The notes under the pieces were generated by a model. It was not told the DNA's origin. It made no database searches and worked only from the letters and a program-made list of their open reading frames with translations. Of a stretch of DNA of 31,517 bases, positions 1-31,517 are shown piece by piece. Position numbers and translations under genes: made by a program. This stretch comes from a virus, in IMG/VR virus record IMGVR_UViG_3300007344_000134, positions 1-31,517 of that record, one strand, 5' to 3'. Positions within the stretch are counted from its first letter, which is position 1; each line of letters starts with the position of its first letter.

Positions 1-234
1 CTCAATACTTGGCACGTCATGGTAAAGCTGGGATACCTATACGACAACGAGGCCGCTGCACTTTCGGCACGTGACCTGTGCGACAATTACTACGGATGTC
101 CGAACCATGCAGCCCAGCATTGGGTCAGTGTGCAGCAGTGGGGGGATAAGTGGGCTATTATCTACAACAACACGCTGCCAATTGTTCTTGGCGCACCTAT
201 TGTTTTACCTGAATTGGAAAATGAACATGAATAA
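1..234 (+). CDS. Unknown phage protein, probably 5'-truncated
   Basis: The reading frame is open from the first base of the window. An ATG at 19 could start a 71-residue protein, but in-frame upstream codons (LNTWHV) are open, so the gene probably begins outside the window. The visible part is rich in aromatic residues (YLYDNEA, DNYYGCP, WGDKWAIIYNN), has two cysteines and an acidic tail (ELENEHE). No family recognised. It lies just upstream of the lysis genes, so a late structural or lysis-associated role is possible but only inferred. A 14-codon frame (238-282) follows and overlaps the next start as TAATG; I do not call it. Confidence 0.55.
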   Translation, partial: LNTWHVMVKLGYLYDNEAAALSARDLCDNYYGCPNHAAQHWVSVQQWGDKWAIIYNNTLPIVLGAPIVLPELENEHE

Positions 235-281
235 ACCATGAAAGCAGACCACACCATAATCACCATAATTTACAATCTCTA

Positions 282-437
282 ATGAGTGGTTACAGGTACA
301 TATTCGGGGCAGTTCCAGGAGGAAGCGCTCCATTAGCAGGGCAGGTTGACCTGACCCAATCCCCTGTGTACTACATTGGATACTGTACTTGCAGCAATAG
401 CCTCAATCAAGCCAGTTCCTTGATGATTGTGAATTGA
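282..437 (+). CDS. Small unknown protein (51 aa)
   Basis: An ATG at 282 opens a 51-codon frame that begins MSGYRYIFGAVPGGSAPL and ends SSLMIVN. It fills most of the gap between the first gene and the membrane protein gene. Glycine, tyrosine and serine are common and there are two close cysteines (CTC). No family recognised. Support is mainly position and composition. It could be the tail end of a structural module or a chance frame. Confidence 0.4.
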   Translation: MSGYRYIFGAVPGGSAPLAGQVDLTQSPVYYIGYCTCSNSLNQASSLMIVN

Positions 438-473
438 TCGCTAAATTTGCCTCAACAATCAACAGCAGGAAAA

Positions 474-770
474 ATGCCGCACTCACTGAATCTTTTGCAG
501 ATAGACCCTTCAACTCTGATAGATTCAGCATCAAAGGTCCAGCCTGGTGATTACAGTGGGTACACCTTTGCTATAGTGATATTGACCTTGATGCTAGCAG
601 GAAGTCTTCTTGCTGTCAAGAAGCTTTACGAGGAGAACAAGTCACTTCAAACAGCCGCAGTAACAAGAGCCGAGAGTGCGACAAAGGCACTGATAGAGGC
701 TCTCACAGAGGTAAAGAGGCATTACGAGATCCTCAATGAGACCCTCAAAAGAATAGAGCAAAAACACTGA
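474..770 (+). CDS. Membrane protein with one TM segment and a coiled coil; holin/spanin-like
   Basis: The 98-residue protein has a short N-terminal part, one strongly hydrophobic segment at about residues 28-49 (core AIVILTLMLAGSLLAV), then a charged helix rich in E, K and A to the C-terminus that looks like a coiled coil. One membrane helix followed by a soluble helix fits small phage lysis proteins (holin or inner-membrane spanin), and the M15 endolysin lies two genes downstream. The ATG at 474 has AGGA just upstream and is preferred over an in-frame TTG at 447. Function is inferred from topology and context. Confidence 0.6.
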   Translation: MPHSLNLLQIDPSTLIDSASKVQPGDYSGYTFAIVILTLMLAGSLLAVKKLYEENKSLQTAAVTRAESATKALIEALTEVKRHYEILNETLKRIEQKH

Positions 771-773
771 AGC

Positions 774-1001
774 ATGAAAGCCTCTACAAGAAAAGCCTTG
801 AATGATTGCTCGGGAATCGATGCCATACATGGATTCACCTGTAAGCTCAAGCAGGACATGAGCGTGCATCTTCCAAATGAAGTTGACAGATCTCAAGTGG
901 TCGTCATGCAGGTGTCCCGTCAGATGGAACCGGTCAGGTCTTTCATGGACACATTTCAACATCTTCCTTTTATCGGGGCAATCTTGTTCAAGACTACATG
1001 A
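774..1001 (+). CDS. Small unknown protein of the lysis cluster (75 aa)
   Basis: It starts 3 bases after the membrane protein gene stops, and its TGA overlaps the endolysin ATG (ATGA at 998-1001), so the three genes are probably translationally coupled. The protein is mostly hydrophilic with a short hydrophobic C-terminal patch (HLPFIGAILF, residues about 63-72). No family recognised. Position suggests a lysis accessory such as an endolysin partner, but nothing in the sequence proves it. Confidence 0.5.
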   Translation: MKASTRKALNDCSGIDAIHGFTCKLKQDMSVHLPNEVDRSQVVVMQVSRQMEPVRSFMDTFQHLPFIGAILFKTT

Positions 1002-1480
1002 GCACATACATCAGCACTGCGGAGTTCACCAAGAAGCACGGACACTTTCGCATCTCGGAGTATTGCATCGAGCAGAAACCCCCGACAAAGCGCATCGCTG
1101 ACATCATTCTCTCTAATCACATCACTCCCATGAATGCCGTGAGGGAGGCTGTTGGAGAGCCTGTTCTCGTGTCCAAGCGTTCGGGGTACCGCCCAAGGAA
1201 GTACGAGCAGAGCAAAGGCCGGACAGGAAACTCTCAGCACAACTTCGAGGAGAGCCACCCGAACGGGACAGGTGCAGCAGACTACACATCGGCCAGCGCA
1301 AAAGACCTCATCGAGCCCATGCTCGAGCACACCTGCTACACCCGCGTCTGCTACTACCCGAACAACAACTTCGTTCACGCGGATTTCAAGCCGACCCCAA
1401 GCGGGAAGCGAGAGCTGTACACCGCGCAAAGCCCCACATCCAAGTGGAAGCTCGATAGGGTTGTGGACATCCAAAAATAA
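998..1480 (+). CDS. Endolysin, peptidase M15 family (D-Ala-D-Ala carboxypeptidase-like)
   Basis: The 160-residue protein has the hallmarks of M15 zinc peptidases used by phages to cut peptidoglycan cross-links: SGYRP at 62-66, SHPNGTGAAD at 86-95 with probable zinc ligands His87 and Asp95, and a late His127 in NFVHADF. The His-to-Asp spacing is one residue longer than the usual H-x6-D. There is no signal peptide or separate wall-binding domain, consistent with release by a holin. It is the last gene of the lysis group. The next 50 bases hold a promoter. Confidence 0.85.
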   Translation: MSTYISTAEFTKKHGHFRISEYCIEQKPPTKRIADIILSNHITPMNAVREAVGEPVLVSKRSGYRPRKYEQSKGRTGNSQHNFEESHPNGTGAADYTSASAKDLIEPMLEHTCYTRVCYYPNNNFVHADFKPTPSGKRELYTAQSPTSKWKLDRVVDIQK

Positions 1481-1504
1481 TTTTATAGGAAAAAAGCATT
1501 TTAC

Positions 1505-1535
1505 TTGCATAGAGTAAAAAGGTTGCTTAGATTTG
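1505..1535 (+). promoter_or_regulatory. Bacteroidota-type promoter
   Basis: TTG at 1505-1507 and TAGATTTG at 1528-1535 are 20 bases apart, matching the Bacteroidota -33/-7 promoter. The spacer carries GTAAAA where other promoters of this window have TTAAAA. Predicted start is near 1541, giving an untranslated leader of about 18 bases before the ATG at 1560. Confidence 0.7.
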
Positions 1536-1559
1536 TCATCTCAAACGAGAGGCAAAAGA

Positions 1560-1907
1560 ATGGCTGTCACACCAAACAAGAACGGTCAACATGTCAGGAT
1601 ACGGGTGATCTGCATCAACGATTCAGGCCGACCTTCCGACATTCCCAAGTCTAAGTGGCCCGTCAAGGGAAAACACTACACGGTAACATCCCATGTCGTG
1701 ATGCACAGTATGGGAGGACGTATCGGTGCGACTCTTGAGGAGATCTCTCTTGATGGGTGTTTTCCCTACAAGTACTACCTCGCGGACAGGTTTGCGATAC
1801 CTGCAGATGACATGGAGGCGATTTCCCGTGCCGCAGAGCTTCTCAGAGAGGTTCAAAAGGAGTTGGACAGGTTGAGTATCGAGGAAACCGAACTGGACCC
1901 AGCGTAG
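1560..1907 (+). CDS. Conserved-looking small phage protein (115 aa), unknown function
   Basis: The ATG at 1560 is chosen because an upstream in-frame TTG (1533) lies inside the promoter. The N-terminal half reads as a short beta-rich domain (VRIRVICIND, then WPVKGKHYTVTSHVV, then LEEISLDG and YLADRFAIP); the C-terminal 30 residues form a charged helix. The order RP-x-DIP, a YTV strand, a LEEI segment and an ADRFA motif is reminiscent of small proteins common in Bacteroidota phages, from memory only. First gene after its promoter. Ends in TAG, with a TAA five codons later. Confidence 0.7.
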   Translation: MAVTPNKNGQHVRIRVICINDSGRPSDIPKSKWPVKGKHYTVTSHVVMHSMGGRIGATLEEISLDGCFPYKYYLADRFAIPADDMEAISRAAELLREVQKELDRLSIEETELDPA

Positions 1908-1939
1908 CAGCGTAGGGCTTAAAACGAGGCGACTGAGCA

Positions 1940-2209
1940 ATGTCCAAAGGATACATCCTCTTCAAGAAACCGAAAGTGAACAGGCATGAGCCTTCCACTG
2001 CCATGCCCATCGAGTACTTCCAGTCAAAGGGTCTGATAGCGATAAGCGGGGTTTACTACGAGTTCTACATAGAGAAGAAGTTTGAGGACAGTACGACAAC
2101 GGTGACAGGATTGAAGAGGCCCGAGGACGGGGTTTTTGTAGGGGCATCCACCCCTGAGCACATGAGGGTGATAAGAGCGATAAAGGAAACATTCAAAGGA
2201 GTGATATGA
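1940..2209 (+). CDS. Unknown protein (89 aa)
   Basis: The protein is basic at the N-terminus (MSKGYILFKKPKVNRHE) and probably mixed alpha/beta, with FYIEKKFED and a C-terminal MRVIRAIKETFKGVI helix. Its stop overlaps the next start (ATGA at 2206), so the two are likely translationally coupled. No family recognised; it is the second gene of the unit starting at 1541. Confidence 0.6.
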   Translation: MSKGYILFKKPKVNRHEPSTAMPIEYFQSKGLIAISGVYYEFYIEKKFEDSTTTVTGLKRPEDGVFVGASTPEHMRVIRAIKETFKGVI

Positions 2210-2613
2210 GAAGCGAAGACGAACACATCTTTATTCAGACCCTCAGTAGCAGGAACTACAGGAACCTTGATGGGGGTGGAACAATGATCTCCATCTCGGA
2301 GCACGGGGAGCTTGTACAGGATTGGGACTACCTATACGAGGAGCCAGTCAATCCTGAAGACTTAATGATGGGGTACAAGGAGTCTGACCACTGCGGACTC
2401 TCTGTCATGTACCCCGAGCATGTCTCAGAGATATGCCTCAAGAGGGTGTACATAACGGATGATGTCGGTGTGGACGGTGAGGAGATGTTCCTGTGGAGGG
2501 TGATCATCTACGGCCCGCTCGGAGAGACCTTGTTCAGCTTCGAGTCGAAAACAGAAGCAAAGGAAACCTTGAACTTTATCCTTGATTGGAAACGCAGATA
2601 CAGCATGAAATGA
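2206..2613 (+). CDS. Unknown acidic protein (135 aa)
   Basis: Acidic, probably soluble, with alternating strand-like segments (VQDWDYLYEEPVNPEDLMM, VSEICLKRVYITDDVG, MFLWRVIIYGPLGETLFSF) and a C-terminal helix. It overlaps its neighbours at both ends by ATGA junctions (2206 and 2610), a sign of real, co-translated genes. No family recognised. Confidence 0.6.
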   Translation: MRSEDEHIFIQTLSSRNYRNLDGGGTMISISEHGELVQDWDYLYEEPVNPEDLMMGYKESDHCGLSVMYPEHVSEICLKRVYITDDVGVDGEEMFLWRVIIYGPLGETLFSFESKTEAKETLNFILDWKRRYSMK

Positions 2614-2909
2614 GCGACACACCACACAAATGCCCCGTATGCGGAGGCACGGGAAATGTCCCTAGCGGATTCTACCTTGGAGGAAATCCAGCGCTAAACG
2701 CCTTACCTGTTACCTGCCGCAGTTGCTTCGGAACAGGAGTCCTATGGAAACCCGTAACAAAAGTCGACACCAATGCCAAGTTCGGCCCCTCGGAAAACAA
2801 CCCTCTTCGTTCGAGCTTTGAAAACATGCATATCCGGTTAGGAAATTCTGTCAGTAACCCTATACGGCATGACGACATCGACCCCGATGGACTTGACACA
2901 AAACAATGA
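2610..2909 (+). CDS. Small zinc-binding protein with two CxxCxGxG motifs
   Basis: The 99-residue protein carries CPVCGGTG at residues 8-15 and CRSCFGTG at 36-43, the paired cysteine knuckles of the DnaJ central zinc domain; together they can bind one zinc ion. The rest is polar and probably disordered. There is no J domain, so it is not DnaJ itself. Small proteins of this design are frequent in phages and may bind nucleic acid or protein; the role here is open. The ATG at 2610 overlaps the previous stop and is preferred to the in-frame TTG at 2586. Confidence 0.7.
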   Translation: MSDTPHKCPVCGGTGNVPSGFYLGGNPALNALPVTCRSCFGTGVLWKPVTKVDTNAKFGPSENNPLRSSFENMHIRLGNSVSNPIRHDDIDPDGLDTKQ

Positions 2910-3004
2910 GCATGACACGCATAGGTAAATATGAACTGATCTCCTATCCGTAGCATCTCTGCGTGGTATGCACGGACAACATCGAAGAGGCCGCGAAGGA
3001 ATAA
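2906..3004 (+). pseudogene. Short frame interrupted by an in-frame TAG (15 + 16 codons)
   Basis: An ATG at 2906 overlaps the previous stop (ATGA). The frame runs 15 codons (MSMTRIGKYELISYP), meets TAG at 2951, and continues in the same frame for 16 codons (HLCVVCTDNIEEAAKE) to TAA at 3002. The continuation looks protein-like, with a CVVC pair and a charged helix. The full frame could be a small protein disrupted by a point mutation, a readthrough product, or chance. See the finding on this site. Confidence 0.3.
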
Positions 3005-3470
3005 AACCCTATCGGGGCCTTCCTCTTTAGCCCACAATGCAACAAGCAAGAAAAAAATTTTTCGTGCAGTCTAAATCCAATTTTTAGACGACCCTAAACC
3101 CAAAACACCCCCACCCATAAAACCCACACAAGGAAACCCATTGACAAGAACCAACTACAAGGAAGCCCTAACAGAGAATAACAAAAAGAAAAACCCCAGA
3201 GGAAAAAAGCGCAAAGGAAAACCCTGAAAGGAAAACCTCGATGGGGAATACTCTACGGGGAACTATACCCCCCATCCGCGTTCCCCGTCCTCGCCCCAAG
3301 ATGCCCCCCGTCTCGGTTCCCGCTCGGGGGCCCCTACGGTTTCCCGCTCCGGGCCTCGCTGTCTGGCCCACCTTCGCGGGCATCCTTTGCAGGTGCCCTT
3401 TCCTTGCGTCCCTTGCTGTGATACCTGAACGGGATACCTGAAAGGGGTAGCGGTGTTAGTGGTGAATGAA
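3005..3470. other. Gene-free, strongly skewed left arm of the palindrome locus
   Basis: No credible gene. From 3100 to 3240 the + strand is purine- and A-rich with repeated GGAAA; from 3280 to 3430 it is very C-rich. A 10-base direct repeat GATACCTGAA occurs near 3420 and 3433. An open frame at 3241-3441 is Pro/Arg-rich and low complexity, which I read as a by-product of composition. Two 9-mers here (CGCCCCAAG at 3292, GGTTTCCCG at 3338) return inverted at 4324 and 4288. A hairpin at about 2985-3035 (GAGGCC against GGCCTT) could be a weak terminator for the upstream genes. Confidence 0.5.
3069..3089. repeat. Outer inverted repeat, left (GTCTAAA/TTTAGAC)
   Basis: GTCTAAA at 3069-3075 and TTTAGAC at 3083-3089 are perfect inverted copies separated by 7 bases. 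The same half-sites occur in opposite order at 4541-4556. The two sites bracket the ribbon-helix-helix locus about equally far from its centre, which suggests a protein-binding site or boundary element. Confidence 0.6.
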
Positions 3471-3498
3471 AGTATATACGCTATATAGAGTATATACG
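3471..3498. repeat. AT-rich palindromic repeat R1
   Basis: The 28-base unit contains GTATATAC, CTATATAG and GTATATAC in succession, each self-complementary. It is the first of three units whose starts are exactly 54 bases apart (3471, 3525, 3579). It looks like an operator or iteron for a small dimeric DNA-binding protein. Confidence 0.75.
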
Positions 3499-3524
3499 CA
3501 AGCAAGGAACAATAACCTGTCTAT

Positions 3525-3552
3525 TGTATATATTCTATATAGTGTATATACG
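3525..3552. repeat. AT-rich palindromic repeat R2
   Basis: Second 28-base unit, aligned with R1 without gaps: GTATATAT, then CTATATAG, then GTATATAC. Only a few positions differ, mostly at the junctions between the small palindromes. It lies one 54-base period downstream of R1. Confidence 0.75.
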
Positions 3553-3578
3553 GAACGCATGAGAGTAAAGCTGTTTGA

Positions 3579-3606
3579 AGTATATATTCTATATAGAATA
3601 TATATT
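3579..3606. repeat. AT-rich palindromic repeat R3, overlapping the promoter of the regulator gene
   Basis: Third unit, again 54 bases on. Positions 3581-3604 form a perfect 24-bp palindrome centred on CTATATAG. Its right end runs into the -7 box TATATTTG (3601-3608) of the downstream gene, so a protein bound here would block that promoter. This fits autoregulation by the ribbon-helix-helix protein. Confidence 0.75.
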
Positions 3607-3608
3607 TG
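3601..3608 (+). promoter_or_regulatory. Candidate -7 box of the ribbon-helix-helix gene
   Basis: TATATTTG fits TAnnTTTG. The nearest TTG (3575-3577) is 23 bases upstream, longer than the usual 19-20, so the promoter may be weak or need help. It overlaps palindrome R3. The predicted start would give a leader of about 20 bases to the ATG at 3635. Confidence 0.5.
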
Positions 3609-3634
3609 CAGCCCTAACTAAAACAGTAGAACAG

Positions 3635-4066
3635 ATGCCGAGGATGTTGATAGACTTGACGGAAAAAGAAGCGCAGGAACTGAAAGAGCTTGCAACGTTG
3701 CACGGCCACAAGGTGAAACCCTTTGTGGAGTATATCGTCAGGATGCAAATAGGAACACTGCCAGCACCCACGGTTGCGCCCCTTGCCCTGAGCCCCGCAC
3801 AGGATACCGAACAAGAAACCCACGAAGAGGAACCGCAACAGGAACAACGCGAAGAACCACGAGCAGGAAGAGCGCCGAGGATGATCAAGCCTTGGATCCC
3901 AAATAAAAACCTTGCAGCATACACGGAAGAGACAGAGCCGGGCAGCGGTATATTCACGGACGGGAAGTCCTTTGCGGTTCAGGTCGGACCGGTAGGACGG
4001 CAGTCGGCACACTTTTTCCAGTTCATTCACGAAGCCGAGGAATTCAAGGGAAACGAGGCCTCTTAA
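3635..4066 (+). CDS. Ribbon-helix-helix DNA-binding protein, candidate partition/origin-binding protein or repressor
   Basis: The 143-residue protein starts with the layout of an Arc/MetJ fold: a strand (PRMLIDL, residues 2-8), helix (TEKEAQELKELATLHG, 9-24) and second helix (KVKPFVEYIVRMQIG, 26-40). A low-complexity acidic linker follows (about 45-80, rich in E, Q and P), then a C-terminal domain (about 82-143) with AVQVGPVG and HFFQFIHEAEEF, which I do not recognise. Upstream in-frame TTG 3575 lies inside the palindromes, so ATG 3635 is used. Palindromic sites lie on both sides, which suggests that it binds them. Known relatives in fold include ParR, Omega and plasmid copy-control proteins; no ParA or ParM partner is visible here. 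Confidence 0.7.
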   Translation: MPRMLIDLTEKEAQELKELATLHGHKVKPFVEYIVRMQIGTLPAPTVAPLALSPAQDTEQETHEEEPQQEQREEPRAGRAPRMIKPWIPNKNLAAYTEETEPGSGIFTDGKSFAVQVGPVGRQSAHFFQFIHEAEEFKGNEAS

Positions 4067-4068
4067 AC

Positions 4069-4090
4069 CCTATATATATGACGTATATAC
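4069..4090. repeat. AT-rich repeat R4 downstream of the regulator gene
   Basis: CTATATATATG followed by ACGTATATAC starts 3 bases after the stop codon. It is a degenerate version of the upstream sites with two TATATA half-sites. Its centre (about 4080) is about 54 bases from that of the next site. Confidence 0.55.
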
Positions 4091-4125
4091 AGCCCGGAAA
4101 TAGAGCTGATAGAGGCCATTGAAAA

Positions 4126-4143
4126 CATATATACAACGTATAG
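4126..4143. repeat. AT-rich repeat R5
   Basis: CATATATACAACGTATAG, a shorter degenerate site about 54 bases after R4, with TATATAC and GTATAG half-sites. Confidence 0.5.
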
Positions 4144-4158
4144 CTTTTATCGGTTCAC

Positions 4159-4179
4159 TGTATATATAGAATATATAGG
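4159..4179. repeat. AT-rich repeat R6
   Basis: TGTATATATAG followed by AATATATAGG, resembling R1-R3 with the middle palindrome shortened. It is about 35 bases after R5, so the 54-base phase is not kept. It sits just before the terminator. Confidence 0.5.
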
Positions 4180-4190
4180 AACACCGCAAC

Positions 4191-4215
4191 AAGGCCCATA
4201 AAACGGGCCTTTTTT
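4191..4215 (+). terminator. Intrinsic terminator of the ribbon-helix-helix gene
   Basis: AAGGCCC (4191-4197) pairs with GGGCCTT (4205-4211) across a 7-base loop ATAAAAC, and the 3' arm merges into a run of six T (4210-4215). A 7-bp GC-rich stem with a T tract is a classic intrinsic terminator. Confidence 0.8.
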
Positions 4216-4540
4216 GTGCCCTGTTATAGGGCATAGGACGGGAACCCGGACAAGGGACAAAGGGGAGGGACCGAGCAGGGGAACGGACGGGAAACCCGCA
4301 CGAGGCAAGGGATACGGGGACTTCTTGGGGCGATCAATTTCCCCAACCGCGGCCCCTTTACCGGCCCTTTCCGGTGTCCTCTTCTACGGGTCTTCCTTTC
4401 TTGCTGTTCCCTTCTCTTGGCTTACCTGTTGGGGTGTTCTTGGTTGTTCCTATGTGTAGGGCATTCATTAAGGTATCTTTCGCGCGCACGGGTGAGGACG
4501 GTGATAAATTTAGGGCAATCTAAAAATTTTAGGTTATTCG

Positions 4541-4556
4541 TTTAGACGGGTCTAAA
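4541..4556. repeat. Outer inverted repeat, right (TTTAGAC/GTCTAAA)
   Basis: TTTAGAC (4541-4547), GG, GTCTAAA (4550-4556): a 16-base palindromic site, the counterpart of 3069-3089 with the half-sites in reverse order. The midpoint of the two sites (about 3814) falls inside the ribbon-helix-helix gene. Confidence 0.6.
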
Positions 4557-4627
4557 TCGGCGTTTAGTTTGCGCGAAATCTTCTTTTTTTTGCTCATCAT
4601 GTCGCACTAAAGAACAAAGAAAGCCCG

Positions 4628-4652
4628 TAAAGTATTCATATTCAGTACTTTA
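4628..4652. promoter_or_regulatory. Candidate operator palindrome upstream of the promoter at 4691
   Basis: TAAAGTA (4628-4634) and TACTTTA (4646-4652) are perfect inverted arms 11 bases apart, ending about 38 bases before the -33 element. The place suits an activator or repressor site. No follower T tract, so not a terminator. Confidence 0.4.
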
Positions 4653-4690
4653 AAAGAGTAAATTTTTTTTTCTCAAATAAAGATTTTTGC

Positions 4691-4720
4691 TTGTTATTCT
4701 TAAAACAGTGCCTACATTTG
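4691..4720 (+). promoter_or_regulatory. Bacteroidota-type promoter of the accessory gene block
   Basis: TTG (4691-4693), 19 bases, TACATTTG (4713-4720), with TTAAAA in the spacer at the same place as in the promoters at 8712 and 14783. Start predicted near 4726, giving a CA-rich leader of about 45 bases to the ATG at 4771. Confidence 0.8.
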
Positions 4721-4770
4721 AGGAGTAATAACAAACAACAAAAACCACAAACCATCAAAACCGCCTAACC

Positions 4771-5046
4771 ATGGAACAGGTAAAGAATGTCCGAGAAGTA
4801 ACAGTTTTTAATGTCCCTACAAAAATGAGCGCGGCACTACTCACCAGGGCGAAGGCAGGGGATCTTGGCACCTTCGCAACAGGTAAACCCGTAGCCGTTC
4901 GCAAATACGGAAGAGACGAGAGCGAAAAGTTAACATTTATTCTTTTCGAGACGGAGCGAGGACAAGAAGAGATTTTCATGTCCCGTTTTGAATGCCTTGT
5001 TGATGCGCGGGACGCGACCGTTAAAACCGTAGAAATCCGCAAGTAA
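4771..5046 (+). CDS. Unknown protein (91 aa), first gene of the accessory block
   Basis: A small protein with an alternating strand pattern (VREVTVFNVPTKM, PVAVRKYGRDE, KLTFILFETERG, EEIFMSRFECLV). It follows a strong promoter and the recurrent CA-rich leader (CACAAACC is present upstream), so it is likely expressed early and strongly. No family recognised. Confidence 0.65.
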   Translation: MEQVKNVREVTVFNVPTKMSAALLTRAKAGDLGTFATGKPVAVRKYGRDESEKLTFILFETERGQEEIFMSRFECLVDARDATVKTVEIRK

Positions 5047-5062
5047 TCCCAAACCACAAACC

Positions 5063-5155
5063 ATGAAAAAGCAGCTCTTAAAATTTGCCATGATCGTTTT
5101 GTTTCAGGTGTCTCTATTGGCGCTCTTGTTTTCAAACGCATTGATGAATTTTTAA
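5063..5155 (+). CDS. Small single-span membrane peptide (30 aa)
   Basis: An ATG at 5063, preceded by AAACCACAAACC as in neighbouring genes, opens a 30-codon frame. The peptide is MKKQ followed by a long hydrophobic stretch (FAMIVLFQVSLLALLF) and a short tail, so it would insert in the membrane as a single span or act as a signal-like peptide. The leader is the main reason to believe the gene. Confidence 0.5.
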   Translation: MKKQLLKFAMIVLFQVSLLALLFSNALMNF

Positions 5156-5178
5156 CCACAAACCAAAAACCAAAAACC

Positions 5179-5592
5179 ATGAAAACCACAATCACCACTA
5201 CCGACCACAATGCTCAGGCTGAAGCCTTTCTCAGAAATTCAGGCGTAAAAATGTCCGTCAGTTATTTCGGATACGGCCCACACTTCGCAGGGGATACCGA
5301 TAGCCGGCACCGCTACCGGGTAACCTTCAGCAGGAACGGCAAGCGCATGCGGGTAATGTTTGGGCAGTCCATTGCGGCAGGAGCAACCGAGCCGAGCGCT
5401 TACGATGTTCTATCATGCCTACAGAAGTACGATGTGGGCACATTTGATGACTTTTGCCATGAGTTCGGCTACTCCGAGGACAGCCGGAATTCCGAGCGAA
5501 TTTATAAGGACATACTAAGAGAGTGCGAAGGCATCGCGCGAGTATTTCCGCAAGATGATAACAGCGTTGAAGCCTTCAGAGAAATTCAATAA
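5179..5592 (+). CDS. Conserved-looking phage protein of unknown function (137 aa)
   Basis: The N-terminal half is basic and beta-rich (HRYRVTFSRNGKRMRVMFGQS); the C-terminal half contains DDFCHEFGYSEDSR at about 90-103, then a helix with ERIYKDILRECEGIARVF. The DFC-EFGY-DS signature followed by a Y-x-x-x-x-x-E helix is, from memory, frequent in small proteins of Bacteroidota mobile elements and phages. No activity is known to me. It shares the CA-rich leader type of its neighbours. Confidence 0.65.
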   Translation: MKTTITTTDHNAQAEAFLRNSGVKMSVSYFGYGPHFAGDTDSRHRYRVTFSRNGKRMRVMFGQSIAAGATEPSAYDVLSCLQKYDVGTFDDFCHEFGYSEDSRNSERIYKDILRECEGIARVFPQDDNSVEAFREIQ

Positions 5593-5648
5593 CAACGTTT
5601 CACCCTTTCAAAGTTTAACCCGGCCACAAGGCCGCAACATTAAAAGCC

Positions 5649-5969
5649 ATGAAAAAAGAGACCACCATTAACAACGGCAGAACGGTATTCAAGGACGACC
5701 GCACCCCTGAGCAGATGGAAACACATACCGTTTTGATAACGGCCACTGACAAATTCATGTCAGGATGGGGAGGAGCCTCAAACGGCCTTAGCAAATGTGC
5801 ATGGGCAGTTGAACGCAAGAATTGGCGTAAAATGTTGGAATGGGTCGAGAACCGTTCCGACATGAAATATATAAACGTAAATTTCACAGGTAATTGGAGG
5901 CCGCGAAACGCTGCACACGTCCATATCTACGTAGCGAGCAAAGGCGACCATCCAGCGCTAAGAGACTGA
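5649..5969 (+). CDS. Conserved-looking phage protein of unknown function (106 aa)
   Basis: The central DKFMSGWGGASNGLSKCAW segment (residues about 36-54), followed by an ENRSDMKYINVN stretch, resembles small phage proteins that carry a DKF-SGWG motif and a late NRSD motif (memory, not searched). No enzymatic motif is evident. A GC-rich hairpin (5621-5634, CGGCC-ACAA-GGCCG) precedes the gene, and a three-way-junction-like element follows its stop. Confidence 0.65.
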   Translation: MKKETTINNGRTVFKDDRTPEQMETHTVLITATDKFMSGWGGASNGLSKCAWAVERKNWRKMLEWVENRSDMKYINVNFTGNWRPRNAAHVHIYVASKGDHPALRD

Positions 5970-5978
5970 GAAAGGACA

Positions 5979-6027
5979 GCCCCGACCGGAGGACCGGACA
6001 AAATCCCGAGCGATACGGGACCGGGGC
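5979..6027 (+). other. Three-way-junction-like RNA element after a stop codon
   Basis: GCCCCG (5979-5984) pairs with CGGGGC (6022-6027). Inside, CCGG-AGGA-CCGG (5986-5997) forms one hairpin and TCCCG-AGCGATA-CGGGA (6004-6020) another. All bases except a six-base linker and single junction bases are paired or in loops. There is no T tract, so it is not an ordinary terminator. It sits 10 bases after the stop of the upstream gene and about 40 before the next start. Confidence 0.6.
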
Positions 6028-6069
6028 GCAGTAATGAGTAACTAACCACTAACCACAAACCACAACAAC

Positions 6070-6729
6070 ATGAAAACAGAAGTAATAACCCGCGAAATCT
6101 TCACCTTCGAGGAGCTTTCTGAAGATGCCAAGCAAAGGGCCATTGACAACCTGAGAGAGATAAATGTTAATTACGAATGGTGGGACATGACATATGACAA
6201 CCTTCGTGAGCTTGCTGAGATGTGCAATATAGCCGGGTTTGACATTGAAGGGTTCGACCTTGACAGAGCTCAGTCAATAGCACTAAGTGGAAGCGTTGAC
6301 TACGCTGATCTTCAGTCCTTCGCAAGACAGCCCATAAAAGAGGATGGATATAAGCTACTTGATGAGCTGCACAAATTCGCGAAATCGGCACTGATTAAAA
6401 ATCTTTGTCCGGCCATGAGGACGGTAATAGCGACCACGTACGCCCATGGATACCGATTTGAAACAGGAGCAAGTTACGAGCGGACCCGATACGGGTGCAC
6501 GGATGATACCCGCGTAGAAACAGAAGCCAACTATGAAGGAACGTCCGAATTAATGGTCGAACAAACGGAGGAGTGTGCAGAGGCCTGTTCTGAATTTTTG
6601 GAGGAGTTCAAAAACCTTGCTTTCAAAATGCTTTCTGATGAATTCGATTACCTGTATTCAGATGAAGCAGTGAGAGAAGCCATCGAGGCCAACGACTACG
6701 AATTTTTGGAAAACGGGGAGCTTGCATAA
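6070..6729 (+). CDS. Conserved-looking phage protein of unknown function (219 aa)
   Basis: The longest protein of its neighbourhood. It opens with TREIFTFEELSEDAKQRAID and continues LREINVNYEWWDMTYDN, then GFDIEGFDLDRAQSIALSG. The FEELSE-AK-AI start, a YEWWD motif and a FDLDR segment are typical of a family I remember as widespread in Bacteroidota phages and never functionally described. The protein is acidic, mostly helical by composition, with no membrane segment. Upstream leader CACAAACC is present. A 10-bp hairpin follows 7 bases after the stop. Confidence 0.7.
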   Translation: MKTEVITREIFTFEELSEDAKQRAIDNLREINVNYEWWDMTYDNLRELAEMCNIAGFDIEGFDLDRAQSIALSGSVDYADLQSFARQPIKEDGYKLLDELHKFAKSALIKNLCPAMRTVIATTYAHGYRFETGASYERTRYGCTDDTRVETEANYEGTSELMVEQTEECAEACSEFLEEFKNLAFKMLSDEFDYLYSDEAVREAIEANDYEFLENGELA

Positions 6730-6736
6730 AAATACA

Positions 6737-6778
6737 GCCCGGCACCCGATAACGGACACCCGCGAAACGGTGCCGGGC
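6737..6778 (+). other. Long GC-rich intercistronic hairpin
   Basis: GCCCGGCACC (6737-6746) and GGTGCCGGGC (6769-6778) form a perfect 10-bp stem closing a 22-base loop that contains a small CG-ATAA-CG repeat. No T tract follows (CAATACCAC), so termination is doubtful; it may stabilise the upstream message or mark a processing site. It stands between two genes of the same unit. Confidence 0.65.
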
Positions 6779-6818
6779 CAATACCACTACCAACAAAGAA
6801 CCAACAAACAGCCACACC

Positions 6819-7064
6819 ATGAATGTCAATTCAATCAAAATAGGGGACACTCTTAAACACCCATACTTCAGCTTAAGCGGGATAGTCACCGAAATCGGGG
6901 AACCTGAAAGCACAGGACAAGGAACAGACTTTAAACCCGTGAAACTGAAACCACTGAAAGGTTCAGGCCCGGACTATAATGAGTGCATCACCTCATTTAC
7001 CCTTACGTTTCACGAAGACGAAAACGGGGATTATACACATCAAGGACTCTTGAAAGTCAACTGA
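6819..7064 (+). CDS. Small beta-rich protein of unknown function (81 aa)
   Basis: The start MNVNSIKIGDTLKHPYFSLSGIVTEIGEPE suggests a small barrel like those of SH3/KOW type (IKIGD-L-HP, then a G-V-EI strand). The C-terminal half alternates charged and hydrophobic residues (FTLTFHEDENGDYTHQGLLKVN). No family assigned. The leader is CA-rich (CAACAAACAGCCACACC). Confidence 0.6.
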   Translation: MNVNSIKIGDTLKHPYFSLSGIVTEIGEPESTGQGTDFKPVKLKPLKGSGPDYNECITSFTLTFHEDENGDYTHQGLLKVN

Positions 7065-7086
7065 TAACCACCAACAACGCTACACC

Positions 7087-7311
7087 ATGAAAGCAACAGT
7101 CAAGACCATTAAAGGAACACCGGGAACGGCAGTCTTCAATGCCAACCTGAGAAGCTACGCAGCCGACAACCTGAAGGGATACAGGCAGCTCAAATTCAAC
7201 GAGACACTGAAGGGCAAACAGGCCGCACACGTTGTCCATATCAAAGGACGATACTTCAGGGGCGAATGGTCGGGATACGTTTCACAGGTCGTGACCACCT
7301 TTTACAAGTAA
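7087..7311 (+). CDS. Small basic protein of unknown function (74 aa)
   Basis: A basic protein with strand-like segments (MKATVKTIKGTPGTAVFNA, HVVHIKGRYFRGEW, YVSQVVTTFYK). Leader of the CA-rich kind (CCACCAACAACGC). A hairpin GGGC-AGCC-GCCC (7321-7332) lies 9 bases after its stop. No family recognised. Confidence 0.6.
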   Translation: MKATVKTIKGTPGTAVFNANLRSYAADNLKGYRQLKFNETLKGKQAAHVVHIKGRYFRGEWSGYVSQVVTTFYK

Positions 7312-7351
7312 ACAACAACCGGGCAGCCGCCCATAAAAACCACAACCAACA

Positions 7352-7684
7352 ATGAAAAAAGTAAGAGCAATTTTCGACAACGGAGGACAAACATTCGACC
7401 GCTACACCGTCATCTTTTCGGATGGGGAAATGATAGGGGCAAGTGAACATCCGTTCAGCCCGGCCGGGTTCGGTCAACATACGGGCAACCTGATCGACAA
7501 CTACCAACGGAATGCATGGGGAGGACGGGGAACAGACCGACCGACCAACAAGCGAGAAATCAACCGATGGATAACGGTAGACATTCAGAACTTCAAAAAG
7601 AGCAGGAACATAGGCAAGCTCATAAAGTTCGAGCAATTACCGGAGGACGTGCAAAAATTCGTTCAACAGGAATTAACGGAGTGA
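7352..7684 (+). CDS. Conserved-looking phage protein with a DNGG-x-FDRYTV motif (110 aa)
   Basis: The N-terminus (AIFDNGGQTFDRYTVIFSDG, residues 6-25) followed by SEHPFSPAGFGQHTG is a pattern I remember from many Bacteroidota phage and plasmid proteins of unknown function. The C-terminus holds a KLIKFEQLPEDVQKFV helix. Soluble, no catalytic motif recognised. Leader CACAACCAACA lies immediately upstream. Confidence 0.65.
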   Translation: MKKVRAIFDNGGQTFDRYTVIFSDGEMIGASEHPFSPAGFGQHTGNLIDNYQRNAWGGRGTDRPTNKREINRWITVDIQNFKKSRNIGKLIKFEQLPEDVQKFVQQELTE

Positions 7685-7689
7685 ACACC

Positions 7690-7938
7690 ATGAAAACAAC
7701 AGCCGCAACCACAGCCCTACTGTTAGCCCTTGCCGTGACATCCGCACAGGCACAGACACAGGAACCGACAACGGCCCCACCGGACAGCACAACAGGCAGT
7801 TCCATCCGTTGGGAAGGTCGCAAGTTCGAGCCCATCTACCAAACACCGAGCGGAGGCCTGTTCCTTGCGAGGACCAACAGGCAGGGGATCTATTATCGGA
7901 AATTCATCAAAGACGAACCAACAACCAACAAGCCATGA
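7690..7938 (+). CDS. Small exported protein (82 aa), paralogous to the protein at 13436
   Basis: Residues 1-22 form a classical signal peptide (positive start, hydrophobic core ATTALLLALAVTS, AQAQ cleavage site). The mature part is a Thr/Pro-rich linker followed by a compact domain ending GGLFLARTNRQGIYYRKF. The same arrangement, with LYIGVISKNGNYYRRY, occurs in the protein at 13436-13759. An export signal on an early phage protein points to an envelope role such as superinfection exclusion, which is inference. The start at 7690 lies 5 bases after the previous stop; the end overlaps the next start (ATGA). Confidence 0.65.
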   Translation: MKTTAATTALLLALAVTSAQAQTQEPTTAPPDSTTGSSIRWEGRKFEPIYQTPSGGLFLARTNRQGIYYRKFIKDEPTTNKP

Positions 7939-8171
7939 GTGAAATCAGAGTTCAACAAACAAACGAGAAAATCGGATACCCTGAAGGGAAGATATTTTGG
8001 GAACCATTGAAAGGCTGGACAAGCCAATTAATGAAAAACCTTTACAAGCAAGGCTACAGGGCCTGCAAATCCGGGTCCGCTCACATCCTGAAAGACAAGC
8101 AGGGCACAGAAGTTTGCAAAGGTTATTCATGGGAGGGCTTGTTACTTGAAGCCGCCCTGATAATGAGATGA
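7935..8171 (+). CDS. Unknown protein (78 aa)
   Basis: Starts within an ATGA overlap after an ACCAACAACCAACAAGCC leader that also encodes the C-terminus of the preceding protein. The protein is basic (EKIGYPEGKIFWEPLKGW, then QLMKNLYKQGYRACKSGSAHIL). No family recognised. Its stop lies in ATGA followed by a new CA-rich leader. Confidence 0.55.
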   Translation: MSEIRVQQTNEKIGYPEGKIFWEPLKGWTSQLMKNLYKQGYRACKSGSAHILKDKQGTEVCKGYSWEGLLLEAALIMR

Positions 8172-8194
8172 CCAACCAACAACGCCAACAAGCC

Positions 8195-8503
8195 ATGAAG
8201 ACAATAGACGGCAGCAGACAATGGACGGTGACACCCGCCCCGGAATCCCCGGAGGACCACCGAACGGACACCCAGTTAATGGAACAGCTCAACACGGACT
8301 ATTTCAGGGAACACGGAAAGACGGTCCGGGCATTGTGCGAATCAATGGGCCTAACATTCATAGGAAGTTGGGGCGCATCTATCCAACGCCCGTCCAACAA
8401 CAGGAACAGGCCCTTTGGCCGGATACCGTTCACGGGCCAACACCCGGACGGACGGCGAGAGGAGTTTTTTTTGATCGTACGCATAAAGACCAACAAGCCA
8501 TGA
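8195..8503 (+). CDS. Unknown protein (102 aa)
   Basis: Two starts are possible: ATG 8168 (overlapping the previous stop) and ATG 8195, after the recurrent CCAACAAGCC leader. The second is preferred because the first would translate the leader itself into NQQ-type residues. The protein has a polar N-terminus, then an acidic helix (DTQLMEQLNTDYFREHGKTV) and a basic C-terminal part. Unknown function; possibly nucleic-acid binding from its Arg-rich end. Confidence 0.55.
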   Translation: MKTIDGSRQWTVTPAPESPEDHRTDTQLMEQLNTDYFREHGKTVRALCESMGLTFIGSWGASIQRPSNNRNRPFGRIPFTGQHPDGRREEFFLIVRIKTNKP

Positions 8504-8661
8504 CCACCACCAGACAGACATTCCACATCTACAATCGAAGAGGATGCCTACTTGCTATGCACGTATGCGAGACAACCGAACAGGCACAGGCAGCGGCCCA
8601 GTCCAAATATCCCAATAGGCAAACATTCGTTAGACCATCGGGCAGCAGATGGGCAACGTAA
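8500..8661 (+). CDS. Small unknown protein (53 aa)
   Basis: Starts in ATGA overlap after the CCAACAAGCC leader. The protein begins MTTTRQTFHIYNRRGCLL and has a helix rich in A, Q and E followed by a basic tail. No family recognised. Last gene before the promoter at 8712. Confidence 0.5.
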   Translation: MTTTRQTFHIYNRRGCLLAMHVCETTEQAQAAAQSKYPNRQTFVRPSGSRWAT

Positions 8662-8711
8662 GTAAATGACATTGCGCGAAAATTTTTTTTCTTTAGCTTA
8701 AAAGAATTTCC

Positions 8712-8741
8712 TTGCATATCTTAAAAGAATAACTACCTTTG
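8712..8741 (+). promoter_or_regulatory. Bacteroidota-type promoter
   Basis: TTG (8712-8714), 19-base spacer with TTAAAA, TACCTTTG (8734-8741). An A/T tract lies upstream (8680-8700). Start predicted near 8747, giving a leader of about 30 bases made almost wholly of CAACCAACAA-type sequence before ATG 8778. Confidence 0.8.
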
Positions 8742-8777
8742 GCAGCACATAACACAACCAACCAACAACCACAAACC

Positions 8778-9026
8778 ATGAAAGCCAACACCTACAAAAT
8801 GAGAGCCGAAGGGGCATGGGACGTTGCCCGCTTCATCGGGGCAACAGCCGGACAGCTCTCAAAATTCAAGATGGAAACCATAGGCCACGGCCCGGACGTG
8901 ACACTTGAATTTACCACCGTTCACTCGCGAGCCAACATTCAGAAAGCTCTTTCAATGTTAGACGATGCTCATGTGATGAGCCAAACATTGGCCCTCAAAC
9001 GGGACTACACAGGCGAGCGCATTTAA
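8778..9026 (+). CDS. Unknown protein (82 aa)
   Basis: ATG 8778 follows CCAACAACCACAAACC; the upstream in-frame TTG (8739) is part of the promoter. A small basic protein with a WDVARFIGATAGQL helix and an IQKALSMLDDAHVMSQTLALK helix. No family recognised. First gene of a new unit. Confidence 0.6.
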   Translation: MKANTYKMRAEGAWDVARFIGATAGQLSKFKMETIGHGPDVTLEFTTVHSRANIQKALSMLDDAHVMSQTLALKRDYTGERI

Positions 9027-9052
9027 CCAATTCAACCAACAACCACAACGCC

Positions 9053-9358
9053 ATGAACCACTACACAGGCACAGACTATCTGATTGACAACGAGAATGGG
9101 ACATTCGGAACCGAGAACGACTACGGAGTAATTGAGGACGGACTGACATTTGAACAGGCAAAGGAGCGTTCCTTAAAGTACAAACTTGGATATTCCGACC
9201 TCCTTGTTGACTGCCAGACATTTGACGACTACAAAACAATCGGTTCAGAGATTCAGCGAATGCGAAGGCTTTACAACACAATAAAAGAGCGGTCAAAGTA
9301 TCTCAAGAGAGCATTAACACCTGAACAGGCCGCCATCGCAGAGGCTTACAACTTTTAA
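9053..9358 (+). CDS. Unknown protein (101 aa)
   Basis: Acidic N-terminal half (TDYLIDNENGTFGTENDYGVIEDG) and a basic helical C-terminal half (IQRMRRLYNTIKERSKYLKRAL). Leader CAACCAACAACCACAACGCC. Its stop overlaps a further ATG (TAATG at 9356). No family recognised. Confidence 0.6.
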   Translation: MNHYTGTDYLIDNENGTFGTENDYGVIEDGLTFEQAKERSLKYKLGYSDLLVDCQTFDDYKTIGSEIQRMRRLYNTIKERSKYLKRALTPEQAAIAEAYNF

Positions 9359-9378
9359 TGAACCAACAACCACAAACC

Positions 9379-10008
9379 ATGAAAAAGGAAAACTTCGAGA
9401 AACTCATTCAGGCAGTAACAGGCCGTCCTCTTGAGATTATCACAGAGGACAACGAGATCCAACTGCAAACAGAGTATTGCATAGCTCACAGGAACATAGA
9501 GGGCACTGACAACTATGTTCGATTTTATTGGAAAACACCAAAGAAACAAGACAACATCATGCGATCATTCATTACCGCCTTTGCGTCAAAGTACACGCAG
9601 CCGAACCCGGCCAAATACGGACCGAACGACTGGAATCCCGACCGCAAGACATGGGACCAGATGACCGGCAGGGAGCGAACTATGGCCTATTACCACCACA
9701 GGAGCTATATGTACACCAAGGAGCAACTACTCAAACAGGTAGAAGCCAACTTCGGTACACCTCAAATGGGAACCGCCATGATGCGCTACGGTTTCTACCT
9801 TACAGACTACGGGTTTGGAACCTTCGTCTTGTTCGGAGGGCAGCACGTTGAGAAGGCTGTTATGAGGATGCGCGAGTATCTGAAATTGGAAAACATCCCT
9901 TACCGGAACGAGCTTTCGGACGCAAGATGGGTGCTCCGTTTTGTCCTCAACATGGGGCGACCGATACACGAGAAGATCCTGACCAAGTTTAACGCAACAA
10001 TCAATTAA
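9379..10008 (+). CDS. Unknown protein (209 aa)
   Basis: One of the larger proteins of the block. Soluble; features include EKLIQAVTGRPLEIIT near the start, a Trp/Pro-rich middle (YGPNDWNPDRKTWDQMTGRER) and a C-terminal half with QMGTAMMRYGFYLTDYGFG and FGGQHVEKAVMRMREYL. ATG 9379 follows CAACAACCACAAACC; ATG 9358 upstream would only add MNQQPQT from the leader. No family recognised. A short hairpin (10012-10023) follows the stop. Confidence 0.6.
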   Translation: MKKENFEKLIQAVTGRPLEIITEDNEIQLQTEYCIAHRNIEGTDNYVRFYWKTPKKQDNIMRSFITAFASKYTQPNPAKYGPNDWNPDRKTWDQMTGRERTMAYYHHRSYMYTKEQLLKQVEANFGTPQMGTAMMRYGFYLTDYGFGTFVLFGGQHVEKAVMRMREYLKLENIPYRNELSDARWVLRFVLNMGRPIHEKILTKFNATIN

Positions 10009-10038
10009 CCCGGCCAACAGGCCACAAACCAAACGGTC

Positions 10039-10326
10039 ATGAAGACTACAGCCAACATTCACCCCCACAACGAGGCCGCTATCAAGAGCCTTGTTCAAGA
10101 CGACATCCCACATAGCAGCATTCACGGGCAACGCCTTGCAGCCCTTCATAGGTTGATACAGATAAAAGGCCAGCCGATAACATCGGAGGACTATCTGAAC
10201 GGGCACAGAGCCATGAAACTACCATCGGGCGACATGATAGCCATCATTCACAACCCAGCAAGGCCCGGAAACTTTTTCCCGTGCCAAATCAAGTCAGTCA
10301 TACTTTCTGAACTGACAACGCCATGA
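10039..10326 (+). CDS. Unknown protein (95 aa)
   Basis: His-rich N-terminal half (NIHPHNEAAIKSLVQDDIPHSSIHG) and a C-terminal beta-like half (MKLPSGDMIAIIHNPARPG). The leader includes CACAAACCAAACGG after a GGCC-AACA-GGCC hairpin. Overlaps the next gene by ATGA. Unknown function. Confidence 0.55.
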   Translation: MKTTANIHPHNEAAIKSLVQDDIPHSSIHGQRLAALHRLIQIKGQPITSEDYLNGHRAMKLPSGDMIAIIHNPARPGNFFPCQIKSVILSELTTP

Positions 10327-10505
10327 GCCAACACCTAAGACCCACATCGACCCGCATACGGACACCCTCCGGAGCTATCCGATACAGGCCAACAATAGTG
10401 GACATCACGAACAGGCCACACCGCAAGACTTACGTGGGAACGCCACAGATAAGGGCAGGGACAGCGAAAGCCATCGCGGATGCCTATGTATCGGCCAACA
10501 AGTAG
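10323..10505 (+). CDS. Small basic protein (60 aa)
   Basis: Starts in an ATGA overlap. Rich in Arg, Thr and Pro (TRIRTPSGAIRYRPTIVD), ending in an alanine-rich helix (GTAKAIADAYVSANK). The charge suggests nucleic-acid contact, without proof. It ends in TAG, and a GCCC-GTTAGA-GGGC hairpin (10509-10522) follows. Confidence 0.5.
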   Translation: MSQHLRPTSTRIRTPSGAIRYRPTIVDITNRPHRKTYVGTPQIRAGTAKAIADAYVSANK

Positions 10506-10549
10506 AAAGCCCGTTAGAGGGCCGGAAATCAAGTCAACCAACAATCAAG

Positions 10550-10573
10550 CACTTAAAAGCAACCACGACATGA
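10550..10573 (+). repeat. Leader repeat, copy 1 (identical to 10840-10863)
   Basis: Twenty-four bases running from CACTTAAAAGC through the ATGA of the gene at 10570 are repeated without change upstream of and into the next gene (10840-10863). The preceding TCAACCAACA stretch is also shared. This points to recent duplication or to selection on the translation start region. Confidence 0.7.
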
Positions 10574-10809
10574 ATCAGCAACAATTAGCCACCGAGATTA
10601 AGGCCGCGACAGGGGCCACCTACTCAATTCAGGGATGGAATATCTACCTGAAATCATCAGAGGACATTGCCGAAAAGGTGGTTTCCATACTCAATGACCT
10701 TAACGAGAAGCACGACATGGGATATAAGCGATTCGGGAAGGTGAAAAAAGATTCGGGTAGGGTATTGATAACGTCCGTTCCATTCGGTATTGCCCTGACC
10801 ATCAATTAA
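10570..10809 (+). CDS. Unknown protein (79 aa)
   Basis: Start at 10570 after the repeated leader. The protein (MNQQQLATEIKAATGATYSI start, then EDIAEKVVSILNDLNEKHDMG) alternates helices and strands and could be a small alpha/beta fold. No family recognised. Confidence 0.55.
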   Translation: MNQQQLATEIKAATGATYSIQGWNIYLKSSEDIAEKVVSILNDLNEKHDMGYKRFGKVKKDSGRVLITSVPFGIALTIN

Positions 10810-10839
10810 CCAACACAAGCCAATTCAACCAACAGTCAA

Positions 10840-10863
10840 CACTTAAAAGCAACCACGACATGA
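10840..10863 (+). repeat. Leader repeat, copy 2 (identical to 10550-10573)
   Basis: Second copy, exactly 290 bases after the first. The proteins that follow are different, so only the leader is shared. Confidence 0.7.
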
Positions 10864-11051
10864 GAGTAATTAAAAGAGCGAATTTGCCGACATCACTCAA
10901 TTTGAACGGGAAGACCTACAAACGGGGAACCAAAACAACCAACAGCGTAATTGTGGAAGTTTTGCGCGGCAAGATGAAAAAAGTTGAAGACTTGCGCGGT
11001 AAGCCATATCAACCGAGAGTTCACTACTTCAACCCATCAAGCCATGAATGA
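10860..11051 (+). CDS. Small basic protein (63 aa)
   Basis: Lys/Arg-rich and probably beta-rich (MRVIKRANLPTSLNLNGKTY, then NSVIVEVLRGKMKKVEDL). It ends overlapping the next gene by 8 bases. No family recognised; the charge would allow nucleic-acid binding. Confidence 0.5.
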   Translation: MRVIKRANLPTSLNLNGKTYKRGTKTTNSVIVEVLRGKMKKVEDLRGKPYQPRVHYFNPSSHE

Positions 11052-11310
11052 AGCAGTGATAGACCTCTTTATATCTATTCTTATCCGCAAACACAAGCCA
11101 TTAAGACACAGGATAGGAATACATGAAAATTCATATTGTCTCGTCAGGTCACATCCTAAAGGCGATGATGTTCTCATGGCGAAAACCATTACCGACCCCA
11201 TTCAATTCAAAGAAGAGGTGGAGAACATCGCAAAGATTTTCAACGCAACCATCATTGAAGAAACAACCACTAAACACCAACACCATGAACAACAACAGCA
11301 GAACACTTGA
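11044..11310 (+). CDS. Unknown protein (88 aa)
   Basis: ATG 11044 follows CCATCAAGCC. Basic and His-rich (IRKHKPLRHRIGIHENSY), then a helix (DPIQFKEEVENIAKIFNATI). The final residues (TTKHQHHEQQQQNT) are encoded by the CA-rich leader of the next gene, which starts at 11285 in another frame. No family recognised. Confidence 0.5.
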   Translation: MNEAVIDLFISILIRKHKPLRHRIGIHENSYCLVRSHPKGDDVLMAKTITDPIQFKEEVENIAKIFNATIIEETTTKHQHHEQQQQNT

Positions 11311-11878
11311 CTACGCATGCAACAACGGACTGTTTGCCGTAGAGACAACATCCGAAGCCAACGGATACCCGGCCAACTTGCGCCAAGCCCTCACATTCGA
11401 CACCATTACAGACCTTTTAGTTTGCTCCGATGAACTGACCAAATCAGGGCATTCCGTCACGGAGCTTTTGCTCCACAAGCGGGACGGCTGGCAGCTTTGG
11501 CACAGGAGAGCCACAAGTATCGACCATAGAATGTTCCGAAAGGCAACAGACAGCGAATCTGTTTTGGAGGTCAACATATCCGATGATGACAACGAGGTGG
11601 CTTTCGACCTGATTGCACAGGGCCGGACATTCACCGACCTCGAGGAGATGAGAAGGGCAATCGATAACGTGGAAACCTTCAAAGACGAACTGGAGAACAT
11701 CCTCTCAGAAGTTGAGGACAAGGGACTGACAGAGGCCACCGTGTTCTATGACCCAAACAACTACGCTATCAGGTATTGGGCCGACAACGAGACCATAGGA
11801 TACAGCCATGACACCCACACCTACCAAGTGGCCCTGATGGTGGACTGGAAAGAAGAGGACGAGGAGGACAACGATTGA
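11285..11878 (+). CDS. Unknown acidic protein (197 aa)
   Basis: Start ATG 11285 after CTAAACACCAACACC; upstream in-frame ATGs read through the preceding gene and are not used. The protein is acidic with a long charged helix (TDLEEMRRAIDNVETFKDEL) and a strongly acidic end (DWKEEDEEDND). No cysteine zinc motif, no membrane segment. An acidic tail can mimic DNA or bind basic partners, but this is only a possibility. Confidence 0.6.
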   Translation: MNNNSRTLDYACNNGLFAVETTSEANGYPANLRQALTFDTITDLLVCSDELTKSGHSVTELLLHKRDGWQLWHRRATSIDHRMFRKATDSESVLEVNISDDDNEVAFDLIAQGRTFTDLEEMRRAIDNVETFKDELENILSEVEDKGLTEATVFYDPNNYAIRYWADNETIGYSHDTHTYQVALMVDWKEEDEEDND

Positions 11879-11885
11879 CAGACAT

Positions 11886-11941
11886 GGTTGACACGCTACG
11901 CGGTTGACCGGGGCGGGACAACGGTTGAGACACCCGCCCGA
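11886..11941 (+). other. Intergenic element with three GGTTGA words and a GC hairpin
   Basis: GGTTGA occurs at 11886, 11902 and 11923. GGGCGGG (11911-11917) and CCCGCCC (11933-11939) form a 7-bp stem whose 15-base loop holds the third GGTTGA. No T tract follows. The element lies directly after a stop codon, like those at 5979 and 6737. Confidence 0.5.
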
Positions 11942-11979
11942 AACCACACCTTAACCAAACAACCCAAAAACAACCAACA

Positions 11980-12471
11980 ATGAGAGCAGAAATCAATTTC
12001 ACCCGAAAGGGCAACTACATCGGGCGCAGCGGACACGCCACCATGCACGGCCTTGATATACTGACAACGACCAACCAACGGAACGTTGTGCTGTCCCCTA
12101 TAAACAGCCGAGGCCCAGCACAGTCAACATTCTACGAGATCCCCAAAGAAGACATACCCAACATCGTAGAGGCATTGACCAACGCAATGGGGCAGGACTG
12201 GCCGAGGTATTTCCACGTAGGAACAGAAGACGGTGTATCGTTAGGAGTCATCCGAGGGAAAGACAACGATGAACTCAACACCAAGCTCCAACAAGCGCTT
12301 CTCAATGGACTTGCAGCGGAGGCCGTCAAGTACGAGAAAGTTGACTTTAAGTTTTGGGAGAAGGAACATTCGACCGATGTTGAAGTGAGCTGGCTCCCGA
12401 ACGGTAGCGGATTGGGCGACATCCTCAAACAGAAACGAATAGTAATCACCTACACATTCATGCAGCCATGA
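11980..12471 (+). CDS. Unknown protein (163 aa)
   Basis: Start after a CCAACA leader. The protein has a basic N-terminus (MRAEINFTRKGNYIGRSGHA), a helix VEALTNAMGQDWPRYFHVG, and a segment DELNTKLQQALLNGLAAEAV, with beta strands near the end (RIVITYTFMQP). No family recognised. Ends in an ATGA-type junction, although the frame that follows is probably only leader. Confidence 0.6.
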   Translation: MRAEINFTRKGNYIGRSGHATMHGLDILTTTNQRNVVLSPINSRGPAQSTFYEIPKEDIPNIVEALTNAMGQDWPRYFHVGTEDGVSLGVIRGKDNDELNTKLQQALLNGLAAEAVKYEKVDFKFWEKEHSTDVEVSWLPNGSGLGDILKQKRIVITYTFMQP

Positions 12472-12570
12472 ACCACGAACAGACAACCACCGCACAGGCA
12501 CACCGAACAAGGTCCGAGGCCAAGTTCTCAGAGATGTTCTTTCGGGCAGCATCCCGCGCAAAAAGTATTC

Positions 12571-12594
12571 ACCAACAATCCAAAAAACCAACAA
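12571..12594 (+). repeat. CA-rich leader repeat, copy 1 (identical to 13407-13430)
   Basis: Twenty-four bases (starting ACCAACAATCC and ending ACCAACAA) are identical upstream of the genes at 12600 and 13436, both of which encode exported proteins starting MKK. Confidence 0.65.
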
Positions 12595-12599
12595 CCAAC

Positions 12600-13094
12600 A
12601 TGAAAAAACAACTTCTGACAATCGCAGCCGCAGTCGTAGTAACAGTTTCCACCGCATCGGGTCAGTGCGACCGGCTCACGACCGTGACCCACGACAAATT
12701 CACGGGAAAGAGCACCGCATCAGGTGCTGACTATATCGTGGTCAGCGAAGACGGCATCAATGGAGTGGCATTCCTGTTCGTTTACGGGGAAAAGTCGCTG
12801 ATACTTTCGGGCAAGATCTACGGGCCGAGTGCCTGTATAGATGACAAGGCCAAGATCTACCTCCTGTTCACGGACGGTTCCAGATTGACAATCCCTAATC
12901 AGGGAAAATTCAACTGCGATCGGAACTTCAGCCACTTCTTCTTCAATCCGGAGCGGTCGGACATCCTCTCTCAGCTACGGACAAAGACCATCGAAGCGCT
13001 TCGGGCAGAGACCGCGAAAGGCTCCGTCACCGAGGACGTTCCGAGCGATAAGGCCAACGACATCAGGGAAACGATCAACTGCCTTCTGAAATAA
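12600..13094 (+). CDS. Exported protein of unknown function (164 aa)
   Basis: Residues 1-21 form a signal peptide (MKKQ, then LLTIAAAVVVTVSTA, then SGQ). The mature protein starts with a cysteine-containing CDRLTTVTHDKFTGK and has beta-like segments (YIVVSEDGINGVAFLFVYG, KSLILSGKIYG), two more cysteines and a charged C-terminal helix. It is probably periplasmic; it lacks a convincing lipobox. ATG 12600 is chosen since it begins the signal peptide and follows the repeated CA-rich leader. Role unknown; envelope modification or exclusion of other phages would fit an exported phage protein. Confidence 0.65.
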   Translation: MKKQLLTIAAAVVVTVSTASGQCDRLTTVTHDKFTGKSTASGADYIVVSEDGINGVAFLFVYGEKSLILSGKIYGPSACIDDKAKIYLLFTDGSRLTIPNQGKFNCDRNFSHFFFNPERSDILSQLRTKTIEALRAETAKGSVTEDVPSDKANDIRETINCLLK

Positions 13095-13118
13095 CCAACC
13101 AACCAACAAACAGAAAAC

Positions 13119-13400
13119 ATGAAAACATACGTGATAGTAAAACGAGAGTATCAGTACGGACTGGCCAAGAAACTTAACGCGATGGGCGTCAGCACCTCAC
13201 AGGTGGTTGACACCGTGAAGGGAACCCTTGAAGATGCCGGTCGGGCATTGCTCGATAGGCTGCGTGACAACGAGCTTCGTGTAGATGGAGACACCTACTA
13301 CACACAGGTCAAAGGCGAGTTCATTCCCGCATTCACAGTAGGACAGGACCACTGCGAGGTAGATGAACTGTGGTCCGAGTTCACTATTGCAGAAGCATAA
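13119..13400 (+). CDS. Unknown protein (93 aa)
   Basis: Starts after CAACCAACCAACAAACAG. A helix-rich protein (YGLAKKLNAMGVSTSQVVD, AGRALLDRLRDNELRV) with an acidic end (CEVDELWSEFTIAEA). No family recognised. It sits between the two genes for exported proteins. Confidence 0.6.
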   Translation: MKTYVIVKREYQYGLAKKLNAMGVSTSQVVDTVKGTLEDAGRALLDRLRDNELRVDGDTYYTQVKGEFIPAFTVGQDHCEVDELWSEFTIAEA

Positions 13401-13406
13401 GCATAA

Positions 13407-13430
13407 ACCAACAATCCAAAAAACCAACAA
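13407..13430 (+). repeat. CA-rich leader repeat, copy 2 (identical to 12571-12594)
   Basis: Second copy, 836 bases downstream of the first, again a few bases before an MKK start. Confidence 0.65.
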
Positions 13431-13435
13431 AAGCC

Positions 13436-13759
13436 ATGAAAAAGTACACCCTCAACATCCCCGCCAACACCCGTTCGACAACCCTCCGCGTGATTGCGGT
13501 AGCACTTCTGGGCATTGCCATGACAGCGGCCTCCGCCAACAATTCCACCGCACAGACCGTCACCGTCGACCAACACGGGAACCTCCACGAGAAGCCCCGA
13601 CAGGTGGCCGTGACAGACAGCCTGACAGGCCGAACCTTCACAGACGCGAAGGGGAATGTCCACGATGTCTTCAAAGGAGCCAAGAACGCACTCTACATCG
13701 GAGTGATCTCCAAGAACGGGAACTACTATCGCAGGTACCTGAAAGTGGAGAATAATTAA
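13436..13759 (+). CDS. Small exported protein (107 aa), paralogous to the protein at 7690
   Basis: A long N-terminal leader (positive start, hydrophobic core VIAVALLGIAMTAASA at about 20-35, then NNSTAQT) is a signal peptide or anchor. The mature C-terminal part (GRTFTDAKGNVHDVFKGA, then LYIGVISKNGNYYRRYLK) matches the end of the 7690 protein in order and motif (G-R-x-F; L-x-x-x-x-x-x-x-G-x-YYR-x-[FY]). The pair was probably produced by duplication or are members of one small exported family. Function unknown. Confidence 0.65.
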   Translation: MKKYTLNIPANTRSTTLRVIAVALLGIAMTAASANNSTAQTVTVDQHGNLHEKPRQVAVTDSLTGRTFTDAKGNVHDVFKGAKNALYIGVISKNGNYYRRYLKVENN

Positions 13760-13768
13760 AGGAGTTTT

Positions 13769-13798
13769 TTTTCGATCTCTAAAAAGTAACTACATTCG
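13769..13798 (+). promoter_or_regulatory. Candidate Bacteroidota-type promoter
   Basis: A -7-like TACATTCG (13791-13798), one base off TAnnTTTG, with a T-rich -33 region (TTT at 13769) and CTAAAA in the spacer. It starts the unit of genes at 13821. Confidence 0.5.
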
Positions 13799-13820
13799 CA
13801 ACCTAATAACAACGCAAGAC

Positions 13821-14057
13821 ATGGGACAGGGCAGAGAAACAGAATTGAGCAGGCTCAAGAGGCTTGCCAACGAGTGGCAGATAAAGTGCCGAATAGCAGA
13901 CTCAAAAGAAGAGACACCCGATAGCGAACACACGGCAGAGCGCAACGGACACGCGGCATGGGTGCAATTCGTGGCAAGCAAGATGCAGCCCAACTGCCCG
14001 TACCCGAAGGGGTCTGTGCAAGAGGTTGCATGGAGAAGGGGCTGGAACAAGGGATAA
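13821..14057 (+). CDS. Unknown protein (78 aa)
   Basis: The protein starts MGQGRETELSRLKRLANEWQ and has two cysteines, several Trp and a basic helix; it could be a small DNA- or RNA-binding protein but nothing proves it. Leader of A-rich rather than CA-rich type (CGCAAGAC). Confidence 0.55.
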   Translation: MGQGRETELSRLKRLANEWQIKCRIADSKEETPDSEHTAERNGHAAWVQFVASKMQPNCPYPKGSVQEVAWRRGWNKG

Positions 14058-14079
14058 AGCAATCAAAACCAACCGAAAA

Positions 14080-14382
14080 ATGATCACTTTGAAAGACATC
14101 GACAAGGCCAACTTCGCAACGGCCATCGGCTACAACACGAAAGTGAACAAGCTGTGCAGGAGACTGTACAAGATGGTTCCAGAAGAGGGTGACGGGATAA
14201 CACTCGTCTCCGCCCGCGTGGCCGTACCCAACACGACCCTCGGCCAGGTCGCTCGACTGGTGCAGGTGGAGGCATCCAAGAGAACGGCCTCTGTAGGGTA
14301 TGATCGCGCAGAGGAACACTTCCTTGAGATCAAGGTCGGGGAGGCCGTTGTAGAGGTTTTTTGCATCGTAGAAAAGAATTGA
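14080..14382 (+). CDS. Unknown protein (100 aa)
   Basis: ATG 14080 after CAAAACCAACCGAAAA. N-terminal helices (LKDIDKANFATAIGYNTKVNK) and a beta-rich end (EIKVGEAVVEVFCIVEKN). No family recognised. Followed after 3 bases by the next gene. Confidence 0.55.
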   Translation: MITLKDIDKANFATAIGYNTKVNKLCRRLYKMVPEEGDGITLVSARVAVPNTTLGQVARLVQVEASKRTASVGYDRAEEHFLEIKVGEAVVEVFCIVEKN

Positions 14383-14385
14383 GAC

Positions 14386-14760
14386 ATGTCAAAAGAACTC
14401 AACCAATTCGCAATAACGGTTTCCAAAGGGGCGGCCAACACAAGCCCCTCCGCAATCCTCTACATAAAGGAGGGCGCGGCTGAAGTCCTCCTCCAATACC
14501 CCCGACAGGAACTCATGTACATGACCGAGGAAGGGGACGAGGAGGACAAGGACGGGGAATACCCCGACAGGTACTTCGTTGCGGTCGTCCCCGAATCAAG
14601 CCCATTCGAGGGCCGGATAATGTCTCGCGATAAGAGGCGCAACGGGGCATACCGTTCGGCAGTACCGGCAGAGCTGTTCCCGATCGGCACCTACATCATG
14701 AGCCAACACCCGGAACACATTGACGGAGTGGACTGGTTTGAACTTACGCCCGAAAAATAG
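14386..14760 (+). CDS. Unknown protein (124 aa)
   Basis: Begins MSKELNQFAITVSKGAAN; contains an acidic loop (TEEGDEEDKDGEYPD, about 47-61) and ends EHIDGVDWFELTPEK. No family recognised. It ends in TAG with a TAA four codons later, and is the last gene before the promoter at 14783. Confidence 0.6.
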   Translation: MSKELNQFAITVSKGAANTSPSAILYIKEGAAEVLLQYPRQELMYMTEEGDEEDKDGEYPDRYFVAVVPESSPFEGRIMSRDKRRNGAYRSAVPAELFPIGTYIMSQHPEHIDGVDWFELTPEK

Positions 14761-14782
14761 TCGTCCTATTAAAAGATTTCTT

Positions 14783-14812
14783 TTGCAGGACTTAAAATAA
14801 GTGTTACCTTTG
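14783..14812 (+). promoter_or_regulatory. Bacteroidota-type promoter of the recombination module
   Basis: TTG (14783-14785), 19 bases containing TTAAAA, TACCTTTG (14805-14812). Near-identical in layout to the 8712 promoter. Start predicted near 14818, leader about 15 bases. Confidence 0.8.
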
Positions 14813-14832
14813 GCGTCACGCACACGCACCCG

Positions 14833-15378
14833 ATGAACAGCACAGCAGAAACATATAACCAAGGACAGATAGAAGATGCTCAGAAGGATATTTCCCGACT
14901 GACATCCGAGGTAGAGTATCTGACAGCGGCCCTTGCAGACATTCAAACAAAGTCGCATGGGGAGGTGGCTGTTCTGCGAACCCGCTTGAAGGAGCTGAAA
15001 GAGGAGTCTGATTCCGAGTCCGACATCAACGAGCTTCTGAGGATGAAGGACGAGATGAATGCCATCTGCTTTACCTTGCAGGAGAACGAGGCCGCGTATA
15101 ATCGAATGAGACTACAGAGCGAGCACTTCTACAAGGAGTCCGAGAGGAAGCTGATAGAGAAGTTGTCTGAGGCAATGGCTGTGAACAGGGCGGAGGTCAA
15201 GGCAAAGCTGACCACGCTGGAGGTCCGCAAGATGCACATTGACGCGGCTGCCCTGTACGAGGACTTCAAGGGACTGAGGTTCGTTGCCAAGGAATCCGTT
15301 GAGGGAATCCAACAGAGGGTGGCCGTGTTGAGGAGAGATGAGGAGGTGTCCCGGATGAGGGAATCAAGTCACGCATAG
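14833..15378 (+). CDS. Coiled-coil protein (181 aa), unknown
   Basis: Nearly all helical by composition, with long E/K/R/L-rich stretches and leucines in heptad-like spacing (ISRLTSEVEYLTAALADI, VLRTRLKELKEESDS, LIEKLSEAMAVNRAEV). First gene of the unit that carries SSB and the nuclease, so a structural or scaffold role in recombination is possible. Ends in TAG, followed by a CA-rich leader to ssb. Confidence 0.65.
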   Translation: MNSTAETYNQGQIEDAQKDISRLTSEVEYLTAALADIQTKSHGEVAVLRTRLKELKEESDSESDINELLRMKDEMNAICFTLQENEAAYNRMRLQSEHFYKESERKLIEKLSEAMAVNRAEVKAKLTTLEVRKMHIDAAALYEDFKGLRFVAKESVEGIQQRVAVLRRDEEVSRMRESSHA

Positions 15379-15442
15379 AGCAATCAATCAAAACCAAACC
15401 ATAAACCATAAACCCGCCTACAAGGCACAAAACCAAGAACCG

Positions 15443-16285
15443 ATGAGCGCATTGAAAGTTCCATCAAGAAACAGTGAGGGCACCGCAGTCCTTGAGCATC
15501 CGTCCCGTTACAGGGTCTCCTTCAAAGGGGATACAGGGGAATTCGAGGTGTACGACAAGAGCACCAAAGAGAAACAGCGCATTTCGCACGACAAGTTCGT
15601 GTTCATGCCACTCATTCGCACCGCAGGGGCCTCCGGCTACTATCAACCCGCAAACATGGGGTACTGGTCGAACGAGATTCAGGACAGCCGCACCGACATC
15701 CTCGAAGTGAAGGGTAACGATGGGAGCACTTTCTGCAAGGGCCTCTGGAAGGAGATCAAAGAGCAGTGCAACGCCCGCAAGATCGAGTTTATCGGGAACC
15801 TGTACGCAGCAGTCAAGATCAGTGGCAATTATGAGATTGCCGTCATAGAACTGAAGACCACTTCTCTGGTCGCCTTCGGGGAGTTCGCCAAGAAGTTGGC
15901 ATCGGAGAAGGGGAAATCCAATGCCATTTACAACGTGGCTGTAAGGGTTTCCGCACTCACCCCGAAGAAAAACGGAAGCGTGAACTATGTCGTGCCCACA
16001 TTCACGGCACAAGAGGTGTCACCGCAGGGCATGGAGGCAAGTGGCAAACTCGCGGACACCTGCATAGCGTACCTCGAAGGGTACTTCTCAGAACAAGAGG
16101 AGGCTCAGGCAGCAGCACCCGCAGCGTCAGTCCCCGTCCAAGCACCCCAAGCAACGGCAGCCCCCGCGCAAGTACCCGCACAACAAGCCCCGCCACCGCC
16201 CATGGAGGAGGACCTTACAGCAATGTACGGAGAGGATCCCCTTGCGGGAGGCATCGACTTGGGAGGAGACGAATTGCCGTTCTGA
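15443..16285 (+). CDS. ssb: Single-stranded DNA-binding protein
   Basis: The 280-residue protein has an N-terminal domain of about 200 residues with many beta segments and basic/aromatic residues (YRVSFKGDTGEFEVYDKST, KDWK-like WKEIKEQC, then NYVVPTFTAQEV), a Pro/Ala/Gln-rich flexible linker (about 219-255), and an acidic end finishing GGDELPF. A disordered linker and an acidic tip ending in a Pro-Phe pair are the signature of SSB proteins, the tip being the docking site for repair and replication proteins. It is longer than E. coli SSB and the N-terminal fold cannot be proven here (OB fold likely). Followed by a tRNA-like element. Confidence 0.75.
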   Translation: MSALKVPSRNSEGTAVLEHPSRYRVSFKGDTGEFEVYDKSTKEKQRISHDKFVFMPLIRTAGASGYYQPANMGYWSNEIQDSRTDILEVKGNDGSTFCKGLWKEIKEQCNARKIEFIGNLYAAVKISGNYEIAVIELKTTSLVAFGEFAKKLASEKGKSNAIYNVAVRVSALTPKKNGSVNYVVPTFTAQEVSPQGMEASGKLADTCIAYLEGYFSEQEEAQAAAPAASVPVQAPQATAAPAQVPAQQAPPPPMEEDLTAMYGEDPLAGGIDLGGDELPF

Positions 16286-16296
16286 GGATACTACAC

Positions 16297-16388
16297 AGGG
16301 ATGCGGCATTGGGTCACCGCTTGTAGCTACCATCCAAGCAAACTGCGCGGGGGAATTGAGTGGTCGGGTTCGACTCCCGGCATCCCTT
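16297..16388 (+). other. tRNA-like element (non-canonical cloverleaf)
   Basis: AGGGATG (16297-16303) pairs perfectly with CATCCCT (16381-16387). The T arm is canonical: TCGGG, loop TTCGACT, CCCGG (16364-16380). CGG and CCG (16304-16306, 16317-16319) form a D-arm-like stem and GCTTG/CAAGC (16319-16323, 16335-16339) an anticodon-arm-like stem, but its loop is 11 bases instead of 7 and 24 unpaired bases follow. So no anticodon can be assigned. It may be a decayed tRNA, a tRNA mimic, or an att-like remnant. No CCA is encoded. Confidence 0.45.
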
Positions 16389-16418
16389 CTACAATTAACC
16401 ATCAAAAACCAATCTGAC

Positions 16419-16838
16419 ATGAGTATCACAATCGAACAAGTAGAAGAGTTCTTCTCCAACAGAGCCCTTGACGTGGCCGAGGGCATGGCCGACCCGATGG
16501 ACGTCTATGCTGAACTTTCCCGCACAGAGAAACTGACCGAGGCTTTGAAGAAGGCCGTGAAGGAGGAGGCTATGGCGCAGGCACTTGAGCATGGGGCCGA
16601 TAAGGAGAAGGTGGCCTACCATGGGCACACATTCGAGGTCAGAAAGGGCCGTTCCATGTACTCCTTCAAGCACATCGAGTCGTGGGCCAAGGCAGAGGAG
16701 GAGAAGAAGCGCATCGAGGAACTTGCAAAGATTGCCGCCAAGAAGAATGTGGAGGTGGCCGACACGGAGACAGGAGAGGTAATACCTCCCGCCCACGTCA
16801 CCTACGCAGCGGACTCACTCATTGTATCACGCAATTAA
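16419..16838 (+). CDS. Helical protein of the recombination module (139 aa), unknown
   Basis: ATG 16419 follows CATCAAAAACCAATCTGAC; longer in-frame starts run through the tRNA-like element and the end of ssb. Mostly helical (IEQVEEFFSNRALDVAEG, RTEKLTEALKKAVKEEAM), with a basic strand (HTFEVRKGRSMYSFKHIESW, about 69-88) and an acidic-basic C-terminal helix. It is of the type of small helical proteins found beside phage annealing systems, but I know no close family. Confidence 0.6.
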   Translation: MSITIEQVEEFFSNRALDVAEGMADPMDVYAELSRTEKLTEALKKAVKEEAMAQALEHGADKEKVAYHGHTFEVRKGRSMYSFKHIESWAKAEEEKKRIEELAKIAAKKNVEVADTETGEVIPPAHVTYAADSLIVSRN

Positions 16839-16841
16839 GCC

Positions 16842-16988
16842 ATGAAAGCGTTATTAGGATTCACTATCGGGATGGGGATGATTGGCGTAGTCTTCAATAT
16901 GATTGATGGAAACACAATGGCTGCCGTATGGGCTTTTGCATCAACTCTGCTGCTCATAAGCCGTCTCGCAAGAGAATACAGAAATTGA
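16842..16988 (+). CDS. Small membrane protein (48 aa)
   Basis: Starts 3 bases after the previous stop. Two hydrophobic stretches (ALLGFTIGMGMIGVVF and AAVWAFASTLLLIS) separated by a short polar turn predict two membrane spans. Too short for a known family. The next gene overlaps its end. Confidence 0.6.
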   Translation: MKALLGFTIGMGMIGVVFNMIDGNTMAAVWAFASTLLLISRLAREYRN

Positions 16989-17191
16989 ACGAGTACAAGG
17001 CCAATCCTCTCCTGTTCATCAACACGTTCCTCCGCAGAGCGCACGAGCCGTATGTCTCAGAGGAGCAGTACATGAAGGTAGCGAAGGGGAAACCCAACGT
17101 GTATGACCTGAGATGGCAAGTGAGAGTGAGGAAGAATTTTTTCGACAACCAACAAGACAACAGTGGTCATGGCAGCCAAGAAAAAAGCTGA
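16928..17191 (+). CDS. Small basic protein (87 aa), start uncertain
   Basis: The frame opens at ATG 16928, which overlaps the membrane protein gene by 61 bases. A TTG at 16985 overlaps its stop as TTGA and is an alternative start giving 68 residues. The protein is basic (KPSRKRIQKLNEYKANPLLF), with an acidic patch and a C-terminus that overlaps the next gene by 23 bases. No family recognised. Confidence 0.5.
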   Translation: MGFCINSAAHKPSRKRIQKLNEYKANPLLFINTFLRRAHEPYVSEEQYMKVAKGKPNVYDLRWQVRVRKNFFDNQQDNSGHGSQEKS

Positions 17192-18500
17192 ACAAGCAGA
17201 ATCGGTAACGCAGGAATCCTTCGCTCTTACCGTGGTGAAGGTAGAACTTGACAAGAACATCCCTCAAGACCTGTGTAATGAGCTGACGGGGGCGTTCTTT
17301 CCGATATACCGGCAGATGCAAGACCTTGAGGCCGAGTACGAGGCCATAACAGGGGCAGATGTGACCGTACACACGAACAAGATCTCCAAACAGGCCCGCG
17401 AGTTGCGCCTCAAATACAAGTCCCTGCGAGGGGTCAAGGGATTGAAGGGCGTACACGAGGAAAAAAAGGAGTTTTACCGTAGCGTAGGTAGCGCGATTGA
17501 CGCCCTCGAAAGGGAAGGTCGATTAGCGGCCCTCGCAAGGGAGGAGAAATTGGAAGAGATCGAGAAGTTCCACGAGAGGCAACTTCAAGAGACCCGAGCG
17601 GAGGAATTGCAGCCGTACCTCCTCGAAGGTCAGGAGATGCGTAAAGACCTCGGCACCATGAACGAGGACGATTGGGAAATCGTCTTCATGGGACAACGGA
17701 CGAAGTTCCAAGAGGCGACAGAGAAGGAGGCCAAGAGAGAGTTGAGACGGAAGCGCATCGAAGAAGCCTCGAAATACGCCCTCTACATAGAGGACTTCGA
17801 CAGCATCCAGTGGGAGGGTCTGCCGGAGAAAACCTACAACAGCCTCCTGAAAGAGGCCAAGGACGCGCACGAGGAAAGGGAAGCGGCAAGGTTAAAGGCT
17901 GAGGCCGAGGCCAAGAGACTCCAAGAGGAGGCTGATGCACGGGAGGCCGCGCACAAGGCAGAACTTGAAAAGAAGGCCGCAGAGGAGATTGAGAGACAGC
18001 GCAAGTTCAGTTCCAGAGTAGCGTCCGTCAAAGGGGGTGAGCTGAGAGAGGACGGCATCTACTACAAGGACAAGAGGATCTACACAATGAAGTCGCTGCA
18101 AGAGAAACCTGACGAGGATTTCGCCAAGTTCTTGCAGGCACACCTCGAACGATATAACGCAGATTTTCAAGCCGAGGCTGACAAGAAGGCCGCAGAGGAG
18201 GCCGCGAGAAAGGCTCAGATAGAGGAAGCGGCAAGGGTCGCAGCGGAGAACGCCCGCTTGCAGGCCGAGAAGGATGCCATCGAGAAGGCCCGCAAGGAGG
18301 CCGAGGAGAAGATGGCCGCGCAGAGAGCCGGGGCGGATGCCAAGAAATCGGCACCCGACAGGGATAAACTGAAGGAGTTCCGAGATGAGTTGGCCGGGTT
18401 GGGATACCCTGTGTGCAGCACCGAGTCAGGGAGGATTATTGTGGAAAATTTGCAGAAGCACATTGCGAAGGCCGTAGAGTACATTGATAGGAACATTTGA
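17169..18500 (+). CDS. Large coiled-coil protein of the recombination module (443 aa)
   Basis: The N-terminal 150 residues contain the ISKQARELRLKYKSLRG and KGVHEEKKEFYRSVGSAIDA segments, a layout I remember from phage proteins encoded beside recombination genes. Residues about 230-280 and 345-400 are long E/A/K/R heptad stretches (TolA-like composition), and a short globular part (RVASVKGGELREDGIYYKDK) lies between them. The end (LKEFRDELAGLGYP, then IVENLQKHIAKAVEYI) looks like a small compact domain. No enzymatic motif. A scaffold or nuclease-partner role is inferred from context. ATG 17169 is preferred to GTG 17163. Confidence 0.65.
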   Translation: MAAKKKAEQAESVTQESFALTVVKVELDKNIPQDLCNELTGAFFPIYRQMQDLEAEYEAITGADVTVHTNKISKQARELRLKYKSLRGVKGLKGVHEEKKEFYRSVGSAIDALEREGRLAALAREEKLEEIEKFHERQLQETRAEELQPYLLEGQEMRKDLGTMNEDDWEIVFMGQRTKFQEATEKEAKRELRRKRIEEASKYALYIEDFDSIQWEGLPEKTYNSLLKEAKDAHEEREAARLKAEAEAKRLQEEADAREAAHKAELEKKAAEEIERQRKFSSRVASVKGGELREDGIYYKDKRIYTMKSLQEKPDEDFAKFLQAHLERYNADFQAEADKKAAEEAARKAQIEEAARVAAENARLQAEKDAIEKARKEAEEKMAAQRAGADAKKSAPDRDKLKEFRDELAGLGYPVCSTESGRIIVENLQKHIAKAVEYIDRNI

Positions 18501-18514
18501 AAAGATTTGAGCAG

Positions 18515-19249
18515 ATGAACACCTACTCCTTCAGCAGACTCACATCGTGGCACACCTGCAAGGGTGCATGGAAGAGGAACTACATCTTGGAAGACAAGGG
18601 GGAGAATAATTGGTTCTCCCGTTTCGGCTCCCTCGGTCACCTCGTCTTTGAAAAGGTGGACAGGAAAGAGATAGCCCCCGAACAAGCACTTCAAGAGTGG
18701 ACCTCAAGATACAAGGAAGCGGTACTTCTCGGTGCGGACACGCATGAGGTTCCTTGGATGATGAAGCGGTATAAAGGGGCTTGCGATTTCTTTTCGGGAT
18801 TCACAGGGTGGCGCACCGATCCTGTATGGATTGAGGAACACATTGACATTGACAGGGGGACTTTCAGATTCCAAGGCTACGTTGACCGCCTCAGCATCCT
18901 CCCGAGCGGGGACTACTCAATGCAGGACTACAAGAGCTCAAAGAGGTACGAGGGGAAAGAATTGAAGGAAAAGGCCCGGCAGATGTACCTCTACTCGGCA
19001 GCCGTGAATGAGCGCTTCGGGGTGTTCCCGAAGAATCTCATCTTCTTCCACTTCTTTCAGAACATCCCCGTCATAATCCCATTCAAAATGGACGACTACT
19101 GGGAGGCATGGGATTGGGCCGCGAGGACAGTGGCTGAGATAGAGGCTTACGAAGACGACTACCCGCTGACCGATAACGGGTACTTCTGCAAGGCCATCTG
19201 CAATTACAGGAACGATTGCCCCGTAGCGGCACAAAGCAAAAAAAACTGA
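18515..19249 (+). CDS. PD-(D/E)XK exonuclease, RecB/Cas4-like
   Basis: The 244-residue protein has the ordered motifs of this superfamily: SFSRLTSWHTC near the N-terminus (Cys15), GSLGH at 38-42 (His42), GYVDR at 121-125 (Asp124), MQDYKSS at 136-142 (catalytic Asp138 and Lys140) and KARQMYLYS at 153-161 (Gln156). The end carries Cys225, Cys229 and Cys235 which, with Cys15, could bind an iron-sulfur cluster as in Cas4 and AddB. It would degrade or resect DNA ends together with SSB. ATG 18515 follows the previous stop by 14 bases; TTG 18497 is an unlikely alternative. Confidence 0.8.
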   Translation: MNTYSFSRLTSWHTCKGAWKRNYILEDKGENNWFSRFGSLGHLVFEKVDRKEIAPEQALQEWTSRYKEAVLLGADTHEVPWMMKRYKGACDFFSGFTGWRTDPVWIEEHIDIDRGTFRFQGYVDRLSILPSGDYSMQDYKSSKRYEGKELKEKARQMYLYSAAVNERFGVFPKNLIFFHFFQNIPVIIPFKMDDYWEAWDWAARTVAEIEAYEDDYPLTDNGYFCKAICNYRNDCPVAAQSKKN

Positions 19250-19250
19250 C

Positions 19251-19829
19251 ATGAGCACCTCGCCAAGAACCATCTTTAATATGCCCTTTCCCCATGCCTT
19301 CTTTCGTGGGGGCATGATGGAGGTCATGCTTGCGGAAGTGTCCCTTGAAGGAGAGGGAGGGGACAGGCTTGTGACGGTGACATTCTCGGGATCCTCGCAA
19401 AAGGACTCCTACAAGGACAGGTTCTCAATCACATCATCCCTTGCGAACATGGCGTCCCTCTCAAAGCTGCTCCATGCGAATTGCCCGACAGCGGCCATCT
19501 ACGGTACCTCCGAATGGGCCGTGGCGACAGAGACCCAAGAAGGAAACCTGCTGCTGTGTCTCAATCAGGAGGCCAAGATGGTGATGATCGAGGAGGATGA
19601 AGTGGCATTCACCCTTGACTTCTTCTCTCTCCCTGGACTCCGCTTTCACGATGCCACGCCAAGGCACGATTCAGGACGCCCCTGCATATCCCTGAATTGG
19701 GATGACTCCGCGAAGGTTCAGAACAGGGACGCCCGACTGTGGGAATGGAGGGGAGGCCACAACAAGAGCGACCTGATAGGGGCATTGGCAGAGTGCCCAT
19801 GGGTGATGTTCGAGAATGTGATACTTTGA
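19251..19829 (+). CDS. Unknown protein of the recombination module (192 aa)
   Basis: Starts 1 base after the nuclease gene. Soluble and beta-rich (MEVMLAEVSLEGEGGDRLV, TVTFSGSSQKDSYKDRF), with a central acidic part (MVMIEEDEVAFTLDFFSL) and a Trp-rich end (LWEWRGGHNKSDLIGALAEC). No catalytic motif recognised. Adjacent position to the nuclease suggests a DNA-end or annealing partner; this is a guess. Confidence 0.55.
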   Translation: MSTSPRTIFNMPFPHAFFRGGMMEVMLAEVSLEGEGGDRLVTVTFSGSSQKDSYKDRFSITSSLANMASLSKLLHANCPTAAIYGTSEWAVATETQEGNLLLCLNQEAKMVMIEEDEVAFTLDFFSLPGLRFHDATPRHDSGRPCISLNWDDSAKVQNRDARLWEWRGGHNKSDLIGALAECPWVMFENVIL

Positions 19830-19836
19830 AAGAGCA

Positions 19837-20079
19837 ATGACAGCGGCAAGACTCAAAGGACTGAATAAGCCAAAACTGACGTGCCTGCCGGTCGGGACCA
19901 AATGGAGAACCTACGATGGACATGAGTACGAGATCACAGGAGTGTACACCGTATTCGGCAAGAACGGGTATCACGTCAAAGAGGACGGAGAAAGAAAGCC
20001 GAGATGGGCCAATGCCAACGGATCCCCGAGATATGTTCCAGAGGAGGAAGTGAAGGAGCTCAGAGCGAAGAAAATTTGA
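19837..20079 (+). CDS. Small protein with an SH3-like look (80 aa)
   Basis: Basic protein with a possible small barrel: LPVGTKWRTYDGHEYEIT, then GVYTVFGKNGYHVK, and a C-terminal helix EEEVKELRAKKI. Last gene of the unit; no T tract terminator is obvious after it. No family recognised. Confidence 0.6.
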   Translation: MTAARLKGLNKPKLTCLPVGTKWRTYDGHEYEITGVYTVFGKNGYHVKEDGERKPRWANANGSPRYVPEEEVKELRAKKI

Positions 20080-20108
20080 AATACTGGCAAAAAAAATCCT
20101 TCTCACTT

Positions 20109-20138
20109 CATTCAATTAAAAGAAAATCCTTACATTTA
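20109..20138 (+). promoter_or_regulatory. Candidate promoter of the replication region
   Basis: TACATTTA (20131-20138), one base off TAnnTTTG, preceded by TTAAAA. There is no clear TTG at the -33 position, so an activator may be needed. Upstream A tract at 20090. Leader about 15 bases to ATG 20159. Confidence 0.5.
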
Positions 20139-20158
20139 CACGCGCAAAAGCAACCGAC

Positions 20159-20554
20159 ATGGCAACAGGTACAATCGAGAAACAGGCCGCTTTCAGGTTC
20201 ATCGAGCCGAAGCTGCCCTCCATCAGAGAGCGCATAAAGAGCCTCCTTTCCAAGTGCAACGGAAATGGACTCACTGCAAAGGAAATCTCCGCAGCGTTGT
20301 CCGTGAAAGCGAATACCATCACGGGCCGGATTGATGAACTCTGGGACGAGGGATTCCTCCACGGGGTATCTTCAAAGGGCATCGAGACGAGGTATCGCGT
20401 CACGGCACCCAAGGACGTGAACCGAGTGAAGGAGGCCCGTAGGAAGGAGAAGTTCCATGTGTGGCTCAGAAAAGGCCGCGAGAGGTACGGTGACGTGATC
20501 ACTGACGAGGTGTGGAATGAGATGTTCAAGGTAGCAACGACTGAATTCAACTGA
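20159..20554 (+). CDS. Winged helix-turn-helix DNA-binding protein (131 aa)
   Basis: Residues 38-82 read as a winged helix: LTAKEISAALSV (helix 2), NTITGRIDELWDEGFL (recognition helix) and GVSSKGIETRYRVT (wing). An N-terminal helix (ERIKSLLSKC) comes before, and a long basic C-terminal tail after (VKEARRKEKFHVWLRKGRER). Probably a transcription regulator of the early genes, or a replication factor, since it opens the unit that leads to the DnaC/DnaB cassette. Confidence 0.7.
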   Translation: MATGTIEKQAAFRFIEPKLPSIRERIKSLLSKCNGNGLTAKEISAALSVKANTITGRIDELWDEGFLHGVSSKGIETRYRVTAPKDVNRVKEARRKEKFHVWLRKGRERYGDVITDEVWNEMFKVATTEFN

Positions 20555-20555
20555 G

Positions 20556-20840
20556 ATGAAAAAAAGACACGTTTACCTCGTTATTCAGGATGATAGACGT
20601 TACCCTTGCCGCGATCACAACGACACGCAGCGGCACATCTTAGGCGTTCACACCAGCGCGGCAAAGGCATATGCTCACCTCGAATCGTGCAAGCAGTCAC
20701 GGCTTGACCTTGGATACATAGAGGTTCGGGATGAGGAATATAACCCCGATTTGCATGACGGAAAGAAGAGGGCGACATACCTGAGCCACTACAAGCACGG
20801 TTCGTCCGAGTTGATAATTGACAAAGTACAGGTTAGATGA
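20556..20840 (+). CDS. Unknown protein (94 aa)
   Basis: Starts 1 base after the previous stop. Begins MKKRHVYLVIQDDRRYPC; helix with AAKAYAHLESCKQSRLD; basic end. Possibly a small alpha/beta protein. Its stop overlaps the next start (ATGA at 20837). No family recognised. Confidence 0.55.
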   Translation: MKKRHVYLVIQDDRRYPCRDHNDTQRHILGVHTSAAKAYAHLESCKQSRLDLGYIEVRDEEYNPDLHDGKKRATYLSHYKHGSSELIIDKVQVR

Positions 20841-21046
20841 AATACGCATACACCTACGTCCTCACATGCTGCGTGTGGCTACCGTGGTACACCGCGCCAA
20901 AGCCTCCACAGCCGACACCCGAACCCGAGTCCATTGGCGTGGTCTGCGAGTGTTGTCTTCCGGCTCAGGAACCCGATTGGGAGTGCGCGGATTGGCAGGC
21001 CAAGCACGGAAAAATCCCGGACTTCATCAAAAACGAGTTCAAGTAA
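20837..21046 (+). CDS. Small Cys-rich protein with hydrophobic N-terminus (69 aa)
   Basis: Residues about 4-19 are hydrophobic (AYTYVLTCCVWLPWY), then a proline-rich linker, then CECC and a further cysteine in PDWEC. It could be an anchored or exported small protein; a lipobox is not convincing. The four C-terminal cysteines (37, 39, 40, 50) could form disulphides or bind metal. Unknown. Confidence 0.5.
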   Translation: MKYAYTYVLTCCVWLPWYTAPKPPQPTPEPESIGVVCECCLPAQEPDWECADWQAKHGKIPDFIKNEFK

Positions 21047-21075
21047 TCGCCTTAGCACCCACAAAAAAAACCGAC

Positions 21076-21276
21076 ATGACCCACAGACAAGAACAGCAGG
21101 AACATTTTGACCGGCTATGCCACCTCCGAGGGTTCGACCCCTTGAAGCGCATCGACAACAGCCACGCAAGAACCCGCCTAAAAAGGTCTGACGAGGTATG
21201 GTATGAAGGGAGGGCCTATCGGGTGATTGACGTGATGGGGAGTCCTAAACTGGAATTGATCAACAAGGTGAAGTAG
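21076..21276 (+). CDS. Small basic protein (66 aa)
   Basis: ATG 21076 after an A-rich leader with CCGAC. Begins MTHRQEQQEHFDRLCHLRG; the second half (EVWYEGRAYRVIDVMGSPK) is a short beta segment. No family recognised. The 1-base gap to the next gene suggests coupling. Confidence 0.5.
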   Translation: MTHRQEQQEHFDRLCHLRGFDPLKRIDNSHARTRLKRSDEVWYEGRAYRVIDVMGSPKLELINKVK

Positions 21277-21277
21277 A

Positions 21278-21535
21278 ATGGAGGCAAAGCCAATCAGACC
21301 CAAGAAAAAGACCCCTCCATGGAAGCGGAGAAAGGTCTATGCGATGAGCCGATTCGAGGAGTACAAGAGACTCATGGCGTACACCCACCTCATTTACTCC
21401 ATGGGGATAATCGAGAAGGAGCAGCCGGGAGTGGCCTTCAAGGTGCTTGCAGAAATAATCCTGAACACTGACGGATTGATCACCGAGGGAATGCTTGAGG
21501 AGTACAAGAAGAGAAACAAGAAGAAACTACGATAG
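21278..21535 (+). CDS. Small basic helical protein (85 aa)
   Basis: Strongly basic N-terminus (PIRPKKKTPPWKRRKVYAM), a helix with EYKRLMAYTHLIYSMG, another EIILNTDGLITEGML and a basic end (EEYKKRNKKKLR). Charge suggests nucleic-acid binding. Unknown. Confidence 0.5.
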   Translation: MEAKPIRPKKKTPPWKRRKVYAMSRFEEYKRLMAYTHLIYSMGIIEKEQPGVAFKVLAEIILNTDGLITEGMLEEYKKRNKKKLR

Positions 21536-21540
21536 GAGAC

Positions 21541-21810
21541 ATGGAGACAGAACTTCACTACATCACCGTCAAGACCTCCGAGGAGGACGGCTACACGGTG
21601 TGCATTCAGTACGAACCCGCGAGGATGACCCGTTCGAGGACTCACTTTCAGCCCGAGGAGTACGGAGAGGACAGGATCATCTCTATCACCCACGAGGACG
21701 GCACCGAACTGAAATCCAAAGAGGTCTCCGCTCTCGGTATCACCGATTACGACTTCAAGAACATCACTGAGATTGACCTTACACAAACACTTCAAACAGA
21801 TCAGCAATGA
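21541..21810 (+). CDS. Unknown acidic protein (89 aa)
   Basis: Begins METELHYITVKTSEEDGY and is beta-rich (GYTVCIQYEPARMT, DRIISITHEDGTEL), acidic overall. Overlaps the next gene by ATGA. No family recognised. Confidence 0.55.
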   Translation: METELHYITVKTSEEDGYTVCIQYEPARMTRSRTHFQPEEYGEDRIISITHEDGTELKSKEVSALGITDYDFKNITEIDLTQTLQTDQQ

Positions 21811-21995
21811 AAATCATCATCAGAGTACTCTCTTCACCCTTCTTCTTCGGACTTTACCTTGTCCTTGGCTTGCACATCGCCCTGAAAGGAACCTACTGCT
21901 TTATACGCTACGGAGGCGAGATGCTGACCTACATGCAGGGAGACAAGGAAACCATTGCGAATATCTACAACGAACTCAAAGAGGGAAGGCCATGA
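21807..21995 (+). CDS. Small membrane protein (62 aa)
   Basis: Residues about 4-27 are hydrophobic (IRVLSSPFFFGLYLVLGLHI) and predict one membrane span with a positive start; the C-terminal part (GGEMLTYMQGDKETIANIYN) is soluble. ATGA overlaps at both ends. Role unknown. Confidence 0.55.
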   Translation: MKIIIRVLSSPFFFGLYLVLGLHIALKGTYCFIRYGGEMLTYMQGDKETIANIYNELKEGRP

Positions 21996-22312
21996 GTCAT
22001 GACTACACCTCATACCACGCCAAAGCCTCCCTCGACAATTCCATAGAAATACTCGAAACGGTATCCTCCAATCTGAGGCGCTATCTGGAGACCAAGGGAA
22101 GAACCCGCACGGATTTCCTGAAGTGGGTCAAGGCGCAGAAAATCAAAGGGGTGCCCCATTCAAGGATTGCCCGATGGCCGGGCATGGAAATGGAACCAGG
22201 CAGGGGTAACGTGGAGACGGATACGATTCGGGCCGTGTCCCTTGTAGCAGCCTACATGGGGAAGTCGCCAAAAGAGGTCATGTTCTCGAACATTCCTTTG
22301 GACAGCCTGTGA
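21992..22312 (+). CDS. Possible helix-turn-helix protein (106 aa)
   Basis: The segment SNLRRYLETKGRTRTDFLKWVKAQ, then SRIARWPGMEME, then DTIRAVSLVAAYMGKSPKEV resembles a lambda-repressor-like fold in which the last two helices are set apart by a loop. This is weak and untested. ATG 21992 overlaps the previous stop. It ends 3 bases before the next ATG. Confidence 0.5.
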   Translation: MSHDYTSYHAKASLDNSIEILETVSSNLRRYLETKGRTRTDFLKWVKAQKIKGVPHSRIARWPGMEMEPGRGNVETDTIRAVSLVAAYMGKSPKEVMFSNIPLDSL

Positions 22313-22315
22313 AGC

Positions 22316-22684
22316 ATGATATTCAAATATCCCCACATGGATCCCGAGCAGCGGGCTCAGTTGCTGTGCGACTACACAGGATTTCAGAAAAGAGTTCCCG
22401 TTGTCGGTTGCCGCGAAGACAAGAAAAAGGAGCTCGTACCGATTACAGTAATGAAGGAAATGTGGGACGAGCTCACATCTTCATGCCAGCTTTCAGAGAC
22501 GAGAAGGAACAACGCTTTTTTCTATATTGCAAGAGAAATGGGATACGGGTCGGGGCAAATCGAGAGGGTCGTTGAGGTGGGCATCAACAGAGACCTTGCC
22601 CTCGCTAACGGGAGGTCTCTGATGGAGTACAGCTATCAACTCAGCGAGGCGTGGGCCGCTATCGAAGAATCACTTAACAGGTAA
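22316..22684 (+). CDS. Unknown protein (122 aa)
   Basis: A helical soluble protein: TGFQKRVPVVGCREDKKK, LVPITVMKEMWDELTSSCQL and an alpha-rich end (RSLMEYSYQLSEAWAAIEE). No family recognised. It precedes the replication cassette. Confidence 0.55.
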   Translation: MIFKYPHMDPEQRAQLLCDYTGFQKRVPVVGCREDKKKELVPITVMKEMWDELTSSCQLSETRRNNAFFYIAREMGYGSGQIERVVEVGINRDLALANGRSLMEYSYQLSEAWAAIEESLNR

Positions 22685-22695
22685 ATACAGAAGAC

Positions 22696-23148
22696 ATGAC
22701 CAAGAACGAAATCCGCATCGCTCTTCTGAAGCACATTCAGCCGATTCCAGCCAAGAGCCTCGAAAAGGCCGTGGACGAAATCTACCTGAGTGTCCAAAAG
22801 GCCCTCGGCAAGGAGTCCAGAAAAAAGAACACCGAGTACGCAGACCTGAACGGGACCTACCACACGCACCCCAAGATGAATTCCAAGATACAGGAGTTCA
22901 TCAAGGCAAGGAAGGAGGCCAAAAAGCCGATGACGAAGAGGGCCGTTGAAATGCTCCTCGACAAGTTCAAGAAAGGTGGCTTTACCATCGGAGAATGTAT
23001 TGAGGCCATTGACGTGGCTATCTTGGGGAACTATCAGGGAGTATTCCCTAAGAAGCAGTTCAAGAGGGCCGCGCACGAAAACCCAGACCCGAAGATCATT
23101 GACTACACAGAAGGATTACCAACTCACAAAAAACCGACAACGACATGA
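22696..23148 (+). CDS. Replication-initiator-like protein (150 aa)
   Basis: The C-terminal part (TKRAVEMLLDKFKKGGFT, then IGECIEAIDVAILGNYQGVF) resembles the helicase-loading end of phage initiators, which have an AI-x-x-NGYQG-type segment. The N-terminal 80 residues are basic and may bind DNA (ALGKESRKKNTEYADLNG). It lies shortly before the DnaC-type loader and DnaB helicase, so it may mark the origin and recruit the loader. Identity is by pattern memory and context, not search. Confidence 0.5.
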   Translation: MTKNEIRIALLKHIQPIPAKSLEKAVDEIYLSVQKALGKESRKKNTEYADLNGTYHTHPKMNSKIQEFIKARKEAKKPMTKRAVEMLLDKFKKGGFTIGECIEAIDVAILGNYQGVFPKKQFKRAAHENPDPKIIDYTEGLPTHKKPTTT

Positions 23149-23714
23149 ATAAGGCTTGCGACATCCTTGAAATTGAGCGCCACAAACTGATTGTTTCCCA
23201 ATCAAAATTATTACTTAAACTCTTGCAGGGGGATGATGCCAAGGCAATTGAAGACATTTTGATGCGTTCAAAATCTGAAATAGACAATCACAATAATTCA
23301 GCACGAACAATATGTGACATGACCAATATAGAAGACGGGAAATGGAGGTCAACGATTAAAAAGGTCATTATTGGTAAATTCACCAATTACTTTCGCGACA
23401 ACAGGGCTCTTGGAAGTTATCCTTATGGGTGCGAAGCCTGCAATGATTCAGATGTACCGTGCATCGAGTGTCAAAAGGAGTTAGCCGAGTATCAAGCTAA
23501 GAGAGAAGTAGCTGAAAAAAAAAGAGATGCGTTTTCAAGGGCTTGCGAAAAGACCGTTTTCCCGGATGACCTTAAATTCAAATACATCATTCTTTGCCGA
23601 AGGTCTATGTGGCCGAATCAAACCCCACTTGAATTAGTCTTAAAAGAACTTATTCACACGGAAATCTTGTCAATTTTTCAGTCCCAAAATCAAGAACTAA
23701 TCTCGACAACATGA
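23145..23714 (+). CDS. Zinc-finger protein (189 aa), AT-richer than neighbours
   Basis: Residues 96-109 read CEAC-NDSDVP-CIEC, two CxxC pairs 6 residues apart that can hold one zinc. N- and C-terminal parts are helical (RHKLIVSQSKLLLKLLQG; LKELIHTEILSIFQSQNQ). The DNA is visibly more AT-rich than the surrounding cassette, which may mean separate acquisition. Inserted between the initiator-like gene and the loader by ATGA overlaps. Function unknown. Confidence 0.6.
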   Translation: MNKACDILEIERHKLIVSQSKLLLKLLQGDDAKAIEDILMRSKSEIDNHNNSARTICDMTNIEDGKWRSTIKKVIIGKFTNYFRDNRALGSYPYGCEACNDSDVPCIECQKELAEYQAKREVAEKKRDAFSRACEKTVFPDDLKFKYIILCRRSMWPNQTPLELVLKELIHTEILSIFQSQNQELISTT

Positions 23715-23890
23715 AAGCCAAACTAACCGACTCGAAAAGCCTTTTGAAGTTCATCTTCAATCAAATGGAGAAGCTGGATAAAAATAAGATAAACCCCGAT
23801 ATTGCAAGGGCACAGGCGGCACTTGCGAGACAGGCAAACAATACCTTGCGCATCAGAATGGATGCCGAAAACAACGCTAAGACAAAATGA
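23711..23890 (+). CDS. Small helical protein (59 aa), conserved-looking
   Basis: A 59-codon frame fits exactly between flanking ATGA overlaps (23711 and 23887). The protein is a two-helix unit: SKSLLKFIFNQMEKLDKNKI, then ARAQAALARQANNTLRIRM. From memory, short proteins with a QMEKL and AKAQA-x-LAKQ-NN layout are common beside replication or regulatory genes in phages. They may be adaptors of helicase or polymerase; no activity known. Confidence 0.65.
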   Translation: MKAKLTDSKSLLKFIFNQMEKLDKNKINPDIARAQAALARQANNTLRIRMDAENNAKTK

Positions 23891-24549
23891 ACATGAACTT
23901 CGATGATTTCCTCCGCAAGGAGGCCGACAAGAGTGGATTCCAATGGAATGACGTTTCAGAGTGGACTCCCGAACAGCTCGCCGCAATGTGGCACAAGGCG
24001 GGGCAATCCATCGTGGGGCCGTCCTACAAAGATGTTGACCCGAACCTCACACAAAACCTCGTGAAGTACCTCCTCCGTGATGAGTCCTTCGATGGGAACC
24101 TTGACAGGGGCATTCTGATAATAGGCAACAACGGGACAGGCAAGACCATCTACATGAAGATCCTACTCATGCTCCTCACCTATCTGCACTCCAAGCGGAC
24201 GCCCTCTTACTCAGGGAAACAGATAGAGGCCAATATGAGGCTTCCAGAGGATGAGCAGGGAAGAATAGACGTGCAAAAGGCACTCCTTGCCCCGACATTC
24301 TACTTCGATGATCTCGGGGAGGAGCTTGACAGGGTGATGGTATATGGTACCTATGTGGAACTCGGAAAGGATGTCCTGACACAGCGCTACGAGGAGTTCA
24401 CCTCCAAGGGCTCCCTTACATTCGCCACCTCGAACCTCAACATGAAACAGATAGAGGACAAGTACGGGTATCGAGTGGGAAGCCGCATGCACGAGATGTT
24501 CAATGTGTTCATCCGCAAGGGGGAGGACATGAGAAAAGGATTTGTGTGA
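23887..24549 (+). CDS. dnaC: DnaC-type helicase loader ATPase
   Basis: The 220-residue protein is an AAA+ loader: Walker A GNNGTGKT (80-87), Walker B FYFDDLGEE (138-146), sensor 1 TSNL (181-184) and a candidate arginine finger in YGYRVGSRMHE (194-203). The N-terminal 60 residues are the likely helicase-binding part. It would load the DnaB helicase at the phage origin. The DnaB gene follows after one intervening methyltransferase gene. ATG 23887 overlaps the previous stop, and the stop overlaps the next start (TGATG). Confidence 0.85.
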   Translation: MNMNFDDFLRKEADKSGFQWNDVSEWTPEQLAAMWHKAGQSIVGPSYKDVDPNLTQNLVKYLLRDESFDGNLDRGILIIGNNGTGKTIYMKILLMLLTYLHSKRTPSYSGKQIEANMRLPEDEQGRIDVQKALLAPTFYFDDLGEELDRVMVYGTYVELGKDVLTQRYEEFTSKGSLTFATSNLNMKQIEDKYGYRVGSRMHEMFNVFIRKGEDMRKGFV

Positions 24550-25166
24550 TGAGGGTGCTAAATCTGTATGCCGGTCTTGGAGGAAATAGAAAAGATTGGC
24601 AAGGAGTAAAGGTGACGGCTGTTGAAATGGAGCAGCAGATAGCTGACGCATACAAGCGCCTGTATCCTGATGACGAAGTAATAGTGGGAGACGCTCATAA
24701 ATACCTGAAAGAAAACTTCCGACACTATGACTTCATTTGGAGCTCGCCACCGTGTCAAACTCATAGCAGAATGATGAAAGCCACCCGGCACGATGTCGCA
24801 GATTACCCCGATATGAAACTCTACCAGGAAATCATATTTCTTCAACACTTTTTCAAAGGAAAGTGGGTTGTGGAGAATGTTAAGCCCTACTATGAACCGC
24901 TTATCCGTCCAACCGTCAAAATGGGCAGGCACTACTTTTGGGCAAACTTCACTATTTGGCCCATTAAGATAGGCTCTCCAAAAAAGTTCATTACAGCCGG
25001 GACTACCGAAGAAACACAGGCATTGAAGGATTGGCTGGGCATTCAGTATGATGGCAACATCTACTACAAGAACAATCATTGCCCGGGACAAGTGTTACGA
25101 AACTGCGTCCACCCAAAAGTTGGAAACCACATACTCAATGAATCAACCCGAAACGGACTCTTCTAA
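24549..25166 (+). CDS. C5 cytosine DNA methyltransferase, short form
   Basis: The 205-residue protein has motif I NLYAGLGG (5-12), the catalytic SSPPCQ (65-70, Cys69), the ENV motif (109-111) and the late GN motif in KVGNHIL (190-196). The target-recognition region is very short (the whole protein is about half a typical Dcm enzyme), so specificity may come from few residues or a partner. It is set between loader and helicase, suggesting that methylation of phage DNA is linked to replication, perhaps against host restriction. ATG 24549 follows the loader stop (TGATG); GTG 24546 is an alternative. Confidence 0.75.
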   Translation: MRVLNLYAGLGGNRKDWQGVKVTAVEMEQQIADAYKRLYPDDEVIVGDAHKYLKENFRHYDFIWSSPPCQTHSRMMKATRHDVADYPDMKLYQEIIFLQHFFKGKWVVENVKPYYEPLIRPTVKMGRHYFWANFTIWPIKIGSPKKFITAGTTEETQALKDWLGIQYDGNIYYKNNHCPGQVLRNCVHPKVGNHILNESTRNGLF

Positions 25167-26645
25167 ATGACCACCCCCCGCAAGACCTCCTTCCCGGCAA
25201 TCCCCTCCTTAGAACACGTTAAGGTTCCTCCCAACGCGGTCGAGTTGGAGGATGCCGTTCTTGGTGCCTGCCTATTGGATGCCGACGCGTTGTCCGAAGT
25301 CTCCTCCATTCTCCGGCCCGAGATGTTCTACAAGTTGGAGCACCAGATGGTGTTCTCTGCTATGATGTCCCTTGAATCCGAGGGGAATCCCGCAGACATC
25401 CTGACCGTGACACAGAGATTGAAAAAGGACGGGAACCTCTCCGTTGTCGGAGGGGCGCATTTCGTGTCAACCCTAACGGACAGGGTCGGTAGCGGTGCCA
25501 ACGCGGAATACCACGCAAGGATCATCGCCCAGAAGTTCATTGCAAGGGAACTCATACGGGTGTCGGGAGACATCTACGCGCAGGCGTTCGATGACACGAT
25601 AGACCCATTGGAACTCCTCGACAGGGCCAATGACGAGGTGGCCTCCATCGGGTCTGACGTTGTGGGAGATGCAGTGGAATCCAATCAAGACCTTCTTAGG
25701 CAGGTGATAGAGGACTCCGAGAGGACGGCCTCGGGGGGGAATGTCATCGGAACCCCCATCGGACTCCGCGAATTGGACATCAAAACAGGAGGCTTGCAGG
25801 AGGGCCACTTGGACATCCTTGCAGGAAGGCCCGGCATGGGCAAGAGCTCCTTCGCCATCTACGAGGCGTACAGGGTGGCGTTCTCGGAGAAGAAGACCGT
25901 GCTGTTCTTCTCATTGGAGATGCCCGCGAAGGAAATCATGCAGAAGATCCTTTCGATTCACACCGGCATCGACTCTTGGAAACTGAAGACAGGGAAGCTC
26001 GACCCCGAGCATTGGAACCGCATCAATGCCATGTCAGGGGAGATTATCAAGGCCCCCATCACAATAATCGACAACATCTCGGAGTGGTCCAAGGTCAGGA
26101 CGAAATGTGTGAACTCCAACAAGAAGCAGCAGATAGGGCTTGTTTCCATTGATTACCTGCAACTCATACAGATTTCCAACAGGAAAGGCAACAGAGAGCA
26201 GGAAATAGGGGAAATCAGCAGGGGGTTGAAGCAACTTGCCAAGCACCTGAAATGCCCCATCCGTGCCCTCGCACAGCTATCGAGAGGAGTTGAGACAAGA
26301 GGTGGCAACAAGAAGCCTATGCTGAGTGATTTGAGGGAATCCGGCTCAATCGAACAGGACGCGGATAGTGTCACCTTCCTGTACCGCCCCGAGTATTACG
26401 GCATAGAGTTCTCCGAGGAGGGAAACCTCCCAACGAACGGCCTCTGCGAGGTCATCATTGCCAAGAACAGGGGAGGACTGACGGGAACGGTTCCCGTTCG
26501 GGTGAACCTCGCAACAAGCACCTTCGAGGGTTGGGAGGGAGGTTCCTTCAAGGCCCCGTCACCGCCACCCATTGAGGAGGTGCAGAGATGGAGCCCCATG
26601 CCGAGAAGCACCGAGTTCGATGACGATGACGGGAACCCTTTTTGA
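25167..26645 (+). CDS. dnaB: Replicative DNA helicase, DnaB family
   Basis: The 492-residue protein has the N-terminal primase-interaction domain (LEDAVLGACLLDADAL at 27-42), a linker, and a RecA-like C-terminal ATPase: Walker A AGRPGMGKSS (219-228), Walker B VSIDYLQLI (326-334), and the LRESGSIEQDAD segment (389-400). Length equals the family norm. The C-terminal 10 residues are acidic and end DDDDGNPF, resembling the SSB tip; see finding. ATG follows immediately on the methyltransferase stop. Confidence 0.9.
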   Translation: MTTPRKTSFPAIPSLEHVKVPPNAVELEDAVLGACLLDADALSEVSSILRPEMFYKLEHQMVFSAMMSLESEGNPADILTVTQRLKKDGNLSVVGGAHFVSTLTDRVGSGANAEYHARIIAQKFIARELIRVSGDIYAQAFDDTIDPLELLDRANDEVASIGSDVVGDAVESNQDLLRQVIEDSERTASGGNVIGTPIGLRELDIKTGGLQEGHLDILAGRPGMGKSSFAIYEAYRVAFSEKKTVLFFSLEMPAKEIMQKILSIHTGIDSWKLKTGKLDPEHWNRINAMSGEIIKAPITIIDNISEWSKVRTKCVNSNKKQQIGLVSIDYLQLIQISNRKGNREQEIGEISRGLKQLAKHLKCPIRALAQLSRGVETRGGNKKPMLSDLRESGSIEQDADSVTFLYRPEYYGIEFSEEGNLPTNGLCEVIIAKNRGGLTGTVPVRVNLATSTFEGWEGGSFKAPSPPPIEEVQRWSPMPRSTEFDDDDGNPF

Positions 26646-26670
26646 AAAAAAAATAATTTTAACAGAATAA

Positions 26671-26700
26671 AGTATATCCAAAAAGCGTTCCCTACATTTG
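26671..26700 (+). promoter_or_regulatory. Candidate promoter after dnaB
   Basis: TACATTTG (26693-26700) is a good -7 box. The -33 region (AGT at 26671) lacks TTG and the spacer has AAAAAG rather than TTAAAA, so it is weaker than the others. Leader 9-27 bases depending on the start chosen. Confidence 0.55.
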
Positions 26701-26715
26701 AAGCCTCAAACAGGA

Positions 26716-27189
26716 ATGTCAAAAAAAACCATCATGGCAAAAACAGCAGTAGTGAAAATCGAAGAGAACACCGAGGACACGTCCCTTCAGGGCATCCTCA
26801 ATAGTTTGTCCCACAACGAGCGTCTTGATTGGCTCGAAACGAATGCCTTCTCCGTGAAGGATGAGGAGTATCATGCCCCGCTCTCTGCGGAGGAACTTGA
26901 CGAGGTGAAGGGTTTTATCACTCAGCAGAACATCAAGTTGCAGGAATTGGAAGACAAGAAAAATAGGTTCATGGAGGAGCTCAACGCTGAGTTGAAGCCC
27001 GCCAAAGAGAAACTTGAAGTGGCCGTTCGCGAGGCGCGCTCAAATGAGCGTCAGGGCTTTGGTAAGGTGTACTACGTGCCGAACCACGAAGAGGGTATCA
27101 CTTACAAGGTCACGGAAGGGAATCTTATCGTAGGCAGCCGCCCGATGCGTTCCGAGGAGCGTCAGATGAATCTCCTTGCCAAGGTGTAA
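26716..27189 (+). CDS. Coiled-coil protein, unknown (157 or 151 aa)
   Basis: Two starts are possible, ATG 26716 and ATG 26734 (MAKTAVVKIEEN). The protein has two helical parts (ILNSLSHNERLDWLETNAF, then ELDEVKGFITQQNIKLQEL) and a basic strand-like end (FGKVYYVPNHEEGITYKV). Long E/K/L stretch at about 70-115. No family recognised. Stop overlaps the next ATG (TAATG). Confidence 0.6.
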   Translation: MSKKTIMAKTAVVKIEENTEDTSLQGILNSLSHNERLDWLETNAFSVKDEEYHAPLSAEELDEVKGFITQQNIKLQELEDKKNRFMEELNAELKPAKEKLEVAVREARSNERQGFGKVYYVPNHEEGITYKVTEGNLIVGSRPMRSEERQMNLLAKV

Positions 27190-27356
27190 TGAAGTTGGTT
27201 CCTTTGGGGAGGTGGCGAAAGATAGACGCTATGTATCCTTTAGAGTTGACTGGTAACGTATGTACCTCATCAATGGGCGACAATCCACCGATAGGTTTGA
27301 GGGAAGACAACGTAGCAGATTACAGGAAAGGTGAGGAGCTTATGCTGAACCTCTAA
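27189..27356 (+). CDS. Small unknown protein (55 aa), overlapping a tRNA-like signal
   Basis: ATG 27189 overlaps the previous stop as TAATG and the frame runs to TAA 27354. The protein (MKLVPLGRWRKIDAMYPLEL start, DYRKGEELMLNL end) has ordinary composition and two cysteine/serine-rich turns. The stop/start coupling supports it. Bases 27206-27230 of this gene also read as the first part of a tRNA-Leu-like arm; see the next feature and findings. Confidence 0.5.
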   Translation: MKLVPLGRWRKIDAMYPLELTGNVCTSSMGDNPPIGLREDNVADYRKGEELMLNL

Positions 27357-27394
27357 ACTTCAACTCGTGCAGGTATCAAATCCTGTCCTCCCCA
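27206..27394 (+). other. tRNA-Leu-like halves bracketing a long insert
   Basis: GGGGAGG (27206-27212) pairs perfectly with CCTCCCC (27387-27393). The 5' part continues TGGCGAAAGATAGACGC, close to the D arm of Bacteroidota tRNA-Leu, and the 3' part has a T arm (GCAGG, an 8-base loop TATCAAAT, CCTGT; 27369-27386). About 140 bases lie between the two. An alternative 5' end (GGTGAGG at 27330, one mismatch) would give a 65-base tRNA with a truncated D arm and loop CTCTAAA, anticodon CUA. Not a certain gene. Confidence 0.3.
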
Positions 27395-27547
27395 TCGGAA
27401 TCACATTCAAGAGTAATTCAACAGTAAAACCAATTATCAGCCTCAAGAGGATTGCCAGTCAGGAACAGGCTGGAAGAGGATGACAAACGGGAACAGACCG
27501 CTTGCCAACGGAGAAGAAATCCGTGACACCTCGGAAAGACGGGTAAT
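27357..27547. other. Gene-free, hairpin-containing segment before the tRNA
   Basis: No open frame of note. After the tRNA-like 3' end, CAGCCT (27438-27443) pairs with AGGCTG (27467-27472), CGG-GAACAGA-CCG occurs near 27488-27500, and ACGGA (27508-27512) pairs with TCCGT (27520-27524). The stems may be part of the transcript that carries the tRNA. Nothing else recognised. Confidence 0.4.
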
Positions 27548-27621
27548 GGGGACATAGCTCAGTTGGTTAGAACGGTTGCTTTGCAAGCAATAGGTCGGGG
27601 GTTCAAGTCCCTCTGTCTCCA
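27548..27621 (+). tRNA. tRNA-Ala(UGC): tRNA-Ala (anticodon UGC)
   Basis: Complete cloverleaf: acceptor GGGGACA with TGTCTCC, D arm GCTC...GAGC-like, anticodon stem GTTGC/GCAAT with loop TTTGCAA (anticodon TGC), T arm GGGGG, loop TTCAAGT, CCCTC, discriminator A at 27621. The acceptor contains the G3-U70 wobble pair that identifies tRNA-Ala. CCA is not encoded (CTAAAG follows). Phage tRNAs usually complement codons the phage uses more than its host. Confidence 0.95.
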
Positions 27622-27671
27622 CTAAAGCGCAACACGTGCAAACCGTGCCCTACCCGTATTTAATCGCGCGA

Positions 27672-27707
27672 GGCTCGTGGCTCAGAAACCACAAGCCGAT
27701 TTTTTTT
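27672..27707 (+). terminator. Intrinsic terminator after tRNA-Ala
   Basis: GGCT-C-GTGG (27672-27680) pairs with CCAC-A-AGCC (27689-27697) around an 8-base loop, followed by GA and eight T (27700-27707). The same 3' bases can also pair in an AAGCCG/CGGCTT hairpin (27693-27713), so the site may work in both directions or as two competing forms. Confidence 0.75.
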
Positions 27708-27741
27708 CGGCTTTCATGTCGAGAATCCAAAAACTTTCAAT

Positions 27742-27749
27742 TAACTTTG
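27742..27749 (+). promoter_or_regulatory. Candidate -7 box for the small RNA
   Basis: TAACTTTG matches TAnnTTTG and lies 12 bases before the 5' arm of the long hairpin. The -33 position (27720-27722) has no TTG, so confidence is moderate. Confidence 0.45.
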
Positions 27750-27755
27750 TCTCAG

Positions 27756-27871
27756 CTTTTGGGAGGGAGCTAATTGAGATGTTGAAATAGGATTTTTAGA
27801 GCTCTACGCTCGGACCCGCCAACATGTCAACAGCTCCTTCCCAGAGTAAGCATAAGACGGGTCTTTTTTTT
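27756..27871 (+). ncRNA. Candidate small structured RNA (about 115 nt)
   Basis: GGGAGGGAGCT (27761-27771) pairs with AGCTCCTTCCC (27832-27842), 11 bp with one G-U. The stem goes on with TTGA/TCAA (27774-27777, 27827-27830), a G-G mismatch and ATGTTG/CAACAT (27779-27784, 27820-27825). A 35-base apical loop holds GAGC-TCTAC-GCTC (27799-27811). A -7 box lies just before and a T-tract hairpin just after. No open frame of note is on either strand. Such a rod-like RNA with terminal loop could regulate transcription or pair with host RNA; the family is unknown to me. Confidence 0.55.
27854..27871 (+). terminator. Short terminator-like hairpin with T8 tract
   Basis: AAGA (27854-27857), loop CGGG, TCTT (27862-27865), then the T run to 27871. 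The stem is short, so the efficiency is uncertain, but it follows the long hairpin directly. Confidence 0.5.
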
Positions 27872-28230
27872 GCCCTGAACTGAGATGATGCAGGTGAAAG
27901 AGTACTGCACTACCAATGTTCGGGAACAGGACAAAGAACCGCAGCAGAATGAAGGAATACGGGGTCGGGATAGTAACGGCAGCCCATTTCATTCTGTGCT
28001 ACTGTGGGATGCGTGAAGCAAACGGGGAGAGCAAGGAGAGAACCCCAAGCGCACAGGCGGCAGGAAAGCCTGGAAGTTCCTCTCGAGTCGTCTGACACTG
28101 CCTGTCAGCGATGTGGGCGATAGGGGGGATGGCTCCGTTTAGGAACATTTTTCAAAATCGACTTCCACGGCTCTCACAGGTGCGGAAACGCGCTTGGGAG
28201 GCGAAGCCGTGGGACTCCTGAAAGAATTCA
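27872..28230 (+). other. Gene-free segment dense in stem-loops; candidate large structured RNA
   Basis: No credible frame on either strand. Stems seen: CAGAATGAA (27945-27953) with TTCATTCTG (27988-27996); GGGG with CCCC (about 28024-28046); CAGGC with GCCTG (28054-28058, 28068-28072); CTGACA-CTGCC-TGTCAG (28092-28108); and TTCCACGGCT with AGCCGTGGGA (about 28165-28214) enclosing GTGCG-GAAA-CGCGC, a GNRA tetraloop hairpin. This density of long stems and a GNRA loop is unlike spacer DNA. It sits beside a tRNA, as do the large ornate RNAs GOLLD and ROOL of phages (known association); whether it belongs to one is open. Confidence 0.45.
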
Positions 28231-28233
28231 CCA

Positions 28234-28267
28234 TTTAGGAATTACCCTTTACAAGGTATTTCCTAAA
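28234..28267. repeat. AT-rich inverted repeat A upstream of terL
   Basis: TTTAGGAA-T-TACC (28234-28246) pairs with GGTA-T-TTCCTAAA (28255-28267), 12 bp with one T-T mismatch and an 8-base loop. Could be an operator, a terminator-like stem or part of a packaging site. Confidence 0.55.
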
Positions 28268-28318
28268 AAAGTATCCATTAAAGGGAATTTTATAGAAACA
28301 CTTTTATAGGGATACTTT
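28268..28318. repeat. AT-rich inverted repeat B upstream of terL
   Basis: AAAGTATCC (28268-28276) and GGATACTTT (28310-28318) are perfect 9-base inverted arms, 33 bases apart, abutting repeat A. TTTTATAG is repeated twice within. The pair lies about 100 bases before the terminase start. Confidence 0.55.
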
Positions 28319-28377
28319 CATCTATTGCCCAAGCTATGCCTCAGAAATAGATCAAAGAAAGGATTTCCCAACCGAGG

Positions 28378-28385
28378 TATCTTTG
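28378..28385 (+). promoter_or_regulatory. Candidate -7 box of terL
   Basis: TATCTTTG matches TAnnTTTG with a leader of about 23-28 bases to ATG 28414. No TTG at the -33 position and no TTAAAA, so it may be a late promoter of different type or need an activator. Confidence 0.45.
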
Positions 28386-28413
28386 CAGGGAACCCATTCA
28401 AGAACCTTGCAGC

Positions 28414-30429
28414 ATGAACAGTAACGAGTACGAGATAGAGACAAGCCAGCCCGACCCCGAATCGGGAGCCTCTGAGCACGGCAAGGAGGCAACGTCCATC
28501 CCTAAGCTGATCCTCCCTGCACCGATACCCGTCAGGCCACCCAAGTATTCTCGGAATCAGTACGAGGAGGAACACAAGGAGTGGCTCAGAAAGAAGCGAG
28601 GGGAATCGGCATGGAGAACTGAGCAAAGGAGGAGATGGAAAGAGGGGTTTGCGGGATTGACGGGAATCCACTACTTCTACATTACCCAGATGCGGATAAA
28701 GGACGCGGAGGGAAATCCCATCCGGCCCATGTGGAGGGATGTGGACGAGGAAATCTTCCGAGAGTTCGAGCTGTGCTACAAGGACGAAATCGACTTCTAC
28801 GTGTTCAAGAGACGTGAGGTGGGACTTTCATCCGTGTTCGGAGGTGCGATTCCATTGTACCTCCTCATCATGTACCCCAACAGCACCTCGCTAATGACCT
28901 CCGCTGACCTTACCCGCGTGAAGGACCTCATGGCGAACAAGCTCATTGCCCAGCACAGCTACCTTGAGGATTGGGTAAAGCCGAAAAGGAAGACCTACGA
29001 CCCGCAGAAAGGGGCCACGTTCTTGGAGATTGACGAGGACGGCAACGAGACAGGGAACATGGCCGAGATTGTTTGCAGGCAGACATCGCAGGATAAGAAG
29101 GACGTGACCAACTTGGAGGGCGCAAGGGCCAAGTATGTGTTCCTTGACGAGCTCTTCCTTCACCCGTACCCCGAGGAGGTCCGCTCGTCAGCCCAATCGT
29201 GTCTCATGTCGGGCATGGAAAGAGTTGGGATCATGGTGGCGGGAGGTAGCGCGGGTGCCGTGTCGAGGCTCGGACTGAAACAGGCAAGGGAAATATCTCA
29301 GAAGGCATTGACGGGAAGCCTGAGAATGCTGTTTCTGTCGGGGGCGAAGGGGATAACAGCCGCAACGATACGAGATGAGAACGGAAAGAAGATAGGCACG
29401 GAGAACTTCTGCATAAACGGATGGTCGGACGTGGCGCGGGCAGAGGCATACATTAAATGGCAGAGAGCGATACTTGACCTGAGCCCCAACAAACAGGAAC
29501 TCATCTCATTCACCAAGAGGTATCCGCTCACGCTCGAAGAGGTACTCACGTCAGACGATTTCGGGGTGATTCCAAGAGACATTGCCGAGCAGATACCCGC
29601 ACAGGAACTCGAACTAAGAAGCAACCCAAGAAACCTCAAACGGGTCACGATAACATTCGAGAACGGGAAGCCAACTTTCAGGAACGACAGCAGAGGCGCG
29701 TGGCTCATCCTTGAACACCCGGTCGCTGGAGAGTACTACTGGATGGGAACGGACGCGATTCCCATGATGGCAAAGAAGGCTGAGGCCACAATAAACCCCG
29801 ATGGAACGGAGCGGTCGATGCACTGCTCGGCCATTAAACGGAAAGGCACCAACAGCTACGTTGCCATATATCTCCGCAGGACATCCGATGTGGACCTCAT
29901 ATTCGATGAGATGTTCGCAGCTCAACAGGCATATAACAACTGCCAGAACATGATTGAGAGAAACTCCGCAGGACTCATCTACGATAGATACTCCCGTAGC
30001 GGAAACCTCAAATACCTCGCGTATCAACCAGAAGCGTTCGGCTCCAAGGGATTCAAGAAGGGAACCGTCAGGGGAGTACACAAGGACGGGCACAACTCGG
30101 AAAGGATCTACAACGCAGGGTTCGACTACTTCAGGGACAACATGCGCCTCGTTGACTTCCCTATCATCCTCGAACAGCTCAGAGTGTTCGGCTCAGAGAA
30201 CACGGACGTGATTGACGCGATAATGATGTGCGAGGTGTTCCATAAGTATCAGGAGATCTCAGCAGGGGAACGCGCTGTCAGGGCCATGAAGCAGACCTAC
30301 AAATACCAACCCTACATCACATACGAGAACGGGAACCGCGTAGTGAGACACAAGAAGGTGGCCGTCAATTCGGCAGGTCAAGTAATAGGCCCCCATCAAG
30401 GAATGACACCACTGACAGGATTATTGTGA
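28414..30429 (+). CDS. terL: Terminase large subunit (ATPase/nuclease)
   Basis: The 671-residue protein is the DNA-packaging motor. An N-terminal basic, Pro-rich tail precedes the ATPase: a Walker-A-like KRREVGLSS at 132-140, Walker B YVFLDELF at 241-248 (Asp245, Glu246), and a coupling-like segment VAGGSAGAVS (275-284). The nuclease part begins with MGTD (444-447), with the late TDVIDAIMM (about 594-602) as probable metal ligands. It is longer than many terminases. No small-subunit gene is seen upstream, where only structured non-coding DNA is present. ATG 28414 is the only sensible start. Confidence 0.85.
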   Translation: MNSNEYEIETSQPDPESGASEHGKEATSIPKLILPAPIPVRPPKYSRNQYEEEHKEWLRKKRGESAWRTEQRRRWKEGFAGLTGIHYFYITQMRIKDAEGNPIRPMWRDVDEEIFREFELCYKDEIDFYVFKRREVGLSSVFGGAIPLYLLIMYPNSTSLMTSADLTRVKDLMANKLIAQHSYLEDWVKPKRKTYDPQKGATFLEIDEDGNETGNMAEIVCRQTSQDKKDVTNLEGARAKYVFLDELFLHPYPEEVRSSAQSCLMSGMERVGIMVAGGSAGAVSRLGLKQAREISQKALTGSLRMLFLSGAKGITAATIRDENGKKIGTENFCINGWSDVARAEAYIKWQRAILDLSPNKQELISFTKRYPLTLEEVLTSDDFGVIPRDIAEQIPAQELELRSNPRNLKRVTITFENGKPTFRNDSRGAWLILEHPVAGEYYWMGTDAIPMMAKKAEATINPDGTERSMHCSAIKRKGTNSYVAIYLRRTSDVDLIFDEMFAAQQAYNNCQNMIERNSAGLIYDRYSRSGNLKYLAYQPEAFGSKGFKKGTVRGVHKDGHNSERIYNAGFDYFRDNMRLVDFPIILEQLRVFGSENTDVIDAIMMCEVFHKYQEISAGERAVRAMKQTYKYQPYITYENGNRVVRHKKVAVNSAGQVIGPHQGMTPLTGLL

Positions 30430-30445
30430 CTTGTAAAAAATTTAT

Positions 30446-30476
30446 TTGCACAGGTTAAAAATTGTGCGTAGTTTTG
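30446..30476 (+). promoter_or_regulatory. Bacteroidota-type promoter after terL
   Basis: TTG (30446-30448), 20 bases containing TTAAAA, TAGTTTTG (30469-30476). The gene start at 30482 is only 5 bases beyond the -7 box, so the message would be leaderless or nearly so. Confidence 0.7.
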
Positions 30477-30481
30477 AAGGC

Positions 30482-30868
30482 ATGATCCAATCCACCTCCT
30501 GCACGGTGCATCCCTCAATAAGCCCCTCCGAGAATTATCTATCGGTGTTCCTCGGTGTGCATCAGTACAAAGACCAGTTCGGGGCTTATCCAGTGGCGGT
30601 CGTGAAGGACAAGAACGGGAGACTCATGCAGTGCAAGCTGTCGGCAGTGGAGGTAGAGGTTCCTTGGGGGATACCTTGCAGGGTCATCTACAAGGACACC
30701 GACTACACGACACTGTTCTTGGGCACGTTCGACTTCTCCGATGGAGAGAAATCCTATCCGGTGGCCGTTATCAGGAACCAGGATGGGAGGTTGCAGGCAA
30801 TCCGTTTGGAGGCCGTTCACTTTCTCTCCTCCGTGTATCTCTTTGAAAGAAAAAAGAATGAACCATGA
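30482..30868 (+). CDS. Protein of two tandem beta repeats (128 aa)
   Basis: The protein consists of two units of about 40 residues: 19-58 (YLSVFLG ... YPVAVVKDKNGRLMQ ... AVEV) and 75-113 (YTTLFLG ... YPVAVIRNQDGRLQA ... AVHF). The shared core is FLG, YPVAV, a D/Q-GRL turn and an AV-[EH] strand. Each may be a small barrel. ATG 30482 is used because TTG 30446 is in the promoter. Function unknown; placement after terminase suggests a structural or morphogenesis role. Confidence 0.65.
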   Translation: MIQSTSCTVHPSISPSENYLSVFLGVHQYKDQFGAYPVAVVKDKNGRLMQCKLSAVEVEVPWGIPCRVIYKDTDYTTLFLGTFDFSDGEKSYPVAVIRNQDGRLQAIRLEAVHFLSSVYLFERKKNEP

Positions 30869-31047
30869 ACCTCCCCGACACCCCATACAAGATAGGCTCC
30901 ACCCGAATCCTCAACGAGGGCAAGAAGTGGTTTCTTTGCAGGGCCACCCCTCCGATACACAAAGGGTTCTGCTATGTGGTCTGGAAGAAAATCAAAGAAG
31001 TGCCCAATCAAACAGGAAAGTCGCAGCTTGAGTTTCAGTTTGGGTAA
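30865..31047 (+). CDS. Small basic protein (60 aa)
   Basis: Starts in ATGA overlap. Begins MNLPDTPYKIGSTRILNEGK, contains two cysteines and VVWKKIKEV, ends QLEFQFG. No family recognised. The following 83 bases are AT-rich and hold no clear promoter, though TTTTTAG lies just before the methyltransferase start. Confidence 0.55.
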   Translation: MNLPDTPYKIGSTRILNEGKKWFLCRATPPIHKGFCYVVWKKIKEVPNQTGKSQLEFQFG

Positions 31048-31130
31048 CGTATTGGTATATGGTTAGTGCCGTGTAAATAGCACAGACCTTTGAATTAAGA
31101 ACAGAAGTAATAATTAAATATTTTTAGAGC

Positions 31131-31517
31131 GTGGGCAAAATAAATAACTTATATACAGCAGAAGCATTATCATTTATGAAGGAAATGAATGATAACTCTG
31201 TTGACATAATAGTAACATCACCACCGTATAATTTAATGGGGCAATACTCTTGTAAATCACAAATGAACAGAAGTTTTACAAGTAAAAGGCTTGAAGATTG
31301 GTATGATGATAAAATGGATGAAAAAGAATACCAACAATGGCAAAAAGAATGTGTTAGGGAAATGGTTAGAATATGTAAAGGAAGTGTTTTTTACGTGCAT
31401 CAAGTTAGATATGCTTGGGGTAGAAAAAACGAGTTTTACCACCCTATACATTGGTTAAATGAATTTGTTATATGGTCTGAAATAATTTGGAATAGAGGAA
31501 ATGGTATAAGTGCTGCA
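31131..31517 (+). CDS. Beta-class DNA methyltransferase (N4/N6), truncated by the window end
   Basis: The visible 129 residues begin VGKINNLYTAEALSFMKEM (GTG start, TAG two codons upstream) and hold DIIVTSPPYN at 25-34, the motif IV of amino-methyltransferases, then a variable segment and EIIWNRGNG. Motif IV near the N-terminus means the beta order, with the SAM-binding motif I outside the window. It would methylate adenine N6 or cytosine N4. The DNA is strikingly AT-rich against its neighbours, so the gene is likely a recent acquisition. Confidence 0.8.
   Translation, partial: MGKINNLYTAEALSFMKEMNDNSVDIIVTSPPYNLMGQYSCKSQMNRSFTSKRLEDWYDDKMDEKEYQQWQKECVREMVRICKGSVFYVHQVRYAWGRKNEFYHPIHWLNEFVIWSEIIWNRGNGISAA

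Follow-up and report, generated by a model that had tools for sequence, protein, structure and literature searches.

Several described loci place the gene for a DNA-binding protein between two arrays of sites. In pB171 par2 (parC1-parAB-parC2), a type Ib partition system whose ParB is a ribbon-helix-helix (RHH) protein, repeat arrays lie on both sides and the upstream one is at the promoter. The P1 plasmid origin is arranged as incC-repA-incA, with an upstream array that overlaps the promoter and a downstream array that possibly serves copy control, while in the OL-cI-OR region of lambda an autoregulated regulator gene lies between two sets of three operators. Constructs of the pB171 elements parC1, parA, parB and parC2 are described in PMC4270457. 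In the stbA/stbDRs region of R388, stability depends on one DNA-binding protein, which acts on 9-bp repeats arranged in two sets of five around its own promoter, and the ATPase partner of StbA is dispensable for this (PMC3098194). Finally, RedRock and Alma, extrachromosomal mycobacteriophage prophages that lack an integrase, carry a non-coding cis region of about 600 bp together with maintenance genes (PMC7157519).

How genomes are copied, segregated or switched in integrase-less phages of Bacteroidota is largely uncharted, and the locus analyzed here, with defined sites, a candidate protein and clear predictions in about 1.65 kb, is a compact and testable fragment. The window, by which we mean the whole stretch of DNA analyzed, is an IMG/VR virus record of 31,517 bases; it matches positions 3006-34522 of IMGVR_UViG_3300034374_008984 at 100%, so that adding 3005 to a window coordinate gives the coordinate on this full record. 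The full record comprises 73,651 bases and, because an exact 127-base repeat is common to both ends, is very likely a complete circular phage map of about 73.5 kb, encoding a DnaB helicase, a DnaC-like loader, an exonuclease, terminase, portal and very large virion proteins. The host is probably a member of the Bacteroidota, since Shine-Dalgarno-like leaders are scarce (5 of 49 phage genes) and promoters of the form TTG-N19-TAnnTTTG are present, which together make up the Bacteroidota pattern (promoter consensus from PMC6847099). A translation leader of the AACCAACAACCACAAACCATGAA type, nearly identical from gene to gene and lacking a Shine-Dalgarno sequence, recurs in front of many early genes of this phage (window 4740-13130); the stretches 8760-8783 and 9361-9384, for example, are identical over 24 nt. 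Profile searches of the complete 73.6-kb genome found no tyrosine integrase and no ParA-type ATPase (PF13614), each search being positive in 14 of 14 control genomes, and no serine recombinase, for which the search was positive in 10 of 14.

The locus follows lysis-side genes (an M15 peptidase gene of the lysis type lies at 998-1480) and ends just short of an early promoter. Its central gene (3635-4066, plus strand) encodes 143 aa with an RHH-like N-terminal segment, an acidic linker and an orphan C-terminus. As in pB171 par2, a gene for a protein that is here putatively of RHH type lies between repeat arrays, the upstream one at the gene's promoter candidate; however, the phage has no recognised ParA ATPase, its sites are 26-bp TATATA palindromes where those of pB171 are short direct repeats, and its mirror-image arms and TTTAG boxes have no pB171 counterpart. 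The likeness to incC-repA-incA of P1 is that site arrays flank a protein gene and the upstream array overlaps its promoter candidate, but the phage protein is not a Rep by any profile searched and the locus lacks DnaA boxes. With lambda OL-cI-OR the phage would share a regulator gene between two three-site sets, as well as predicted autoregulation and possible looping; unlike lambda, whose regulator is an HTH protein, it has an RHH-like one, lacks divergent early promoters and has much longer arms. In its economy (one putatively binding protein, 9-bp repeats and the protein's own promoter) the locus resembles R388 stbA, to which no sequence similarity was detected and whose repeats surround only the promoter, with no mirror symmetry. 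RedRock and Alma likewise pair a non-coding cis region with the lack of an integrase, although they carry parABS, whereas this phage has neither ParA nor a promoter for a non-coding RNA in its arms. Tested for ParA, a Rep domain, divergent early promoters and sequence similarity, the locus belongs to none of the pB171 par2, P1, lambda and R388 classes.

The arms form an imperfect, non-coding inverted repeat. The left arm (2999-3533, plus strand) aligns colinearly with the reverse complement of the right arm (4127-4643, minus strand; 4643-4127 in the alignment), 340 of 468 columns being identical (73%) with 54 gaps. This alignment was made independently of the coordinates in a preliminary description, which had claimed a nested, nearly symmetric locus at 3069-4556; that extent is too small, as the arms reach 2999 and 4643. 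The score of 146 compares with 71.9 +/- 10.8 in 2000 shuffles that preserve the composition of each 30-base block, none of which reaches 146, while the same arms in other orientations score 45 (direct), 41 (reverse-only) and 55 (complement-only), and in a whole-genome scan for inverted pairs the locus ranks first (139 versus a mean of 43 +/- 11). Self-complementarity within the arms was considered as the source of the signal and rejected, z being 1.1 and 0.7 within arms versus 5.3 for the left-right inverted comparison. Taken together, the shuffles, the other orientations, the genome scan and the weak within-arm self-complementarity establish a real mirror symmetry of about 530 bp per arm. Every element named in the preliminary description was recovered, and the claimed symmetry is well beyond chance, but it is not exact, because small gaps shift the midpoints of the pairs. 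Since many of the gaps are not multiples of three, we read the arms as non-coding and rule out that they encode protein.

Going inward, each arm presents TTTAG boxes, then the conserved blocks AAAGGAAaACC, CGCCCCAAGA and GGTTTCCCG, and then TATATA sites. The inverted 9-mers already noted at 3292 with 4324 and at 3338 with 4288 are indeed exact blocks: CGCCCCAAGA at 3292-3301 forms an exact inverted pair with 4332-4323, and GGTTTCCCG at 3338-3346 (plus strand) is identical at 9 of 9 positions to its partner at 4296-4288. The arm alignment also gives the block CGCCCCAAGAtG at 3292-3303 (plus strand), with its partner at 4332-4321. One could suppose that such arms have no present function and are a decayed inverted duplication, or what is left of a mobile element whose terminal inverted repeats measured about 500 bp. 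The long colinear inverted similarity with its indels and the orphan central gene would suit this supposition. Decay should then be even, however, and the similarity is instead concentrated in blocks (p 0.02); transitions should be in excess and are not (0.31 versus 0.35 in shuffles), although this test is weak because the arm alignment is gap-rich; and the motif families described below are enriched well past what one duplication would yield. Nor were an integrase, a serine recombinase or a second copy of the locus found in the genome, as would be expected of a transposable element, and we consider a relic of this kind improbable. An invertible segment was also considered and rejected, no recombinase of either type having been found in the genome.

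Two families of short sites are concentrated in the locus. The word TATATA occurs 22 times in the genome, 16 of them inside the locus (P about 3e-22), and in an unbiased word scan no other 6-mer cluster of the genome is as dense. Upstream of the central gene lie R1 (3472-3497, 26 bp), R2 (3526-3551, 26 bp) and R3 (3580-3604, 25 bp), each a palindrome of three TATATA at 9-bp spacing, and each following the previous one by 54 bp. Position makes R4 (4070-4093), a degenerate TATATA site 3' of the central gene, the counterpart of R3, the gene lying between the two; R5 (4126-4144), also degenerate, stands in a region that the arm alignment places opposite R2, and R6 (4158-4178), with the sequence TATATATAGAATATATA, is placed opposite R1. 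Of the AT-rich sites in the preliminary description, then, R1-R3 are clear palindromes with a 54-bp period, while R4-R6 are more degenerate and lack that period. The 9-bp spacing of the TATATA repeats would be compatible with binding by putative RHH dimers. TTTAG, in turn, has 12 of its 56 genome copies within the 1.65-kb locus (P about 3e-9). The boxes stand at 3071, 3083 and 3094 on the left and at 4509, 4520, 4528, 4541, 4552 and 4563 on the right, 8-13 bp or about one helical turn apart, and form a left cluster (3069-3098, with GTCTAAA at 3069, TTTAGAC at 3083 and CCCTAAA at 3092) and a right cluster of six (4509-4567). To the R sites and the box clusters we assign no strand. The GTCTAAA/TTTAGAC palindromes that had been reported at 3069-3089 and 4541-4556 are present there and nowhere else in the 73.6-kb genome.

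What could occupy these sites? The central gene had been described as encoding a ribbon-helix-helix protein. Like the RK2 ParD antitoxin, with which its N-terminal 31 residues align, the central protein matches the ParD profile PF09386 over residues 1-31 (E 1.8e-4, 22.3 bits, under the curated cut-off of 27.3), and its sole sequence match in the PDB is RK2 ParD itself (2an7, E 0.18). Unlike RK2 ParD, it is followed by an unrelated remainder of its 143 aa and has no adjacent ParE-like toxin gene, the next gene lying 705 bp away without a Pfam match; no NTPase gene adjoins it either, and profile searches show no Rep domain in its product. A full-length structure model is poor (pLDDT 41). For the N-terminal 50 residues a single-sequence model gives two helices (10-23 and 28-39) and no strand at pLDDT 68, and a fold search with this model returned no PDB match at E <= 0.001 and no RHH. 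On balance the ParD match makes a ribbon-helix-helix N-terminus likely, which keeps the earlier assignment for the N-terminal part at a sub-threshold score and leaves the linker and C-terminus as orphans.

The strongest functional indication comes from the promoter. A Bacteroidota-type candidate for the central gene, TTG-N23-TATATTTG (3575-3608, plus strand; consensus from PMC6847099), consists of TTG at 3575-3577 and a TAnnTTTG element at 3601-3608, the only such element near the gene start, and its N23 spacer exceeds the usual 19-21. R3 lies between these -33 and -7 elements and occupies the spacer, so that the central protein is likely to repress its own gene through R3; because R3 fills the spacer, autorepression is the best-grounded of our functional proposals. 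The earlier interpretation is supported in this respect, with a putative operator inside the gene's own promoter candidate and arrays flanking the gene on both sides. A terminator-like hairpin with a T run (4191-4211, plus strand) lies 3' of the central gene and R6, although such sites are no more numerous in the region than in shuffles. The next gene block, a rightward early one, has a Bacteroidota-type promoter TTG-N19-TACATTTG (4691-4720, plus strand) just outside the right arm. The heptamer CTTAAAA recurs at the same position of the spacer, between TTG and TACnTTTG, in three early-region promoters (4691-4720, 8712-8741 and 14783-14812), which suggests a putative phage-specific class of early promoters.

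A regulator gene between two three-site sets could also be a pure transcription switch in the manner of a lambda-like double operator, a repressor looping between R1-R3 and R4-R6 and acting on its own promoter and on the early promoter at 4691. Three sites in mirror order on each side of the gene, a promoter candidate that contains R3 and an early promoter just beyond the right arm would all fit, and phage repressors of the RHH kind are known, Arc and Mnt among them. The TAnnTTTG elements of the locus are rightward only, however (3601 and 4713), and a scan of the minus strand found no leftward one in or near the left arm, so that the mirrored left arm would have nothing to switch. The putative operator arrays R1-R3 and R4-R6 flank the gene as in a lambda-type immunity region, but the divergent early promoters of such a region were not found at the locus. 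Moreover, about 510 bp separate R6 from the early promoter, which carries no R site, the arms and TTTAG boxes would be left unexplained, and no integrase was found. We regard the switch, the main rival of the hub favored below, as unlikely, though still deserving of weight. More generally, with no leftward promoter found for the mirrored left arm to serve, the symmetry is less likely to be purely transcriptional in origin and more likely to reflect an architectural role, as in a replication origin, copy control or a centromere.

One architectural possibility is a non-coding RNA gene present in two inverted copies, one per arm, as part of an RNA-based origin like those of extrachromosomal mycobacteriophage prophages. 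Each side indeed offers about 450 bp of non-coding, GC-rich and foldable sequence, and RNA-based phage origins of about 600 bp exist (PMC7157519). Yet the arms fold barely better than shuffles (z -1.6, -1.4, -0.4 and -2.1), no TAnnTTTG promoter lies within them on either strand, and no Rfam family matches at its gathering score, the only matches being miRNA-like ones that arise by chance from the palindromes. Because mycobacteriophages have such origins (PMC7157519), we keep this reading at low weight, as a very unlikely one.

If the locus were an origin, one would look for it in the nucleotide skews. The GC-skew minimum, whose position elsewhere the preliminary description had itself named as refuting its reading, is not at the locus but lies elsewhere, at about 49 kb of the full record or locally at about 17 kb. 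The whole-genome minima of AT skew (7705) and keto skew (5551, both full record) flank the locus within about 0.5 kb. At synonymous sites the cumulative GC skew peaks within the central gene (full record 7014) and the keto skew has its minimum next to the locus. Such a polarity is expected at the terminus in most bacteria and would fit an origin less well. This could be taken to mean that the inverted arms are polar and that the locus stops replication, as a terminus or fork trap, or is the site where packaging starts. But the GC component does not reach significance (block-permutation p 0.06), the change point is unconstrained, assemblies break at about 34.4 kb rather than at the locus, and the RHH gene would stay unexplained, and we hold such a terminus or packaging site to be highly improbable. 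Since the bootstrap range of the change point is about 1-17 kb, the skew is proof of neither origin nor terminus. Compared with a theta origin with iterons, the locus lacks the GC-skew minimum, DnaA boxes and a recognised initiator: TTATCCACA is absent from the whole genome and TTWTNCACA from the locus. Compared with type I-III partition systems, it has putative centromere-like site arrays and no ParA (PF13614). The earlier reading as a partition, origin or copy-control locus is partly supported: it keeps the site arrays, the putative operator, the weak RHH match and the searches of the complete genome that found no integrase, serine recombinase or ParA ATPase, and loses the GC-skew minimum.

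Our tentative preference, to which we give somewhat less than an even chance, is that the locus is an autoregulated RHH hub that bridges two mirrored arrays and controls replication or inheritance of the phage genome. In such a cis-acting nucleoprotein hub of the circular-mapping 73.5-kb phage, the lone RHH protein would be expressed from a promoter that has its own site R3 between the -33 and -7 elements, and would repress itself; its dimers would bind cooperatively along the 9-bp TATATA repeats of R1-R3 and occupy R4-R6 3' of the gene as well; and the two arrays would meet across the central gene. The bridged arrays and another factor, bound to the outer TTTAG boxes, could then yield one folded complex, which would control the initiation of replication or the inheritance of the phage genome. 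The inverted arms, the motif enrichment, R3 in the promoter candidate, the ParD-like N-terminus, the lack of integrase, ParA and serine recombinase, the placement of the arms between the lysis-side genes and the early promoter, and the AT and keto minima speak for a hub. Against it stand the GC-skew minimum elsewhere, the change-point range of 1-17 kb, the poor structure models, the Pfam match below its cut-off, the lack of DnaA boxes at the locus, the degenerate R4-R6 without a 54-bp period, and searches that returned no relative showing conservation. A bolder form of the hub, a one-protein, ATPase-free centromere or origin in which a lone RHH-like protein would assemble into a mirror-symmetric complex over the two 500-bp arms and secure, unaided, replication or inheritance of this integrase-less phage, seems to us rather doubtful. 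Should the protein alone bridge the mirrored arrays, the locus would add to the few partition or copy-control systems known to work without a motor ATPase, and it could serve as a cassette for replication or stable maintenance in hosts for which genetic tools are scarce.

Relatives were sought with the RHH protein, the terminase, the portal, DnaB, alignments of terminase and DnaB, and DNA patterns. In viral contigs, genomes and phage and plasmid collections no diverged relative with the central protein or the arms was found. The searches gave identical records, namely the 73.6-kb one and two of 34.6 and 15.7 kb without the locus; the 5-kb fragments L005 and L128, with 49-59% protein identity and also without the locus; and otherwise distant phages. 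The phage and plasmid collections held no protein or DNA match save a 31-residue match to ParD at E 4. A relaxed TATATA pattern also matched other phages, but these matches were rejected as simple AT-rich arrays next to an unrelated gene of 78 aa. In these unrelated phages (L112, L114, L116, L118, L120, L121, L123, L125 and others) a nearly identical palindromic TATATAGTATATA array of about 150 bp stands upstream of the conserved 78-aa gene (MDREITMLEKAIYGDYEI...) and is possibly those phages' own control site.

Some further features of the genome lie away from the locus. The window record ends, and the records of 34.6 and 15.7 kb begin, inside the same 97 bases (full record 34426-34522, window 31421-31517), and assemblies therefore break there; this junction, perhaps a variable one, adjoins an AT-rich methylase region. 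Two N6/N4 methylase genes in opposite orientation flank the portal-capsid block and are linked by an inverted repeat of 71 bp (77%; full record 35491-35561 and 44252-44322). Between the DnaC-like loader and DnaB, at window 24546-25166, lies a short C5 cytosine methylase-like gene whose 206-aa product matches only the N-terminal third of the family.

Follow-up and report, generated by a model that had tools for sequence, protein, structure and literature searches.

The window examined here is the whole of a viral DNA record of 31,517 bases. A DnaB-type helicase gene and a gene for a 163-aa protein precede, and the gene for the terminase large subunit (terL) follows, a stretch (27190-28413) that has no recognisable protein gene and contains one tRNA-Ala together with several structured segments (Table 1). 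One of these segments, at 27754-27871, is probably a real, stand-alone phage small RNA (sRNA), as judged from the signals in its sequence, and it lies where the preliminary description had placed it, between the tRNA and terL, at a distance of ~540 nt from the latter. A terminator-like hairpin separates it from the tRNA unit and terL possesses a promoter box of its own, so that the element would constitute its own unit.

Table 1. Features of the sRNA locus and of its surroundings (MFE, minimum free energy fold)
Feature	Position	Strand	Remarks
DnaB-type helicase gene	25167-26645		PF03796, E 8e-82
163-aa protein ORF	26698-27189		relative in Cellulophaga phage phi39:1
tRNA-Ala(TGC)	27548-27622	+	5' neighbour of the sRNA element
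Terminator-like hairpin, GGCTCGTGG/CCACAAGCC + T8	27671-27707	+	between the tRNA unit and the sRNA
Upstream promoter stretch, ATCCAAAAACTTTCAAT	27725-27741	+	contains ATCCAAAAA
-7 box, TAACTTTG	27742-27749	+	perfect match to TAnnTTTG, the Bacteroidota sigma-A consensus
Predicted transcript, ~118 nt	27754-27871	+	start 5 nt past the -7 box, end in T8; fold z -4.27
Outermost pairs, GCU/AGC	27755-27757 with 27849-27851	+	MFE; rod closed from transcript position +2
Rod 5' arm, 24 nt	27761-27784	+	11 + 4 + 6 pairs; MFE and sequence
Palindrome, TAGAGCTCTA	27797-27806	+	perfect, 10 nt; apical region; possible loop-loop dimerisation site
Apical hairpin, GAGC-UCUAC-GCUC	27799-27811	+	MFE and centroid
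GGACCCG	27812-27818	+	possible 5' strand of pseudoknot/terminator stem; complementary to 27858-27864
Rod 3' arm	27820-27842	+	MFE and sequence
CGGGTC, then T8	27858-27871	+	3' strand of possible pseudoknot/terminator stem, and termination tract
terL box, TATCTTTG	28378-28385	+	TAnnTTTG type
terL	28414-30429	+	phrog_6681, E 4.1e-15

The putative promoter of the sRNA is built around a -7 box of the Bacteroidota sigma-A type, for which the consensus TAnnTTTG is located at -12 to -5 relative to the transcription start (PMC9723704; PMC7366714), and this position puts the predicted start at 27754, one base ahead of the outermost helix pair. The probability of finding TAnnTTTG by chance in a given 8-nt slot is about 0.001. 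The motif occurs 12 times on the + strand of the record, compared with 3.95 +/- 2.2 in shuffled sequences, and twice on the - strand, and it is often located shortly upstream of genes (for example, at 4713, 8734, 14805, 26693, and 28378); both the perfect box and this enrichment support, at the level of sequence, the promoter signal proposed in the preliminary description. There is no clear -33 TTTG upstream of the sRNA box, and a -33 box is not identifiable in F. johnsoniae either (PMC7366714). The arrangement ATCCAAAAA-N8-TAnnTTTG, with identical spacing, is common to the sRNA site and the site at 26693, which precedes the ORF at 26698-27189. We also note a stronger promoter class before phage genes (1528, 4713, 8734, 14805, and 30469) in which TTG/TTTGC is followed by TTAAAA or TAAAAA and then by TAnnTTTG at near-fixed spacing. 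The TAnnTTTG boxes, together with relatives of the helicase in Bacteroidota genomes, point to a Bacteroidota host for the phage.

Both the MFE and centroid structures of the element consist of a single rod, and the interrupted helix of 11, 4, and 6 bp described previously is reproduced with exact coordinates. The outer helix pairs GGGAGGGAGCT (27761-27771) with AGCTCCTTCCC (27832-27842) and includes one G-U pair at 27765/27838, the middle helix pairs TTGA (27774-27777) with TCAA (27827-27830), and the inner helix pairs ATGTTG (27779-27784) with CAACAT (27820-27825). The central rod is interrupted by only 1-2 nt between helices, leaving the apex as the one open part, and the apical GAGC/GCTC hairpin that had also been described (27799-27802 with 27808-27811) is retained in both predictions. 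When 27740-27880 is folded, the energy is -51.1 kcal/mol (z -4.75), a value that none of 200 shuffles attained, and for 27754-27842 the z of -4.95 was equalled in 2 of 10,000 shuffles. Ranked by z, the rod is fourth among 1258 100-nt windows on both strands; in raw energy it stands out less (79th of 3140 windows), because GC-rich windows elsewhere in the record fold well too. The reverse strand of the rod region folds about as well (z -4.94), so that which strand is transcribed is indicated by the -7 box together with the T tract. Consistent with the absence of coding potential noted at the outset, no ORF contained in 27754-27871 reaches 20 aa, and the ORFs that overlap this segment enter from outside and are random-looking.

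The 3' end of the predicted transcript is marked by a T8 tract (27864-27871), which would be expected within 30 nt of the end of the rod with a chance probability of about 0.007. Of the terminator signal claimed in the preliminary description, the tract is present, but a GC-rich hairpin directly before it is not: the upstream 45 nt fold at just -5.4 kcal/mol with no strong local hairpin, and a terminator scan at the tract returned no call. There is, however, a more distant partner for the sequence preceding the tract, as GGACCCG at 27812-27818 and CGGGTCT at 27858-27864 can form six Watson-Crick pairs and one G-U pair in a duplex of -11.1 kcal/mol, and freeing both strands (GGACCCG and CGGGUCU) costs the rod only 2.1 kcal/mol. 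With the rod formed, the geometry is that of an H-type pseudoknot; without it, the same pairing is a hairpin with a loop of ~40 nt. The modelled pairing is suggestive of either a pseudoknot or a terminator with a long loop. The complementarity itself is suggestive, being only modestly unlikely to arise by chance, and in a looser shuffle test in which G-U pairs were counted it was not significant (p 0.42-0.79). An ordinary terminator near 4196-4216 has a similar 3' half (CATAARACGGGYCTTTTTT; compare CATAAAACGGGCCTTTTTT with CATAAGACGGGTCTTTTTT), and its stem pairs GGGCC with GGCCC where GGGTC could pair with GACCC in the sRNA, a likeness that is no more than suggestive. We also observe that three T tracts, at 27693-27713, 27858-27875, and 4203-4222, have complementary flanks on both sides (AGCCGA-T8-CGGCTT, CGGGTC-T8-GCCC, and CGGGCC-T6-GTGCCC), and hence the segment before such a tract would have two possible partners, one upstream and one on the far side of the tract.

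The only DNA relative found is IMGVR_UViG_3300034374_008984 (73.6 kb), in which all of the 1.4 kb compared is identical; this sole other copy of the element, being 100% identical, offers no variation in which covariation could show. When viral and genome contigs were scanned with TerL, the 163-aa protein, and the helicase, two further loci (L003 and L009) and more distant ones were recovered, none with the RNA. In L003, whose TerL is 59% identical, terL directly follows the helicase gene with no RNA between them, and in L009 (helicase 57%, 163-aa protein 68%) unrelated sequence follows the gene for the 163-aa protein; the element would therefore be accessory at the matching place, although both contigs are short and it could sit elsewhere in those phages. 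A covariance model based on the single sequence gave no credible match in 80 further Bacteroidota loci, eight whole genomes, and 395 Bacteroidota genomes, which is weak evidence for an absence of homologues because such a model reaches close relatives only and the 395-genome search was filtered strictly. The one hit of the model (L105, E 0.02) was rejected, as it runs antisense in a 458-aa ORF, most of its outer rod pairs are broken, and it has no rod fold. Pattern scans with the apical and arm sequences returned the identical contig, L024 (a 20-nt match), and L131-L133, the latter four unsupported by the model. Among the matches listed, all those obtained by BLAST of the whole non-coding region fell on the tRNA-Ala, both against phages and against the 395 Bacteroidota genomes. 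No Rfam family matches the sRNA, the outcome that the preliminary description would expect of a novel RNA: at gathering thresholds the tRNA alone was found, and at relaxed thresholds there were chance matches to miRNA precursors arising from the rod shape.

Three independent signals, the -7 box, the rod, and the T tract, thus occur in the right order and with the right spacing, and it is because of this coincidence that we prefer to read the element as a stand-alone RNA gene, in support of the discrete, independently transcribed phage RNA of the preliminary description. Taken alone, this step is in our estimation quite likely to be correct; for the whole proposal, a stand-alone sRNA gene with a rod, a pseudoknotted end, and a trans-acting apex, we lean towards acceptance with less assurance. 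Host sigma-A polymerase would initiate at ~27754 from the TAACTTTG box, and the transcript is predicted, with strong statistics, to fold at once into a rod of ~21 pairs. Less firmly, the emerging 3' tail, CGGGUCU, may pair back with the apical GGACCCG just ahead of U8, and the resulting pseudoknotted end may act both as terminator and as 3' protection. More speculatively, the stable ~118-nt RNA could act in trans via its apical region, which might either form base pairs or make a loop-loop contact at the TAGAGCUCUA palindrome; two apical loops cofold at -16.3 kcal/mol, compared with 2 x -6.0 kcal/mol separately. The patchy presence of the element suggests an accessory role in host interaction rather than a core phage function, and a trans-acting accessory sRNA is the mechanism that we favour.

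Trans-antisense pairing is the commonest mode of action among bacterial and phage sRNAs. A narrower form of the trans-acting explanation is that the RNA pairs with a phage or host mRNA via its apical or tail segment, and we regard this as possible rather than probable: it would correspond to the most frequent action of such RNAs as reviewed (PMC12197685), but neither for the apical loop nor for the tail were the best duplex partners in the coding strands of the phage outliers.

An alternative at the level of DNA is that the element is an imperfect inverted repeat before terL, serving as an operator or as a replication or packaging site, and that the box and T tract are coincidental or belong to other units. 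The equally good folding of the reverse strand would be explained in this way, and the palindromes at 28230-28322 upstream of terL and the TATATA-rich inverted repeats at 3468-3607 indicate that the phage uses inverted repeats. However, the box, rod, and T8 are ordered and spaced as in an RNA gene, and arms that are 35 nt apart, interrupted, and joined in part by a G-U pair are unlike a dyad operator; we consider this alternative unlikely. We give still less credence to a new class of RNA combining a rod with a pseudoknot, in which the second stem is the terminator, the palindromic apex dimerises the RNA, and the role is either structural (packaging/assembly) or in host takeover; this we would call very unlikely.

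The preliminary description had offered a 6S-like polymerase decoy as one possible function, and the sRNA does share with 6S-Flavo (RF01685) its length class (108 positions in the model) and an overall rod shape, and it has an asymmetric apical bubble. Nevertheless, none of the 6S-family models matches it even at E up to 10, and the single-sequence model of the sRNA showed no similarity to host 6S loci. The host 6S-Flavo RNAs that served as the control in this comparison look different, with weaker folds (about -20 to -27 kcal/mol) and an open central bubble in place of the nearly continuous pairing of the phage rod, and a phage-made decoy of this kind is highly improbable.

With terL downstream, it is tempting to think of a packaging or assembly RNA that multimerises through its TAGAGCUCUA loop and works with the adjacent terminase in the manner of the phi29 prohead (packaging) RNA, which is likewise phage-encoded, structured, ~120 nt in length, capable of loop-loop self-association, and encoded near the packaging ATPase gene. 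Our ~118-nt sRNA, upstream of terL and with a self-complementary apical loop, nonetheless has no three-way junction with two interlocking loops (its MFE and centroid structures being a single rod), the packaging gene ~540 nt away is of the terminase type, and the relative with 59% identical TerL has no RNA between helicase and terL, albeit on a 5.6-kb fragment. We rate this reading as very improbable. The cis form of the antisense RNA proposed earlier was discarded, since there is no recognisable gene on the opposite strand, where the ORF at 27804-27992 matches no family.

The favoured reading, a stand-alone sRNA, has parallels in the independent intergenic sRNAs of Bacteroidota, such as the Rfp RNAs of F. 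psychrophilum (PMC9723704) and GibS and others in B. thetaiotaomicron (PMC7366714), which are also short, intergenic, and non-coding, carry TAnnTTTG as their -7 box, and finish in a T tract at the 3' end. The phage element differs from these in being phage-borne, in having no sequence relative found, and in its non-local and possibly pseudoknotted terminator stem. Independent RNAs of this sort are common in the phylum, with 85 new ones of median length 176 bp described in F. psychrophilum (PMC9723704). The pseudoknotted sRNA RydC (PMC4337610) resembles the phage RNA in its compactness, U-tract end, and a pseudoknot in the fold, which for the phage RNA is a proposed one; no sequence similarity is claimed, and in the phage sRNA it is the proposed pseudoknot that would provide the stem of the terminator. 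Phage-derived sRNAs are already known as a kind (reviewed in PMC12197685, where Bacteroidota hosts are unmentioned), as are pseudoknotted sRNAs, and the sRNA described here is an orphan for which neither a family nor a function can be demonstrated. Little work has been done on non-coding RNAs in the phages of Bacteroidota. A well-formed candidate that combines a promoter, a rod, and end signals provides a direct target for RNA-seq during infection, and if the pseudoknotted end is a true terminator, the geometry of termination would be uncommon.

Other structured features are present in the record. The segment at 27206-27396 has tRNA-like ends (GGGGAGG with CCTCCCC), a GCG/CGC D-like arm, and a T-like arm (GCAGG TATCAAAT CCTGT), and where the anticodon/variable region would be, about 115 extra nt lie between GAGTTGA and TCAACTC, a layout resembling that of a tmRNA or of a tRNA-Leu with an interruption. 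Neither of these is called there by ARAGORN or Rfam, and the tmRNA and intron options of ARAGORN gave no credible call on 27207-27396; in BLAST searches its 3' end alone matched short stretches in other phages, one of which is an annotated tRNA-Pro. A sub-threshold Rfam match to Betaproteobacteria-1 RNA (RF02932; E 0.033, 24.4 bits compared with a cut-off of 49.4) covers 27954-28088, where GGTCGGG...AACGGCAGC and CTGTGGGA are conserved-looking; among other viral contigs, this pattern was found in the identical contig only. Further into the non-coding stretch before terL there is a strong hairpin at 28162-28222 (z -4.6 for 28151-28250), followed at 28230-28322 and upstream of the terL promoter box by two successive near-palindromes, TTTAGGAATTACCC...GGTATTTCCTAAA and AAGTATCC...GGGATACTTT, which are possibly operator or packaging sites. 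Finally, the most extreme fold of the record (z -7.3) is formed by the repeated TATATA-rich inverted repeats at 3468-3607, which end in a TATATTTG box at 3601.
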